From NCBI GenBank assembly GCA_937922655.1, contig CALAJH010000077.1:1-44819 (forward strand): a stretch of 44,819 bases of DNA, read 5' to 3'. Under the pieces are notes generated by a model. That model was not told the DNA's origin. It worked only from the letters and a program-made list of their open reading frames with translations, and searched no databases. This document shows, in pieces, positions 1-44,819 of the stretch; within the stretch, counting starts at the first letter, position 1; every line of letters starts with the position of its first letter. The DNA is from an uncultured Bacteroidia bacterium (GTDB lineage Bacteria; Bacteroidota; Bacteroidia; J057; CALAJH01). The position numbers were made by a program, and so were the translations under genes.

Positions 1-234
1 ATTCCGCCCTTCGGCCTCATTTGCGGGTGCAAAGTTACAACCAATTCCCAAACAACTCCAAATAATTCTAAATCTTTTTTTTCCACACACCCCCAAAAAA
101 AACCTTTATCCCCCAAAATAAAAGAAAATCAACTCAAAAAATGGGGTCAAATATCTCAACTTTTTTTTCCGCAAGACAAAAGCTTGGTCTTTTTGAAACC
201 TCCAAAGTCTGTCGAAGCCGTTTTTACGGAGGGA
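1..234. other. AT-rich intergenic region, no gene seen
   Basis: This stretch is rich in A and T runs and has no convincing reading frame. It holds the leftward promoter described separately. It also forms the 3' flank of the minus-strand glutathione peroxidase, where I see no clear terminator hairpin. Confidence 0.5.
30..62 (-). promoter_or_regulatory. Bacteroidota-type promoter reading off the left edge
   Basis: On the minus strand a TTTG box (59-62) is followed after 21 bases by TAACTTTG (30-37). This matches the Bacteroidota consensus TTTG...TAnnTTTG. It would drive a gene beyond position 1. Inferred from motif and spacing only. Confidence 0.5.
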
Positions 235-735
235 TTAATGCAGAAGCTTTTCAATTCTTTTTATTAGACGCGGACTTTCAGGCGGTGTAAAGGGAAAAAA
301 GAAATCGGCGACCCGTCCGTTGCGGTCGATAAGGTATTTCTGAAAATTCCAAAGCGGCGGTACGCCGGCTCCCCCGTTCCATGGGGCGGACGCCAGAAAG
401 GCGAACAGCGGCTGACGATTCGGACCTATTACGTCGCCCGTTTCGAAGATTGGAAAACTCACCCCAAAATTGATTTTACAAAATTCCACCGTTCGGGACA
501 ATACCGAGAATTCTTGACGCATAAAGTTTGCCGACGGAAAACCCAATACGACGAAGCCTTGGTTTCGATAACGTTCGTACACACGTTGCAACCCGTCGAA
601 TTGGCGGGTGTATTTACACTTGGAGGCGGTGTTTACGACAAGCATCACTTTGCCCGCATAGTCGGACAGTGAAATTTCGCGCCCCGTTGCGGCCTCTTTT
701 GCAACAAAGCCGTATACGTTCTTAACTTTTTCCAC
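235..735 (-). CDS. Glutathione peroxidase / thioredoxin-type peroxidase
   Basis: This is a thiol peroxidase of the GPx family that reduces hydroperoxides, probably with thioredoxin as in most bacterial Cys-type members. At 166 aa the length is normal. The peroxidatic Cys40 lies in NTASKCKYT. Gln74 (in FMRQE) and Trp129-Asn130 (in LWNFQKY) complete the catalytic tetrad. Cys86, in FCKINFGVSFP, is at the usual resolving-Cys position of thioredoxin-dependent GPx. The otherwise common GFPCNQF motif reads GFPSANF, so the non-essential middle Cys is lost. There is no signal peptide, so it should be cytosolic. It stands alone and diverges from the lipoprotein gene at 823. Confidence 0.88.
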   Translation of the reverse strand: MEKVKNVYGFVAKEAATGREISLSDYAGKVMLVVNTASKCKYTRQFDGLQRVYERYRNQGFVVLGFPSANFMRQEFSVLSRTVEFCKINFGVSFPIFETGDVIGPNRQPLFAFLASAPWNGGAGVPPLWNFQKYLIDRNGRVADFFFPFTPPESPRLIKRIEKLLH

Positions 736-811
736 GAATTAACCCACTTTTTTTTATCCGATTAGTTAAGTCGAAATTTCCACGAAACGTTCCTATTCGG
801 CGGCGGAGTTG

Positions 812-819
812 TAATTTTG
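812..819 (+). promoter_or_regulatory. -7 promoter box
   Basis: TAATTTTG matches TAnnTTTG exactly but ends only 3 bases before the ATG at 823. If used, the transcript would be nearly leaderless or translation would start further in. No good -33 TTG is visible at the right distance. Confidence 0.35.
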
Positions 820-822
820 ACT

Positions 823-1815
823 ATGCGAAAGGCCTTGTTGGGGGCGACGGCCGTTGCCCTGCTCGGATGTATGTACCCTTGGTGGAAGGGAGAGACGATT
901 GGCGTCGAACATCGGCGCCAAAGACGGGCGAAAGCGCTAACGGTTTCCGCAATCGTACCCGTACCCGTCGAACCCGCCGTCCGCGAAATTCGTCATAAAA
1001 CTAGGATATTCCGCAAAGACACGGTTTTTCTTTGGGGCGGAAACAGCATTGAGGTGGAAATGCGCGGACGTTGGAACGCCGCCGCCGTCCGTGTCGATTT
1101 TCGAGGCGAACCCTTGTTTGAGACGCGGTTCACGCATTGGCCCGACGAAGACGAATGGGCGGGCGACGGCGAAGCCGTTCGCGTCAATCTCAAGGCTTTC
1201 AGTCGAAAGTGCGGATTTTTCCTTTTTACTTTTCTACGCGGCGGACGGGAATATTACGCGCTCGTCAATTTCGCCGGCAACCTCCTTGCCTTCGACTCCT
1301 CCGGCGATTGCGCCGAAGGCCCGCACTTTTCCCCCGGAGCCCGTTACTTGACCACCTGCAAAGGCCTGCTCGACCTCGAAAATTTTACCGAGCGCAAATT
1401 CGACGAACGCCGCCCCGTCGCCTCGGTTTTGTGGATGGGCGACTCGCTCTATCGCGTCCAGTACGACGACCCTTCACGGGATTTGCGTACCAACGCTTAT
1501 TGGTACAATCGCGACGGACACGAACTTTTCGCATTCTATTTTAACGGGCTGGATTTCGACCGAAAATACGTCCCTTTTATTTCCACCAAGAACGGCGTGC
1601 ATATGGCCTTCGACCCCGAGGTCGAAGAGCTTTTGGTGTTTCGTGCCGCCGACGTCGCCGACCCGCAGATTTACTCGCTCCGAAATCTGAAACGACCGAA
1701 AAAGTACGATTACAAGCATGTCGTTCGCGTTCCCGCGCACGGCGAATACGAATTTTACATCGACAAAGAGGGGCGGGTCGTTGGCGCTTCGTCGCCCATG
1801 CAGTACATCAACTGA
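823..1815 (+). CDS. Hypothetical lipoprotein
   Basis: I do not recognise a named family. The N-terminus is a short lipoprotein signal peptide ending in ALLGC, with the modified Cys at residue 16 of the ATG-823 start, so the product should be membrane-anchored. A TTG six bases upstream is a less likely start because the ATG directly begins the basic signal-peptide head (MRKALL). The mature part of about 315 aa is rich in aromatic and charged residues (for example ALVNFAGNLLAFDSSGDC and MAFDPEVEELLVFRAADV). Its alternating short hydrophobic stretches suggest a beta-rich fold. No TPR, TonB or enzyme motif is visible. It lies alone between a divergent peroxidase gene and rpsO. Confidence 0.7.
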   Translation: MRKALLGATAVALLGCMYPWWKGETIGVEHRRQRRAKALTVSAIVPVPVEPAVREIRHKTRIFRKDTVFLWGGNSIEVEMRGRWNAAAVRVDFRGEPLFETRFTHWPDEDEWAGDGEAVRVNLKAFSRKCGFFLFTFLRGGREYYALVNFAGNLLAFDSSGDCAEGPHFSPGARYLTTCKGLLDLENFTERKFDERRPVASVLWMGDSLYRVQYDDPSRDLRTNAYWYNRDGHELFAFYFNGLDFDRKYVPFISTKNGVHMAFDPEVEELLVFRAADVADPQIYSLRNLKRPKKYDYKHVVRVPAHGEYEFYIDKEGRVVGASSPMQYIN

Positions 1816-1851
1816 AAATTTTTTTTCGCCGTGCCGGATTGTAACAACAAA

Positions 1852-1885
1852 AGTCCTTTGAATTTAAGTTTTTTCGCAAAGGATT
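1852..1885 (+). terminator. Possible hairpin after the lipoprotein gene
   Basis: AGTCCTTTG (1852-1860) can pair with CAAAGGATT (1877-1885) across a 16-base loop containing a T6 run. There is no strong U-tract after the stem, so the call is weak. Confidence 0.3.
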
Positions 1886-1979
1886 TAACGTGTTTAAGGG
1901 TTGTTGGGTAAGGGACGCGTGTCGGCTTCTTCTTGGAACGAAATCTTTCCGGCGATTTGTTGGCCTTGTTGTAAAAAAA

Positions 1980-2011
1980 TTTGTTTTTCGACGAATAATA
2001 CGCTTATTTTG
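1980..2011 (+). promoter_or_regulatory. rpsO promoter
   Basis: TTTG (1980-1983), then 20 bases, then TTATTTTG (2004-2011), one mismatch from TAnnTTTG. It lies 22 bases upstream of the rpsO ATG. Inferred from motif. Confidence 0.5.
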
Positions 2012-2033
2012 CCGTTTGGAATAGAAAAGTAAA

Positions 2034-2309
2034 ATGTATTTGACCGCCGAAAAGAAACGGGAGTTATTCGCCGAATACGGCCATGCAAAAAGTGCGACCG
2101 ACACGGGTTCGTCCGAGTCGCAAATCGCTCTTTTTACCTATCGCATCAATCATCTCAACGAACACCTGAAGAAAAGTAAGGGGGATATGGCCACCAAAAC
2201 CGCTCTGCTTCGGTTGGTGGGTAAACGCCGTCGTTTACTTGATTACCTAATGCGTACCGACATCAACCGTTACCGCGACATCATCAAAAAACTCAACATT
2301 CGTAAGTAA
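2034..2309 (+). CDS. rpsO: 30S ribosomal protein S15
   Basis: S15 is a primary 16S rRNA-binding protein of the small-subunit central domain. The 91-aa length is normal. The family signature is clear: TGSSESQIALFTYRINHLNEHLK followed by KTALLRLVGKRRRLLDYL. The first part is residues 23-45 and contains the conserved His-Leu around position 40. A basic C-terminus ends at NIRK. The ATG at 2034 gives the usual MYLTAEKK start. As in many bacteria it precedes pnp, but a strong terminator lies between the two genes. Confidence 0.97.
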   Translation: MYLTAEKKRELFAEYGHAKSATDTGSSESQIALFTYRINHLNEHLKKSKGDMATKTALLRLVGKRRRLLDYLMRTDINRYRDIIKKLNIRK

Positions 2310-2394
2310 GCGCTTGTCTCTCCGCGTTACGTTCTCTCGTACAGACTTGGCCGCCGTCGTCGGAAATCGGGCGCGGGTAACGCATTAAAACACG

Positions 2395-2422
2395 ATTGCG
2401 ACGCGGCGCGTCGCAATTTTTT
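2395..2422 (+). terminator. Strong intrinsic terminator between rpsO and pnp
   Basis: A perfect 10-bp stem, ATTGCGACGC / GCGTCGCAAT (2395-2404 with 2408-2417), has a GGC loop and is followed by five T. It is a textbook rho-independent terminator for rpsO. It ends only 14 bases before the pnp start codon. Confidence 0.85.
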
Positions 2423-2436
2423 CATTTTTTCACATT

Positions 2437-4725
2437 ATGAGCGTGGTAACAAAAAAAATAGACTGGCAAGGCGAAGAGCTCTGCCTCGAAACGGGTCTTT
2501 TGGCTCGACAAGCCGACGGCTCGGTCGTGCTTTCCATCGGCGAAACTATGATTTTGGCTACCGTTGTGGCCAAAAAAGATATCGACCCCAAAGTGGATTT
2601 CCTTCCTTTGAGCGTCGATTACAAGGAATATTACGCTTCGACGGGCAAAATCCCCGGTGGATTTTTCAAACGCGACGGACGTCTCAACGAACACGAAATT
2701 CTTACCAGCCGCATCGTCGACCGTTCGTTGCGTCCCCTGTTCCCCGAAGACTATCACGGGGACGTTCAGGTGATTTTGTCGTTGATTTCCAACGACCGTC
2801 AGGAACAACCCGACGCTTTGGCGTGCGTGGCGGCTTCCGCCGCACTTGCCGTTTCCGACATTCCCTTTCCCGAACCCGTTTCCACCGTTCGCGTCGCTTA
2901 TATTGACGACGCGTTCGTTATCAATCCGAAAAAGAGCCAAATGGAGGGCGTTACGCTCGACCTCATCGTAGCCGGAACCATGGATTCGATAGTGATGGTC
3001 GAGGGGGAAATGCGGGAGGTTTCGGAAGAAATTATGCTTGAATCTTTGCAGTGCGCCCACGAGGCTATCAAGCGTCTCAACGCACTACAACTCGAACTCA
3101 AAGCCGAGGCGGGCAAGCCGACGCGCGAATACCCTAAACCCGAAGAGAATACGGCTTTGCGCGACCGCCTTGCCGCCGCCTCCTACGCCCGTTTGACCGA
3201 CATCGCCCGCGCCGCCCTCCCCAAAAAAGAACGCCTCAAAAAAATCGACGAATTGTTTAAAGAGGTGGCGCCAACTTTGCTCGAAGGCGTAGCGGAAGCC
3301 GAACTCGAAACCGTTACCCGCCGATTGAAGGAGTATTACTTCGACTTGCAGAGCCGCGTTTGCCGCGAACTCATTTTGAATGAAAATCGCAGGCTTGACG
3401 GCCGTCAAACCCACGAAATTCGTCCGATATGGTGTCGTACGGGGTATTTGCCCCGTGCTCACGGCTCGGCTATTTTCACCCGCGGCGAAACCCAAAGCTT
3501 GACCACCGTCACCCTCGGTTCCAAACTCGACGAGCAAACCATCGATTACGCCACCGAAGAAGGAACCAAAAAATTCATGCTTCAATACATTTTCCCGCCC
3601 TATTCGACGGGGGAGGTAAAGCCTTTGCGGTCGCCGGGCAGACGGGAAATCGGCCACGGCAATCTCGCCGAACGCGCCCTCAAAAACATGATTCCCGAAG
3701 ACAACGAGTACACCCTGCGGGTCGTTTCGGAAATTTTGGAATCCAACGGGTCGAGTTCGATGGCGACGGTATGCGCCGGTTCACTGGCTTTAATGGACGC
3801 GGGTATTAATATCAAGGCGCCCGTCTCGGGAATTGCCATGGGTTTGATTGTGGACGGCAACAGGTTTGCCGTTCTTTCCGACATCCTTGGCGACGAAGAC
3901 CACCTCGGCGATATGGACTTCAAAGTTACCGGTACCGCCCGCGGCATAACCGCCTGCCAAATGGACATCAAGGTTCGGGGGCTTTCCTTCGAAATTATGG
4001 CGCAAGCCCTTGCACAAGCCAAAGCCGGACGCGAATACATCTTGGGTGAAATGCTCAAAACCCTTTCCGCACCCAAAACGGAAATTTCCCCTTACGCGCC
4101 GCGGCTGCTTCGTTTCACCATTCCCTCCGACACCATCGGCGCCGTTATTGGCACCGGGGGAAAGGTCATTCAAGAAATTCAGCGAACCACCGAAACCGAC
4201 ATCAGCATCGACGAAGAAAACGGCGTGGGCGTGGTCGTTATCGCCTCTCCCAACTCCGCCGCCCTCGACGCCGCTTACCAACGCATTATGGGCATCGTTA
4301 CCCCGCCGGAAGTCGGCAAAATTTATTCCGCGGTAGTGAAAAACGTTCGGGACGCGGGCGCTTACTTGGAATTTATGCCCGGCAAGGAAGGGTGGCTGCA
4401 CGTTTCCGAAGTGTCCAACGAACGCATACCGACAATGCTCGACGTCGTCAAACCCGGCGACCGTTTGGAAGTCATGTATCTTGGTTTGGACCCCAAAAAC
4501 AACAAGCAACGCTTAAGTCTTAAAGCCGTTACCGGTGGACGAACCGTCGAGCGTGCCGAACGAGTGCACGAGCGTTACGAGCGCGACGGCGAACGCGCCG
4601 AACGTACCACAGAACGTACCGAACGCATCACCGAGTACGGCGAGGGCGACCGTCGCGGTGGAGACCGTCGTGGCGGCGATCGTCGTGGCGGCGACCGTCG
4701 CGGCGGTGGAGGGCATCGCCGTTAG
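2437..4725 (+). CDS. pnp: Polyribonucleotide nucleotidyltransferase (PNPase)
   Basis: PNPase degrades RNA phosphorolytically from the 3' end and forms a trimer in the cytoplasm. The 762 aa show the full family order. The first RNase PH domain holds FFKRDGRLNEHEILTSRI, then comes an all-alpha linker. The second RNase PH domain holds GDEDHLGDMDFKVTGTA, with the acidic catalytic residues. A KH domain follows with the GTGGK loop, then an S1 domain (EVGKIYSAVVKNVRDAGAYLEF). The tail beyond about residue 700 is unusual: Glu/Arg-rich, then four DRRGG units and a GGGHRR end, an RGG-like probable RNA-binding tail. It follows rpsO, with a terminator just upstream of the ATG, so expression probably depends on read-through, processing or an internal promoter. 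It converges with the gene at 4803. Confidence 0.97.
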   Translation: MSVVTKKIDWQGEELCLETGLLARQADGSVVLSIGETMILATVVAKKDIDPKVDFLPLSVDYKEYYASTGKIPGGFFKRDGRLNEHEILTSRIVDRSLRPLFPEDYHGDVQVILSLISNDRQEQPDALACVAASAALAVSDIPFPEPVSTVRVAYIDDAFVINPKKSQMEGVTLDLIVAGTMDSIVMVEGEMREVSEEIMLESLQCAHEAIKRLNALQLELKAEAGKPTREYPKPEENTALRDRLAAASYARLTDIARAALPKKERLKKIDELFKEVAPTLLEGVAEAELETVTRRLKEYYFDLQSRVCRELILNENRRLDGRQTHEIRPIWCRTGYLPRAHGSAIFTRGETQSLTTVTLGSKLDEQTIDYATEEGTKKFMLQYIFPPYSTGEVKPLRSPGRREIGHGNLAERALKNMIPEDNEYTLRVVSEILESNGSSSMATVCAGSLALMDAGINIKAPVSGIAMGLIVDGNRFAVLSDILGDEDHLGDMDFKVTGTARGITACQMDIKVRGLSFEIMAQALAQAKAGREYILGEMLKTLSAPKTEISPYAPRLLRFTIPSDTIGAVIGTGGKVIQEIQRTTETDISIDEENGVGVVVIASPNSAALDAAYQRIMGIVTPPEVGKIYSAVVKNVRDAGAYLEFMPGKEGWLHVSEVSNERIPTMLDVVKPGDRLEVMYLGLDPKNNKQRLSLKAVTGGRTVERAERVHERYERDGERAERTTERTERITEYGEGDRRGGDRRGGDRRGGDRRGGGGHRR

Positions 4726-4739
4726 CCTAACCGAAACCC

Positions 4740-4788
4740 AAAACTTTATGCGCCGTCGAGCTTTTTTCCCGACGGCGCATAGAGTTTT
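4740..4788. terminator. Bidirectional terminator between convergent genes
   Basis: AAAACTTTATGCGCCGTCG pairs with CGACGGCGCATAGAGTTTT around an AGCTTTTTTCC loop. A-tracts on the left and T-tracts on the right suit termination of pnp (plus) and of the minus-strand gene ending at 4803. Confidence 0.75.
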
Positions 4789-4802
4789 AAATCCCACGTT
4801 TC

Positions 4803-7148
4803 TTAATGGCGACTCCCGCTTTCGATATCCTCTATAATTTCCAGAGGGGTTCTGTCGCTGTAAATTAACGCGTAAAGCCCCGATAGATAACGGTCCATTG
4901 TAAGTATATTCGCGTGAATAAGGTTTTCAAGCATTTTGTCCAACAGACCGACGCCCTCGAAGTCCAACGAACTTTTGTATCGGACTTCACCGTCGTTGAA
5001 ATCGAGTTCAAAGTTGCCGATGACCATGCCAAAATTGGCCCGGGTGATGAGTTCGGCCATAAGCATTCGTTTGTCTTTGGGGGTGCGAATCGGAAAAATG
5101 GAATAAAACACCAACTGGCTTTGTTCGAGGCGCAGTTTGGCAAAACAGTTGAATTGACCGTTGTTGCCGGCGTAGGTGGTGTGTACTCCGGGGTCGTCGT
5201 AATCGACTTTAATCATCCAGTTTCGTCGGTTGAAAAAATTCGTTAGCGCGTCTATCGGTTCGAGGGTTTCGTCGTCGGTGTCTACGTTTTCGTCGTCGTC
5301 GGCTGTCGGGTAGTGTAATTGTGAGGCGAACGTTCGGCGGGTTTTAAGTTCGTTCGCGTCGCCGACGGGAAGCAACAGGTCGTTGGAAAATTGCGAAGGC
5401 AATGCCCCGTTGTCGTTATCAGGAGCTTTGGCGTCCAGATAATCGAATAGTTTAAGATAGACGTCTTTGGCGTTCAAGTTTTTCTCTGCGCAAACGGGGT
5501 CTGCGAGTCCGGCTTGCCACATGGCGACAAACACTTTGTGGATGGTATTGGCGAGGTTGGGAGCCTGTTCGCAAAGTGTTGCAAGATAACGGTAAAATAT
5601 CTTGGCTGCGCGTTTCAACCCGAAAGATTGTATGGTTTGTTTGACGAGTTCTAAGACCGATTCGCCGGCTTGTTGACGTTTGAATTCGGGAACGACGCGG
5701 GCGGCCGCGTTAAGTATTGAGGATTTCGTCGAGATTTCCCAAAGCGCCACGTTCGAGAATTGGAAGGCACAAACCACCAACCCCATCGCGGCCGCAATAA
5801 ACACGAATTTTTCGTCGATGGCGGGTAAATCCGTCGTTTCAGATTTGTATCGGGGTAAAGACGGGACAATCAAGGTTCCCATCAACTTTTGTCCCGTTTG
5901 CGGGTGATATTTTTCCGCCCAAGCGGCGATTTTATCCACTTCATCGGGGTCAAGTGGAAATTCGGGAAAAAACAAAAATCCGCTGGTGCCGAAAATTAGC
6001 GTGTGGAAAGCGTTAAATAGCCTGTCCGAGTACCGGCGCGAATACAGCATACCGCCGATTAATGTATTCGCCAAGACGTTTTCAGAGTAGTCAATGCCGG
6101 ACTCGCAAACCAAAGCCAAGCCGACGTATCCTTCATTACGGAAGATGTTTCGCAAGGCCTCTATGTCGGTCGTTTCGATGTTCGGACCGTCGTCGGTAAA
6201 TTGCGACCACGAACGGAGAACTTCCGTTGCTTCGGGAGCGAAAAGAGCCAATTCGCCGGCAACCAAAAAGAACGCCGCACCCATCGATACCGCTTCGGAA
6301 AGTTTTCGGCCGTGCATAAGGCCGTCGGCAAAGTTGAGGGCGTAAAAATAGAGGTTGTCGGCAAGTTGGATGTAGTCGTGGATGTAGTCTTCGTAATCGA
6401 CGATGTTGGGTTGAGAGTCAAAGTCGTCTTCGTCGTCGACGGCGATGACTTCCAAAGCCGTTCCGAGGGCTTTGAGAAACTTGTTTTCGGGAACGACAAT
6501 TTTTTCATCGCTTTTGACGACTCGAACGGCCGCCCGAAAAAGCGCCATGCGAAAACGCCTGTCGGCTTTGGCGGCAACGTGTAAAATGCGTTTGGCAATG
6601 CCTTCGGGTCCCTCCGAATGAAGCAGGTCGTAAAGCCGATTTTCGATTTCCTCGAAATCGCCGGAACCGAAAAGCGCGAGGCCCGCCGCTTGAATTTCAT
6701 CCAATTCGGGCGGAGAAATGCGTTCGTCGGCGTAAGCGGTGAGCCATACCGTTGCAAAAAGGGCTTCGCGCCTGTCGAAACCGGGTTCGGGGACCTGCGC
6801 CGCACGGTGAAACGAATCCTCGACGAGCGTTGTTTTTTGCAAGTGGATGGCCGTCGGCAACGAAGCGCCTTCGGGCGTGCGCCATTCCACCGTCAATTCT
6901 TCCGTACCCCGTCCGCTGACGACCAAATGGCCGGCGTTGTCGTCCTCGGACTTAACCCCGAATTTGTTGAGCAAATCCTTGGGACGAATGTCGAAGTTGG
7001 CCATACGTCCCAACTCCACGAATTTGTTGAGCCTTTCTTCGTCGCTACAACCGTATTCGAGCTTCAGCCTTAGGTCTTGGTCGTAAAGAATCCGTAAAAG
7101 AAAACGGTCTATCGGCCGGTATGTGTTGGCGGATTGAGGAGAGTCCAT
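4803..7148 (-). CDS. Multidomain protein: TerB-like plus C-terminal YbjN-like domain
   Basis: A 781-aa protein with no signal peptide or membrane segment, so probably cytosolic. Three parts can be suggested. Residues about 10-65 (FLLRILYDQDLRLKLEYGC... to DLLNKFGV) resemble a Nif11-like helical domain. Residues about 120-235 (ADERISPPELDEIQAAGLAL, later VRVVKSDEKIVVPENKFLKA) have the acidic-loop-and-helix pattern of TerB-like domains. Residues about 633-775 (NFFNRRNWMIKVDYDD... FSIFPIRTPKDKRMLMAELI... NFELDFNDGEVRYKSSLDF) match the YbjN/sensory-regulator fold. The 400-residue middle is helical and unassigned. Family assignments are from pattern recognition only; the enzymatic role, if any, is unknown. 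It is followed downstream by the shared terminator and preceded by the ICMT-like gene at an 18-bp gap, so the two may form one operon. Confidence 0.65.
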   Translation of the reverse strand: MDSPQSANTYRPIDRFLLRILYDQDLRLKLEYGCSDEERLNKFVELGRMANFDIRPKDLLNKFGVKSEDDNAGHLVVSGRGTEELTVEWRTPEGASLPTAIHLQKTTLVEDSFHRAAQVPEPGFDRREALFATVWLTAYADERISPPELDEIQAAGLALFGSGDFEEIENRLYDLLHSEGPEGIAKRILHVAAKADRRFRMALFRAAVRVVKSDEKIVVPENKFLKALGTALEVIAVDDEDDFDSQPNIVDYEDYIHDYIQLADNLYFYALNFADGLMHGRKLSEAVSMGAAFFLVAGELALFAPEATEVLRSWSQFTDDGPNIETTDIEALRNIFRNEGYVGLALVCESGIDYSENVLANTLIGGMLYSRRYSDRLFNAFHTLIFGTSGFLFFPEFPLDPDEVDKIAAWAEKYHPQTGQKLMGTLIVPSLPRYKSETTDLPAIDEKFVFIAAAMGLVVCAFQFSNVALWEISTKSSILNAAARVVPEFKRQQAGESVLELVKQTIQSFGLKRAAKIFYRYLATLCEQAPNLANTIHKVFVAMWQAGLADPVCAEKNLNAKDVYLKLFDYLDAKAPDNDNGALPSQFSNDLLLPVGDANELKTRRTFASQLHYPTADDDENVDTDDETLEPIDALTNFFNRRNWMIKVDYDDPGVHTTYAGNNGQFNCFAKLRLEQSQLVFYSIFPIRTPKDKRMLMAELITRANFGMVIGNFELDFNDGEVRYKSSLDFEGVGLLDKMLENLIHANILTMDRYLSGLYALIYSDRTPLEIIEDIESGSRH

Positions 7149-7166
7149 AAGCCGGAAGCGATAAAG

Positions 7167-7640
7167 TTAAGGGATGAAGGGGATGAAACGACCGGTTTTT
7201 TGTTTGTAAGCGGCGTATTCGTCGTAAACCATGTTTAAGGCAATTTCTTCGTATTCCGCTTTGAAATGCAAAACGACCAATAGATACACTGTTGCGGCGA
7301 ATTTGACGATGTATCCCGTGGATAAAGCGTAGCCTAGGGCGATAAAAATCAGGGCGGAGTAGATGGGATGACGTACGTAAGCGAACGGGCCGTCGGTAAC
7401 AAGGCCTACGCCGTTGGGGTCGGGATGGACGCGAAAGGACGAACCCATTTTCACCGCCGCCCATACGCCGACCCACAGCCCCATCGCCGCCAGCCCCGCG
7501 CCGATGTAGGTCGTTGTCGCCGTAGGTTCGTACAACTTGGCGTACCAACCTCCGAGCGCCGGACCGAAATCCAACGGCAACAGCATTACCGCCCCAATGC
7601 CCACAAACTGAAGCGTCAATAATATTCGCGCTTTGGTCAT
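7167..7640 (-). CDS. Isoprenylcysteine carboxyl methyltransferase family membrane protein
   Basis: An integral membrane protein of the ICMT/PEMT-like methyltransferase fold, using S-adenosylmethionine; the substrate is unknown. The C-terminal signature is clear: GPFAYVRHPIYSALIF (SAM-binding RHP motif), then KAEYEEIALNMVYDEYAAYK and KTGRFIPFIP. Four to five hydrophobic segments span the 157 aa. The ATG at 7640 is chosen because a good promoter lies 11 bases upstream; an upstream in-frame start at 7673 would lie before or inside that promoter. It is the first gene of a probable two-gene operon with the TerB/YbjN protein. Confidence 0.85.
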   Translation of the reverse strand: MTKARILLTLQFVGIGAVMLLPLDFGPALGGWYAKLYEPTATTTYIGAGLAAMGLWVGVWAAVKMGSSFRVHPDPNGVGLVTDGPFAYVRHPIYSALIFIALGYALSTGYIVKFAATVYLLVVLHFKAEYEEIALNMVYDEYAAYKQKTGRFIPFIP

Positions 7641-7650
7641 ATTTGTTGTG

Positions 7651-7682
7651 CAAAGATAAGTATGCCAATGCAAAAATTCAAA
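7651..7682 (-). promoter_or_regulatory. Promoter of the ICMT-like gene
   Basis: Minus strand: TTTG (7679-7682), 20 bases, then TATCTTTG (7651-7658). This is an exact match to the Bacteroidota promoter pattern and decides the start codon at 7640. Confidence 0.65.
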
Positions 7683-7900
7683 TTTAACGGCTCGAAAAGA
7701 AAACCCAATCGGAACTTTGGGAATTTTTTTATTGAAAGTCGGGGAGGTATGGATTCAAAGTCGAACGAAGGACGCCTTGTTTATCGCCATCGCCGAACGG
7801 TTTTGAATGCCCGAGCGGTCGGCTTTGGCCGTGCAAATACCGAAATGCAAGCCGCGTATAAATTTCGGAATCCCGCTTCGGTAAAATTTCTTAGCGACAA
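7683..7900. other. Intergenic region upstream of the ribosomal operon
   Basis: About 220 bases between the divergent ICMT and rpsF promoters. An open frame of 93 codons crosses it, but it lacks a recognisable start context and family features. I see no leader-RNA structure I can name, although ribosomal operons often have one here. Confidence 0.4.
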
Positions 7901-7934
7901 TTGCGTTTTTCATAAGGATATTTTTGTAATTTTG
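7901..7934 (+). promoter_or_regulatory. rpsF operon promoter
   Basis: TTG (7901-7903), 23 bases, then an exact TAATTTTG (7927-7934), 27 bases before the rpsF ATG. Spacing is at the long end of the consensus. Confidence 0.55.
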
Positions 7935-7961
7935 CGGGCCTAAAAGAAAAGTTTAGCCGGT

Positions 7962-8321
7962 ATGACGGAAATTAGACAATACGAAACGACGTACATCGTC
8001 ACCCCCGACCTTTCGCCCGAAGAATATACGGCCATTGTGGAAAAATTCAACGACCTGCTCAAAAACAATGGATGCGAAACGGTCAATCAAGAGGTTTGGG
8101 GCTTCAAAAAATTGGCCTATCCTATCAATCGCAAAAATTCCGGTTATTACGTGTACACGGAATTTTCCGGGCCCGCGGAATTTCTTGAAAAACTTGAGCG
8201 CGAATACCTCTACGACGAACGGGTCATGCGCCATTTAACGGTAAAATTGGACAAACACGCCGTGGCGTTCAACAAGCGGCGATTGGAAAAACAACGCGGC
8301 TACGAGCCGGCACAACAGTAA
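7962..8321 (+). CDS. rpsF: 30S ribosomal protein S6
   Basis: S6 binds S18 on the platform of the small subunit. The 119 aa show the family pattern RQYETTYIVTPDLSPEEY at the start, VWGFKKLAYPINRKNSGYYV in the middle, and the FLEKLEREYLYDERVMRHLTVKLD helix. First gene of rpsF-rpsR-rplI, with 15 bases to rpsR. The product order is the conserved one and the operon has its own promoter. Confidence 0.96.
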   Translation: MTEIRQYETTYIVTPDLSPEEYTAIVEKFNDLLKNNGCETVNQEVWGFKKLAYPINRKNSGYYVYTEFSGPAEFLEKLEREYLYDERVMRHLTVKLDKHAVAFNKRRLEKQRGYEPAQQ

Positions 8322-8336
8322 GACCCATAGATTGAG

Positions 8337-8618
8337 ATGAGAAACGACAACCGGAACGCGGCCAACATCCCGTTCAACCCGATGACTCCGACGAAGCAAG
8401 ATTCCAAAAAGAAGTTTTGCTGGTTCAAAAAAGCGGGGATAAAATACATCGATTACAAAGACCCGGACTTTCTCCTCCATTTTGTAAACGAACAAGGACG
8501 CATTTACCCCCGTCGCCTGACGGGTACGAGCCTCAAATATCAACGCCGACTGGCCGTCGCCGTCAAACGCGCGCGCCATTTGGCCCTTTTACCATTCGTA
8601 ACCGATTCCTTAAAGTAA
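8337..8618 (+). CDS. rpsR: 30S ribosomal protein S18
   Basis: S18 pairs with S6 in the 30S platform. The core [30 protein letters not shown] (residues 36-65) and [21 protein letters not shown] are diagnostic. At 93 aa it has a slightly extended, low-complexity N-terminus ([17 protein letters not shown]). The stop TAA (8616-8618) overlaps the rplI ATG by one base, indicating translational coupling. Confidence 0.96.
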
Positions 8619-9070
8619 TGAAAGTCATCCTGCTCGAAGACGTTTACAAGTTGGGCGACAAAGACGACGTGGTTGAGGTGAAACCGGGCTACGCCAACAA
8701 TTACCTCATTCCCAAGCGTTACGCCATCACCGCCACCAAATCCGCGCTCAAACAGCTGGAGGAGAACCAACGTCAAGCCTCCCATCGTCAGCAAAGAATC
8801 AAAGACGAGGCGCAAAAAATTGCCGATATGATTTCCACGCTCAACATCCAACTACCGATGATGGTGGGCAAGGAAGGAAAAATTTACGGTTCGGTTACCC
8901 CGATTATGCTGGCCAACGCCTTGAAAGAAAAAGGCTTCGACGCCGACCGTCGCAAAATCACCCTTACCGAAGCCGTTACCACCATCGGTTCATATACCGC
9001 CATCGTCAATTTACACAAGGAAGTGAAGGCGGAATTGAAATTCGAGGTGGTGGAAAAAGGAGCGGAATAA
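8618..9070 (+). CDS. rplI: 50S ribosomal protein L9
   Basis: L9 binds 23S rRNA at the base of the L1 stalk. The 150 aa begin [30 protein letters not shown], the L9 N-terminal rRNA-binding signature. A long charged connecting helix and the C-terminal domain (GSVTPIMLANALKEKGFDADRRKI) follow. The frame is open upstream to 8417 inside rpsR, but the ATG at 8618, in a TAATG overlap with the rpsR stop, is the correct start because it gives the canonical N-terminus. Last gene of the operon, followed by a terminator. Confidence 0.96.
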   Translation: MKVILLEDVYKLGDKDDVVEVKPGYANNYLIPKRYAITATKSALKQLEENQRQASHRQQRIKDEAQKIADMISTLNIQLPMMVGKEGKIYGSVTPIMLANALKEKGFDADRRKITLTEAVTTIGSYTAIVNLHKEVKAELKFEVVEKGAE

Positions 9071-9090
9071 TTTCCCGACCGAGCATTTTA

Positions 9091-9118
9091 CCAAAAGGGG
9101 ACGAACGTCCCCTTTTGG
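9091..9118 (+). terminator. Terminator after rplI
   Basis: A near-perfect palindrome, CCAAAAGGGGACG / CGTCCCCTTTTGG, sits 20 bases after rplI. It lacks a long U-tract downstream but carries A and T runs in its arms. It may also serve the convergent rhodanese gene. Confidence 0.7.
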
Positions 9119-9146
9119 GCTTATATGATTATCCGAAAATGCGGGA

Positions 9147-9470
9147 TTAATCGACCGAAAGCGTGACGTCAATCTCGCGCCGCCAATCCAGCAAACCGCC
9201 TTTCATATTGTAAACCGAAGTAAACCCGAGGGATTGTAAAAAAGAGGCGATGCCCATGCTTCGTTTTCCGCTTCTGCAGTAGACGATAATCGTATCGTTT
9301 TTATGGGCTTCGAGGAGGTCGAGTTTGGCGGCCACCTCCCCCATCGGGATGTGAATGCCGCCGATGTGGGCGCTGTGCCGTTCGATAGGTTCGCGAACGT
9401 CCAGCAGTATCGGGGGACGTTCCGATTTCAACATTTCGTAGGTTTCTTTACAGGAAATTTCCGGAGCCAT
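9147..9470 (-). CDS. Rhodanese-like domain protein
   Basis: A single-domain rhodanese (sulfurtransferase fold) of 107 aa. The catalytic Cys65 lies in the active-site loop CRSGKRS. The family's RPPILLDVREPIE and GGIHIPMGE motifs precede it. It is probably cytosolic and could carry persulfide sulfur; the acceptor is unknown. The start at 9470 agrees with the normal start of the domain (PEISCKETYEML). It diverges from the NFACT gene with only 5 bp between the two start codons, so each promoter must lie inside the other gene. Confidence 0.9.
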   Translation of the reverse strand: MAPEISCKETYEMLKSERPPILLDVREPIERHSAHIGGIHIPMGEVAAKLDLLEAHKNDTIIVYCRSGKRSMGIASFLQSLGFTSVYNMKGGLLDWRREIDVTLSVD

Positions 9471-9475
9471 CGCTT

Positions 9476-10996
9476 ATGCAACATTTAAATCATTTGACGC
9501 TTGCGGCGTTGGGGCGCCTGCTGACGGAAAGAGCCGAGGCCGTCGCCGAAGTGTATACGCAACAAAAAGACGAAATCGTTATCGTTTTTTCTTCTTTTGC
9601 CCTAAGAATCGGTTGCAAAAACGATTTTCAGTACGTCGTGCCCGTATCCGTCCCCAAACGCGCGGGCAAAAATACAAAAGATTTGTTTGCCGAACTGCCC
9701 GGGAAAAAAATGATTTCTGCTTTTTCCCCTTACGGCGAACGCGCTTTGGTCATGGAGTTTTCGGGCGGGGTGACGGCGGTGTGTCAAATGTACGGCCCGC
9801 GTTCGGATTTTTGGACGGTAAGCGGCGGTACCATCGTAGACCGCTTTCGCAAGTCGCTTCCCGAACCCACCGCCGTTATCCCGCAAGCTTCGCCCCCAAC
9901 GGAGTACGACGGTACGAACGAATCCCTCAAATCCGGTTTTCCACACTTCGACAAGTATTTTGTATGGAAGCTCAAAGACGAAGAGACAAGGACGTCGCCG
10001 TCCGAGGCCATGACGGCCGTTCTCAACGCCGTCGGAAAACCGTACGTCGTTTATGAAAAAGGGGAAACGACGGGCTTTTTGCTTTTTTCGTTGCCGGATT
10101 TTCCGGGCAAGGCTTTTGACGACGTTTCCGAGGCCCTCGAATATTTTTTGCGTCGGCGCTTCGCACGAACGGCTTATTTCTCGGAAAAACGAAGAATGGA
10201 GGCCTTGGTGCGCGAAGGCTTAAAAAAATGGGGCGCGGCGGCGGAAAAATCCCGTCAATCCCTCAACGAACCCGTGCGTTACGCCGAAATGGCCGATATT
10301 CTCATGGCAAATTTACACGCGATACCCACGGGGGCCGACGTCGCGGACGTCTTTGATTTTTATCAAAACCGGCCCGTTTCCATTCCCCTCAATCCCGAAC
10401 TTTCGCCCCAAGAGAACGCCGAACGCCTCTACAAAAAACAAAAGGCTCGAGACGGACAAATGAAAATACAAGCGTCGCTGCTTGCCGAGGCTTCGGAAAA
10501 ATTTGAGCGTTTTCAGGTTTTAAAAACCGAACTCGACAAGGCGACCAACCTTCGGGCGTTGCGTCAATTGGCCAAAGACCGGCCCGAGTTGTCCCAAAAC
10601 CTCAAACCCGGCGCCGAAGACGCCCTGCCTTTTCGACGCTTTGAATTTATGGGTTATGAAATTTGGGTGGGTAAAAACGCGAAAAACAACGATCTGCTTT
10701 TCCGTACGGCCAAAAAAGACGATTGGTGGTTGCACGCCAAACATACGCACGGTTCGCACGTGGTCGTTCCCAACCGTCGTCGCGAAGTCAAGCTTCCGCC
10801 GCCCGTTTTGGAATACGCCGCGGGATTGGCCGCGTTTTTTTCGGGACGCAGGAACGAGTCTTGGGTCGAAGTTGCGTATTTGCCCCGCAAGTACGCTCGC
10901 AAAGCCAAGCGTCTACCCCCCGGAAAAGTCCTGCTCGACCGCGAAGAAACCGTTTTGGCCACGCCCATTCGTCCCGAACGCGCCGATTGTTTATAG
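9476..10996 (+). CDS. NFACT family protein (RqcH/Rqc2-like, fibronectin-binding-protein A family)
   Basis: NFACT proteins of the RqcH type bind obstructed 50S subunits and add C-terminal Ala tails to stalled nascent chains in ribosome quality control. The 506 aa have an N-terminal NFACT-N domain beginning HLTLAALGRLLTERAEAV. A helical coiled-coil middle follows (about 310-370: QENAERLYKKQKARDGQMKI). The C-terminal NFACT-R domain shows YEIWVGKNAKNNDLLFRTAK and DDWWLHAKHTHGSHVVV. The Asp-Arg pair needed in RqcH appears as Glu-Arg (PYGERALVMEF), so the tailing activity is uncertain. The start is fixed by the conserved N-terminus, even though it lies 5 bp from the divergent rhodanese start. Confidence 0.85.
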   Translation: MQHLNHLTLAALGRLLTERAEAVAEVYTQQKDEIVIVFSSFALRIGCKNDFQYVVPVSVPKRAGKNTKDLFAELPGKKMISAFSPYGERALVMEFSGGVTAVCQMYGPRSDFWTVSGGTIVDRFRKSLPEPTAVIPQASPPTEYDGTNESLKSGFPHFDKYFVWKLKDEETRTSPSEAMTAVLNAVGKPYVVYEKGETTGFLLFSLPDFPGKAFDDVSEALEYFLRRRFARTAYFSEKRRMEALVREGLKKWGAAAEKSRQSLNEPVRYAEMADILMANLHAIPTGADVADVFDFYQNRPVSIPLNPELSPQENAERLYKKQKARDGQMKIQASLLAEASEKFERFQVLKTELDKATNLRALRQLAKDRPELSQNLKPGAEDALPFRRFEFMGYEIWVGKNAKNNDLLFRTAKKDDWWLHAKHTHGSHVVVPNRRREVKLPPPVLEYAAGLAAFFSGRRNESWVEVAYLPRKYARKAKRLPPGKVLLDREETVLATPIRPERADCL

Positions 10997-11073
10997 TTCG
11001 CCCCCGCCGATTTTTCTCCTTTGCCTTGCATCCGAAACAAATCCGTTAATTTGCATATCGATTTTGCCGATAG

Positions 11074-11550
11074 ATGTTGTCGCCGATATTTGTTTCCGCC
11101 GACGCACAATGGGAAAAATTGCTGTCCGTATGGCGTATGGAAAAGCGTCGGGTCGTTTTTACCAACGGCTGTTTTGACGTTTTGCACCGGGGCCACGTCG
11201 AATATCTTGCTTGCGCCCGAAAAAAAGGCGACGTTATGATAGTGGGCTTGAATTCCGACGATTCGGTGCGTCGTTTGAAAGGCCCCACCCGGCCCGTCAA
11301 CGACTTTTTTGCCCGAGCGACGGTATTGGCGGCCTTACGGTCGGTGGACGCGGTCGTCGGTTTTGACGACGACACCCCTTTGCGGCTCATCGAACTCGTT
11401 CGTCCCGACGTTTTGGTCAAAGGTTCGGATTATCGGCCCGAAAACATTGTCGGGGCGGACGTGGTATTGGCTTACGGAGGCCGGGTTCAAACCGTGGATT
11501 TGACTCCCGGATTCTCAACGACGACGCTCATAGAAAAAATGCGAAATTGA
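11074..11550 (+). CDS. rfaE2: ADP-heptose-type nucleotidyltransferase (RfaE2/HldE C-domain-like)
   Basis: A 158-aa cytidylyltransferase-fold enzyme expected to adenylylate D-glycero-beta-D-manno-heptose 1-phosphate for LPS heptose. Key motifs are TNGCFDVLHRGHVEYL (HxGH nucleotide-binding), VGLNSDDSVRRLKGPTRPVN, VLVKGSDYRPENIVG and the PGFSTTTLIEKMR end. The separate (E2-only) form is normal outside the enterics. A TTAATTTG box with TTTG upstream at about 11021 may be its promoter. Its TGA overlaps the TTG start of the permease gene (TTGA). Confidence 0.88.
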   Translation: MLSPIFVSADAQWEKLLSVWRMEKRRVVFTNGCFDVLHRGHVEYLACARKKGDVMIVGLNSDDSVRRLKGPTRPVNDFFARATVLAALRSVDAVVGFDDDTPLRLIELVRPDVLVKGSDYRPENIVGADVVLAYGGRVQTVDLTPGFSTTTLIEKMRN

Positions 11551-12830
11551 AACGGGTCAAGCGAATTGGGACGTTGTTGGTTTCGATAGGGACGGCGACG
11601 CTTTTGTCGTTCGGGCTGGGAGCTTTGGCGCCCGGCGACCCGGCCTTGGTACGTGCCGGCGGCACGGGAAACGCCGTCCAAAGCGCCGATTTTGAACGCC
11701 GTTATCTTGCCGCACGAAGAGAACTCGGTCTTGATTTGCCGTTGTTTTATTTTTCCGTGGTCCCCTTGTCTTTTCCCGACACGTTCGAGCGTGTCGCCTT
11801 CGACCGCAATGTTTTAACCTCCCTGCTTTATCGCTTCGGGGATTGGGACGGCGTTATGGATTATTATCAAAAACTCAGGGCGGTTTCGATTGACGACGAC
11901 AGCATCGGTTATTGGCGAAAGGCGTTGACGAGTGCAACGCCGCCGATTCGCGACGCGGCCCGTATACCCGAATTTTTACCCGCCGTCCAAGCGTGGCGTC
12001 GTTTGGAAAAACATCCCCGTCGGTGGCGAAATTACGTTCCCCGCTTTCGTTTTCACGGTACGCAATGCCGTTACCACCGTTGGCTGACGACTTCGGGAGA
12101 ATCCTACCGCGATTTTCGCCCCGTCCGCGAAAAAATGGGGGAAGCGGTGGCAAGAACGCTGGGCTTGAATTTGGCGGCGTTGTCGTTGGGGGCGGGGTTG
12201 GGCTTGATGACGGCGTTATGGATTGTGCGTCGGCCGCGTTTCGAGGCATGGATTGTCAATTTGTGTTTTGGGTTGTATTCCGTGCCGACGTTTTGGGCGG
12301 GAACGGTATTGATTACGCTTTTTGCCGGAGGATTATGGAACGTTTTGCCGTCGCACGGTTGGCGTTCGCCCGGCTTTTCGGCCGATTTGTCGCCGGGGAT
12401 GTTGGTGGCGGATGTGGCGGCGCATTTGGTTATGCCTTTGATTTGTTTGACGTATCCGATTTGGGCGTTTTGGACCTTGCAATGGCGTGAAAGTTTGACC
12501 GACGAACTCAAACGGCCTTACGTTTTGGCGCACAGAGCGTGGGGATTGTCCGAGAAACGCATTTTAAACCCCATGACGCTGAAAAACGTCGCGGCGCCTG
12601 CGGCGGCATTGGTTGCCGCTTCCGTGCCGGCGATATTGACGGGTTCGATCGTCGTCGAAACGCTCTTTTCTTTGCCCGGCATGGGGCTCTTGGCCTACGA
12701 GGCCGTTTTGCATCGAGACTATCCCGTTTTGACCGCCGTTTTCACGTTTTCGGCGACGCTCACGCTCGTTGCCAACTTTTTTGCCGACGAAATTGTTGCC
12801 CGTCTAGACCCTAGGTCAAAAATCGCATGA
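11547..12830 (+). CDS. ABC transporter permease, DppB/OppB family, with large periplasmic insert
   Basis: Membrane permease of a peptide/nickel-type ABC importer. Residues 1-30 form the first transmembrane segment, followed by a typical DppB-like stretch (APGDPALVRAGG). An insertion of about 150 aa (residues about 50-205) separates it from the permease core (REKMGEAVARTLGLNLAALSLGAG onward). The EAA-loop region reads LAHRAWGLSEKRILNPMTLKN, and the end is the usual GSIVVETLFSLPGMGLLAYEAV. The start is a TTG overlapping the upstream stop in TTGA. No DppC-type permease, ATPase or binding protein is adjacent, so partners must be encoded elsewhere. It sits between a heptose nucleotidyltransferase and an aldo-keto reductase in one overlapping operon. 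Confidence 0.8.
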   Translation: MKRVKRIGTLLVSIGTATLLSFGLGALAPGDPALVRAGGTGNAVQSADFERRYLAARRELGLDLPLFYFSVVPLSFPDTFERVAFDRNVLTSLLYRFGDWDGVMDYYQKLRAVSIDDDSIGYWRKALTSATPPIRDAARIPEFLPAVQAWRRLEKHPRRWRNYVPRFRFHGTQCRYHRWLTTSGESYRDFRPVREKMGEAVARTLGLNLAALSLGAGLGLMTALWIVRRPRFEAWIVNLCFGLYSVPTFWAGTVLITLFAGGLWNVLPSHGWRSPGFSADLSPGMLVADVAAHLVMPLICLTYPIWAFWTLQWRESLTDELKRPYVLAHRAWGLSEKRILNPMTLKNVAAPAAALVAASVPAILTGSIVVETLFSLPGMGLLAYEAVLHRDYPVLTAVFTFSATLTLVANFFADEIVARLDPRSKIA

Positions 12831-13846
12831 AATACACGACATTGGGAAAATCGGGCGTTCGGGTTTCCGAACTTTGTTTGGGAACGATGACCTTCGGCAC
12901 CGAATGGGGGTGGGGGGCGGACTTTGACGATTGTGCAAAAATTTTTGAAGCCTTTGCCCAAGCGGGCGGCAACTTTATCGACACCGCCAATTATTACACC
13001 GGCGGCACAAGCGAAAAATTTTTGAGTGAACTACTCAAATCCGACCGCGAACGATTCGTTGTCGGGACAAAATTTTCTTTGGCCGTGCGAAAAGGCGATC
13101 TCAACGCGGGCGGCAATCATCGAAAAAACATACGTCAGGCCCTCGAAGCTTCGCTCAAACGCCTGCAAACCGACTACATCGACCTCTATTGGCTTCATGC
13201 GTGGGACTTTACCACCACGCCCGAAGAGATTATGCGTACCTTGGACGACCTTGTTTGCGCGGGCAAGGTGTTGTATTTGGGTATATCGGATACGCCGGCG
13301 TGGATTGTCGCCCAAGCCAACACAATGGCCCAATACACCGACCGTGAGGCGTTTACGGCTTTGCAAATCGAATACAGCCTTATTCAACGTACACCCGAAC
13401 GCGATCTTTTACCTATGGCCAAGGCTTTCGATATGGCTGTAACCCCGTGGTCTCCGCTGGGTAGCGGATTGCTTACGGGCAAATACCGTCAAAACAACGA
13501 CAAATCCAAACGTTTGAAAGAAAATTCCGCCCGTTTTTCCGAACGCAACCTACGCATTGCCGATACGCTTTGCAACATGGCGGAAAAAACGGGATATCCG
13601 CCCGCCGCAATAGCCTTGCGTTGGCTTGTCGAGCGCAACACTCTTCCGATTATCGGAGCCAGAACGGTCGAACAACTCAACGAAAACCTAAAAGCTTTGG
13701 AGGTCGAACTGCCGAGGGAGGCTTACATTGACGTTGAAGAGGCTTCAAAAATTGAGTTGGGGTTTCCGCACGAATTTTTGGCGTCCGAAAACGTACAAAA
13801 CATTCTTTTCGGGGAAATGCAATCGTCGTTGAAAAAGCGTATTTAA
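12827..13846 (+). CDS. Aldo/keto reductase
   Basis: An NADPH-dependent oxidoreductase of the aldo-keto reductase superfamily; substrate unknown. The 339 aa begin YTTLGKSGVRVSELCLGTMTFG. The catalytic tetrad is visible as Asp52 and Tyr57 (FIDTANYYTGG), Lys82 (VGTKFS) and His124 (LYWLHAWD). The cofactor-binding C-terminal motif is IIGARTVEQLNENLKAL. It resembles the YajO/Tas-like group. The ATG overlaps the permease stop in ATGA, so it is translationally coupled. It converges with the large gene ending at 13873. Confidence 0.92.
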   Translation: MKYTTLGKSGVRVSELCLGTMTFGTEWGWGADFDDCAKIFEAFAQAGGNFIDTANYYTGGTSEKFLSELLKSDRERFVVGTKFSLAVRKGDLNAGGNHRKNIRQALEASLKRLQTDYIDLYWLHAWDFTTTPEEIMRTLDDLVCAGKVLYLGISDTPAWIVAQANTMAQYTDREAFTALQIEYSLIQRTPERDLLPMAKAFDMAVTPWSPLGSGLLTGKYRQNNDKSKRLKENSARFSERNLRIADTLCNMAEKTGYPPAAIALRWLVERNTLPIIGARTVEQLNENLKALEVELPREAYIDVEEASKIELGFPHEFLASENVQNILFGEMQSSLKKRI

Positions 13847-13872
13847 AAAATAAAGAAAAATCGGGGGCAGGC

Positions 13873-16800
13873 TTAATTGCCGCCCCCTTCTTCGTTTTCG
13901 GGCGTTTCGCCTTCGTTTTCGGGCTGCAAAGCTTTTTTTACCGGCGCTTTTTCCCCCGCAACGTCTTTGCCGCAACCCGAAAGCACCAAGCCCGAAAAAC
14001 TCCGTTTAAAGTGATTGAGTTCTTTGGAAAAGGTACTGCCGAGTTCGGGTTCGAGGTAAACGAAGTGGAAGGCGTCGGCTTTGGTTCCTTTTTTTGCCAA
14101 TTTGGCCGCCACTTCCTTGGAAAGGGACATAACGTTGGCGGCGGTGGTTTCGATTTTGAGCGTGTTGTCGTAAAACTCGAAATACACGAATTCGTCGTAA
14201 TCGCTGAATTCCAAAAGAATCCGAACGGTGTCCGGGGCATAGGATTTGCTGGCCAAAAGTCTGCCAAGCGAATATTTGATTTTGCCGCGCACATAGCGGC
14301 TGACCGTTATACCCTGCATGGCCATGACCCCAACGCTTTTTTCGGCGTAAAAAACGGGCAGAACCTCGTCGCAATACGTGAATTTTACGCCCGTGAACGC
14401 CAAAGAGTGGGTCAGCGTTTTGCCAATCATGAGCGGATAGGATTCGTCGTGGACTTCGGCGTCCTCGGCAAGGAGTTTGGTTTTGGTTTCGTTGGGGTCG
14501 CCGGCGTCGATAATTTCGGCAATGCTTTCCATCAAAAAGCGGTTGTTTTTGTAGCGCACCTCTTCGGCGGCGTTGGCCGCCGTGCGTATCACCCCGCCCA
14601 AACGCGTCATCACTTCTTTGACTTCCGCGGGAAAGTTTATCGTCCACGTCAAATCCGTTTCTATCAAGCCTTTGTCGTTGTTTTCACGCCAACGACCGGC
14701 CATCGCCATGGTAAAGAATTTGTTGCGGTGTAGATGGTAGGGGAAATTAATGAAGCCTTCGGAGGTAATGACGTTTTTGGCGTCGTTGTAACCGACGACG
14801 TTGCCTTTGAAGCGCGAACGTTTGAGTTTGTTCAAATCGCCGATGCGAAATTCGTTGGTCGAAAGGTCGAAGGTAATCGAGCCCGCGGACGATAAAACGG
14901 CCACGTCGTTGCGATCGAACTTCTTTTCCAAAAACTTGCTGTAAAACGCCGAACGTTTGGGAATAAAATACACTCCGACGGCCAAATCTTTTAAGACCGC
15001 CGAATCAACGGGGACGATGACCGAATCGGGATTGACGTTGTCGGCGCGAACGTCGATCCACGATTCGCTCAGCGCGGGATTGTCCGATTGTATTTTTACC
15101 TGTCCCCTAAAATTCAAGTATTTTTGATTGCCGACGATTTCGACGGTATCCCTAAAATAAAATCGTTCGGTGATGAAAAAGTTTTGTTCTTCGGGAATGA
15201 CGGCGTAGCCGAGGGTGACGGTATCGGGCCGGACGTTGATGTTGTCGAAACGAATGACTTGGTCGACGTCCTTGAACTTGTAGTGATATTCGCCCGAGGC
15301 GTTGTAGGCGATGCCGGTGACGATTTGTACCGTTGCGTCTTCGAGGAGGTGGTAGCGTTTGTCGCCGGGGCCGACGACGATGCGTGCGTGTTCCATCGGT
15401 TCCAAAATACCGCCCGCCTCAATGCGCAAGGATTGGATTTCGGGGAAAACGATGGCGTCGGCCACACGAATCGAGTCCACGCCGTCGGCATAGATGATTT
15501 CTTTGGCCATATCGAGTTCGGCGGACTTGACGGGAAATTTCAAGCCGTGCAACGACGAATCGGTGGCGATGAAGTAATGGGACTTCATTCCTTCGTCTTT
15601 GGAACTCATGACGACCTTTTTGATGATTTTGTCGTAAGAGCCTTTGTCGAGGGTGGTGGTGAAGCCGTGCTGTGGGAAGGAGAGGTTGGGCGGATCGGGT
15701 TGGCGCATGGCGAGCGAGTCGGCTTGGGCGGCGGCGGCGATTTCGGCCGGCGTTTCGGTTTTGTTTTTTTTGCTTTTTTTCACCGGGGTTTTGGGGTCGG
15801 TCTCGCCGGTTTCGGTTGGCGCCGCGGTTGTATCCCGTTTGGCGGCGATGGTTTCAAACGTAACGAGTTCGGAGTCCATTTCCCGGGCCATGGCCACGTT
15901 TTTGGCGTAAAAGTATTGTTTGGTAGGTTGATAGGGGTCGTTGATGGTAAATTCGCCGTCTTTTGTTTGGAACCGATTTTCTTGGAGGTCGAAGTTTTGA
16001 CTGTAAAATTCTTCGTTGCCAATCCATAGCGTTCCACTTGCCGAAACGCCCGCCGGGGTAATGGTGATTTTTCCGCGAAAAAGACCGCGCCCCTCGAAGG
16101 TCGTCAGGGCTTCCTCGCCCGTTTCGAGAACGAGTCGGTCTTCGTGTGGATACCACGTGTATTTGAAGCGTCCGCCGCGCAATTCGGGATAATAATAACC
16201 TTCGAACTCGCCTCGCGGCATATAAAACGACTTGGTGTAAGCCATGACGGAGTCGAAATGAAAGACGAAGGTGTCGCTTTCGGCCTCGGTGGAAAGATAT
16301 TCGATTTTTCCGCGCCCGTGTAGGCCGTAGCCGTCCATGTTGATTTCGTTGAAAAACCGGCCTTTGTCGCGGTATAGGGGCGTGCCGTACTCGGGCATGA
16401 TTTCGCGTATGCCGAAGGTGCCGTCGGCCACGGGTTTGAGCGTGTCGCGAAATTCGGGCATGATGTCGCCGGTATTCAATTCGCCCATAAAAAACAGCGA
16501 ATTGATGGAAAAGGTCTCCAGACTGTCTATCAAGAACGGTTCGACGACAAAATACAATCGGTCTTTGGCGTAAACGCCTTTTTGTATCGAGGTGTCGTTC
16601 CAATAGACGTAGGATTCGGTGTGGCAGTCGAACATCGAATATTCGGGTCGGGGTTTGCGCCCGTTTTTGTTGTTGGGCCGGTCGATGTAGACGGTGCCGG
16701 CGAGGTTTTCGATTTTAAGTTTTGCCAAGCCTTTGACGGCTTTTTCGTCGAGGATGCGGTGTTTTTCGAATTGCGGGTCGCGTTCGGGGTAGAAGGTCAT

Positions 16801-19005
16801 GTGACGAATGCTGTCGCAATCGATTTTAAAGTCGTCGTAAACGAACTTGAAACGTTTGTTTCCCGGTTTTCCGACGAGGTTGATTTTTCCGGCTTTAAGC
16901 AGACCGCCGCAATAAAAGTTGCGGTTTTCTTGGATGTAAATGGTTTCGTCTTCGGGCCGCATGACGACGTACTGGGAGTCGGAAAGGACGAAGTCGGTAA
17001 CGCCGTGGAGAACGAGGAGCTTGGACGAATAAATCCATTCGGCGTTGTTGCCTTGTTCGGCTTTGGAGGGGATGGAGATGACGTCGTAATCCTTCTTTTT
17101 CATGGCGGCTTTGGCCCACGCGATGAGCAGGTCGCGGACGACGATGCGCCCCGTAGTTTTGTCGTAGTCTACCAGACCCGCGCCGATGAGGTCGTCCAAG
17201 AGCGGTTGGAATTGTCTAAGCTCTTCTTCTTTCGGGTCGATGCCGATGTATTTGTCGTACAGCGAGGGATTTTTGAAAACGGCGTTGCGTTGTTTTCGGG
17301 TCATGCGGGTAAAGGCGAGGAGTTCGGGAATGAGGATGGTGCGCAGTTCGTTTTCGAGGGCTTGGGGGTCTTCGGAGGCGTCTTTACGCTCGACGTATTC
17401 GAGGGCGGCGTCTTCGTGATGGTCGGAGTCGCCGCCAAAGTCGTCCACGCCGCCCCCGCCCCCGCTGTCGCCCGAACCGTAGTCGTCCCAACTGTCTACC
17501 CCGAATTCCGAAGGGTCGGAACGAACGGCGCTTTCCTCTTCCCGTGTTATTTCTTTGCCGTGTTTGGCGGCTTCGACCGCCTTTCTAAATCGATAGAATT
17601 TGTATATGGCCAATATCGGGTTAAACCGTAAGACCCCTTTGTACTGCCAGTAGCGGTCGAAGCGAAAATAATCCAGCGATTCGACGGCGAAAAGTTTGTG
17701 CGGGCGGTCGATGAGCGAGGTAAAGGCGATGGTGTCCGAACCCGGCACCCAACGAATGGCGTCGAAATAAAGGCCCATTTTGTGGTAGGAATCCAAAACG
17801 GGTTGGCGTGAAGCTTTATCGGTGCGGTCGAGGCTGAGGGTTAAAAGTTCGGATTCCACCAGATAGCGCATGCGCATCTTGGAATGGTAAAGGGTGTCGC
17901 CGTCGGTCATGTAGAGCGTTACGCGCGAATCGAGCGCAATCATTTCGACGGGGTTGAGCAGTACCTCGTTGGTTTCGAGTTTGGCGATCGTTTCGCCGCT
18001 GCGGCGCTTGATGAACAGGCGGGCCGGGGCTTTGTCCGTGGCCGAACCGATTTTGGTTACCCCTTTCAACGAAAATCCGCCTTCGTACAAGACGTTGCGC
18101 ACAAAGTTTTCGATTTTTACGTCGCCCTCGGTACTGTGGAAATAAGGATATTCGGCGGTAAGTTTGTCGGTTTTGAAGTGCAAAAAATGCTCTTCGAGCA
18201 CGCCTTTGAGCGGACGGTTGAGCAGGCCTTTGTAATGAAATTCCACGTCTTCGGCCCGAAAATACACCGTTTTCATGTCCACGGTGTAGTCTTTGAGAAC
18301 ACAAAACACTTGCGCGGGCTCCAAATGCACGCGCGACCAATCGTATTTCCCACCGCTGCCCGTGAATATTTGCGTCAGTACGTTGAGTTTGCCGTTGGCC
18401 GCCGATATGTGCGTCGAGTCGTTGTTGCTCACGAAGGTGATTTGGGAATTGTTGAGTTGAAAATACGGCCCCGTATCGTCAAACCCCAGCCGTATTTGCC
18501 CCGTTCGTATTTTCCATTTGCAATATTCGGTTTTGAATACGATTCCTTTGTGAACGATGGAAGCGATGCGCACGGCCGCCGTCGAACATTGCAAGGCGCT
18601 CAGTTGGGACACGCATTGGTCGATGACCTGTAAATAGTCGTAGGCGTTGACGGGGACGACGGCAAAGTTTCTTTTTAGATTGATAAAACCCGAGGCGTAA
18701 GTGGCGACATCGGGCCAGACGCGCAGGCCTTTTGAGACAAGCGCGTTCATGCGTTTGATGAGTTCGCGCCAATCGGTGTCGGAAAGCGAGCCGTCCTTCC
18801 AAGCGTCATCGAGTTCGCGCACCATCGAATTGGCTTCCTTCACTCCCGAGAGACCGCCCAATCGTTTGCGGTAGTCGTTGTAAAATTCTTGGGGTTCGTT
18901 GCTGAAGGCGTTTTGTTGCGCCCGGGCGGATGCGGAAAGCGAAAGAACCACCGCTACTGCGGCGGCAATGTTTAAGACAACTTTTGAAACGTCAGGCATG
19001 ACCAT
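13873..19005 (-). CDS. Very large exported protein of unknown function (about 1,710 aa)
   Basis: I do not recognise this family. It starts with a clear Sec signal peptide (LNIAAAVAVVLSLSASARA, cleavage before QQ). The ATG at 19005 or the second ATG at 18999 would both work. The body has many short beta-like strands, recurring 'DSLT/GDTLYHSKMRMRY'-type patterns and many YFRAEDVEF- and FYFRDTVEI-like strands. There is a Gly/Asp-rich linker near residues 500-530 (DYGSGDSGGGGG) and a Lys-rich linker near 1075 (KKSKKNKTE). The C-terminus is acidic and Gly-rich. Many beta-strand pairs recall OstA/LptA-like or other outer-membrane assembly proteins, but that is only an impression. It overlaps the prmA stop by 34 bases, so it is probably co-transcribed with prmA. 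No T9SS sorting domain or C-terminal beta-barrel signature is evident. Confidence 0.75.
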   Translation of the reverse strand: MVMPDVSKVVLNIAAAVAVVLSLSASARAQQNAFSNEPQEFYNDYRKRLGGLSGVKEANSMVRELDDAWKDGSLSDTDWRELIKRMNALVSKGLRVWPDVATYASGFINLKRNFAVVPVNAYDYLQVIDQCVSQLSALQCSTAAVRIASIVHKGIVFKTEYCKWKIRTGQIRLGFDDTGPYFQLNNSQITFVSNNDSTHISAANGKLNVLTQIFTGSGGKYDWSRVHLEPAQVFCVLKDYTVDMKTVYFRAEDVEFHYKGLLNRPLKGVLEEHFLHFKTDKLTAEYPYFHSTEGDVKIENFVRNVLYEGGFSLKGVTKIGSATDKAPARLFIKRRSGETIAKLETNEVLLNPVEMIALDSRVTLYMTDGDTLYHSKMRMRYLVESELLTLSLDRTDKASRQPVLDSYHKMGLYFDAIRWVPGSDTIAFTSLIDRPHKLFAVESLDYFRFDRYWQYKGVLRFNPILAIYKFYRFRKAVEAAKHGKEITREEESAVRSDPSEFGVDSWDDYGSGDSGGGGGVDDFGGDSDHHEDAALEYVERKDASEDPQALENELRTILIPELLAFTRMTRKQRNAVFKNPSLYDKYIGIDPKEEELRQFQPLLDDLIGAGLVDYDKTTGRIVVRDLLIAWAKAAMKKKDYDVISIPSKAEQGNNAEWIYSSKLLVLHGVTDFVLSDSQYVVMRPEDETIYIQENRNFYCGGLLKAGKINLVGKPGNKRFKFVYDDFKIDCDSIRHMTFYPERDPQFEKHRILDEKAVKGLAKLKIENLAGTVYIDRPNNKNGRKPRPEYSMFDCHTESYVYWNDTSIQKGVYAKDRLYFVVEPFLIDSLETFSINSLFFMGELNTGDIMPEFRDTLKPVADGTFGIREIMPEYGTPLYRDKGRFFNEINMDGYGLHGRGKIEYLSTEAESDTFVFHFDSVMAYTKSFYMPRGEFEGYYYPELRGGRFKYTWYPHEDRLVLETGEEALTTFEGRGLFRGKITITPAGVSASGTLWIGNEEFYSQNFDLQENRFQTKDGEFTINDPYQPTKQYFYAKNVAMAREMDSELVTFETIAAKRDTTAAPTETGETDPKTPVKKSKKNKTETPAEIAAAAQADSLAMRQPDPPNLSFPQHGFTTTLDKGSYDKIIKKVVMSSKDEGMKSHYFIATDSSLHGLKFPVKSAELDMAKEIIYADGVDSIRVADAIVFPEIQSLRIEAGGILEPMEHARIVVGPGDKRYHLLEDATVQIVTGIAYNASGEYHYKFKDVDQVIRFDNINVRPDTVTLGYAVIPEEQNFFITERFYFRDTVEIVGNQKYLNFRGQVKIQSDNPALSESWIDVRADNVNPDSVIVPVDSAVLKDLAVGVYFIPKRSAFYSKFLEKKFDRNDVAVLSSAGSITFDLSTNEFRIGDLNKLKRSRFKGNVVGYNDAKNVITSEGFINFPYHLHRNKFFTMAMAGRWRENNDKGLIETDLTWTINFPAEVKEVMTRLGGVIRTAANAAEEVRYKNNRFLMESIAEIIDAGDPNETKTKLLAEDAEVHDESYPLMIGKTLTHSLAFTGVKFTYCDEVLPVFYAEKSVGVMAMQGITVSRYVRGKIKYSLGRLLASKSYAPDTVRILLEFSDYDEFVYFEFYDNTLKIETTAANVMSLSKEVAAKLAKKGTKADAFHFVYLEPELGSTFSKELNHFKRSFSGLVLSGCGKDVAGEKAPVKKALQPENEGETPENEEGGGN

Positions 19006-19832
19006 TCGTTTTCGGTTTCGTGGGCGATAAGCTCAAAGCCCGAAAAAGCGTCGTTGAGCATGGGAGCGTCGGCGGTCAAAAAACCGGAGACGACCAAAAC
19101 GGCGCCGGGCCTAAGTAAGGCGAAATATACGTCTTTTTCGGCAATCAAGACGTTGCGCGTGATATTGGCGAGGAGAACGTCAAAAGTTTGCGGCAAATAG
19201 ACGGCGGCCGTACCCTCGCGAACGTTGTGGGCTCCGCTATCCAAACCGTTGGTTTTTAGGTTGGACAGCGTGTCTTCGACGGCGACGGGGTCGATGTCGG
19301 CAAAGGAGACGTCGGCGCCCGCCAACGCCGCCGCAAGTCCCAATACGCCCGTGCCGCAACCCGCGTCCAAGACTTTTTTGCCGGTTAATTGGCCCATGTC
19401 GTCCAAGCGTTTCAAGGCGCGAAGGCAAAGCCGGGTCGTTTCGTGTCGACCCGTACCGAACGCCATGCGCGGGTCTATTTCCAAAGTATAACGAAACGAC
19501 CCGGCGTTTTCTTGTGCTTGCGCGCGACGATGCGTCGGATAAAGCAAAATATAATCGTCCACGGCGGTAGGGCCGTACCCGGCCTCCCACGTCGCGTTCC
19601 AGTTTTCCCACGGCGCGGTTTCACAGACGTATTCGGGTAAGTCGAATCCAAAAAGCGACAGATACTCCCGTGCTTGGTCCAGAGAGTCGTGTTCTTGGCC
19701 TTCGGGGACGTAGGCGATCAGCGACGTTTCCGTTTCCTCAAAAGCTTCGAAGGACTCCAATCCCTCCGCCAAGAGCGCACGCAAGGTTTCGTCGTCGGTT
19801 TCAAATGTATACTTTTTGTACGCTTTCACCAT
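18972..19832 (-). CDS. prmA: Ribosomal protein L11 methyltransferase
   Basis: PrmA trimethylates L11 using S-adenosylmethionine. The N-terminal substrate-recognition part includes CETAPWENWNATWEAGYGPTAV. Next come FRYTLEIDPRMAFGTGRHETTRLCLRAL, the SAM motif VLDAGCGTGVLGLAAALAGA, and the NITRNVL catalytic-site motif. The start at 19832 (MVKAYKKYTF) is chosen over an in-frame start at 19961. The longer version would add a basic-hydrophobic head that spans a terminator and a promoter. The resulting 286 aa match the family. It overlaps the start of the large exported gene downstream. Confidence 0.93.
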   Translation of the reverse strand: MVKAYKKYTFETDDETLRALLAEGLESFEAFEETETSLIAYVPEGQEHDSLDQAREYLSLFGFDLPEYVCETAPWENWNATWEAGYGPTAVDDYILLYPTHRRAQAQENAGSFRYTLEIDPRMAFGTGRHETTRLCLRALKRLDDMGQLTGKKVLDAGCGTGVLGLAAALAGADVSFADIDPVAVEDTLSNLKTNGLDSGAHNVREGTAAVYLPQTFDVLLANITRNVLIAEKDVYFALLRPGAVLVVSGFLTADAPMLNDAFSGFELIAHETENEWSCLTFQKLS

Positions 19833-19843
19833 TCCAAAAACAA

Positions 19844-19874
19844 CAAAGATAATGAAAAGAAAGCGAAGCCGCAA
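19844..19874 (-). promoter_or_regulatory. prmA promoter
   Basis: Minus strand: TTG (19872-19874), 20 bases, then an exact TATCTTTG (19844-19851), 11 bases before the prmA ATG. It supports the short start. Confidence 0.65.
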
Positions 19875-19909
19875 CAATACGGCGCCACAACACGCTTGAA
19901 AATAAGAGT

Positions 19910-19932
19910 GGGCGGCCTTGCTTTGGCCGCCC
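19910..19932 (-). terminator. Terminator after the adhesin-like gene
   Basis: An 8-bp GC-rich stem, GGGCGGCC / GGCCGCCC, with a TTGCTTT loop. On the plus strand it is followed by GATTTTTT, on the minus strand by ACTCTTATTTTC. It lies 25 bases beyond the minus-strand stop at 19958. Confidence 0.7.
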
Positions 19933-19957
19933 GATTTTTTCCGTATTTTTTTGATTC

Positions 19958-21595
19958 TCAAAGCTTGAATTCCACGGCCGCCAAACGCCGCTCGCGGACA
20001 ACGATGTTGCCAAAATTACAGCTTGAGCCGCATAGCGCTTCATGCGAGCCGTACAAGCGATAATAATACGTTCCGGGAGCCAAGCCCGTGTCCAGGTAAG
20101 TGATGGGAATGGTGGCGGTGGTTAAATTGAGAAGGACCGATCCGCCACCGGTGCCGCCGGTATGGGCGATGGCCACCAAACCCCTAAACGTTGCCAAATT
20201 GGTTACGGTGGAAAACGTAGGGTCGGTGGAGCGCTGGAGCGTTAAAACCAACGCCCTTTGGTCTTCTTTCATTACGGTAACCGTACTCACCCCCGAATTT
20301 TGAGCGGTTACGGCTCCGGCGATGAGTATGGCGCTCGAACCGCTGGGGCCGTTGGTGGTGATGCTGATGTCCGTACTCGTCAGCGCTTGGGGCGACGAAC
20401 CGAAATTGGCGACTTGATTGGCGGTGGTTCCGTTGACGGCGGCGGATTGATTGGCGAAATCGCCGTTGAAAGTGATGACCGAACCGTCGTTGGTGATGGC
20501 GCTTGTCGCCACCCAGGTTGTGCCGTCGTGGCGGAGGGTTTGTCCCGATGTACCGGGGGGCAGACCGCCGCCGCTTGGCGTCGTCCAACTCAAATTGCCG
20601 TTGCCGTCGGTGGTCAGTACTTGGTTGGCGTTGCCGTCGTCGGGGGGGAAGGTCAGTACCACGTTTTGGGTCATGGCGGCATTGGGCTTGAAGTCCAATG
20701 TGTAGTCGTTGGCGCCCTGTTCGGAATACAATCTCAAAACGCCGGAACGGATGTCGGGCGTGCCGATTTGCAAGGTGGCGTTGCCCATAAGCCGCGCGCG
20801 TTCGTAAAGACCGCCGTTGGCGCCGCCGCCGCCGTGGACGTTCCATACCAAGTCGCTGCGTCCGTTGGAGGAGAAAATGGTAATCGCTTGCATTTCCGCA
20901 CCGACGTTCGACGTGGCCGACGTCGAATTAATCAAGCGAATGCCGGTACCGGTGTTGTCGGCCGTGTAATCGGAGCGGAGGGTAAGAAGGTTGGTTACCG
21001 TTGCGGATGTGCCGCCGACAATGTCCACCAAGTTGTTGGGGGCGTCGGTGTTGCCTCCGATGGCGATGCGTCCATTGCTTTGTACGCGCATGCGTTCGAC
21101 GTTGTTTGCGCGGATGACAAAATTTTGCGCGTTGGAGGTACCTATCCAATCGGTGGTCGTTGGGCTGGTGATGGCGTTTCCGCCGACATTCCATGCATTG
21201 GCCGCCGCGCCGCCGCCTGAAACGGGCCGCCATGCGCCATTCACGTAAATAAAAAGACGCGACGCGTTCGGGGAGACGACCGTACCGTCGAAGGTCGCGT
21301 CGTTGTCGTCGTGATTGTAAACGACGAGCCATTGACCCGCCGTCGGTGAAGAAGGCGGATTTATCGTCGTTGCCGAGCCGCCTGTAACCAAATTCACCCA
21401 AACCACCGAGGCGTTGTCGGGACAAGCCACCGTTCCACCCGGCGTTAAGGGCGCGGCGGGAACGGTTCCCAAACCACCGTCCACGTGCAACTTCACCGCG
21501 GGACTTGGCACGCCGATGCCCACGTTTTGTGCGATTGCTTTTTCAAAAATTACGGTCAGACCCAACGTCGCCGTAAATAGTAAAACTTGCTTCAT
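19958..21595 (-). CDS. Secreted tail-fibre/adhesin-like protein
   Basis: A 545-aa exported protein starting with a signal peptide (KQVLLFTATLGLTVIF, then AQNVGIG). It opens with NVGIGVPSPAVKLHV, the phrase that begins many Bacteroidota tail-fibre-like and cell-surface proteins. The body is rich in Gly, Thr, Asn and Ser, with parallel-beta type repeats (LLTLRSDYTADNTGTGIRL, NQVLTTDGNGNLSWTTPSGG). The latter resembles the neck region of phage tail collar fibres. It ends with DTGLAPGTYYYRLYGSHEAL and no recognisable sorting domain. An upstream in-frame GTG (21604) is less likely than the ATG at 21595. The gene is monocistronic, with its own terminator. Confidence 0.75.
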   Translation of the reverse strand: MKQVLLFTATLGLTVIFEKAIAQNVGIGVPSPAVKLHVDGGLGTVPAAPLTPGGTVACPDNASVVWVNLVTGGSATTINPPSSPTAGQWLVVYNHDDNDATFDGTVVSPNASRLFIYVNGAWRPVSGGGAAANAWNVGGNAITSPTTTDWIGTSNAQNFVIRANNVERMRVQSNGRIAIGGNTDAPNNLVDIVGGTSATVTNLLTLRSDYTADNTGTGIRLINSTSATSNVGAEMQAITIFSSNGRSDLVWNVHGGGGANGGLYERARLMGNATLQIGTPDIRSGVLRLYSEQGANDYTLDFKPNAAMTQNVVLTFPPDDGNANQVLTTDGNGNLSWTTPSGGGLPPGTSGQTLRHDGTTWVATSAITNDGSVITFNGDFANQSAAVNGTTANQVANFGSSPQALTSTDISITTNGPSGSSAILIAGAVTAQNSGVSTVTVMKEDQRALVLTLQRSTDPTFSTVTNLATFRGLVAIAHTGGTGGGSVLLNLTTATIPITYLDTGLAPGTYYYRLYGSHEALCGSSCNFGNIVVRERRLAAVEFKL

Positions 21596-21614
21596 ACTTA
21601 ACACGATTTTTTTA

Positions 21615-21622
21615 CAAAAATA
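21615..21622 (-). promoter_or_regulatory. -7 box of the adhesin-like gene
   Basis: Minus strand TATTTTTG matches TAnnTTTG, 19 bases before the ATG at 21595. No matching -33 box is seen at ordinary spacing. Confidence 0.4.
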
Positions 21623-21871
21623 ACGATAAGTCCGTGAATTTGATTCTCTACAAAAATATTTTGTTTACTACGACACAATGACTTGGTAATCAAGACGTTT
21701 TTTGTCTAGGGAAAATAATTTTAAGGACGAAATGTTTTCATCCGGACGTGCTTGCAGGCTTCGAACTCAACGACGTCGGGCTTCAATGTGTCAAGCGAGA
21801 CTTATTCATCGGGTTTTTGCCCGATTCGGTGTCGATAAGTTAAATTAATATCGAAAGATTAGTAATCTTTT
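21623..21871. other. Intergenic region with hairpin-like sequences
   Basis: No gene. Notable are a small hairpin ATCGGG / CCCGAT (21808-21813 with 21820-21825) and the near-palindrome AAAGATTAGTAATCTTT (21854-21870), which sits directly before the IS1-like remnant's terminal sequence at 21872. Confidence 0.4.
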
Positions 21872-22105
21872 GGTAGTGTATGACAGTTAAAGACGAAAAA
21901 AATATCCACAGGTCTAAAAGCACGAGGTTTGTATTATGAATATAAATACCACGACATTCCCGCCCCGGCAAGCCGCAATATCGTATAGTTATTCCCAAAG
22001 ACTTGCATCGCCCTCAATTCCAAAGAGGCCGGACCCAACCGGTCGAGCGTTTCAACGGCACGTTGTGTTCCAAAGTTTCGCGTTCGGTTGGAAGTGGATA
22101 AATTT
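21872..22105 (+). mobile_element. Decayed IS1-like element remnant
   Basis: The left end starts GGTAGTGTATGAC and shares about 110 bases of recognisable similarity with a second copy at 44150-44260 (minus). Both contain TCCACAGG, CTAAAAGCA, an ATG about 62 bases in, and AAGCCGCAATATCGT. In the other copy this region encodes a zinc-ribbon start (CPACGSRNIVKN) like IS1 InsA; here the Cys codons have mutated. Further right, codons 22036-22089 read QPVERFNGTLCSKVSRSV. That resembles the C-terminal IERFN-TLR..SRLVRK region of IS1-family transposases. The middle is missing. Family assignment is inference; the shared terminal sequence is directly seen. Confidence 0.55.
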
Positions 22106-22107
22106 CG

Positions 22108-23082
22108 CTACTCAAAAGCTTCCAACGGCAAAAGACCGCCGCTACCCGCAACAATCACTTCGTTCTCCAACGCCACCCCGAAACGTTCAAACACGCTGCG
22201 CCGAACGGCGGCGGCAAGTCGTGCAATTTCCGTCCCGTCCGCGCCACCCAAATTTATCAATACCAACGCATGACCGGGCGACACCCCCGCCCTACCCATG
22301 CTTTTGCCTTTCCAACCCGCCGATTCTATCAGCCGCGCCGCCGATATTTTGACCTTGCCATCCGTCGCCGGAAAAACCGGCCCCACATAATCCAACGGAA
22401 CTCGGGAAACCACCGGATTTTTGAAAAAACTGCCCGCGTTGCCCACAATGCTAGGGTCGGGCAACTTGCGACGTCGTATTTCACAAACGGCTTCGAACGC
22501 CTCGTAAGCCGTAGGAACGCCGTCGGCAAATCGCTCGCGAAGGTCGGGATAACTCAACACCGGACGGTACTTACGATCGAGTTCAAACGTTGCGGAAACG
22601 ACAAAATAATTTCTTTCATGTTTAAATACGCTTTCTCGATAATCAAAGCGACACTCTTCGGCGGAAAAATCGAAAAATGCGCCCGTTTCAAGATTTAAAA
22701 CACGAACGGAATGTAACCGGTCTTTAAGTTCGACCCCGTAAGCGCCGACGTTTTGCACTACCGCCGCACCGACCGTACCCGGAATCAAAGCCAAGTTTTC
22801 GAGTCCGTATCCACCCAACTCCAAGCTTGTACGCACAAAGTCGTGCCACGGCTTGCCCGCGCCGACGCGAACACGAATCTTGTCTTGGGTTCGACTCAAA
22901 AGTTCCACTCCCTCGTCGCCGGAACGCAACAATATGCCGTCAAAATCGCCGGTCCACAAAACGTTGCTTCCCGAACCCGCACAAAACCATCGCTCGTTTG
23001 GAAGAACGACGGCGCCGCGCGGGATTACAACGATTTGCCTGCAAAAAGCCCGAACGCCAAAGGTGTTGGGAATCGGCGTCAC
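22108..23082 (-). CDS. murB: UDP-N-acetylenolpyruvoylglucosamine reductase
   Basis: MurB reduces UDP-GlcNAc-enolpyruvate to UDP-MurNAc for peptidoglycan, using FAD and NADPH. FAD-domain motifs are ERWFCAGSGSNVLWTG and ENLALIPGTVGAAVVQNVGAYG. Catalytic residues appear as Arg149 (DYRESVF), Ser218 (GNAGSFFKNP) and Glu307 (LENEVIV), numbered from the GTG at 23082. That GTG overlaps the upstream TGA as GTGA and directly precedes PIPNTFGV, the normal MurB start. Longer starts would lie within the neighbouring gene. The length, 324 aa, fits the long (E. coli-like) type. The last residues (after VIVAG) lie next to the IS remnant. Confidence 0.93.
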   Translation of the reverse strand: MTPIPNTFGVRAFCRQIVVIPRGAVVLPNERWFCAGSGSNVLWTGDFDGILLRSGDEGVELLSRTQDKIRVRVGAGKPWHDFVRTSLELGGYGLENLALIPGTVGAAVVQNVGAYGVELKDRLHSVRVLNLETGAFFDFSAEECRFDYRESVFKHERNYFVVSATFELDRKYRPVLSYPDLRERFADGVPTAYEAFEAVCEIRRRKLPDPSIVGNAGSFFKNPVVSRVPLDYVGPVFPATDGKVKISAARLIESAGWKGKSMGRAGVSPGHALVLINLGGADGTEIARLAAAVRRSVFERFGVALENEVIVAGSGGLLPLEAFE

Positions 23083-24059
23083 CGCGCCAACGCGCTTTTG
23101 AGTTCGTCTATAACGGCGACGGGCGTGGGGTCGGCGCCGTTGAACCCCGCCAACGCCAATGAAACCCAATCGCAAAAATGAATCAGATAAAGCAATCTTG
23201 CGGGCAAATCGTCGCCGACGGCCCGAATTTCAACCACCGTTGCACCCTTACGGCAAACGACTTCGCGGGTAAAGTCGAAACGCGGAGAATGACGCTCGTG
23301 TTCATCGGCGCCACGCAAAAAAACGACCACCGACTTTTCACACAACCAAGACGGATGTTCCCAGCCCACCAGTTCGTTGTGATTCATTTCGGGCACGACG
23401 TGGTGCCAACACAACATTTTGGCGTTTTCGTTGATTTGCTGTCGAAGTCGGACGGCAATGGATTCATAGGGGTCGGGGGCGTAAATCACGGGAAGTTTGT
23501 CGTGCAGGGATTTGGCCAATTCCAACGCCGCCGCTTTAACGTCGGCTTTGCGAATATTGCTTATGCCTTCGTTGAGCGACGACAAAAAATCTTCTTCCCT
23601 TACAAGACCGAAACGAACCAACACGTATAGCTGCGCGACAATCGAATACGCCACCGCGGCCCGCGGAGGAAATCCCGCAGGCAAAACGAACAAGGGAAAA
23701 CCGTTTTGTCGGGCAAATTCGGCCAATTTTCCCCCGTGGGTAACGCATACGCACACCGCACCGGCGGCTTGGGCCGCTTCCGCCGCGCTCAACGTCTCCT
23801 CGGTGTTACCCGAATACGAGGAAAGCAAAACCAAAGTTTTCGGTCCGACCCACGCCGGCAAATCGTAAGCCCGATTGATGACAAACGGTGTTTTAAGTTT
23901 GCCGTAAAGTATGTTTTTGACCACTTCCCCGCCAAAAGCCGACCCCCCCAAGCCCGCCAAAAGGATGTTTTCCACGGGACGGGATTCGCATTCAAAGTTT
24001 TTGCCCAAACTTACCGCCTCTTCGAGTTGCCGGGCAAAATTCGCCACCAACGCTTCCAT
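23079..24059 (-). CDS. SIS-domain bifunctional phosphoglucose/phosphomannose isomerase
   Basis: A cytosolic sugar isomerase with two SIS domains, interconverting fructose-6-phosphate with glucose- or mannose-6-phosphate in related archaeal and Bacteroidota enzymes. The first domain has ILLAGLGGSAFGGEVVKN and LLSSYSGNTEETL. The second contains MNHNELVGWEHP, with the active-site Glu and His of this family. At 326 aa it is the usual length. It lies in a probable operon with the TPR lipoprotein upstream (26-bp gap) and overlaps murB by 4 bases, linking sugar phosphates with cell-wall synthesis. Confidence 0.9.
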   Translation of the reverse strand: MEALVANFARQLEEAVSLGKNFECESRPVENILLAGLGGSAFGGEVVKNILYGKLKTPFVINRAYDLPAWVGPKTLVLLSSYSGNTEETLSAAEAAQAAGAVCVCVTHGGKLAEFARQNGFPLFVLPAGFPPRAAVAYSIVAQLYVLVRFGLVREEDFLSSLNEGISNIRKADVKAAALELAKSLHDKLPVIYAPDPYESIAVRLRQQINENAKMLCWHHVVPEMNHNELVGWEHPSWLCEKSVVVFLRGADEHERHSPRFDFTREVVCRKGATVVEIRAVGDDLPARLLYLIHFCDWVSLALAGFNGADPTPVAVIDELKSALAR

Positions 24060-24085
24060 TGCAAAAGAAATAACTTTACTTATGA

Positions 24086-25126
24086 CTAATTGTACACAGC
24101 CACGCGTTCAAGAGCGGCTTTTGCGTCCTGAAAATCGGGTGCGTGCCGCAAGGCTTTTCGAAACGCGGCTCGGGCTTTTTCCGGCTCGTCGTAATTTTCG
24201 TAAATCAAACCGATATGGTAATACGCACGGGCGTCGGTGGAATCCAAACGCACGCAACGCTCAAAGTCGCTCAAAGCGGGGGCGTAATCTTTACGTAAAA
24301 AACGTATGTAGCCCCGATTATAGAGTGCGGCGGCAAAGCCGGGGTCTATCGTCAACGCCCTGCTGTAATAACGGTCGGCTTTGGTCAGGTCGTCAAGGTT
24401 TTTGGCCCGCTCGTAACGCCGATAATGCCAAAGTCCGAGATTGAAAAATCCCAACGGGTGCAAAGAATCGTTTTTGAAAATCAAACGGTTGGCGGTTAGG
24501 GCCTTGTCGGCGTCTTGAAGTCCGTCGAAGAGAATCTCAAAATGAAGGTTGGCCGCGTTGACGTTGGTCGAATCCAGCCGTAGGCTCAACGAACAAGCGG
24601 AAAGCGCCTCATTGTAGCGCTTGGCTTGATAAAGCGCAAACGCCCGCAGAAACGGAAAATGCGTCGAAAGCGTATCCATCGATTGGGCGCGAAGATAATA
24701 TTTGACCGCTTCGTCGTACCGTTCGTTGATTGTATAAACGTTCCCGATTTGCGCAAACACCTCGGGATTGTTGGAACCCAGTTTTTCCGCTTGCAAAAAG
24801 TCGGCAAGCGCCGCCGAATCGTTCTCCAAGCCCGAATAATAATACACGCCTCGAATGTAATAGAGTTCGTGGTCTTTGGGCGAAAGTTGCAAGGCTTGTG
24901 AAATGTCGGCAACGGCCTTGTCGGCTTGTCCGCGTTGGTAGTAAAGCGCCGAGCGTTGTTCATAGAGCGCCGCGCTGTCGGGATAGGTTTTTATCTTTAA
25001 AGTGAGTTGGTCGATTTTGACCTTGTCCGGGTCTTCGGGAAGATCGGCGGGACGTTTTTGTTCGGTACAAGACGTCCATAACAAACCCGCAAGAACTACG
25101 CCGCATATGCCCAAGCGAATATCCAC
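24086..25126 (-). CDS. TPR-repeat lipoprotein
   Basis: A probable membrane-anchored protein; the signal peptide ends LAGLLWTSC, a loose lipobox with Cys20. The mature part carries about seven to eight tetratricopeptide repeats. Examples are SAALYEQRSALYYQRGQADKAV, HELYYIRGVYYYSGLENDSA and ARAYYHIGLIYENYDEPEKA. Such scaffolds bind partner proteins; the partner is unknown. It is the first gene of the probable TPR - SIS isomerase - murB operon. Confidence 0.85.
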   Translation of the reverse strand: MDIRLGICGVVLAGLLWTSCTEQKRPADLPEDPDKVKIDQLTLKIKTYPDSAALYEQRSALYYQRGQADKAVADISQALQLSPKDHELYYIRGVYYYSGLENDSAALADFLQAEKLGSNNPEVFAQIGNVYTINERYDEAVKYYLRAQSMDTLSTHFPFLRAFALYQAKRYNEALSACSLSLRLDSTNVNAANLHFEILFDGLQDADKALTANRLIFKNDSLHPLGFFNLGLWHYRRYERAKNLDDLTKADRYYSRALTIDPGFAAALYNRGYIRFLRKDYAPALSDFERCVRLDSTDARAYYHIGLIYENYDEPEKARAAFRKALRHAPDFQDAKAALERVAVYN

Positions 25127-25130
25127 GGTG

Positions 25131-25138
25131 CAAATATA
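25131..25138 (-). promoter_or_regulatory. -7 box of the TPR/murB operon
   Basis: Minus strand TATATTTG, an exact TAnnTTTG match five bases upstream of the start codon. There is no clear -33 TTG. The very short leader makes this tentative. Confidence 0.4.
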
Positions 25139-25150
25139 AGACGAAAAACA

Positions 25151-25179
25151 TAAAGGCCGGCTTTTCTGACCGGCCTTTA
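25151..25179 (-). terminator. Terminator after the DUF1573 gene
   Basis: Stem TAAAGGCCGG / CCGGCCTTTA with a 9-base loop. On the minus strand it is followed by TGTTTTTC, a typical rho-independent layout. Confidence 0.8.
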
Positions 25180-25199
25180 AAATTTAGTTTTTTTTACAC

Positions 25200-26354
25200 T
25201 TATTTGCCGGAGCCTGAATTGCTCGGCGCGTCTTTTTTGTTGACATTGGCCTTGATGGTCAGCTTGACCGTCGGACGTTCGGGGTCGTTGGTAACAACCG
25301 TAATTTGTTTGGTTTGGTTGCCTTCTTTACCCGAGGAGTTGAAGGTAACGTTGATGTTCGTGGATTCGCCGGGTTTGAGGTTTTTCTTTTCCGGTTCGGT
25401 GGCGGTACAGCCGCAGGTGGCTTTGGTTTTCAGAATTTGAAGGTCGCTTTTGCCCTCGTTTTTGATGACGAACTCGGTTTTTACGGATTCGCCTTCGGTG
25501 ATGGTGCCAAAATCGTGCGTTTCTTTCTGGAAGGCCACTTTGGGGGCGTTTGCTTTTTGTTCGGGGGTCAATTCACCGACGTAAGGCTCGATGGTCGCGC
25601 CAACGTAGATGGTTTTGCGGGCCGAAGTGTCGTCATTGGTAACCATCGTGCATCGGTCGTGGATGAAGTCGTAGTCGCCGACTTTTTCCGCATCGTATTT
25701 GACGCTGACACGAATCGAATCTTTGGGCTTGACCGTTTTACCTTGGTTGAAAACAAATTCGATGTAGCTTTTGCCGTTGGTTTCGACGTTTTCAATGGTT
25801 ACGGGTTTGTTGCCCTCGTTGTAGATAACCATGTCTTTGGACGGCTTGTCTTTGGTGGTGATTTTGCCGTAATTGACGTGGTTGGTGGAGAAACGAAGGC
25901 TGCCGTCTTTTTGGGGATACCAGTCCTCAACGCCTTTGACGCGCGGGGTAACTTCGCCTTTGATGGTAAGAATTTTAACGTCGGCGGCGTTGGAGTCGGC
26001 GATGAAACCTTTGTCGTCGGATTTTGCGGCTTTGACGGTGATGGTTTTGTTGAAGCTGCCGGGACGGTTTTTGGCCCCATAGCTGGCGATAACTTCGCCC
26101 GTGCCGCCGGGCATAATCACGTCCTTGCTCCACGTCGGCGTCGTGCAACCGCACGAGGCTTTGACGTACGTCAATTTTATCGGAGAATCGGAGACGTTTT
26201 TGAACTTAAAGGCGTGTTCGACGGTGCCCAATTCTTCTTTGAACGTCCCAAAGTCGTGCGTGCTGTTGTCAAATTCGATGAATTTGTTGGCTTGGGCGAA
26301 AATATTTGTCGCCAAGCCCAGCGATAACACGCCGATAATCGTCATTTTTTTCAT
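25200..26354 (-). CDS. Exported protein with two DUF1573 domains
   Basis: A 384-aa exported protein of immunoglobulin-like DUF1573 domains; function unknown. The signal peptide (MKKMTIIGVLSLGLATNIFAQ) is followed by domain 1 (STHDFGTFKEELGTVEHAFKFKNVSD, Cys motif KASCGCTTPTW). A related central domain and a second DUF1573 domain (ETHDFGTITEGESVKTEFVIKN, KATCGCTATEPEK) follow. The repeated SCGCT-type motif may bind metal or pair Cys; this is an inference. The ATG at 26354 is favoured over a GTG six bases upstream. It has its own promoter and terminator. Confidence 0.88.
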   Translation of the reverse strand: MKKMTIIGVLSLGLATNIFAQANKFIEFDNSTHDFGTFKEELGTVEHAFKFKNVSDSPIKLTYVKASCGCTTPTWSKDVIMPGGTGEVIASYGAKNRPGSFNKTITVKAAKSDDKGFIADSNAADVKILTIKGEVTPRVKGVEDWYPQKDGSLRFSTNHVNYGKITTKDKPSKDMVIYNEGNKPVTIENVETNGKSYIEFVFNQGKTVKPKDSIRVSVKYDAEKVGDYDFIHDRCTMVTNDDTSARKTIYVGATIEPYVGELTPEQKANAPKVAFQKETHDFGTITEGESVKTEFVIKNEGKSDLQILKTKATCGCTATEPEKKNLKPGESTNINVTFNSSGKEGNQTKQITVVTNDPERPTVKLTIKANVNKKDAPSNSGSGK

Positions 26355-26400
26355 ACTCACTCTTTTTAATTTTTGTGTCGTTCTTTTTGGGTTGATAATG

Positions 26401-26432
26401 CAAAATTACAAATGAGGGAGCGGTTTAAGCAA
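26401..26432 (-). promoter_or_regulatory. Promoter of the DUF1573 gene
   Basis: Minus strand: TTG (26430-26432), 21 bases, then an exact TAATTTTG (26401-26408), 46 bases upstream of the ATG. Confidence 0.6.
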
Positions 26433-26587
26433 GTTTGCGATCGCCCCTGATTCCAAACGGTCAAAAATCGGGCCGGAACTGTAAAACCGGCAAAATTGTC
26501 AGACCAAACACTTTTCGTTTAAATAAAACCCTTAATCCTACGAATAAGTTCCGTATTAGTTTCGTTTAACTCAAACCCGATATAACA
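26433..26587. other. Intergenic spacer, no gene seen
   Basis: Apart from the DUF1573 promoter to its left and the terminator to its right, nothing recognisable lies here. Confidence 0.4.
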
Positions 26588-26619
26588 AAAAAGGGACTCC
26601 CGTTAAGAAATCCCTTTTT
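26588..26619 (-). terminator. Terminator after the thioredoxin-like gene
   Basis: AAAAAGGGA (26588-26596) pairs with TCCCTTTTT (26611-26619). On the minus strand the second arm runs into T residues. It lies 72 bases beyond the stop at 26691. Confidence 0.65.
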
Positions 26620-26690
26620 CGCTTCTCTTTTAACTCAATTTTCCCATCGGCAGGAAGGAAACCGTTGGGAAGGAATCAAGCCGAAAAAAA

Positions 26691-27176
26691 CTAATTTTTG
26701 GACTGCGTGGCCGGGCCGGAGCCGTATTTCGTACGCAGGGTGTTAAGCTCGGTCAAAAATACATCCGCCGGCTTGTACCCTACGCTCAACTCGGCTTTAT
26801 TGTTCGCGTGGGGGACCAAGAACAGCGTGGCCGGGTAGCCCCGTACTCCGTTGTTCGACAAGGTAGCCACCAAATCGCGCGAGGAATATTCTTTACCGTT
26901 GAACTTGAACGTCCCCGGCTTCTCAGGATTGATTTTTACGGCTTTGAAGTTGTCGTTAATCATGGCGCTCACCTTCTCGTTGTTGTAGGTGTCTTTGTCC
27001 ATGCGTTTGCACCAGCCGCACCAATCGGTGTACACGTCAATAATGACGATTTTCTTTTCCGCCGTCGCTTCGGCGATGGCCGCGTCCCATTCCATAAAAC
27101 GGGTTTGCGCCTGTAAGCCCGAAGCCGCCAATACAAACAGGCATGCCGCGAAAAATTGGGTTAATTTTCTATTCAT
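26691..27176 (-). CDS. Exported thioredoxin-like protein
   Basis: A 161-aa periplasmic thioredoxin-fold protein. The signal peptide (ACLFVLAASGLQAQ) is followed by the redox motif DVYTDWCGWCKRMDK (Cys53, Cys56). The cis-Pro116 lies in VRGYPATLFL. The WCGWC type (with Gly-Trp between the Cys) is common in Bacteroidota DUF255/SoxW-like proteins and would act as a periplasmic disulfide reductant or isomerase. A weak TTG-N20-AAAATTTG promoter lies upstream. Confidence 0.87.
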   Translation of the reverse strand: MNRKLTQFFAACLFVLAASGLQAQTRFMEWDAAIAEATAEKKIVIIDVYTDWCGWCKRMDKDTYNNEKVSAMINDNFKAVKINPEKPGTFKFNGKEYSSRDLVATLSNNGVRGYPATLFLVPHANNKAELSVGYKPADVFLTELNTLRTKYGSGPATQSKN

Positions 27177-27235
27177 TTCTATTCATTGCAAATTTTCCAT
27201 TTATACGAAGCCAACGCAATAATTGGGCCGGAAAA

Positions 27236-28681
27236 CTATCGGCTTTGACCGCGATTGACAATCGTCGCGGCAACGTCCATAAGATTGACCGTACCGTCTC
27301 CGTTGGCGTCCAAATATACGTTGTTAATCAAATTGCCTTGAAAATTCGAGTTCGAAGACCAAAGTTCTTCGGCGGAATAGGCCTGCCAAATTGTGCCTTG
27401 TTGGTTGCGGGAAGAACCGGTAAGTCCATAGGCGCCGGTACAGAAGAAATAGTCGTAAACATCCACCGTACCGTCGTTGTTGGCATCTCCGGGCCACACC
27501 TCGATAGCCGATTGTCCAACCAATGCTTCCGTTGTTTGCACGCATCCCTTGGCGTCGGTAACGGTAATCAAATATAACCCCGGAGCCAAACCGATAAAAA
27601 CGTTTTCGGCTTGATCTTCGCCGTTGTTGAGCCGGTATTGATAAGGCGCGTTTCCACCCGCGGCGGCGACGACGATTTGACCGTCGGCATTGCCCGGCGT
27701 GGCCGGTATACCCTGCCCTTCAACCGCCAACGGTTCCGGTTCGTTGATTTCAAACACCTGTTCCAACACGCATCCGGCATCGTCCCGAACGACGAGCGAA
27801 TACTCCGCGGGACTCAAAGCGGAATACTGCGATGGTGGAACCATAACGCCCTGTGGGTTGAAAATTTCGACCGTATACGGTTCGGCACCGCCCGAGGGAG
27901 TAATGTTGGAAATCGAACCGTTGTTTTCGCCGAAACATCGTACGTCTTCGGTCGTGGCCGTTACTTGCAAACCCAAACATCCCGACACCGTCACCAACGG
28001 TAAAATCACCGGATTGCCTTGGTTTTCGCCGTAATAGGTGTTGAAGTCGGTCGTCCAGATTTTTTGGTGGTTATTGGCACGGTGGGCAATCACCACCCAA
28101 TTGTGGGCGCCGCAACCCGACGGCGTATATCGGAAGGCAATGGTGTCGTTGCTAATTTCTGTTCGGGTCTCAATGGTAAGCAGCATGGTACCGGCGGCGT
28201 TCTGTTCCTCGGAAAACGCGATGTAATTGCCGGCAAACTGATAAGGGTTGGTATGCCCGGCCGAAGGCGTACCGTTCTCCAACACCTGCTCAAGCGTGAA
28301 CGGCTGCTGATACAACATATAATATTCTCCGCCGAACTGCACGTATAGCTTGGCATTAAATACGTCGGCCGAACCCACCTGACGCGTGGCCGGCGAAAAC
28401 CAAACGTATACGCCCGCAATTTTACGCACCACGCCGTCGTCGGGCATCTGAAAACGAATGCCATGCTCGCGTACGTAAGCGTTTACGTTGCCAACGTTCG
28501 GGACGTTTACGGTTTGGGGGGCATGCGTTCCCGCCCGATACCCAACGCCCGGAATGTTGGCGGGAATTTGAACCGAAGCCGCGCAAACGGTGTAATGCGC
28601 GTCTATCGTGTCGCGCTGTTGCGCGAAAACCATTTCCGCCGCCAATAAAAATAAAAACAATAAGTACAGGCCGATGTTCAT
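27236..28681 (-). CDS. Secreted protein with SprB-like repeat and C-terminal dockerin-like module
   Basis: A 481-aa exported protein. The ATG at 28681 begins a clean signal peptide (LYLLFLFLLAAEMVFA), unlike the longer in-frame start. The N-terminal half, about residues 20-230, has a beta-rich unnamed domain (FGGEYYMLYQQPFTLEQ). One to two SprB-like/beta-sandwich repeats follow (DVRCFGENNGSISNITPSGG and NAPYQYRLNNGE). The end has two EF-hand-like Ca-binding loops: WPGDANNDGTVDVYDYF and YLDANGDGTVNLMDVAATI. This is a dockerin-type module known in Saprospiraceae-like secreted proteins. Function is unknown; it may be cell-surface attached or secreted. Confidence 0.8.
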   Translation of the reverse strand: MNIGLYLLFLFLLAAEMVFAQQRDTIDAHYTVCAASVQIPANIPGVGYRAGTHAPQTVNVPNVGNVNAYVREHGIRFQMPDDGVVRKIAGVYVWFSPATRQVGSADVFNAKLYVQFGGEYYMLYQQPFTLEQVLENGTPSAGHTNPYQFAGNYIAFSEEQNAAGTMLLTIETRTEISNDTIAFRYTPSGCGAHNWVVIAHRANNHQKIWTTDFNTYYGENQGNPVILPLVTVSGCLGLQVTATTEDVRCFGENNGSISNITPSGGAEPYTVEIFNPQGVMVPPSQYSALSPAEYSLVVRDDAGCVLEQVFEINEPEPLAVEGQGIPATPGNADGQIVVAAAGGNAPYQYRLNNGEDQAENVFIGLAPGLYLITVTDAKGCVQTTEALVGQSAIEVWPGDANNDGTVDVYDYFFCTGAYGLTGSSRNQQGTIWQAYSAEELWSSNSNFQGNLINNVYLDANGDGTVNLMDVAATIVNRGQSR

Positions 28682-28698
28682 ATCATTGATTTTGCGCT

Positions 28699-28729
28699 CA
28701 AATATAGCGAGTATATTCCAAACTCCAAA
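28699..28729 (-). promoter_or_regulatory. Promoter of the dockerin-like secreted protein
   Basis: Minus strand: TTTG (28726-28729), 19 bases, then an exact TATATTTG (28699-28706), 17 bases before the ATG at 28681, supporting that start. Confidence 0.6.
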
Positions 28730-28856
28730 AAAATGATGCGGTTTCAATCGTTATTTTCTCAAAAGACAAAGTTTGCCCCCAAAAAACGACCTTGAACATC
28801 CGAGACGGGGTTTTGTCGCTTGCGCCAACAACGCCGCGTTTTTATGAAAAAACGAA

Positions 28857-28864
28857 TATATTTG
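28857..28864 (+). promoter_or_regulatory. -7 box of the methyltransferase gene
   Basis: TATATTTG matches TAnnTTTG exactly, 19 bases before the ATG at 28884. There is no convincing -33 box. Confidence 0.45.
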
Positions 28865-28883
28865 CACGGAATACGGCTAGACG

Positions 28884-29684
28884 ATGGAAGTAAAAATTTC
28901 AACCCAATTTCAAGAAGCCTACGATACCCAATACGATTCCCCAATATCCCAATGGCGGGAAATCAATGCCAAATACAAAGCACAAAACATACTGGACGTA
29001 GCCGGAGGCAAAAAATTTAAAAGAATCCTTGACGTTGGCGCCGGGGACGGAAGCGTCTTGTCCGTTTTAAGAAAAAAAAACTTCGCCGAAGAATTCTATG
29101 CCGTCGAAATTTCCGAGAGCGCTTTGGGACGGCTAAAACTTAAAAACATCCCCAAACTTGTCGAGGCGCGACGTTTCGACGGATACAAAATTCCTTTTCC
29201 CGACAAACATTTCGACGTCGCCGTACTTTCCCATGTGTTGGAACATGTGGAACACGAGCGAATATTGATTCGGGAAATTAAGCGTATAGCCAAAAACTTG
29301 ATTGTGGAAGTTCCGCGCGACTACATGCTCGGCGTAGACCGTAGGGTTGAACATTTTTTGTCTTACGGACATATCAATATGTACACCCCTACGCTGCTGC
29401 GTTTCTTTTTACAAACCGAAGGTTTTAAAATCAGCAATCAAAAACTTTCCATTTTGGCTCCCGAGGTTTTAAGATACAACCATAAGCTGCGTGCCGAAAG
29501 ATCCTTGATAAAAAGAACCAAAGACGTCTTGTCTTATTACTTTCGTTTGGTTTTAATCAATCAGCCCGTAGGGAGTTTGCGGGAAAGGTATTGCAACGCG
29601 ATAACCGTTTTCGCGGAAATCGCAGAAAAAAACGTTAGAATCATGCAGCCGATGGGTTCGCCGAAAAATCAGGCGAACCTATAA
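28884..29684 (+). CDS. Class I SAM-dependent methyltransferase
   Basis: A 266-aa methyltransferase. The SAM-binding motif I is ILDVGAGDGSVLSVL (about residues 49-63), followed by FYAVEISESAL (motif II). The motif IV region FDVAVLSHVLEHVEHERIL places it with UbiE/small-molecule-type or sugar-type methyltransferases. The substrate is unknown. The coding sequence seems AT-richer than the neighbours (by eye), so acquisition by transfer is possible. The gene stands alone between the dockerin-like protein and queA. Confidence 0.85.
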   Translation: MEVKISTQFQEAYDTQYDSPISQWREINAKYKAQNILDVAGGKKFKRILDVGAGDGSVLSVLRKKNFAEEFYAVEISESALGRLKLKNIPKLVEARRFDGYKIPFPDKHFDVAVLSHVLEHVEHERILIREIKRIAKNLIVEVPRDYMLGVDRRVEHFLSYGHINMYTPTLLRFFLQTEGFKISNQKLSILAPEVLRYNHKLRAERSLIKRTKDVLSYYFRLVLINQPVGSLRERYCNAITVFAEIAEKNVRIMQPMGSPKNQANL

Positions 29685-29827
29685 ACGCAAAATATAAAAC
29701 GGCAATCGTTTACCCGAAATCGGAGCAAAGTATACGGGAGCTTGGACCCATAGACGAATGCCGGCGCAAACGACAAAGGCATCGACTCAAATTCACACCG
29801 CACGATGACAACGCGTGCGTTCCGCGG

Positions 29828-30892
29828 TCAAATAATCAAAAGCGCGTCGCCGTAACAACAAAAGCGATAACCTTCGTCCACCGCCGCCTTGTAGGCTTTC
29901 ATCAACGCGGGAAAGTCGGCGAAAGCGGCCGAAAGCATCATGGACGTGGATTTGGGCAGTTGGAAGTTGGTTAAAAAGGCGTTGGCGATGTTGAACTCGT
30001 AGTGGGGAAAAATGAACCGGTCGGTCCAACCTTTGCCCGGATTGAGGGTTTTGGAAGCGGAAACCGACGACTCCAAAGCCCGCATGACCGAAGCGCCGAC
30101 GGCCAAAACCCTCTTTTTGGCGGCTTTCGCCTCATTGACCATACGGGCCGTTTCGGGAGAAATTTCAAAGCTTTCCGAGTCCATTTTGTGTTTGGACAAA
30201 TCTTCGACCTCGACGTCCCGAAACGAACGGCCGATATTGAGGTTGATAAAGACGCGTTCCACGCCCTGAAGCTCAAGGCGCAAAAGGGTGTCGCGCGTAA
30301 AGTGTAAGGCCGATTCCGGGGCGGAAACCGCGCCTTTGCGCGTGGCGAACACCGTTTGGTAACGCTCCCGGTCCTCGGGTTCGATTTCACGGGTGATGTA
30401 GTCGGGCAAGGGGGTCAATCCCAAACGGTCTATCGCCGCCTCGAACTCTTCGTCGTTGCCGTCGAAAAGAAAGCGTATCGTACGGCCGCGCGAGGTGGTG
30501 TTGTCCACAACCTCGGCCACCAATTCGTTGTCGCCGTCGGCCTTGCCAAAGAAAAGTTTGTTGCCGACGCGAATTTTTCTTGCCGGGTCGACGACCACGT
30601 CCCACAAACGGGAATCTTTGTTGAGTTCGCGCAACAAAAACACTTCAATATGGGCGCCGGTTTTTTCTTTGTTGCCCAAAAGTTTGGCCGGAAACACCCG
30701 CGCGTCGTTGAGAATGATGACGTCGCCTTCGGAGAAATAATCAAGAATGTCTTTGAACTGCCGGTGTTCAATTTCTTGCGTCGCTCGATGCAAGACCATC
30801 ATGCGCGACGAATCGCGGGGATAAACGGGATATTGGGCGATTTGGATGCGGGCGCGATACTCTTGCGGCAGGTCAAATTCCGATAATTTCAT
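29828..30892 (-). CDS. queA: S-adenosylmethionine:tRNA ribosyltransferase-isomerase
   Basis: QueA transfers and isomerises the ribosyl of SAM onto 7-aminomethyl-7-deazaguanine in tRNA, forming epoxyqueuosine. The 354 aa show MKLSEFDLPQEYRARIQIAQYP at the start, NDARVFPAKLLGNK, and VDPARKIRVGNKLFFG. The signature PESALHFTRDTLLRLELQGV, here preceded by KGAVSA, is also visible. It is complete. Tgt, the preceding step, lies about 7 kb downstream (37021). A TAAATTTG box (30921-30928) serves as promoter. It diverges from the arylesterase-like gene. Confidence 0.96.
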   Translation of the reverse strand: MKLSEFDLPQEYRARIQIAQYPVYPRDSSRMMVLHRATQEIEHRQFKDILDYFSEGDVIILNDARVFPAKLLGNKEKTGAHIEVFLLRELNKDSRLWDVVVDPARKIRVGNKLFFGKADGDNELVAEVVDNTTSRGRTIRFLFDGNDEEFEAAIDRLGLTPLPDYITREIEPEDRERYQTVFATRKGAVSAPESALHFTRDTLLRLELQGVERVFINLNIGRSFRDVEVEDLSKHKMDSESFEISPETARMVNEAKAAKKRVLAVGASVMRALESSVSASKTLNPGKGWTDRFIFPHYEFNIANAFLTNFQLPKSTSMMLSAAFADFPALMKAYKAAVDEGYRFCCYGDALLII

Positions 30893-30920
30893 ACTTTCCC
30901 TTTTGCATGGAAATAATTTG

Positions 30921-30928
30921 CAAATTTA
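30921..30928 (-). promoter_or_regulatory. queA -7 box
   Basis: Minus strand TAAATTTG, an exact match to TAnnTTTG, 28 bases before the queA ATG. A TTG lies 16 bases upstream, slightly short spacing. A TAATTTG motif on the plus strand in the same spot may serve the divergent gene. Confidence 0.5.
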
Positions 30929-30950
30929 CGCCGAAAATTGTTCACAATCT

Positions 30951-31952
30951 ATGTGGCTTTCTACACTTATCGCCGCTTTCGGCGTCGCGACGTCTACTTA
31001 CGCACAAACCGTACTGACGATAACGGACACACTTTGGGGCGCAACGGGCGCCGAAGACGTTACCATCGACCTTGCTACGGGCGTGGCTTTCGTCTCCTCC
31101 GACGACCGGAGGGCGGCGATGTCGGGCAAGCCCACGCCCGGCAACATTTATCTGTGCGACCTCAACGAGTCGCCGCCGCGTCTTCGGCCCCTGCTCGACC
31201 CGCCGCCGTCCGATTTTCATCCACACGGCATAGGTTTCAAGCGTTTTGGCGACAAAGCCTATCTGCACGTCGTCAATCACCGAAAGCCCGGAAAACATTT
31301 CATCGAAATATTCGAATGGGACGGAAGCCGACTCATATACCGACAATCGGTGTCTTCGCCCCTGATTCACAGCCCCAACGACGTTTTTCCCACCGGACCA
31401 ACGAGTTTTTTCGTCAGCAACGACCACGGCGCCAAGACCATGATTGGGCGCGGAGTCGAAAACATTTTTCGTCTCAAGCGCGCAAACGTCGTCCATTTCG
31501 ACGGAAAAAAGGCGACCGTCGTCGCCCAAAAAATCGCTTACGCCAACGGTCTTTACGTCACGCCTCAAAACGACGGGCTTTTCGTCGCCTCCGTTTTCGG
31601 AAAATGCGTTTACGAATACAAATTGAAAAAAGGAACGCCGAACTATTTCCGAAAAATAAATCTGGGCACGGGTTGCGACAATATCGAAGCCGACGAAAAA
31701 GGAAGGTTGTACGTCGTCGGCCATACGCGGGTAATGAAGTTTGTCGGCCATGCGCTCAATGCGAAAAAACGTTCGCCGTGGGACTTATGGCGCATCACAC
31801 CCGCCCCGATACCCAAAATTGAACGCCTTTACGTCGGCGACGGCAAAGAAATTTCGGGGGCAAGCGTGGCGGCGACGTGGAAAAACACCGTCTTGATTGG
31901 CTCGGTTTTCGAGCCGTATATGCTCGTCGGACGCCTGTCTTTCAACGACTAG
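30951..31952 (+). CDS. Exported arylesterase/SMP-30-like beta-propeller protein
   Basis: A 333-aa protein with a signal peptide (WLSTLIAAFGVATSTYAQ). The mature part resembles bacterial paraoxonase/arylesterase-like beta-propellers. Matching stretches are ATGVAFVSSDDRRAAMSGKPTPGNIYLCDL, FHPHGIGFKRF, HVVNHRKPGKHFIEIFEWDG and SPNDVFPTGPTSFFVSNDHG. In the family the Asn/Asp/His residues in these strands bind Ca and form the lactonase site. The ATG at 30951 is preferred because the longer frame lacks a promoter and reads into the queA leader. It converges with the CPMC protein gene 12 bp downstream. Confidence 0.8.
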   Translation: MWLSTLIAAFGVATSTYAQTVLTITDTLWGATGAEDVTIDLATGVAFVSSDDRRAAMSGKPTPGNIYLCDLNESPPRLRPLLDPPPSDFHPHGIGFKRFGDKAYLHVVNHRKPGKHFIEIFEWDGSRLIYRQSVSSPLIHSPNDVFPTGPTSFFVSNDHGAKTMIGRGVENIFRLKRANVVHFDGKKATVVAQKIAYANGLYVTPQNDGLFVASVFGKCVYEYKLKKGTPNYFRKINLGTGCDNIEADEKGRLYVVGHTRVMKFVGHALNAKKRSPWDLWRITPAPIPKIERLYVGDGKEISGASVAATWKNTVLIGSVFEPYMLVGRLSFND

Positions 31953-31964
31953 CGCCGCCCCCCG

Positions 31965-32216
31965 TCAAATCCCGGAATTTTGGGCCTTACGGCTTTTGCG
32001 ATAGGCGCGGTACCACGCAAACGCCACGGCGCCGCCCAAAAGATAAGGCGCCGCCAAAAGATAAAGTATACCGTCGTTGAGGCCGTTGCCGACGTTGTTG
32101 TTGCCGGCTTTGCGGGCCGTTTGCACGTTTTGTTTGCACATCGGACATTGGGCTTGAGCGTCCGTTGCCGACAACGCCGCCCCGGCCAACGCAAGGGCTA
32201 TAAAAATCTTTTTCAT
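31965..32216 (-). CDS. Small CPMC-motif protein of the cox cluster
   Basis: An 83-aa protein beginning MKKIFIALALAG (signal or anchor), then QCPMCKQNVQ. After a linker comes a hydrophobic segment (GILYLLAAPYLLGGAVAFAWY) and a basic tail. Similar small proteins with a CPMC site next to cytochrome oxidase or SCO1 genes are known to me from other Bacteroidota. A copper-handling role for the CxxC is an inference. Its ATG overlaps the DUF420 stop (ATGA). Last gene of the oxidase operon. Confidence 0.72.
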   Translation of the reverse strand: MKKIFIALALAGAALSATDAQAQCPMCKQNVQTARKAGNNNVGNGLNDGILYLLAAPYLLGGAVAFAWYRAYRKSRKAQNSGI

Positions 32217-32761
32217 TGCGGATAATAAGGCGAAATCATCAAATATACCACCACCCCCGTAATCGATACGTAAAGCCATATCGGAAGCGTGATTTTGGCT
32301 ATCTTGCGATGTTTGTCGAACTTTTCCGACAGACCGTGCACTATCGAAAACAAAGCCAGCGGAACTATCGTCGTCGCCAAAAGAATGTGCGTCGATAAAA
32401 TAAAAACGTACACGCTCTTGACCCATCCCTCCCCGCCAAACTTCGTGCTTTCGGCCAAAAAGTGATATACGACGTACGAAACCAAAAACACCGACGACAA
32501 TACAAACGCTCCCAGCATCGCGGCTTTGTGGCGGCGTACTTGTCTTCGACGTATGAATATATACCCCGCCAACAACAGCACCGTTACCGTCGAATTGATG
32601 AAAGCGTTGATTTTAGGCAAAACATAGACGTTAAACCCCGGTGAGGCCTGACTTTTCGGCATAAACAGCAGTACGGCCACCACCAACGGTATCACCGCCG
32701 AAAGCGTACCGACCACCGGAACCACGTACCGGTCGGGAATTAAGGATTTCGATACTGGCAT
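32213..32761 (-). CDS. DUF420 family membrane protein
   Basis: A 182-aa integral membrane protein with about five transmembrane segments. The family is associated with cytochrome oxidase assembly or with CtaM-like functions. The His residues VVYHFL and STHILLA lie in membrane segments as in DUF420. It starts inside the 3' end of the SCO1 gene (22-base overlap) and ends in an ATGA overlap with the CPMC protein gene, so all are co-translated. Confidence 0.82.
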   Translation of the reverse strand: MPVSKSLIPDRYVVPVVGTLSAVIPLVVAVLLFMPKSQASPGFNVYVLPKINAFINSTVTVLLLAGYIFIRRRQVRRHKAAMLGAFVLSSVFLVSYVVYHFLAESTKFGGEGWVKSVYVFILSTHILLATTIVPLALFSIVHGLSEKFDKHRKIAKITLPIWLYVSITGVVVYLMISPYYPQ

Positions 32762-33429
32762 CGGAGTACGTCTATGTGTTCCAAGAGTCGTTTAAATTCT
32801 TTTTGACCGTCGTCGCCGTCGATGATTCGATAAAAACCTCGGACGTGCAGCTCTTTGTCCACCAAGAAAAACAACGGACTGTGAGTAATGAGTTCCCTGT
32901 TGCCCGTGTCGGGTGCAAACGGCGCCATATATCCTCGTACCGCGAGGTTGCGCAAAACAACCGAATCGCCGGAGATGAACGTCCATTTGTCGGGGCGGGC
33001 GCCATAACGTTGCGCGTATTCATTCAGGACTTCGGGGGTGTCGAATTGCGGATCGACGCTGATGGAAACGAGCCGGATGTCTTTGTGCTCCAAAATTTTT
33101 TCTTGAAGTTTGGCCATATTGCGCGACAAGTCCTTACATATGCCGGGACATCGGGTAAAAATAAAGTCCGCGACGTGAATGTACCCTCTGAGGGAGTCGT
33201 CGGTAACGACGGCGCCCGTTTGAGAGGTCATGCGAAACGACGGCAGGCGATGGTAAATCGTGTCTCCGCTTTGGGTAACGGTCTTTTCGCCCAAGTACGG
33301 CAAGGGCACGCACTTGTGTTTGCCAAAGGACAAAATGAAGAGCCAAATTAATATCGGCCCGGCAAAAATAAGTACGATACCCGCCGCACGCCAATAGCCG
33401 CGGCGGATATCGGATTCTTCGTTCGTCAT
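32740..33429 (-). CDS. SCO1/SenC family copper chaperone
   Basis: SCO proteins deliver copper to the CuA site of cytochrome c oxidase. The 229 aa have one N-terminal transmembrane anchor (GIVLIFAGPILIWLFILSF). The thioredoxin-fold domain carries the copper-binding CxxxC motif FTRCPGICKDL (Cys94, Cys98), and the third ligand His183 lies in LITHSPLFF. It overlaps the subunit IV gene (ATGA) upstream. Confidence 0.93.
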   Translation of the reverse strand: MTNEESDIRRGYWRAAGIVLIFAGPILIWLFILSFGKHKCVPLPYLGEKTVTQSGDTIYHRLPSFRMTSQTGAVVTDDSLRGYIHVADFIFTRCPGICKDLSRNMAKLQEKILEHKDIRLVSISVDPQFDTPEVLNEYAQRYGARPDKWTFISGDSVVLRNLAVRGYMAPFAPDTGNRELITHSPLFFLVDKELHVRGFYRIIDGDDGQKEFKRLLEHIDVLRCQYRNP

Positions 33430-33758
33430 CCGTGGCCCATCACCTTGTAAACATACCCGCCTTCGAGCATTAAAAGCGCGATGAGATAAACGACAAACAT
33501 AAAGGGAACGACGATGGTCATCGCCAAGTTCAAGCGTTCAAACTTGACGTGCATGAAATAGGCGACGATGTAGAAAGCCTTGACTATCGTCATGACGATG
33601 AAAATGGCGACTTTGGCGGGGCCTTTGTTCATGGTAAAGGCCACCAAGAACTCAAGCGCCGTTACGGCAAAGAGAATCAAAAACGGCATCCATATCCGTT
33701 GAAAAATGGAACCGGGGGCGTGCAAATGCCCGTCGTCGTGCGATTCGTGTGCGCTCAT
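33426..33758 (-). CDS. Cytochrome c oxidase subunit IV
   Basis: A 110-aa membrane protein with three hydrophobic segments. It starts SAHESHDDGHLHAPGSIFQRIW and contains FYIVAYFMHVKFERLNLAMT, typical of the CtaF/COX4-pro family. The ATG at 33758 is chosen over an upstream frame reaching 33839, because the conserved His-rich start lies here. It overlaps the SCO1 start by 4 bases and follows subunit III by 23 bases. Confidence 0.85.
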   Translation of the reverse strand: MSAHESHDDGHLHAPGSIFQRIWMPFLILFAVTALEFLVAFTMNKGPAKVAIFIVMTIVKAFYIVAYFMHVKFERLNLAMTIVVPFMFVVYLIALLMLEGGYVYKVMGHG

Positions 33759-33781
33759 GGCCGTATTATTAACGTTTAAGG

Positions 33782-34438
33782 TTAAACCAAATAGAAAAAG
33801 GTAAAAACAAAGACCCAAACCAAGTCTACGAAGTGCCAATAGAGGCCGATTTTTTCAACCATTTCGTAGTCGCCCGATTTGAGATAATGCCCTTTATGCA
33901 CCTTCCATGCGATGATAATCAAAAGAATAACGCCCGAGGTAACGTGGCCGCCGTGAAATCCCGTGATGAGAAAAAACAGTTGCGCGAAAACCGCGGGGCC
34001 GTAGGGATTGCCGCTCAGCGTCGAGCCGCCCATGATTAAGTGCGTCCATTCCCACGCCTGACAACCGAGAAACGCGCATCCGCCGATAATCGTCAGCAAC
34101 AAATAAGCCAAAACCTCGTTGTTTTTTCGCCTGTGGCCGGCATCAACGGCCAAAACCATCGTTACGCTGGACATAATCAGAATAAACGTCATCAAGCCGA
34201 CGAACACCAAGGGGGCGTTTCCGTCGTATCCCGGAAAGGCGCTGAAAACAACGTCGGGGTCCGCCCACGTGTCGTGCGAATAGCGAATCATACCGTAACC
34301 GATGAGCAGGCCGGAAAAGGTAAACGCGTCCGAAAGGAGGAAATACCACATCATCAGCTTGCCGTAACGGGAGCCGAAAGGTTTCTTACCTCCGTCCCAA
34401 ATGCTTGCGCTTGGCGCCTGCAGCGTTTGTGTAGCCAT
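33782..34438 (-). CDS. ctaE: Cytochrome c oxidase subunit III
   Basis: Subunit III (CtaE) of an aa3-type oxidase. The 218 aa show about six to seven transmembrane segments. Key motifs are LLSDAFTFSGLLIGY, CQAWEWTHLI, LFFLITGFHGGHVTSGVI and YWHFVDLVWVFVFTFFYL. First gene of the five-gene cluster ctaE - subunit IV - SCO1 - DUF420 - CPMC. Subunits I and II are not in this window. Confidence 0.93.
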   Translation of the reverse strand: MATQTLQAPSASIWDGGKKPFGSRYGKLMMWYFLLSDAFTFSGLLIGYGMIRYSHDTWADPDVVFSAFPGYDGNAPLVFVGLMTFILIMSSVTMVLAVDAGHRRKNNEVLAYLLLTIIGGCAFLGCQAWEWTHLIMGGSTLSGNPYGPAVFAQLFFLITGFHGGHVTSGVILLIIIAWKVHKGHYLKSGDYEMVEKIGLYWHFVDLVWVFVFTFFYLV

Positions 34439-34462
34439 ATTGTACCGACTGATTTAACGACG

Positions 34463-34492
34463 CGAAATTACAAATAATTTTTGTCTTATCAA
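34463..34492 (-). promoter_or_regulatory. Promoter of the oxidase operon
   Basis: Minus strand: TTG (34490-34492), 19 bases, then TAATTTCG (34463-34470), one mismatch from TAnnTTTG. It lies inside and after the AtpI-like stop. Confidence 0.5.
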
Positions 34493-34494
34493 TG

Positions 34495-34683
34495 CTAAAA
34501 ACGTTTAAGCCGTTGAACGAGCCATACCATCGAGGCGACGGACCCCAGAACGGCTCCCGCCAACGTAAACCACGGTTTGACGGTTTCAACCCTCCGGTCC
34601 AACTCCCTGCCCGCAAGCACGAAAATCGCAATGAAAACCACCATTTGCAGGCCCAACGACGAATATTTTAGGTATTTGTTCAC
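34495..34683 (-). CDS. Small AtpI-like membrane protein
   Basis: A 62-aa protein. The sequence YSSLGLQMVVFIAIFVLAGRELDRR plus LAGAVLGSVASMVWLVQRLKRF gives two hydrophobic helices with a charged loop, the pattern of AtpI/AtpQ-like F-ATPase accessory proteins. The start is the GTG at 34683, overlapping the bactofilin TGA in GTGA. No atp genes lie in this window. Function here is not certain. Confidence 0.7.
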   Translation of the reverse strand: MNKYLKYSSLGLQMVVFIAIFVLAGRELDRRVETVKPWFTLAGAVLGSVASMVWLVQRLKRF

Positions 34684-35165
34684 TCGATGCGAAGGGTTTC
34701 GAGTTTGGGAACGGAATCTTTTTTGGTACGATTGGCGGCCAAAAGGTCGGGTATCGGCGTGGACTTGAGCATGTCGTGGGCTTCCTTGCCCATCTTGCAC
34801 CGGCCCGTAAACACCGCACCCTGATTGATGACGATTTTTTCGGTGATGATGTCGCCGAAAATCTTGGCCGTCTCGAGAAGTTGAAGCGTGTCGCGAACGG
34901 TGAGCGTACCGTGGATTTCGCCGCCGACCGTTGCGTTGAGCGCATCGACCTCGCCCGTAATTTTGCCTTTGTTGCCCACGACAAGTTTGCTTTTGCAAAC
35001 CAATTTGCCGTCTATCGTTCCTTCGACGCGAATGTCGCCAACACTCACGACGTCCCCTATAACGACCGCACCCTGCGCCACGATGCTTAACGCCGGCGGC
35101 GCATCCCCGCTTTTACGCACCTCCTCCGTCGGTTTTTTCTTTCCGCCTCCAAATATTGACGACAT
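34680..35165 (-). CDS. Bactofilin family cytoskeletal protein
   Basis: Bactofilins polymerise into beta-helical filaments that organise cell shape and polarity. The 161 aa have a basic, Lys-rich head (SSIFGGGKKKPTEEV), then a beta-helix with repeated Gly-hydrophobic turns. Examples are VAQGAVVIGDVVSVGDIRVEGTI, NATVGGEIHGTLTVRDTLQL and EKIVINQGAVFTGRCKMG. The tail is short and acidic. The ATG at 35165 is chosen; the open frame extends to 35405 without protein-like sequence. It overlaps the AtpI-like gene in GTGA. Confidence 0.9.
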   Translation of the reverse strand: MSSIFGGGKKKPTEEVRKSGDAPPALSIVAQGAVVIGDVVSVGDIRVEGTIDGKLVCKSKLVVGNKGKITGEVDALNATVGGEIHGTLTVRDTLQLLETAKIFGDIITEKIVINQGAVFTGRCKMGKEAHDMLKSTPIPDLLAANRTKKDSVPKLETLRIE

Positions 35166-35202
35166 GGCTTTTTTCTCAGGTTGTTGTCCTTGAATTAGGC
35201 TA

Positions 35203-35231
35203 CGAAAATACAAAAAATTACACCATCCCAA
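35203..35231 (-). promoter_or_regulatory. Bactofilin promoter
   Basis: Minus strand: TTG (35229-35231), 18 bases, then TATTTTCG (35203-35210), one mismatch from the consensus. Confidence 0.5.
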
Positions 35232-35330
35232 TTCACACGGAAAACAATACCGTAGAATTGTGGATAAGTTTGGGTCGGCGGCGACGTTATCCCGAAAAAA
35301 TTCGGCGACGCACCGTGCGTCCAAACGTTG

Positions 35331-35338
35331 TAATTTTG
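35331..35338 (+). promoter_or_regulatory. -7 box of the pseudouridine synthase gene
   Basis: TAATTTTG, an exact TAnnTTTG match. It places the transcript start after the most upstream in-frame ATG (35260), so that ATG is unlikely to be used. Confidence 0.45.
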
Positions 35339-35361
35339 CGTTTGACTCAACAAAACCATCC

Positions 35362-36108
35362 TTGCGTCCGTTTTCACCGCATAAAATCGACTGGGAATCG
35401 CTCATCGTCTATGAGGACGAACGACTTTTGGCCGTCAATAAGCCCGCGGGTATAAGCACTTTGCGGGAACGTCATCGCCCCCATGCCTCCGTCGTCGAAT
35501 TCGTCCGAAAAATTCGCCCCGGCGCCCGGCCGTGCCATCGCTTGGACAAACCCACCTCGGGAATTTTACTCATGGCCAAAGACGGCGAAACCTACCGTAA
35601 AATCGCGCTCATGTTTCAACGCCGACAAATCGAAAAACATTATTGGGCGCTGGTCGAGGGAACCAGAAAATTTAACGACGTGGCGGTCAAAGTAAGAATC
35701 GGCGTGGCCAACGGCAAAGTCTTTCTCGACCCGCAGGACGGCAAAAAATCCTTGACGGTGTTCAACACGGAAAAAGTTTTCGGCCGCCACACCCTGCTCG
35801 ACTGCCGCCCCGTCACGGGCCGAACCCACCAAATCCGCGTGCATTTGGCCTATCTGCGCACGCCCATCATTGGCGACGAACTCTACGGCGGAGACCATAT
35901 TTACCTTTCCCAATTCAAACGAAAATACAAACGCAATCCCGAGGAAACCGAAGAACCGCTCAATCAAGGCTTTCTTTTGCACGCAAAAAAACTGTCCTTT
36001 ATCCACCCGCAAACGGGCCAACCCGTTCTCATAGATTGTCCGCTCTCCAAAAACTTCGAACTTTGCCTCAGAACGCTGGAAAAATACGACCCTCCGCCGA
36101 CGATTTAA
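35362..36108 (+). CDS. RluA-family rRNA/tRNA pseudouridine synthase
   Basis: Converts uridine in RNA to pseudouridine. The catalytic core begins at LLAVNKPAGISTLRERHR. It contains the signature PCHRLDKPTSGILLMAK, with the nucleophilic Asp in HRLDKPTSG, then TGRTHQIRVHLAYLRTPIIGDELYGG. The exact RluA/RluC/RluD subtype is not clear and no S4 domain is seen. The start is uncertain: 35362 (TTG) fits the promoter and the family length (about 248 aa), while the ATG at 35260 would be upstream of the transcript start. Confidence 0.9.
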   Translation: MRPFSPHKIDWESLIVYEDERLLAVNKPAGISTLRERHRPHASVVEFVRKIRPGARPCHRLDKPTSGILLMAKDGETYRKIALMFQRRQIEKHYWALVEGTRKFNDVAVKVRIGVANGKVFLDPQDGKKSLTVFNTEKVFGRHTLLDCRPVTGRTHQIRVHLAYLRTPIIGDELYGGDHIYLSQFKRKYKRNPEETEEPLNQGFLLHAKKLSFIHPQTGQPVLIDCPLSKNFELCLRTLEKYDPPPTI

Positions 36109-36186
36109 CGGCTCGTTACAATATAATTCGGCCCACGTGGAAAAAACAGCGTCGTTTTTTCGTAACTTGCGAAAAATTTTGAAAGT

Positions 36187-37020
36187 ATGAAATCCATCTT
36201 GACGCCGACGGACTTTTCGCCCAATTCGGCCGTCGCCTGCCGATACGCCGCCATGACCGCCGAAAAACTCGGCGCCAAACTAACGGTCTATCACGCCTAT
36301 CACCTGAAGCCGGGCAACCCCTTCACCAGTCTGGACGAAGTGGCGAAATTGGAGCAAAACGCCGCCGCCGACGCAAAAAAGGAACTTCAAGACTTCGTCG
36401 CGCGCGAAATTTCCGCCAAAGTCGAAATCGAAAACGTGGTACGCATGGGTCTGGCCGTTGAAGACATCATCGATTTTGCCGAACAGTTCAAATACGAATT
36501 GATTGTCATGGGAACGCGCGGCGCCAATTCGCTGGAAACCAAACTGCTCGGCACCAATTCAACGGCCGTTTTGTCCCAAAGTAGAATCCCCGTTTTGGTC
36601 GTACCCCACCGCAACGAAGTCAAAGCGTTTGAAAAGATCCTTTTCGCCGCCGACCTTCAACCGGAAAGTCTTTCGGTTTTGCCGCAAGTCGTGGAATTTG
36701 CCCGTGCGTTCAACGCCAAACTTATCGTATTGCACGTCAGCACCGAAAACGAAAAACTCGACTCTTCTCAAATCGAAGAGCGCATCCGCAATATTCAAGG
36801 AAAAATAGACTATCCGAACGTCGAATATTACAATTTTTGGTTTGAGGGGAGCGTTATAGAAGGTCTGGAAACCTACGCCGAGGCCGAAGGCGCCGACCTT
36901 GTCGCCATGGCTACTCACACTCACCGAAAAAACCTTTTCCAACGCATATTCTATCCGAGCATGACGGGGAAAATGGCGGCCTTGGCGCGAATACCGCTGT
37001 TGGCTTTGCCGGTGGTTTAG
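36187..37020 (+). CDS. Universal stress protein with two UspA domains
   Basis: A 277-aa tandem Usp protein, a stress-related ATP-binding-like fold. Domain 1 begins MKSILTPTDFSPNSAVACRYAA and ends with MGTRGANSLETKLLGTNSTAVL (ATP-site-like G-2x-G-9x-G region). Domain 2 starts at KILFAADLQPESL. It ends ADLVAMATHTHRKNLFQRIF and GKMAALARIPLLALP, where the nucleotide motif is weaker. Immediately followed by tgt with no gap. Confidence 0.9.
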   Translation: MKSILTPTDFSPNSAVACRYAAMTAEKLGAKLTVYHAYHLKPGNPFTSLDEVAKLEQNAAADAKKELQDFVAREISAKVEIENVVRMGLAVEDIIDFAEQFKYELIVMGTRGANSLETKLLGTNSTAVLSQSRIPVLVVPHRNEVKAFEKILFAADLQPESLSVLPQVVEFARAFNAKLIVLHVSTENEKLDSSQIEERIRNIQGKIDYPNVEYYNFWFEGSVIEGLETYAEAEGADLVAMATHTHRKNLFQRIFYPSMTGKMAALARIPLLALPVV

Positions 37021-38145
<1,125 letters not shown>

Positions 38146-38177
38146 CCGAATTTTGGCGTTTCGTCGAATATTTGGGC

Positions 38178-38205
38178 TTGGGGCAACGGCGGCGTTTTAC
38201 TTTTG
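38178..38205 (+). promoter_or_regulatory. Promoter upstream of the small protein at 38227
   Basis: TTG (38178-38180), 17 bases, then an exact TACTTTTG (38198-38205), 21 bases before the ATG. Confidence 0.5.
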
Positions 38206-38226
38206 TGGGATAAACGGATTATAAAC

Positions 38227-38409
38227 ATGGTCGCCGAAGTTGTCATGCCGGATGTTTCCCGAGTGTCTATCGTCATCTATTGGAAAACCAATAGCGAGCT
38301 TGACGTATATTTGGATTCCGGGACGATACAAACCTACAAAGGCCATGAGGCCCAAGCGGTGTTCAACCGACTTATATCCGCGAACTTTCCCGTCGAAGTA
38401 ATAGAATAA
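38227..38409 (+). CDS. Small hypothetical protein (60 aa)
   Basis: I do not recognise this protein. The ATG at 38227 lies just downstream of a good promoter box. The 60-aa product (MVAEVVMPDVSRVSIVIYWK... ending ISANFPVEVIE) has mixed beta-strand character and no signal peptide. A longer in-frame version from a TTG at 38203 would start inside the promoter. It is followed after 16 bases by a GTG-start TonB-like gene. Confidence comes from promoter and spacing, not from homology. Confidence 0.45.
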   Translation: MVAEVVMPDVSRVSIVIYWKTNSELDVYLDSGTIQTYKGHEAQAVFNRLISANFPVEVIE

Positions 38410-38425
38410 TCGCTATATTGGCGGC

Positions 38426-39106
38426 GTGAAAACGCTCCGCTTTTTCTTTCTTTCGTTGATACCGGCCGTCACGCCGGCGTGGGTCTTGTGCCAACGGCCC
38501 GAACCGAACGAGTTCGTCGCTCTGGACAAACAACCCTCCGAATTAAACCTTTCCGAGGTCAAGCGCTCGATAGTTTTCCCGCCCGAGGCGTTGGACAGCG
38601 CCGTTTCGGGTAAGGTGTTCGTCAAGGTGTTGGTGGACGAATCGGGCAAGGTCGTCGAACATCAAATCGTCAAAAGCGCCCACAAAACACTGAGCCAAGC
38701 GGTGGAAAGCCGAATTTACGATTTACGCTTTTCCCCCGGCGAACGCGACGGCAAACCCGTCGCCGCATGGGTGACGATACCCTTTCAATTCACGATACAA
38801 GAACCCAAACCGCTGGCGTTGAACGACCGCCTGCCCGTACCGCTAAACCTTGCGGAAATCGTCTCGTTGGTCAAGGCGCCCAAAGGCGTTGCAGCGCCGG
38901 ACAGTCTGGTCGTTGGCGTACACGTTTCGCAAACCGGAAGTCCGCTGGAAATACGCTATCCCCCAAACACGTCGCCCGAATGGAAAACGGCGCTCGAAAA
39001 ACACCTTTACGACCTCAAATTTCAGCCCGCCGTCGTTTTCGACCAACCCCGCGCCATGTGGACGAACGTTAAATTGGATTTAACAAAAATCGGCAAAGGA
39101 AAATAA
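38426..39106 (+). CDS. Exported protein with TonB C-terminal-like domains
   Basis: A 226-aa protein with signal peptide TLRFFFLSLIPAVTPAWVLC. A first TonB_C-like domain has SGKVFVKVLVDESGKVVEHQIVKSAH and LSQAVESRIYDLRFSPGERDGKPVAAWVTIPFQF. This matches the energy-transducer TonB C-terminus (YPxxA...GxVxVxFxVxxxGxV...). A second, weaker copy spans about residues 125-215. Lacking an N-terminal membrane helix beyond the signal peptide, it is unlikely to be a classical TonB transducer and may be a periplasmic relative. The start is the GTG at 38426. Confidence 0.78.
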   Translation: MKTLRFFFLSLIPAVTPAWVLCQRPEPNEFVALDKQPSELNLSEVKRSIVFPPEALDSAVSGKVFVKVLVDESGKVVEHQIVKSAHKTLSQAVESRIYDLRFSPGERDGKPVAAWVTIPFQFTIQEPKPLALNDRLPVPLNLAEIVSLVKAPKGVAAPDSLVVGVHVSQTGSPLEIRYPPNTSPEWKTALEKHLYDLKFQPAVVFDQPRAMWTNVKLDLTKIGKGK

Positions 39107-39181
39107 AATCATCCGTCCCTCCCAATGCTTAACATACGCCTTCGCCGTTTGATTTGCCGTATCCGACGACTTCAAGCATAA

Positions 39182-40438
39182 ATGAACGTCGCGGATTCGG
39201 ACTCCGTTTTAGAGTCAATGAGCAAACCTTTTATGGAACCCATCAGGTTGGACAGCATCGAGGAGGCCGTCGCCGACATACGCGCGGGTAAAATGATCAT
39301 CGTCGTAGACGACGAAGACCGAGAAAACGAGGGAGACTTGGTCATCGCGGCCCAATACGCCACGCCCGAGGTTGTCAACTTCATGGCCAAAGAAGCCCGC
39401 GGATTGATTTGCATGCCCCTGACCGACGCACGATGCGACGAACTCCGCTTGCCGCCCATGGTCGCCGACAACAACGCTCCCCACCAAACGGCCTTTACGG
39501 TGTCGGTGGACTACTTGGGCGGGGGCAACACGACGGGCATATCGGCCCAAGACCGCTCGCGCACCATCATGGCCCTGCTCGACCCTAAAACCAAACCCGA
39601 AGACCTCGGTCGTCCGGGACATATTTTCCCTTTGCGCGCCCGCGAAGACGGCGTTTTGCGTCGCGCCGGCCACACCGAAGCCGCCATCGATTTCGCCCGC
39701 CTTGCGGGACTCGAACCCGCAGGGGTCATCGTCGAAATCATGAACGAAGACGGTACCATGGCTAGGCTCCCCGAACTGCGTCAAATGGCCGACCGTTACG
39801 GATTCAAGCTCGTTTCCATCGCCGACCTCATCGAATACCGCCTCAGACACGAAACGCTCGTCGTCCGAGAAGAAACGGTCAATATGCCCACGGCCTACGG
39901 AGATTTTCAGCTCACGGCCTACAAGCACAAACACACCGGCGAAATCCATTTGGCCCTCACCAAAGGCCAGTGGACAAGCGACGAACCGGTATTGGTGCGC
40001 GTCCACTCCTCCTGCGTTACGGGAGATATATTCGGTTCGTGCAGGTGCGACTGCGGCGAACAACTCCACACCGCCATGCAAATGGTCGAAGCCGAAGGCA
40101 AAGGCGTGATACTTTACATGAATCAGGAAGGGCGGGGCATCGGCCTGCTTAACAAACTCAAAGCCTACAAACTCCAAGAAGGCGGCATGGATACCGTCGA
40201 AGCCAACCTGCATTTGGGATTCAAAATGGACCAACGCGAATACGGCACGGGCGCTCAAATCCTTCGCGACCTCGGCGTGAAAAAAATGCGCCTCATGACC
40301 AACAATCCGGGCAAACGCGCCGCCCTCATGGGCTACGACCTTGAAATCGTCGAACGCGTTCCCCTCGTCGCCCCCGCAAACCCTTACAATCAAAGATATC
40401 TGCAAACCAAAAAAGAAAAAATGGGCCATGCCATATAA
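39182..40438 (+). CDS. ribBA: Bifunctional 3,4-dihydroxy-2-butanone-4-phosphate synthase / GTP cyclohydrolase II
   Basis: Catalyses both starting reactions of riboflavin synthesis. Domain 1 (RibB) has the [11 protein letters not shown] acidic metal motif. It continues with [40 protein letters not shown] and [17 protein letters not shown]. Domain 2 (RibA) carries the zinc ligands Cys-x10-Cys-x-Cys in [20 protein letters not shown], then [16 protein letters not shown]. It ends [22 protein letters not shown]. The 418 aa are complete. No FMN riboswitch (RFN) was seen in the 75 bases upstream. Confidence 0.96.
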
Positions 40439-40546
40439 AAACCCGCAAAAAATTTTCACTTTAAGCCTACCAACCCTTTTATTATTCGTTGCGGGCAACA
40501 AATCCCTCCCCTTGCCACGCAGTAAAACAAAAAATACGCGCTTACC

Positions 40547-41701
40547 ATGAAAAGAATCGCTATTGCGGCTTTGACGCTGCTTTGTGCCTGTGCCGACGAA
40601 GAAAAAGTAAAGGATGTAAAAACGCTTTTTCGTCCGTCAACGGAACGATTGGAAAAACAAACGTTCGTCGTCCAGGCGGAAAAAATCGAAATTTTGCAAG
40701 GGCGCTACGGTTCGATATGGGCCGTGCCGCCGCGTGCATTCGTGGATTCGGCGGGCAAGGCCGTCGCCGGCGAATTTGAAATCGAACTTATCGAGGCCGT
40801 CCGATGGCGAGACCTTATTGTCGGCGGACTTCAAACGCGTACGGCCGTCGGCGACAGCCTGCTTTCCACGGGAGGAATGTTTCGCCTACGCGCCGTCCAA
40901 AACGGCGCCGAACTTATCCTCAAAGACGGAAAAGGGATACTCGCCTATCTGCCCAAAGACTTCGCCGAAGGAGCGCCGATGAACTTATATTATTCCGATA
41001 CAACGACGGTCGCGGGAACGCCGCTGTGGCGTTTCGCCGCCGGAGAAGGCGCCGACTTTCGCAAGTGCAAGCCCAAATCCCCCGACGACCCCTGTCGAAA
41101 TTGCAAAAAACTCCTCAGACAAATCGCCAAAATCAAACCCCAAAAACCGCCAAAATCCCCCGACGACTGGTTTGGCGGCAGATACGCCTACGACGGCGAT
41201 TCCTTGTATTTTTATTCTTCGGGCAAAAAAACCGGACTGTTTTCCAGAAAAGACATCGAAAAGTGCCGGGAACTTATGGCCGACGACGCCCAAGCCCAAA
41301 AACTTTTTACGCGCGTGGACATAATTCGCAAACAACAAACCTCCGGCACATCTTACTACGTTTTTCAAGTCAACCGCATGGGATGGCACAACCTTGACGT
41401 TCTTGTGAACGAGGAGCGTGGAGAATATTCGGGGGTTGTCGCGAATGCGGACGGAAAACCTGTAAGCATCGAGCTTTGGGACAAAACGCGAAGAATCAAA
41501 ATTGGCGTCCAAACCGACGAACAGGGACGATTCAAGTTTTCATATTTACCCGGAGCCAAGCCCACGCTTTTCGCCTATTCGGAAAACCGTTACGTGCTTT
41601 CGCCCGTCGAGCTTTCGGCCCCCCAACTCCCTCCCTTGAACCTCACTCCCGTCGAAGAGAAGGACTTCGAGGCGACGTTGGAAAAAATTCTTTCTTTTTA
41701 A
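40547..41701 (+). CDS. Lipoprotein of unknown function
   Basis: A 384-aa lipoprotein; the signal peptide ends TLLCAC (modified Cys at residue 13 or 15). The mature part includes GEFEIELIEAVRWRDLIVGG and STGGMFRLRAVQNGAELILKD. A Lys-Pro-rich stretch with Cys pairs (FRKCKPKSPDDPCRNCKKLL) follows. The C-terminal part reads YVFQVNRMGWHNLDVLVN, then a beta-sandwich/CNA-B-like segment (SGVVANADGKPVSIEL, TDEQGRFKFSYLPGAKP). I recall this layout from other Bacteroidota lipoproteins of unknown role. It converges with the response regulator gene. Confidence 0.75.
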   Translation: MKRIAIAALTLLCACADEEKVKDVKTLFRPSTERLEKQTFVVQAEKIEILQGRYGSIWAVPPRAFVDSAGKAVAGEFEIELIEAVRWRDLIVGGLQTRTAVGDSLLSTGGMFRLRAVQNGAELILKDGKGILAYLPKDFAEGAPMNLYYSDTTTVAGTPLWRFAAGEGADFRKCKPKSPDDPCRNCKKLLRQIAKIKPQKPPKSPDDWFGGRYAYDGDSLYFYSSGKKTGLFSRKDIEKCRELMADDAQAQKLFTRVDIIRKQQTSGTSYYVFQVNRMGWHNLDVLVNEERGEYSGVVANADGKPVSIELWDKTRRIKIGVQTDEQGRFKFSYLPGAKPTLFAYSENRYVLSPVELSAPQLPPLNLTPVEEKDFEATLEKILSF

Positions 41702-41731
41702 ATGGGCCGTCGGTTGAGCAATCGAAACGGT

Positions 41732-42478
41732 TTATTCAGCATCGATGCTGAACTTGTAACCGACTCCCTTGACGGTTTGGATGTATTTTTCGCCGAGTTT
41801 TTCGCGAAGTTTGCGAATGTGTACGTCAATCGTTCGGGGAACGACAAGCACGTCCCCACCCCAAACGCCGGTTAGGAGCATGTCGCGGGTAAAGACTTTT
41901 CCGGGCTTGGAGGCCAAGAAGTAAAGCAGTTCGAACTCTTTTTTGGGAAAAGAAATGGGAACGCCGTCGCGGTAAACCAAAAATTCGTCCCAAAGAATTT
42001 CGAGGTCGCCGATGCGGATGTCGGCTTGTTTGTGGTTCAAATCCACGATTACCCCTCTTCGAAGAATGGCCTTGATGCGGCTGACGAGGACGCGGGGTTT
42101 GACGGGTTTGGTGATGTAATCGTCGGCGCCGGCGTCGAAGGCCGCGATTTCGGAATACTCTTCGGAACGGGCGGTAAGAAAAACGATGGGGGTGGTACGG
42201 GTTTCGGTGATTTTTCGAAGCTGACGGCAAACCTCGACGCCGTCGATTTTGGGAAGCATGATGTCGAGAAGAATAAGGTCGGGTTTGACCTTGCGCACCT
42301 GTTCGAGAACCGAACCACCGTCGCGGCACGAAAACACCTCGTAGCCTTCGGAACGTAGGTTGTAGGAGATAAGGTCAATCAAATCCTGCTCGTCTTCAAC
42401 GACGAGAATTTTGGGTTTGTCCATGAGCGACGAGTAGGTGTAGGCGCCTTGCGTTCGGGACGCGGTGGAAACGTTCAT
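41732..42478 (-). CDS. OmpR/PhoB-family response regulator
   Basis: Two-domain DNA-binding response regulator. The receiver domain has the acidic pair in ILVVEDEQDLIDLI, the phosphoacceptor Asp in LILLDIMLPKIDG, and the conserved Thr/Lys in VFLTARSEE and DDYITKPVKPR. The OmpR-type winged helix ends FPKKEFELLYFLASKPGKVF, then PRTIDVHIRKLREKLGEKYIQTVKGVGYKF. No histidine kinase is adjacent, so its partner is elsewhere. Start uncertain: the ATG at 42478 with A-rich upstream sequence is chosen, while the ATG at 42424 begins the conserved domain and the ATG at 42502 is also possible. A TATATTTG promoter box lies at 42533-42540. Confidence 0.9.
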   Translation of the reverse strand: MNVSTASRTQGAYTYSSLMDKPKILVVEDEQDLIDLISYNLRSEGYEVFSCRDGGSVLEQVRKVKPDLILLDIMLPKIDGVEVCRQLRKITETRTTPIVFLTARSEEYSEIAAFDAGADDYITKPVKPRVLVSRIKAILRRGVIVDLNHKQADIRIGDLEILWDEFLVYRDGVPISFPKKEFELLYFLASKPGKVFTRDMLLTGVWGGDVLVVPRTIDVHIRKLREKLGEKYIQTVKGVGYKFSIDAE

Positions 42479-42532
42479 GCTTTTACGACTTTTTTTTCTC
42501 ATAATCGTTGGAATGCCCACCGATTATATGGG

Positions 42533-42566
42533 CAAATATAGGGGTGCTATGCTACAATAACGTCAA
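42533..42566 (-). promoter_or_regulatory. Promoter of the response regulator
   Basis: Minus strand: TTG (42564-42566), 23 bases, then an exact TATATTTG (42533-42540), 31 bases before an ATG at 42502 and 55 bases before the preferred ATG at 42478. Confidence 0.5.
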
Positions 42567-42721
42567 GCCCACGTTATGAATATGTTTAATTTTGCGAATT
42601 TATTTTGTTTGAGTTCCAAATTCTATAACATTCGCAAGAATGTTTTGGTTGCAAGAAACTTTACACATTTTCACGGCAAAACTCAACAACGCCCCCGTCG
42701 CCCCGCACCTTAACTTCGCGT

Positions 42722-43843
42722 ATGTTTTCCAAGATTTCCCTCCGCGGCGACCGCGTCATATGGACGATAGTTTTCGTGCTGATGGTTTTCGGGCTGTTGG
42801 GAGTATACAGCTCGACCGGAGCGTTGGCTTACCGTTTTCGAGACGGGGATACCGAATCCTATCTGTTCAAACACGCTTTTTTATTGGGTTTGGGTTGCGC
42901 AACGGCCTACGCCGTCCACCTCTTGGACTATCGCCTTCTCGCACGGGCGGCCACGCCGTTGTTGGCGGCGTCGTTGTTGTTGTTGGCCTTTACCCTCTTT
43001 CAAGGCGAGGAATACCAAGTGAACCGCGCCAATCGTTGGCTGTCGTTTTTGGGCATGTCGTTTCAGCCTTCGGACTTGGCCAAATTCGCGCTGATGGTCT
43101 TCTTGGCCAAAACACTGGCCAAAAAACAACAACAAATCAAAGAGTTTCGCAAGGGCTTTATGCCGGTGTTTTTGGTGGTGCTGGCGGTTTGCGGGCTTAT
43201 CGCACCCGCAAATCTCAGTACGGCCATGCTGGTGTTTTTCGCCTCGGTGGGGACGATGTACGTGGCGGGAATAAGGTTCAAATATTTGGCCGGCTTGGCG
43301 GGGGCGGCGGTCGTTGGAATGACGCTCTTGGTTTTGACCGTCCCCCGCGCCTCGACGTGGAAACACCGGTTTCAAGACTTTGTCTCCCGCATCTTCGACC
43401 CCAATTACGAACCGCATTATCAAATCGTACAATCGAACATCGCCCTTGTCAACGGTGGAATGTTCGGCATGGGGCCGGGCCACAGCGTGCAACGCAATTT
43501 TCTCCCCCACCCCTACTCCGATTTCATCTATTCGATTTTGGTCGAAGAATATGGATTTTTGGGCGGATTCGTAGTCTTGACGTTGTTCGTCTTATTAATG
43601 TTTAGAACGCTGACCGTAGTGGTCAAAGCCAAAACCTTCGGCGGAATTTTGGCTTTTGCGTTGGCGTTCGTCATCGTGCTTCAAGCGCTCATCAACATGG
43701 GCGTTACCGCCGGACTCTTGCCCGTAACGGGTTTACCGTTGCCGCTGGTCAGTATGGGCGGCACGTCCATTATTTTCACGTCCCTTTCCATAGGCGTGAT
43801 TTTGAGTGTATCGCGAAGCACGCGAGAAAAAAACGAACGGTAG
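42722..43843 (+). CDS. ftsW: SEDS-family peptidoglycan polymerase, FtsW-like
   Basis: A membrane glycosyltransferase/flippase-class SEDS protein needed for division-site peptidoglycan. The 373 aa have about 9-10 membrane segments. Motifs are GVYSSTGALAYRFRDG, ANRWLSFLGMSFQPSDLAKFALM and GMGPGHSVQRNFLPHPYSDFIY (SEDS active-site loop). The last is followed by SILVEEYGFLGGFVVL and GLLPVTGLPLPLVSMGGTSIIF. The form resembles FtsW more than RodA. No other mur or fts genes flank it here, so it lies outside a dcw cluster. The start codon fits the hydrophobic N-terminus. Confidence 0.86.
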   Translation: MFSKISLRGDRVIWTIVFVLMVFGLLGVYSSTGALAYRFRDGDTESYLFKHAFLLGLGCATAYAVHLLDYRLLARAATPLLAASLLLLAFTLFQGEEYQVNRANRWLSFLGMSFQPSDLAKFALMVFLAKTLAKKQQQIKEFRKGFMPVFLVVLAVCGLIAPANLSTAMLVFFASVGTMYVAGIRFKYLAGLAGAAVVGMTLLVLTVPRASTWKHRFQDFVSRIFDPNYEPHYQIVQSNIALVNGGMFGMGPGHSVQRNFLPHPYSDFIYSILVEEYGFLGGFVVLTLFVLLMFRTLTVVVKAKTFGGILAFALAFVIVLQALINMGVTAGLLPVTGLPLPLVSMGGTSIIFTSLSIGVILSVSRSTREKNER

Positions 43844-43993
43844 TAAGCCTTTACCCGACCTTGATACTTCATAACGACGACAATGTCGATTGTACAATAA
43901 GGAGTTGGCGTCCGCTTGGGTCGCAAGCGTGGAAAAATTATGGGAAGTGTAAACAGGTAATGATGAAAAAAATATCCACAGGACTAAAAACAC

Positions 43994-44127
43994 GGTAGCG
44001 TACCATGGATAATGATGAAAATCCGTGCGGATAAAAGACGTTAATCATTTATCCCTGATACGAAGGAAACACTTTAAAGGCGCCAACGAATAATCTCCAT
44101 CGTTATCGTTATCTGTTGTACGCTACC
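43994..44127. mobile_element. Inner MITE-like element with perfect 10-bp ends
   Basis: 134 bases flanked by GGTAGCGTAC and its exact complement GTACGCTACC. Imperfect similarity continues inward (GATAATGATG against GATAACGATA on the opposite strand). It sits between AAAAACAC and AAAAGCAT, which look like 8-bp duplicated target sites with two differences. These flanks come from the same CTAAAA(A/G)CA(C/T) sequence found in the other copies, consistent with insertion into an older copy. Confidence 0.55.
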
Positions 44128-44199
44128 AAAAGCATGGTTTTGTGTTTCGTTTTTTACGATATTGCGGCTTCCACAGGCCGGACATGTGCCGGTATTCAT
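44074..44199 (-). pseudogene. IS1-like InsA zinc-ribbon fragment
   Basis: A 41-codon frame starting at the ATG about 61 bases inside the outer right end. The first residues, MNTGTCPACGSRNIVKN, match the N-terminal zinc ribbon of IS1-type InsA proteins (CPxCGS-x-IVKNG). After about 20 codons the frame crosses into the inner element at 44127 and ends at a stop in unrelated sequence. Truncated and not functional. Confidence 0.55.
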
Positions 44200-44401
44200 A
44201 ATGCAAATGTCATGCTTTTAGGCCTGTGGATTTTTTCGTCATTACTTGTGGCATACTACCAAATACCACGATTTTGTCGTTTTATTTGTAGGGAGCAGGC
44301 CATATTTTGAGAAGCGCACAACGGATGCAAAATCAGTGTCGGTTAGGGAAATGTATTCATCTACCCTTAACGGAAAAAAGATGATTTGAAATCCCCCGCT
44401 A

Positions 44402-44426
44402 TCATCATTATCTGTTTAGCGCTATC
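44402..44426 (-). repeat. Additional solitary terminal repeat copy
   Basis: Minus strand GATAGCGCTAAACAG followed by ATAATGATGA resembles the ends of the nested elements. I see no matching partner end nearby, so it may be the end of a decayed copy. Confidence 0.45.
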
Positions 44427-44480
44427 GTTCACACCTTCTTTTTTCGGGCAAACGGCCGTTTTGTAGGCGTCGCCCTTTGC

Positions 44481-44819
44481 TTAATCGGTCGGGTTTTTGT
44501 CCAAAGCGATGGCGGCCACCTTCGCAACGTCGAGTTCCGTAAGGTCGGCCACCTCTTCGACGCTCATGCCGCGCTCCAAAAGTTTGGCCGCCAATTTCAA
44601 GCTTTTACCCAATTCGCCCTTGGAGAAACCCGTTTTCTCACCCTCCGAAAAGCCTTTTTTCTCACCCTCCGAAAAGCCTTCCGAAAAGCCTTTTTTTTCG
44701 CCCTCCGAAAAGCCTTTTTTTTCGCCCTCCGAAAAGCCTTTTTTTTCGCCCTCCGAAAAGCCTTTTTTTTCGCCCTCCGAAAAGCCCTTCTTTTCGCCCT
44801 CCGAAAAGCCTTTTTTTTC
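44481..44819 (-). CDS. Rpn/PD-(D/E)XK nuclease family protein, C-terminal part (cut by window edge)
   Basis: Partial at the right edge; only the last 112 codons before the TAA at 44481 are here. The sequence is a run of octapeptides EKKGFSEG, then a degenerate unit (EKTGFSKG). The helical tail then reads SLKLAAKLLERGMSVEEVADLTELDVAKVAAIALDKN. This ending, with its LL-x-x-G-M/L-S-x-E-x-V-A helix, is the C-terminal layout of Rpn-type PD-(D/E)XK putative transposases, which are linked with recombination. The catalytic N-terminal domain lies outside the window, so the call rests on the tail only. Confidence 0.65.
   Translation of the reverse strand, partial: EKKGFSEGEKKGFSEGEKKGFSEGEKKGFSEGEKKGFSEGEKKGFSEGFSEGEKKGFSEGEKTGFSKGELGKSLKLAAKLLERGMSVEEVADLTELDVAKVAAIALDKNPTD
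44640..44819 (-). repeat. 24-bp in-frame tandem repeat encoding EKKGFSEG
   Basis: Seven copies of a 24-bp unit (GAAAAAAAAGGCTTTTCGGAGG plus two bases) with only single-base changes, plus one four-codon partial unit (FSEG). A more degenerate unit follows at 44616-44639. Most units hold an A8 run. The repeat continues past the window edge, so its true copy number is unknown. Confidence 0.85.

Follow-up and report, generated by a model that had tools for sequence, protein, structure and literature searches.

A probable nest of fossil IS1-family ends and IS1-type MITEs in an uncultured Bacteroidia bacterium

The stretch of DNA analysed here (the window; 44,819 nucleotides) is contig C77 of a 3.58-Mb genome in 84 contigs. 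The host belongs to a Bacteroidia-class lineage lacking a close relative in collections: the Tgt protein of the window attains a best identity of 59% against named genomes, with Bacteroidia MAGs on top, in a collection that may omit the genome itself. Towards its right end, the window contains an IS1-family left end (positions 1-51 of the element; 43943..43993, plus strand), a MITE of 134 bp termed A (43994..44127, plus strand), a second, truncated IS1-family left end including the zinc-finger coding start (positions ~143 to 1; 44128..44260, minus strand) and a third, strongly decayed MITE of family A (44309..44426, plus strand). As context outside the element, there follows an Rpn-like gene with EKKGFSEG repeats, of which the contig end leaves only the C-terminal part (44481..44819, minus strand). 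Because this gene lies on the minus strand and ends at 44481, the nest is situated 3' of its stop codon and not, as the initial annotation had it, directly before the gene.

MITE A is bounded by the inverted ends GGTAGCGTAC.../...GTACGCTACC, which are perfectly inverted over 10 bp (10/10) and agree at 19/23 positions over 23 bp, so that the inner 134-bp unit with perfect ends described initially is borne out at 43994-44127. It has no ORF of its own, and the reading frames running across it are chance frames. The end motif GGTAGCGTANNNNGGATAATGATGA (25-bp IUPAC, derived from the left end of the inner unit and allowing 3 mismatches at most) is found in the window only at the two inner ends, as compared to 0 occurrences in 100 shuffles. 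A scan of the 44.8-kb window for inverted pairs (23-bp arms, at least 19/23, spacing 60-400 bp) returned three places, two of which are the inner unit and the outer arms surrounding it. The remaining pair (19421-19514, 20/23) is unrelated to IS1 ends according to a scan with an end matrix.

Compared with its own genome, the region gave 49 DNA matches that fall into two groups, group A matching 43994-44127 and group B matching 44260-44128 on the minus strand. The ten aligned copies of group A have the consensus GGTAGTGTACAACGG.TAATGATGAAAAATCCGTACGGATAAAAGACGTTAATCATTTATCC...GTTTAACGCTACC. A model of family A finds at least 75 places in the genome at E<=1 and at least about 37 at E<=0.001; the counts are lower bounds since 150 of ~2,900 candidates were scored. 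The ten best matches cover almost the whole model, giving at least 10 good copies, and the further copies anticipated elsewhere in the genome are thus amply present. They are old, with identities of about 71-92%. Short, bounded at terminal inverted repeats, dispersed and without a transposase gene, the units have the properties of a MITE. Two copies (C1:70066-70235 and C28:25922-26068) carry a partial tandem duplication of the right end. The family-A model had 0 matches in 21 other genomes of the order, and the exact 21-base core of the MITE had no match in the named genome collection, which may omit the genome itself. A 26-bp match in genome G019 (E 7e-4) was judged to be chance and not spread to other species.

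A reading of the units as conserved structured RNAs or terminators, kept near genes for their function, could draw on the window and C24 copies, both of which fold well below their shuffles (z -4.7 and -5.0). The remaining copies, however, have z from -2.4 to +1.1, the consensus of ten copies retains a terminal stem of only 7 pairs (-0.37 kcal/mol), and Rfam gave no match above threshold. Moreover, the ends agree with those of a transposon, and the family is missing from all 21 other genomes of the order. On the evidence of folding and alignment this reading was rejected and is hardly credible. A sub-threshold Rfam match to RAGATH-25 at 44429-44465 (minus strand; 19.6 bits against a cut-off of 49) is probably chance.

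Group B identifies the parent of the ends. Its matches represent the left end of an element of ~740 bp, and the ~133-bp minus-strand left end at 44128-44260 has counterparts in relics on contigs C57, C58, C43, C30 and C11. Decayed full-length relics are located at C43:10251-~11000, C11:40994, C30:184630 and C57:2348, and their ends (GGTAGYGTAC...) are common to MITE A. The relic transposase matches NF033558 (IS1 family transposase) in single-frame pieces covering positions 1-38 (E 1.9e-6), 85-136 (E 2.4e-7) and 154-196 (E 1.6e-5), none of which attains by itself the 100 bits set as cut-off for the full-length model; NF050000 (IS1/IS1595 zinc domain) is above its cut-off. Zinc-ribbon and DDE transposase pieces, together with terminal inverted repeats starting in GGT and 8-bp duplications, place the element in the IS1 family. 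NF033558 has 14 matches in the genome and PF03400 has 0. PF03811 has one above cut-off (C58:78348), which may belong to a different element. One further IS1-family relic within the window (21869-22086) joins the left end to a late transposase piece (VERFNGTL), i.e., it has an internal deletion.

The IS1 relics carry stops and frameshifts. Searches of the assembly with PF03400, PF03811, NF033558, the relic DNA and a protein fragment returned pseudogenes and fragments but no intact IS1 transposase, and the elements of the nest therefore look like fossils. Contigs C57 (at 20118) and C58 (at 86702) both end inside IS1 copies, whose terminal left halves agree completely in the final ~130 bases, judging by the search output. 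Because these contigs stop where they do, an intact IS1 copy outside the assembly is possible. The proposal that a full IS1 with the same ends mobilises the short units in trans is hence sustained as regards full-length relics with matching ends, whereas the intact element itself was not found in the assembly.

The surroundings of MITE A are best understood from the same left end. Aligned to the left-end consensus of the relics, 43943-43993 scores 72 (best of 300 shuffles, 41) and 44128-44260 scores 186 (best of 300 shuffles, 48). The outer arms (43963-43992 and 44213-44242) are 83% complementary over 30 bp, consistent with the outer 318-bp unit with inverted ends noted initially. Since both arms are opposed left ends of IS1 and there is no right end, however, the outer unit is two IS1 left ends in inverted orientation and not a plain MITE. 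The supposed solitary end at 44402-44426 gives way to the right end of the third MITE, whose score of 64 against the whole MITE consensus exceeds all 300 shuffles (best, 39); the model match extends from 44323 to 44424 (E 0.26). A paralogous copy of this third MITE at C1:68849-68964 (score 62; model match C1:68862-68962, E 0.06) likewise follows an Rpn-like gene. All ends in the nest belong to one sequence family by an end matrix trained partly on these ends, in agreement with the single family of five ends recognised at the outset. The outer unit as an insertion into the 3' flank of the Rpn-like gene was considered and rejected: the alignment with the C1 paralogue begins at 44261 and covers only sequence to the right of it, and the sequence upstream of 43943 does not align (score 26; shuffles reach 34). 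An empty site of the outer unit is therefore not recoverable from this comparison.

Traces consistent with transposition are found at the flanks of MITE A. In the window, the candidate 8-bp target duplication consists of AAAAACAC on the left (43986..43993) and AAAAGCAT on the right (44128..44135), identical at 6/8 positions. The copy at C24:113933-114065 is inserted in an IS1 relic and flanked by GACGCGTC / GACGCGCT (6/8), and the C43 relic has the unfilled target CTCGACGCGCTTATCG, i.e., the empty site for the C24 insertion. The 8-bp flanks of C5:138259 are 7/8 identical. For 13 elements, the 8-bp flanks gave 43 matches against 28.6 +/- 5.6 after re-pairing (attained by 0.8% of 2000 shuffles) and 9-bp flanks showed no clear excess (17.7%); the element boundaries were placed by hand, and the statistics are therefore supporting evidence only. 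The duplication is lost in most other MITE copies. Exact target duplications and empty sites, as sought from the initial annotation, were thus obtained in part, with one empty site in the same genome; for the window insertion itself, no empty site was found.

For the window copy, the octamers could instead be microhomology between two IS1 left ends, with MITE A having arrived by recombination and not by transposition. The IS1 left end contains AAAAGCATG at about position 44 and the reverse complement at about position 135, with the effect that both flanks would carry the octamer regardless of how A was acquired. The 8-mer of the right flank is indeed present in both IS1 arms and the match is only 6/8, which leaves room for this explanation here. 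Elsewhere, however, an 8-bp duplication is visible beside a family-A copy whose target is also seen empty (C24 compared to C43), and C5:138259 retains 7/8 identical bases in its flanks. We consider arrival by recombination rather unlikely overall, and the octamers are retained as a candidate target duplication that is imperfect and, in the window, ambiguous.

Another arrangement to be weighed is a chimera of MITE A and IS1 left end (43994-44260) that moved as one unit into an older IS1, in which case the outer unit would not be the older host. A family-A copy at C28:25922-26207 borders on an IS1 left end with the same junction, the same orientation and the IS1 cut at the same position of ~143 as in the window, and the left arm is absent; at both places the rest of the IS1 is without trace. 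Yet the window and C28 show no special likeness (72-77% between the two, 78-88% with other copies), the C28 junction carries an additional duplicated right end of 22 bp, and the flanks of 43994-44260 agree at ~5/8 (by eye), which does not improve on the 6/8 of A by itself. Joint movement is thus unlikely, even if the shared junction means that the history of the nest may have involved a chimeric unit or a repeatedly used target instead of one insertion into an already complete outer element. At C50:18600-18843, two IS1 left ends are arranged in tandem in the same orientation with a junction near IS1 position 150 (by eye), hinting at a favoured target within the left end of IS1 itself.

Based on the collective evidence, we regard the region, at a probability of about 0.88, as a nest of fossils that derive from a single IS1-family insertion sequence and from the ~134-bp family A of non-autonomous MITEs, which share its ends. 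Sequence comparison establishes the shared ends, the multiple copies, full-length relics in which the IS1-type transposase is broken, and one sister insertion whose target is also seen empty. The many copies, the relics, the 8-bp duplications and the empty site together uphold the original idea that short IS1-type derivatives inserted repeatedly into one another. MITE A would have been moved in trans by a once-intact IS1-type transposase that acted on the GGTAGYGTA... ends and produced 8-bp duplications. In the window, it would have inserted into the AT-rich site AAAAGCAT, where two inverted IS1 left-end fragments meet. The left-left arrangement of these fragments may have originated through a template switch at the 9-bp inverted repeat AAAAGCATG / CATGCTTTT of the IS1 left end, given that the repeat and its reverse complement make a fold-back junction possible exactly at the present site of A; alternatively, two insertions of opposite orientation could have been followed by a deletion. 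A third copy of family A lies ~50 bp further on, and the whole nest has since decayed, with no source of transposase detectable in the assembly.

There exist clear analogies to known systems. An ISAba3-related element of the IS1 family has 24-bp ends GGTGGTGTTTCAAAAAGTATGCTG and 8-bp duplications (PMC6382973); ends starting GGT(A/G)GTGT, a length of ~740 bp, the 8-bp duplications and transposase pieces (zinc-ribbon and DDE) matching NF033558 are shared with the element described here. All copies here are pseudogenes, in contrast, and PF03400 is silent, leaving only NF033558 to bridge the gap. Among bacterial MITEs, the 113-bp MITEAba12 is moved by ISAba12 (PMC6382973) and resembles family A in being short, non-coding and multicopy, with ends common to a resident insertion sequence and with target duplications. 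It differs in that the parent here belongs to the IS1 family and has unrelated ends, the copies are old and an intact parent is not in the assembly. Nested prokaryotic elements have been treated as 'Russian dolls' (PMC3852290); elements of one family inserted into one another occur here without essential difference, the outer host in the present case being a pair of left-left IS1 fragments. The kind of element is thus already known and the family is new, making the finding an ordinary but well supported one.

The neighbouring gene resembles Rpn weakly by sequence. Its match to TIGR01784 (30.4 bits; cut-off, 52.1) is confined to the C-terminal 48 residues and does not amount to a full-length TIGR01784 or PD-(D/E)XK domain; PF12784 gave no match, with control genomes equally silent. 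The designation as an Rpn-type gene is accordingly reduced to a resemblance below the cut-off. The gene is multicopy, on C1, C62, C69, C5 and at several contig ends (copies in the window at 44481-44819 and at C1:69022, C62:53865, C69:27766, C21:1, C74:1, C59:3, C63:3 and C81:10210), and, as a recent multicopy repeat, it causes breaks in the assembly. Identity is 71-98% in the coding parts, while beyond the stop codon most copies diverge quickly from one another, a pattern that gene conversion may explain.

Four of ~53 MITE matches (E<=0.025) lie within 400 bp of the 14 visible ends of close Rpn-like copies, compared to 0.08 expected genome-wide or 0.4-0.8 if MITEs are confined to intergenic DNA. 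The clustering is suggestive; distance and gene set were chosen post hoc, the intergenic fractions were assumed and some flanks are paralogous, and it is therefore a lead and not a finding. That IS1-type MITEs are enriched by the multicopy Rpn-like genes since the two travelled together, with pairs of MITEs carrying Rpn-like passengers, is very improbable. The gene as cargo between two MITEs was not supported because the homology between gene copies continues past the MITE ends. A published view holds that rpn genes, having no ends themselves, may hitchhike (PMC10327210); passengers borne by MITEs, if real, would provide a vehicle for such genes.

Lastly, the nest explains the greater part of the repeated intergenic DNA at this end of the contig, and it offers a clear example of nesting by insertion in which the parent can be identified. 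The possible tie between MITEs and Rpn-like genes bears, as a lead only, on the spread of the latter. For the Bacteroidia-class lineage itself, the analysis documents an IS1-family MITE system that is extinct as far as the assembly shows.
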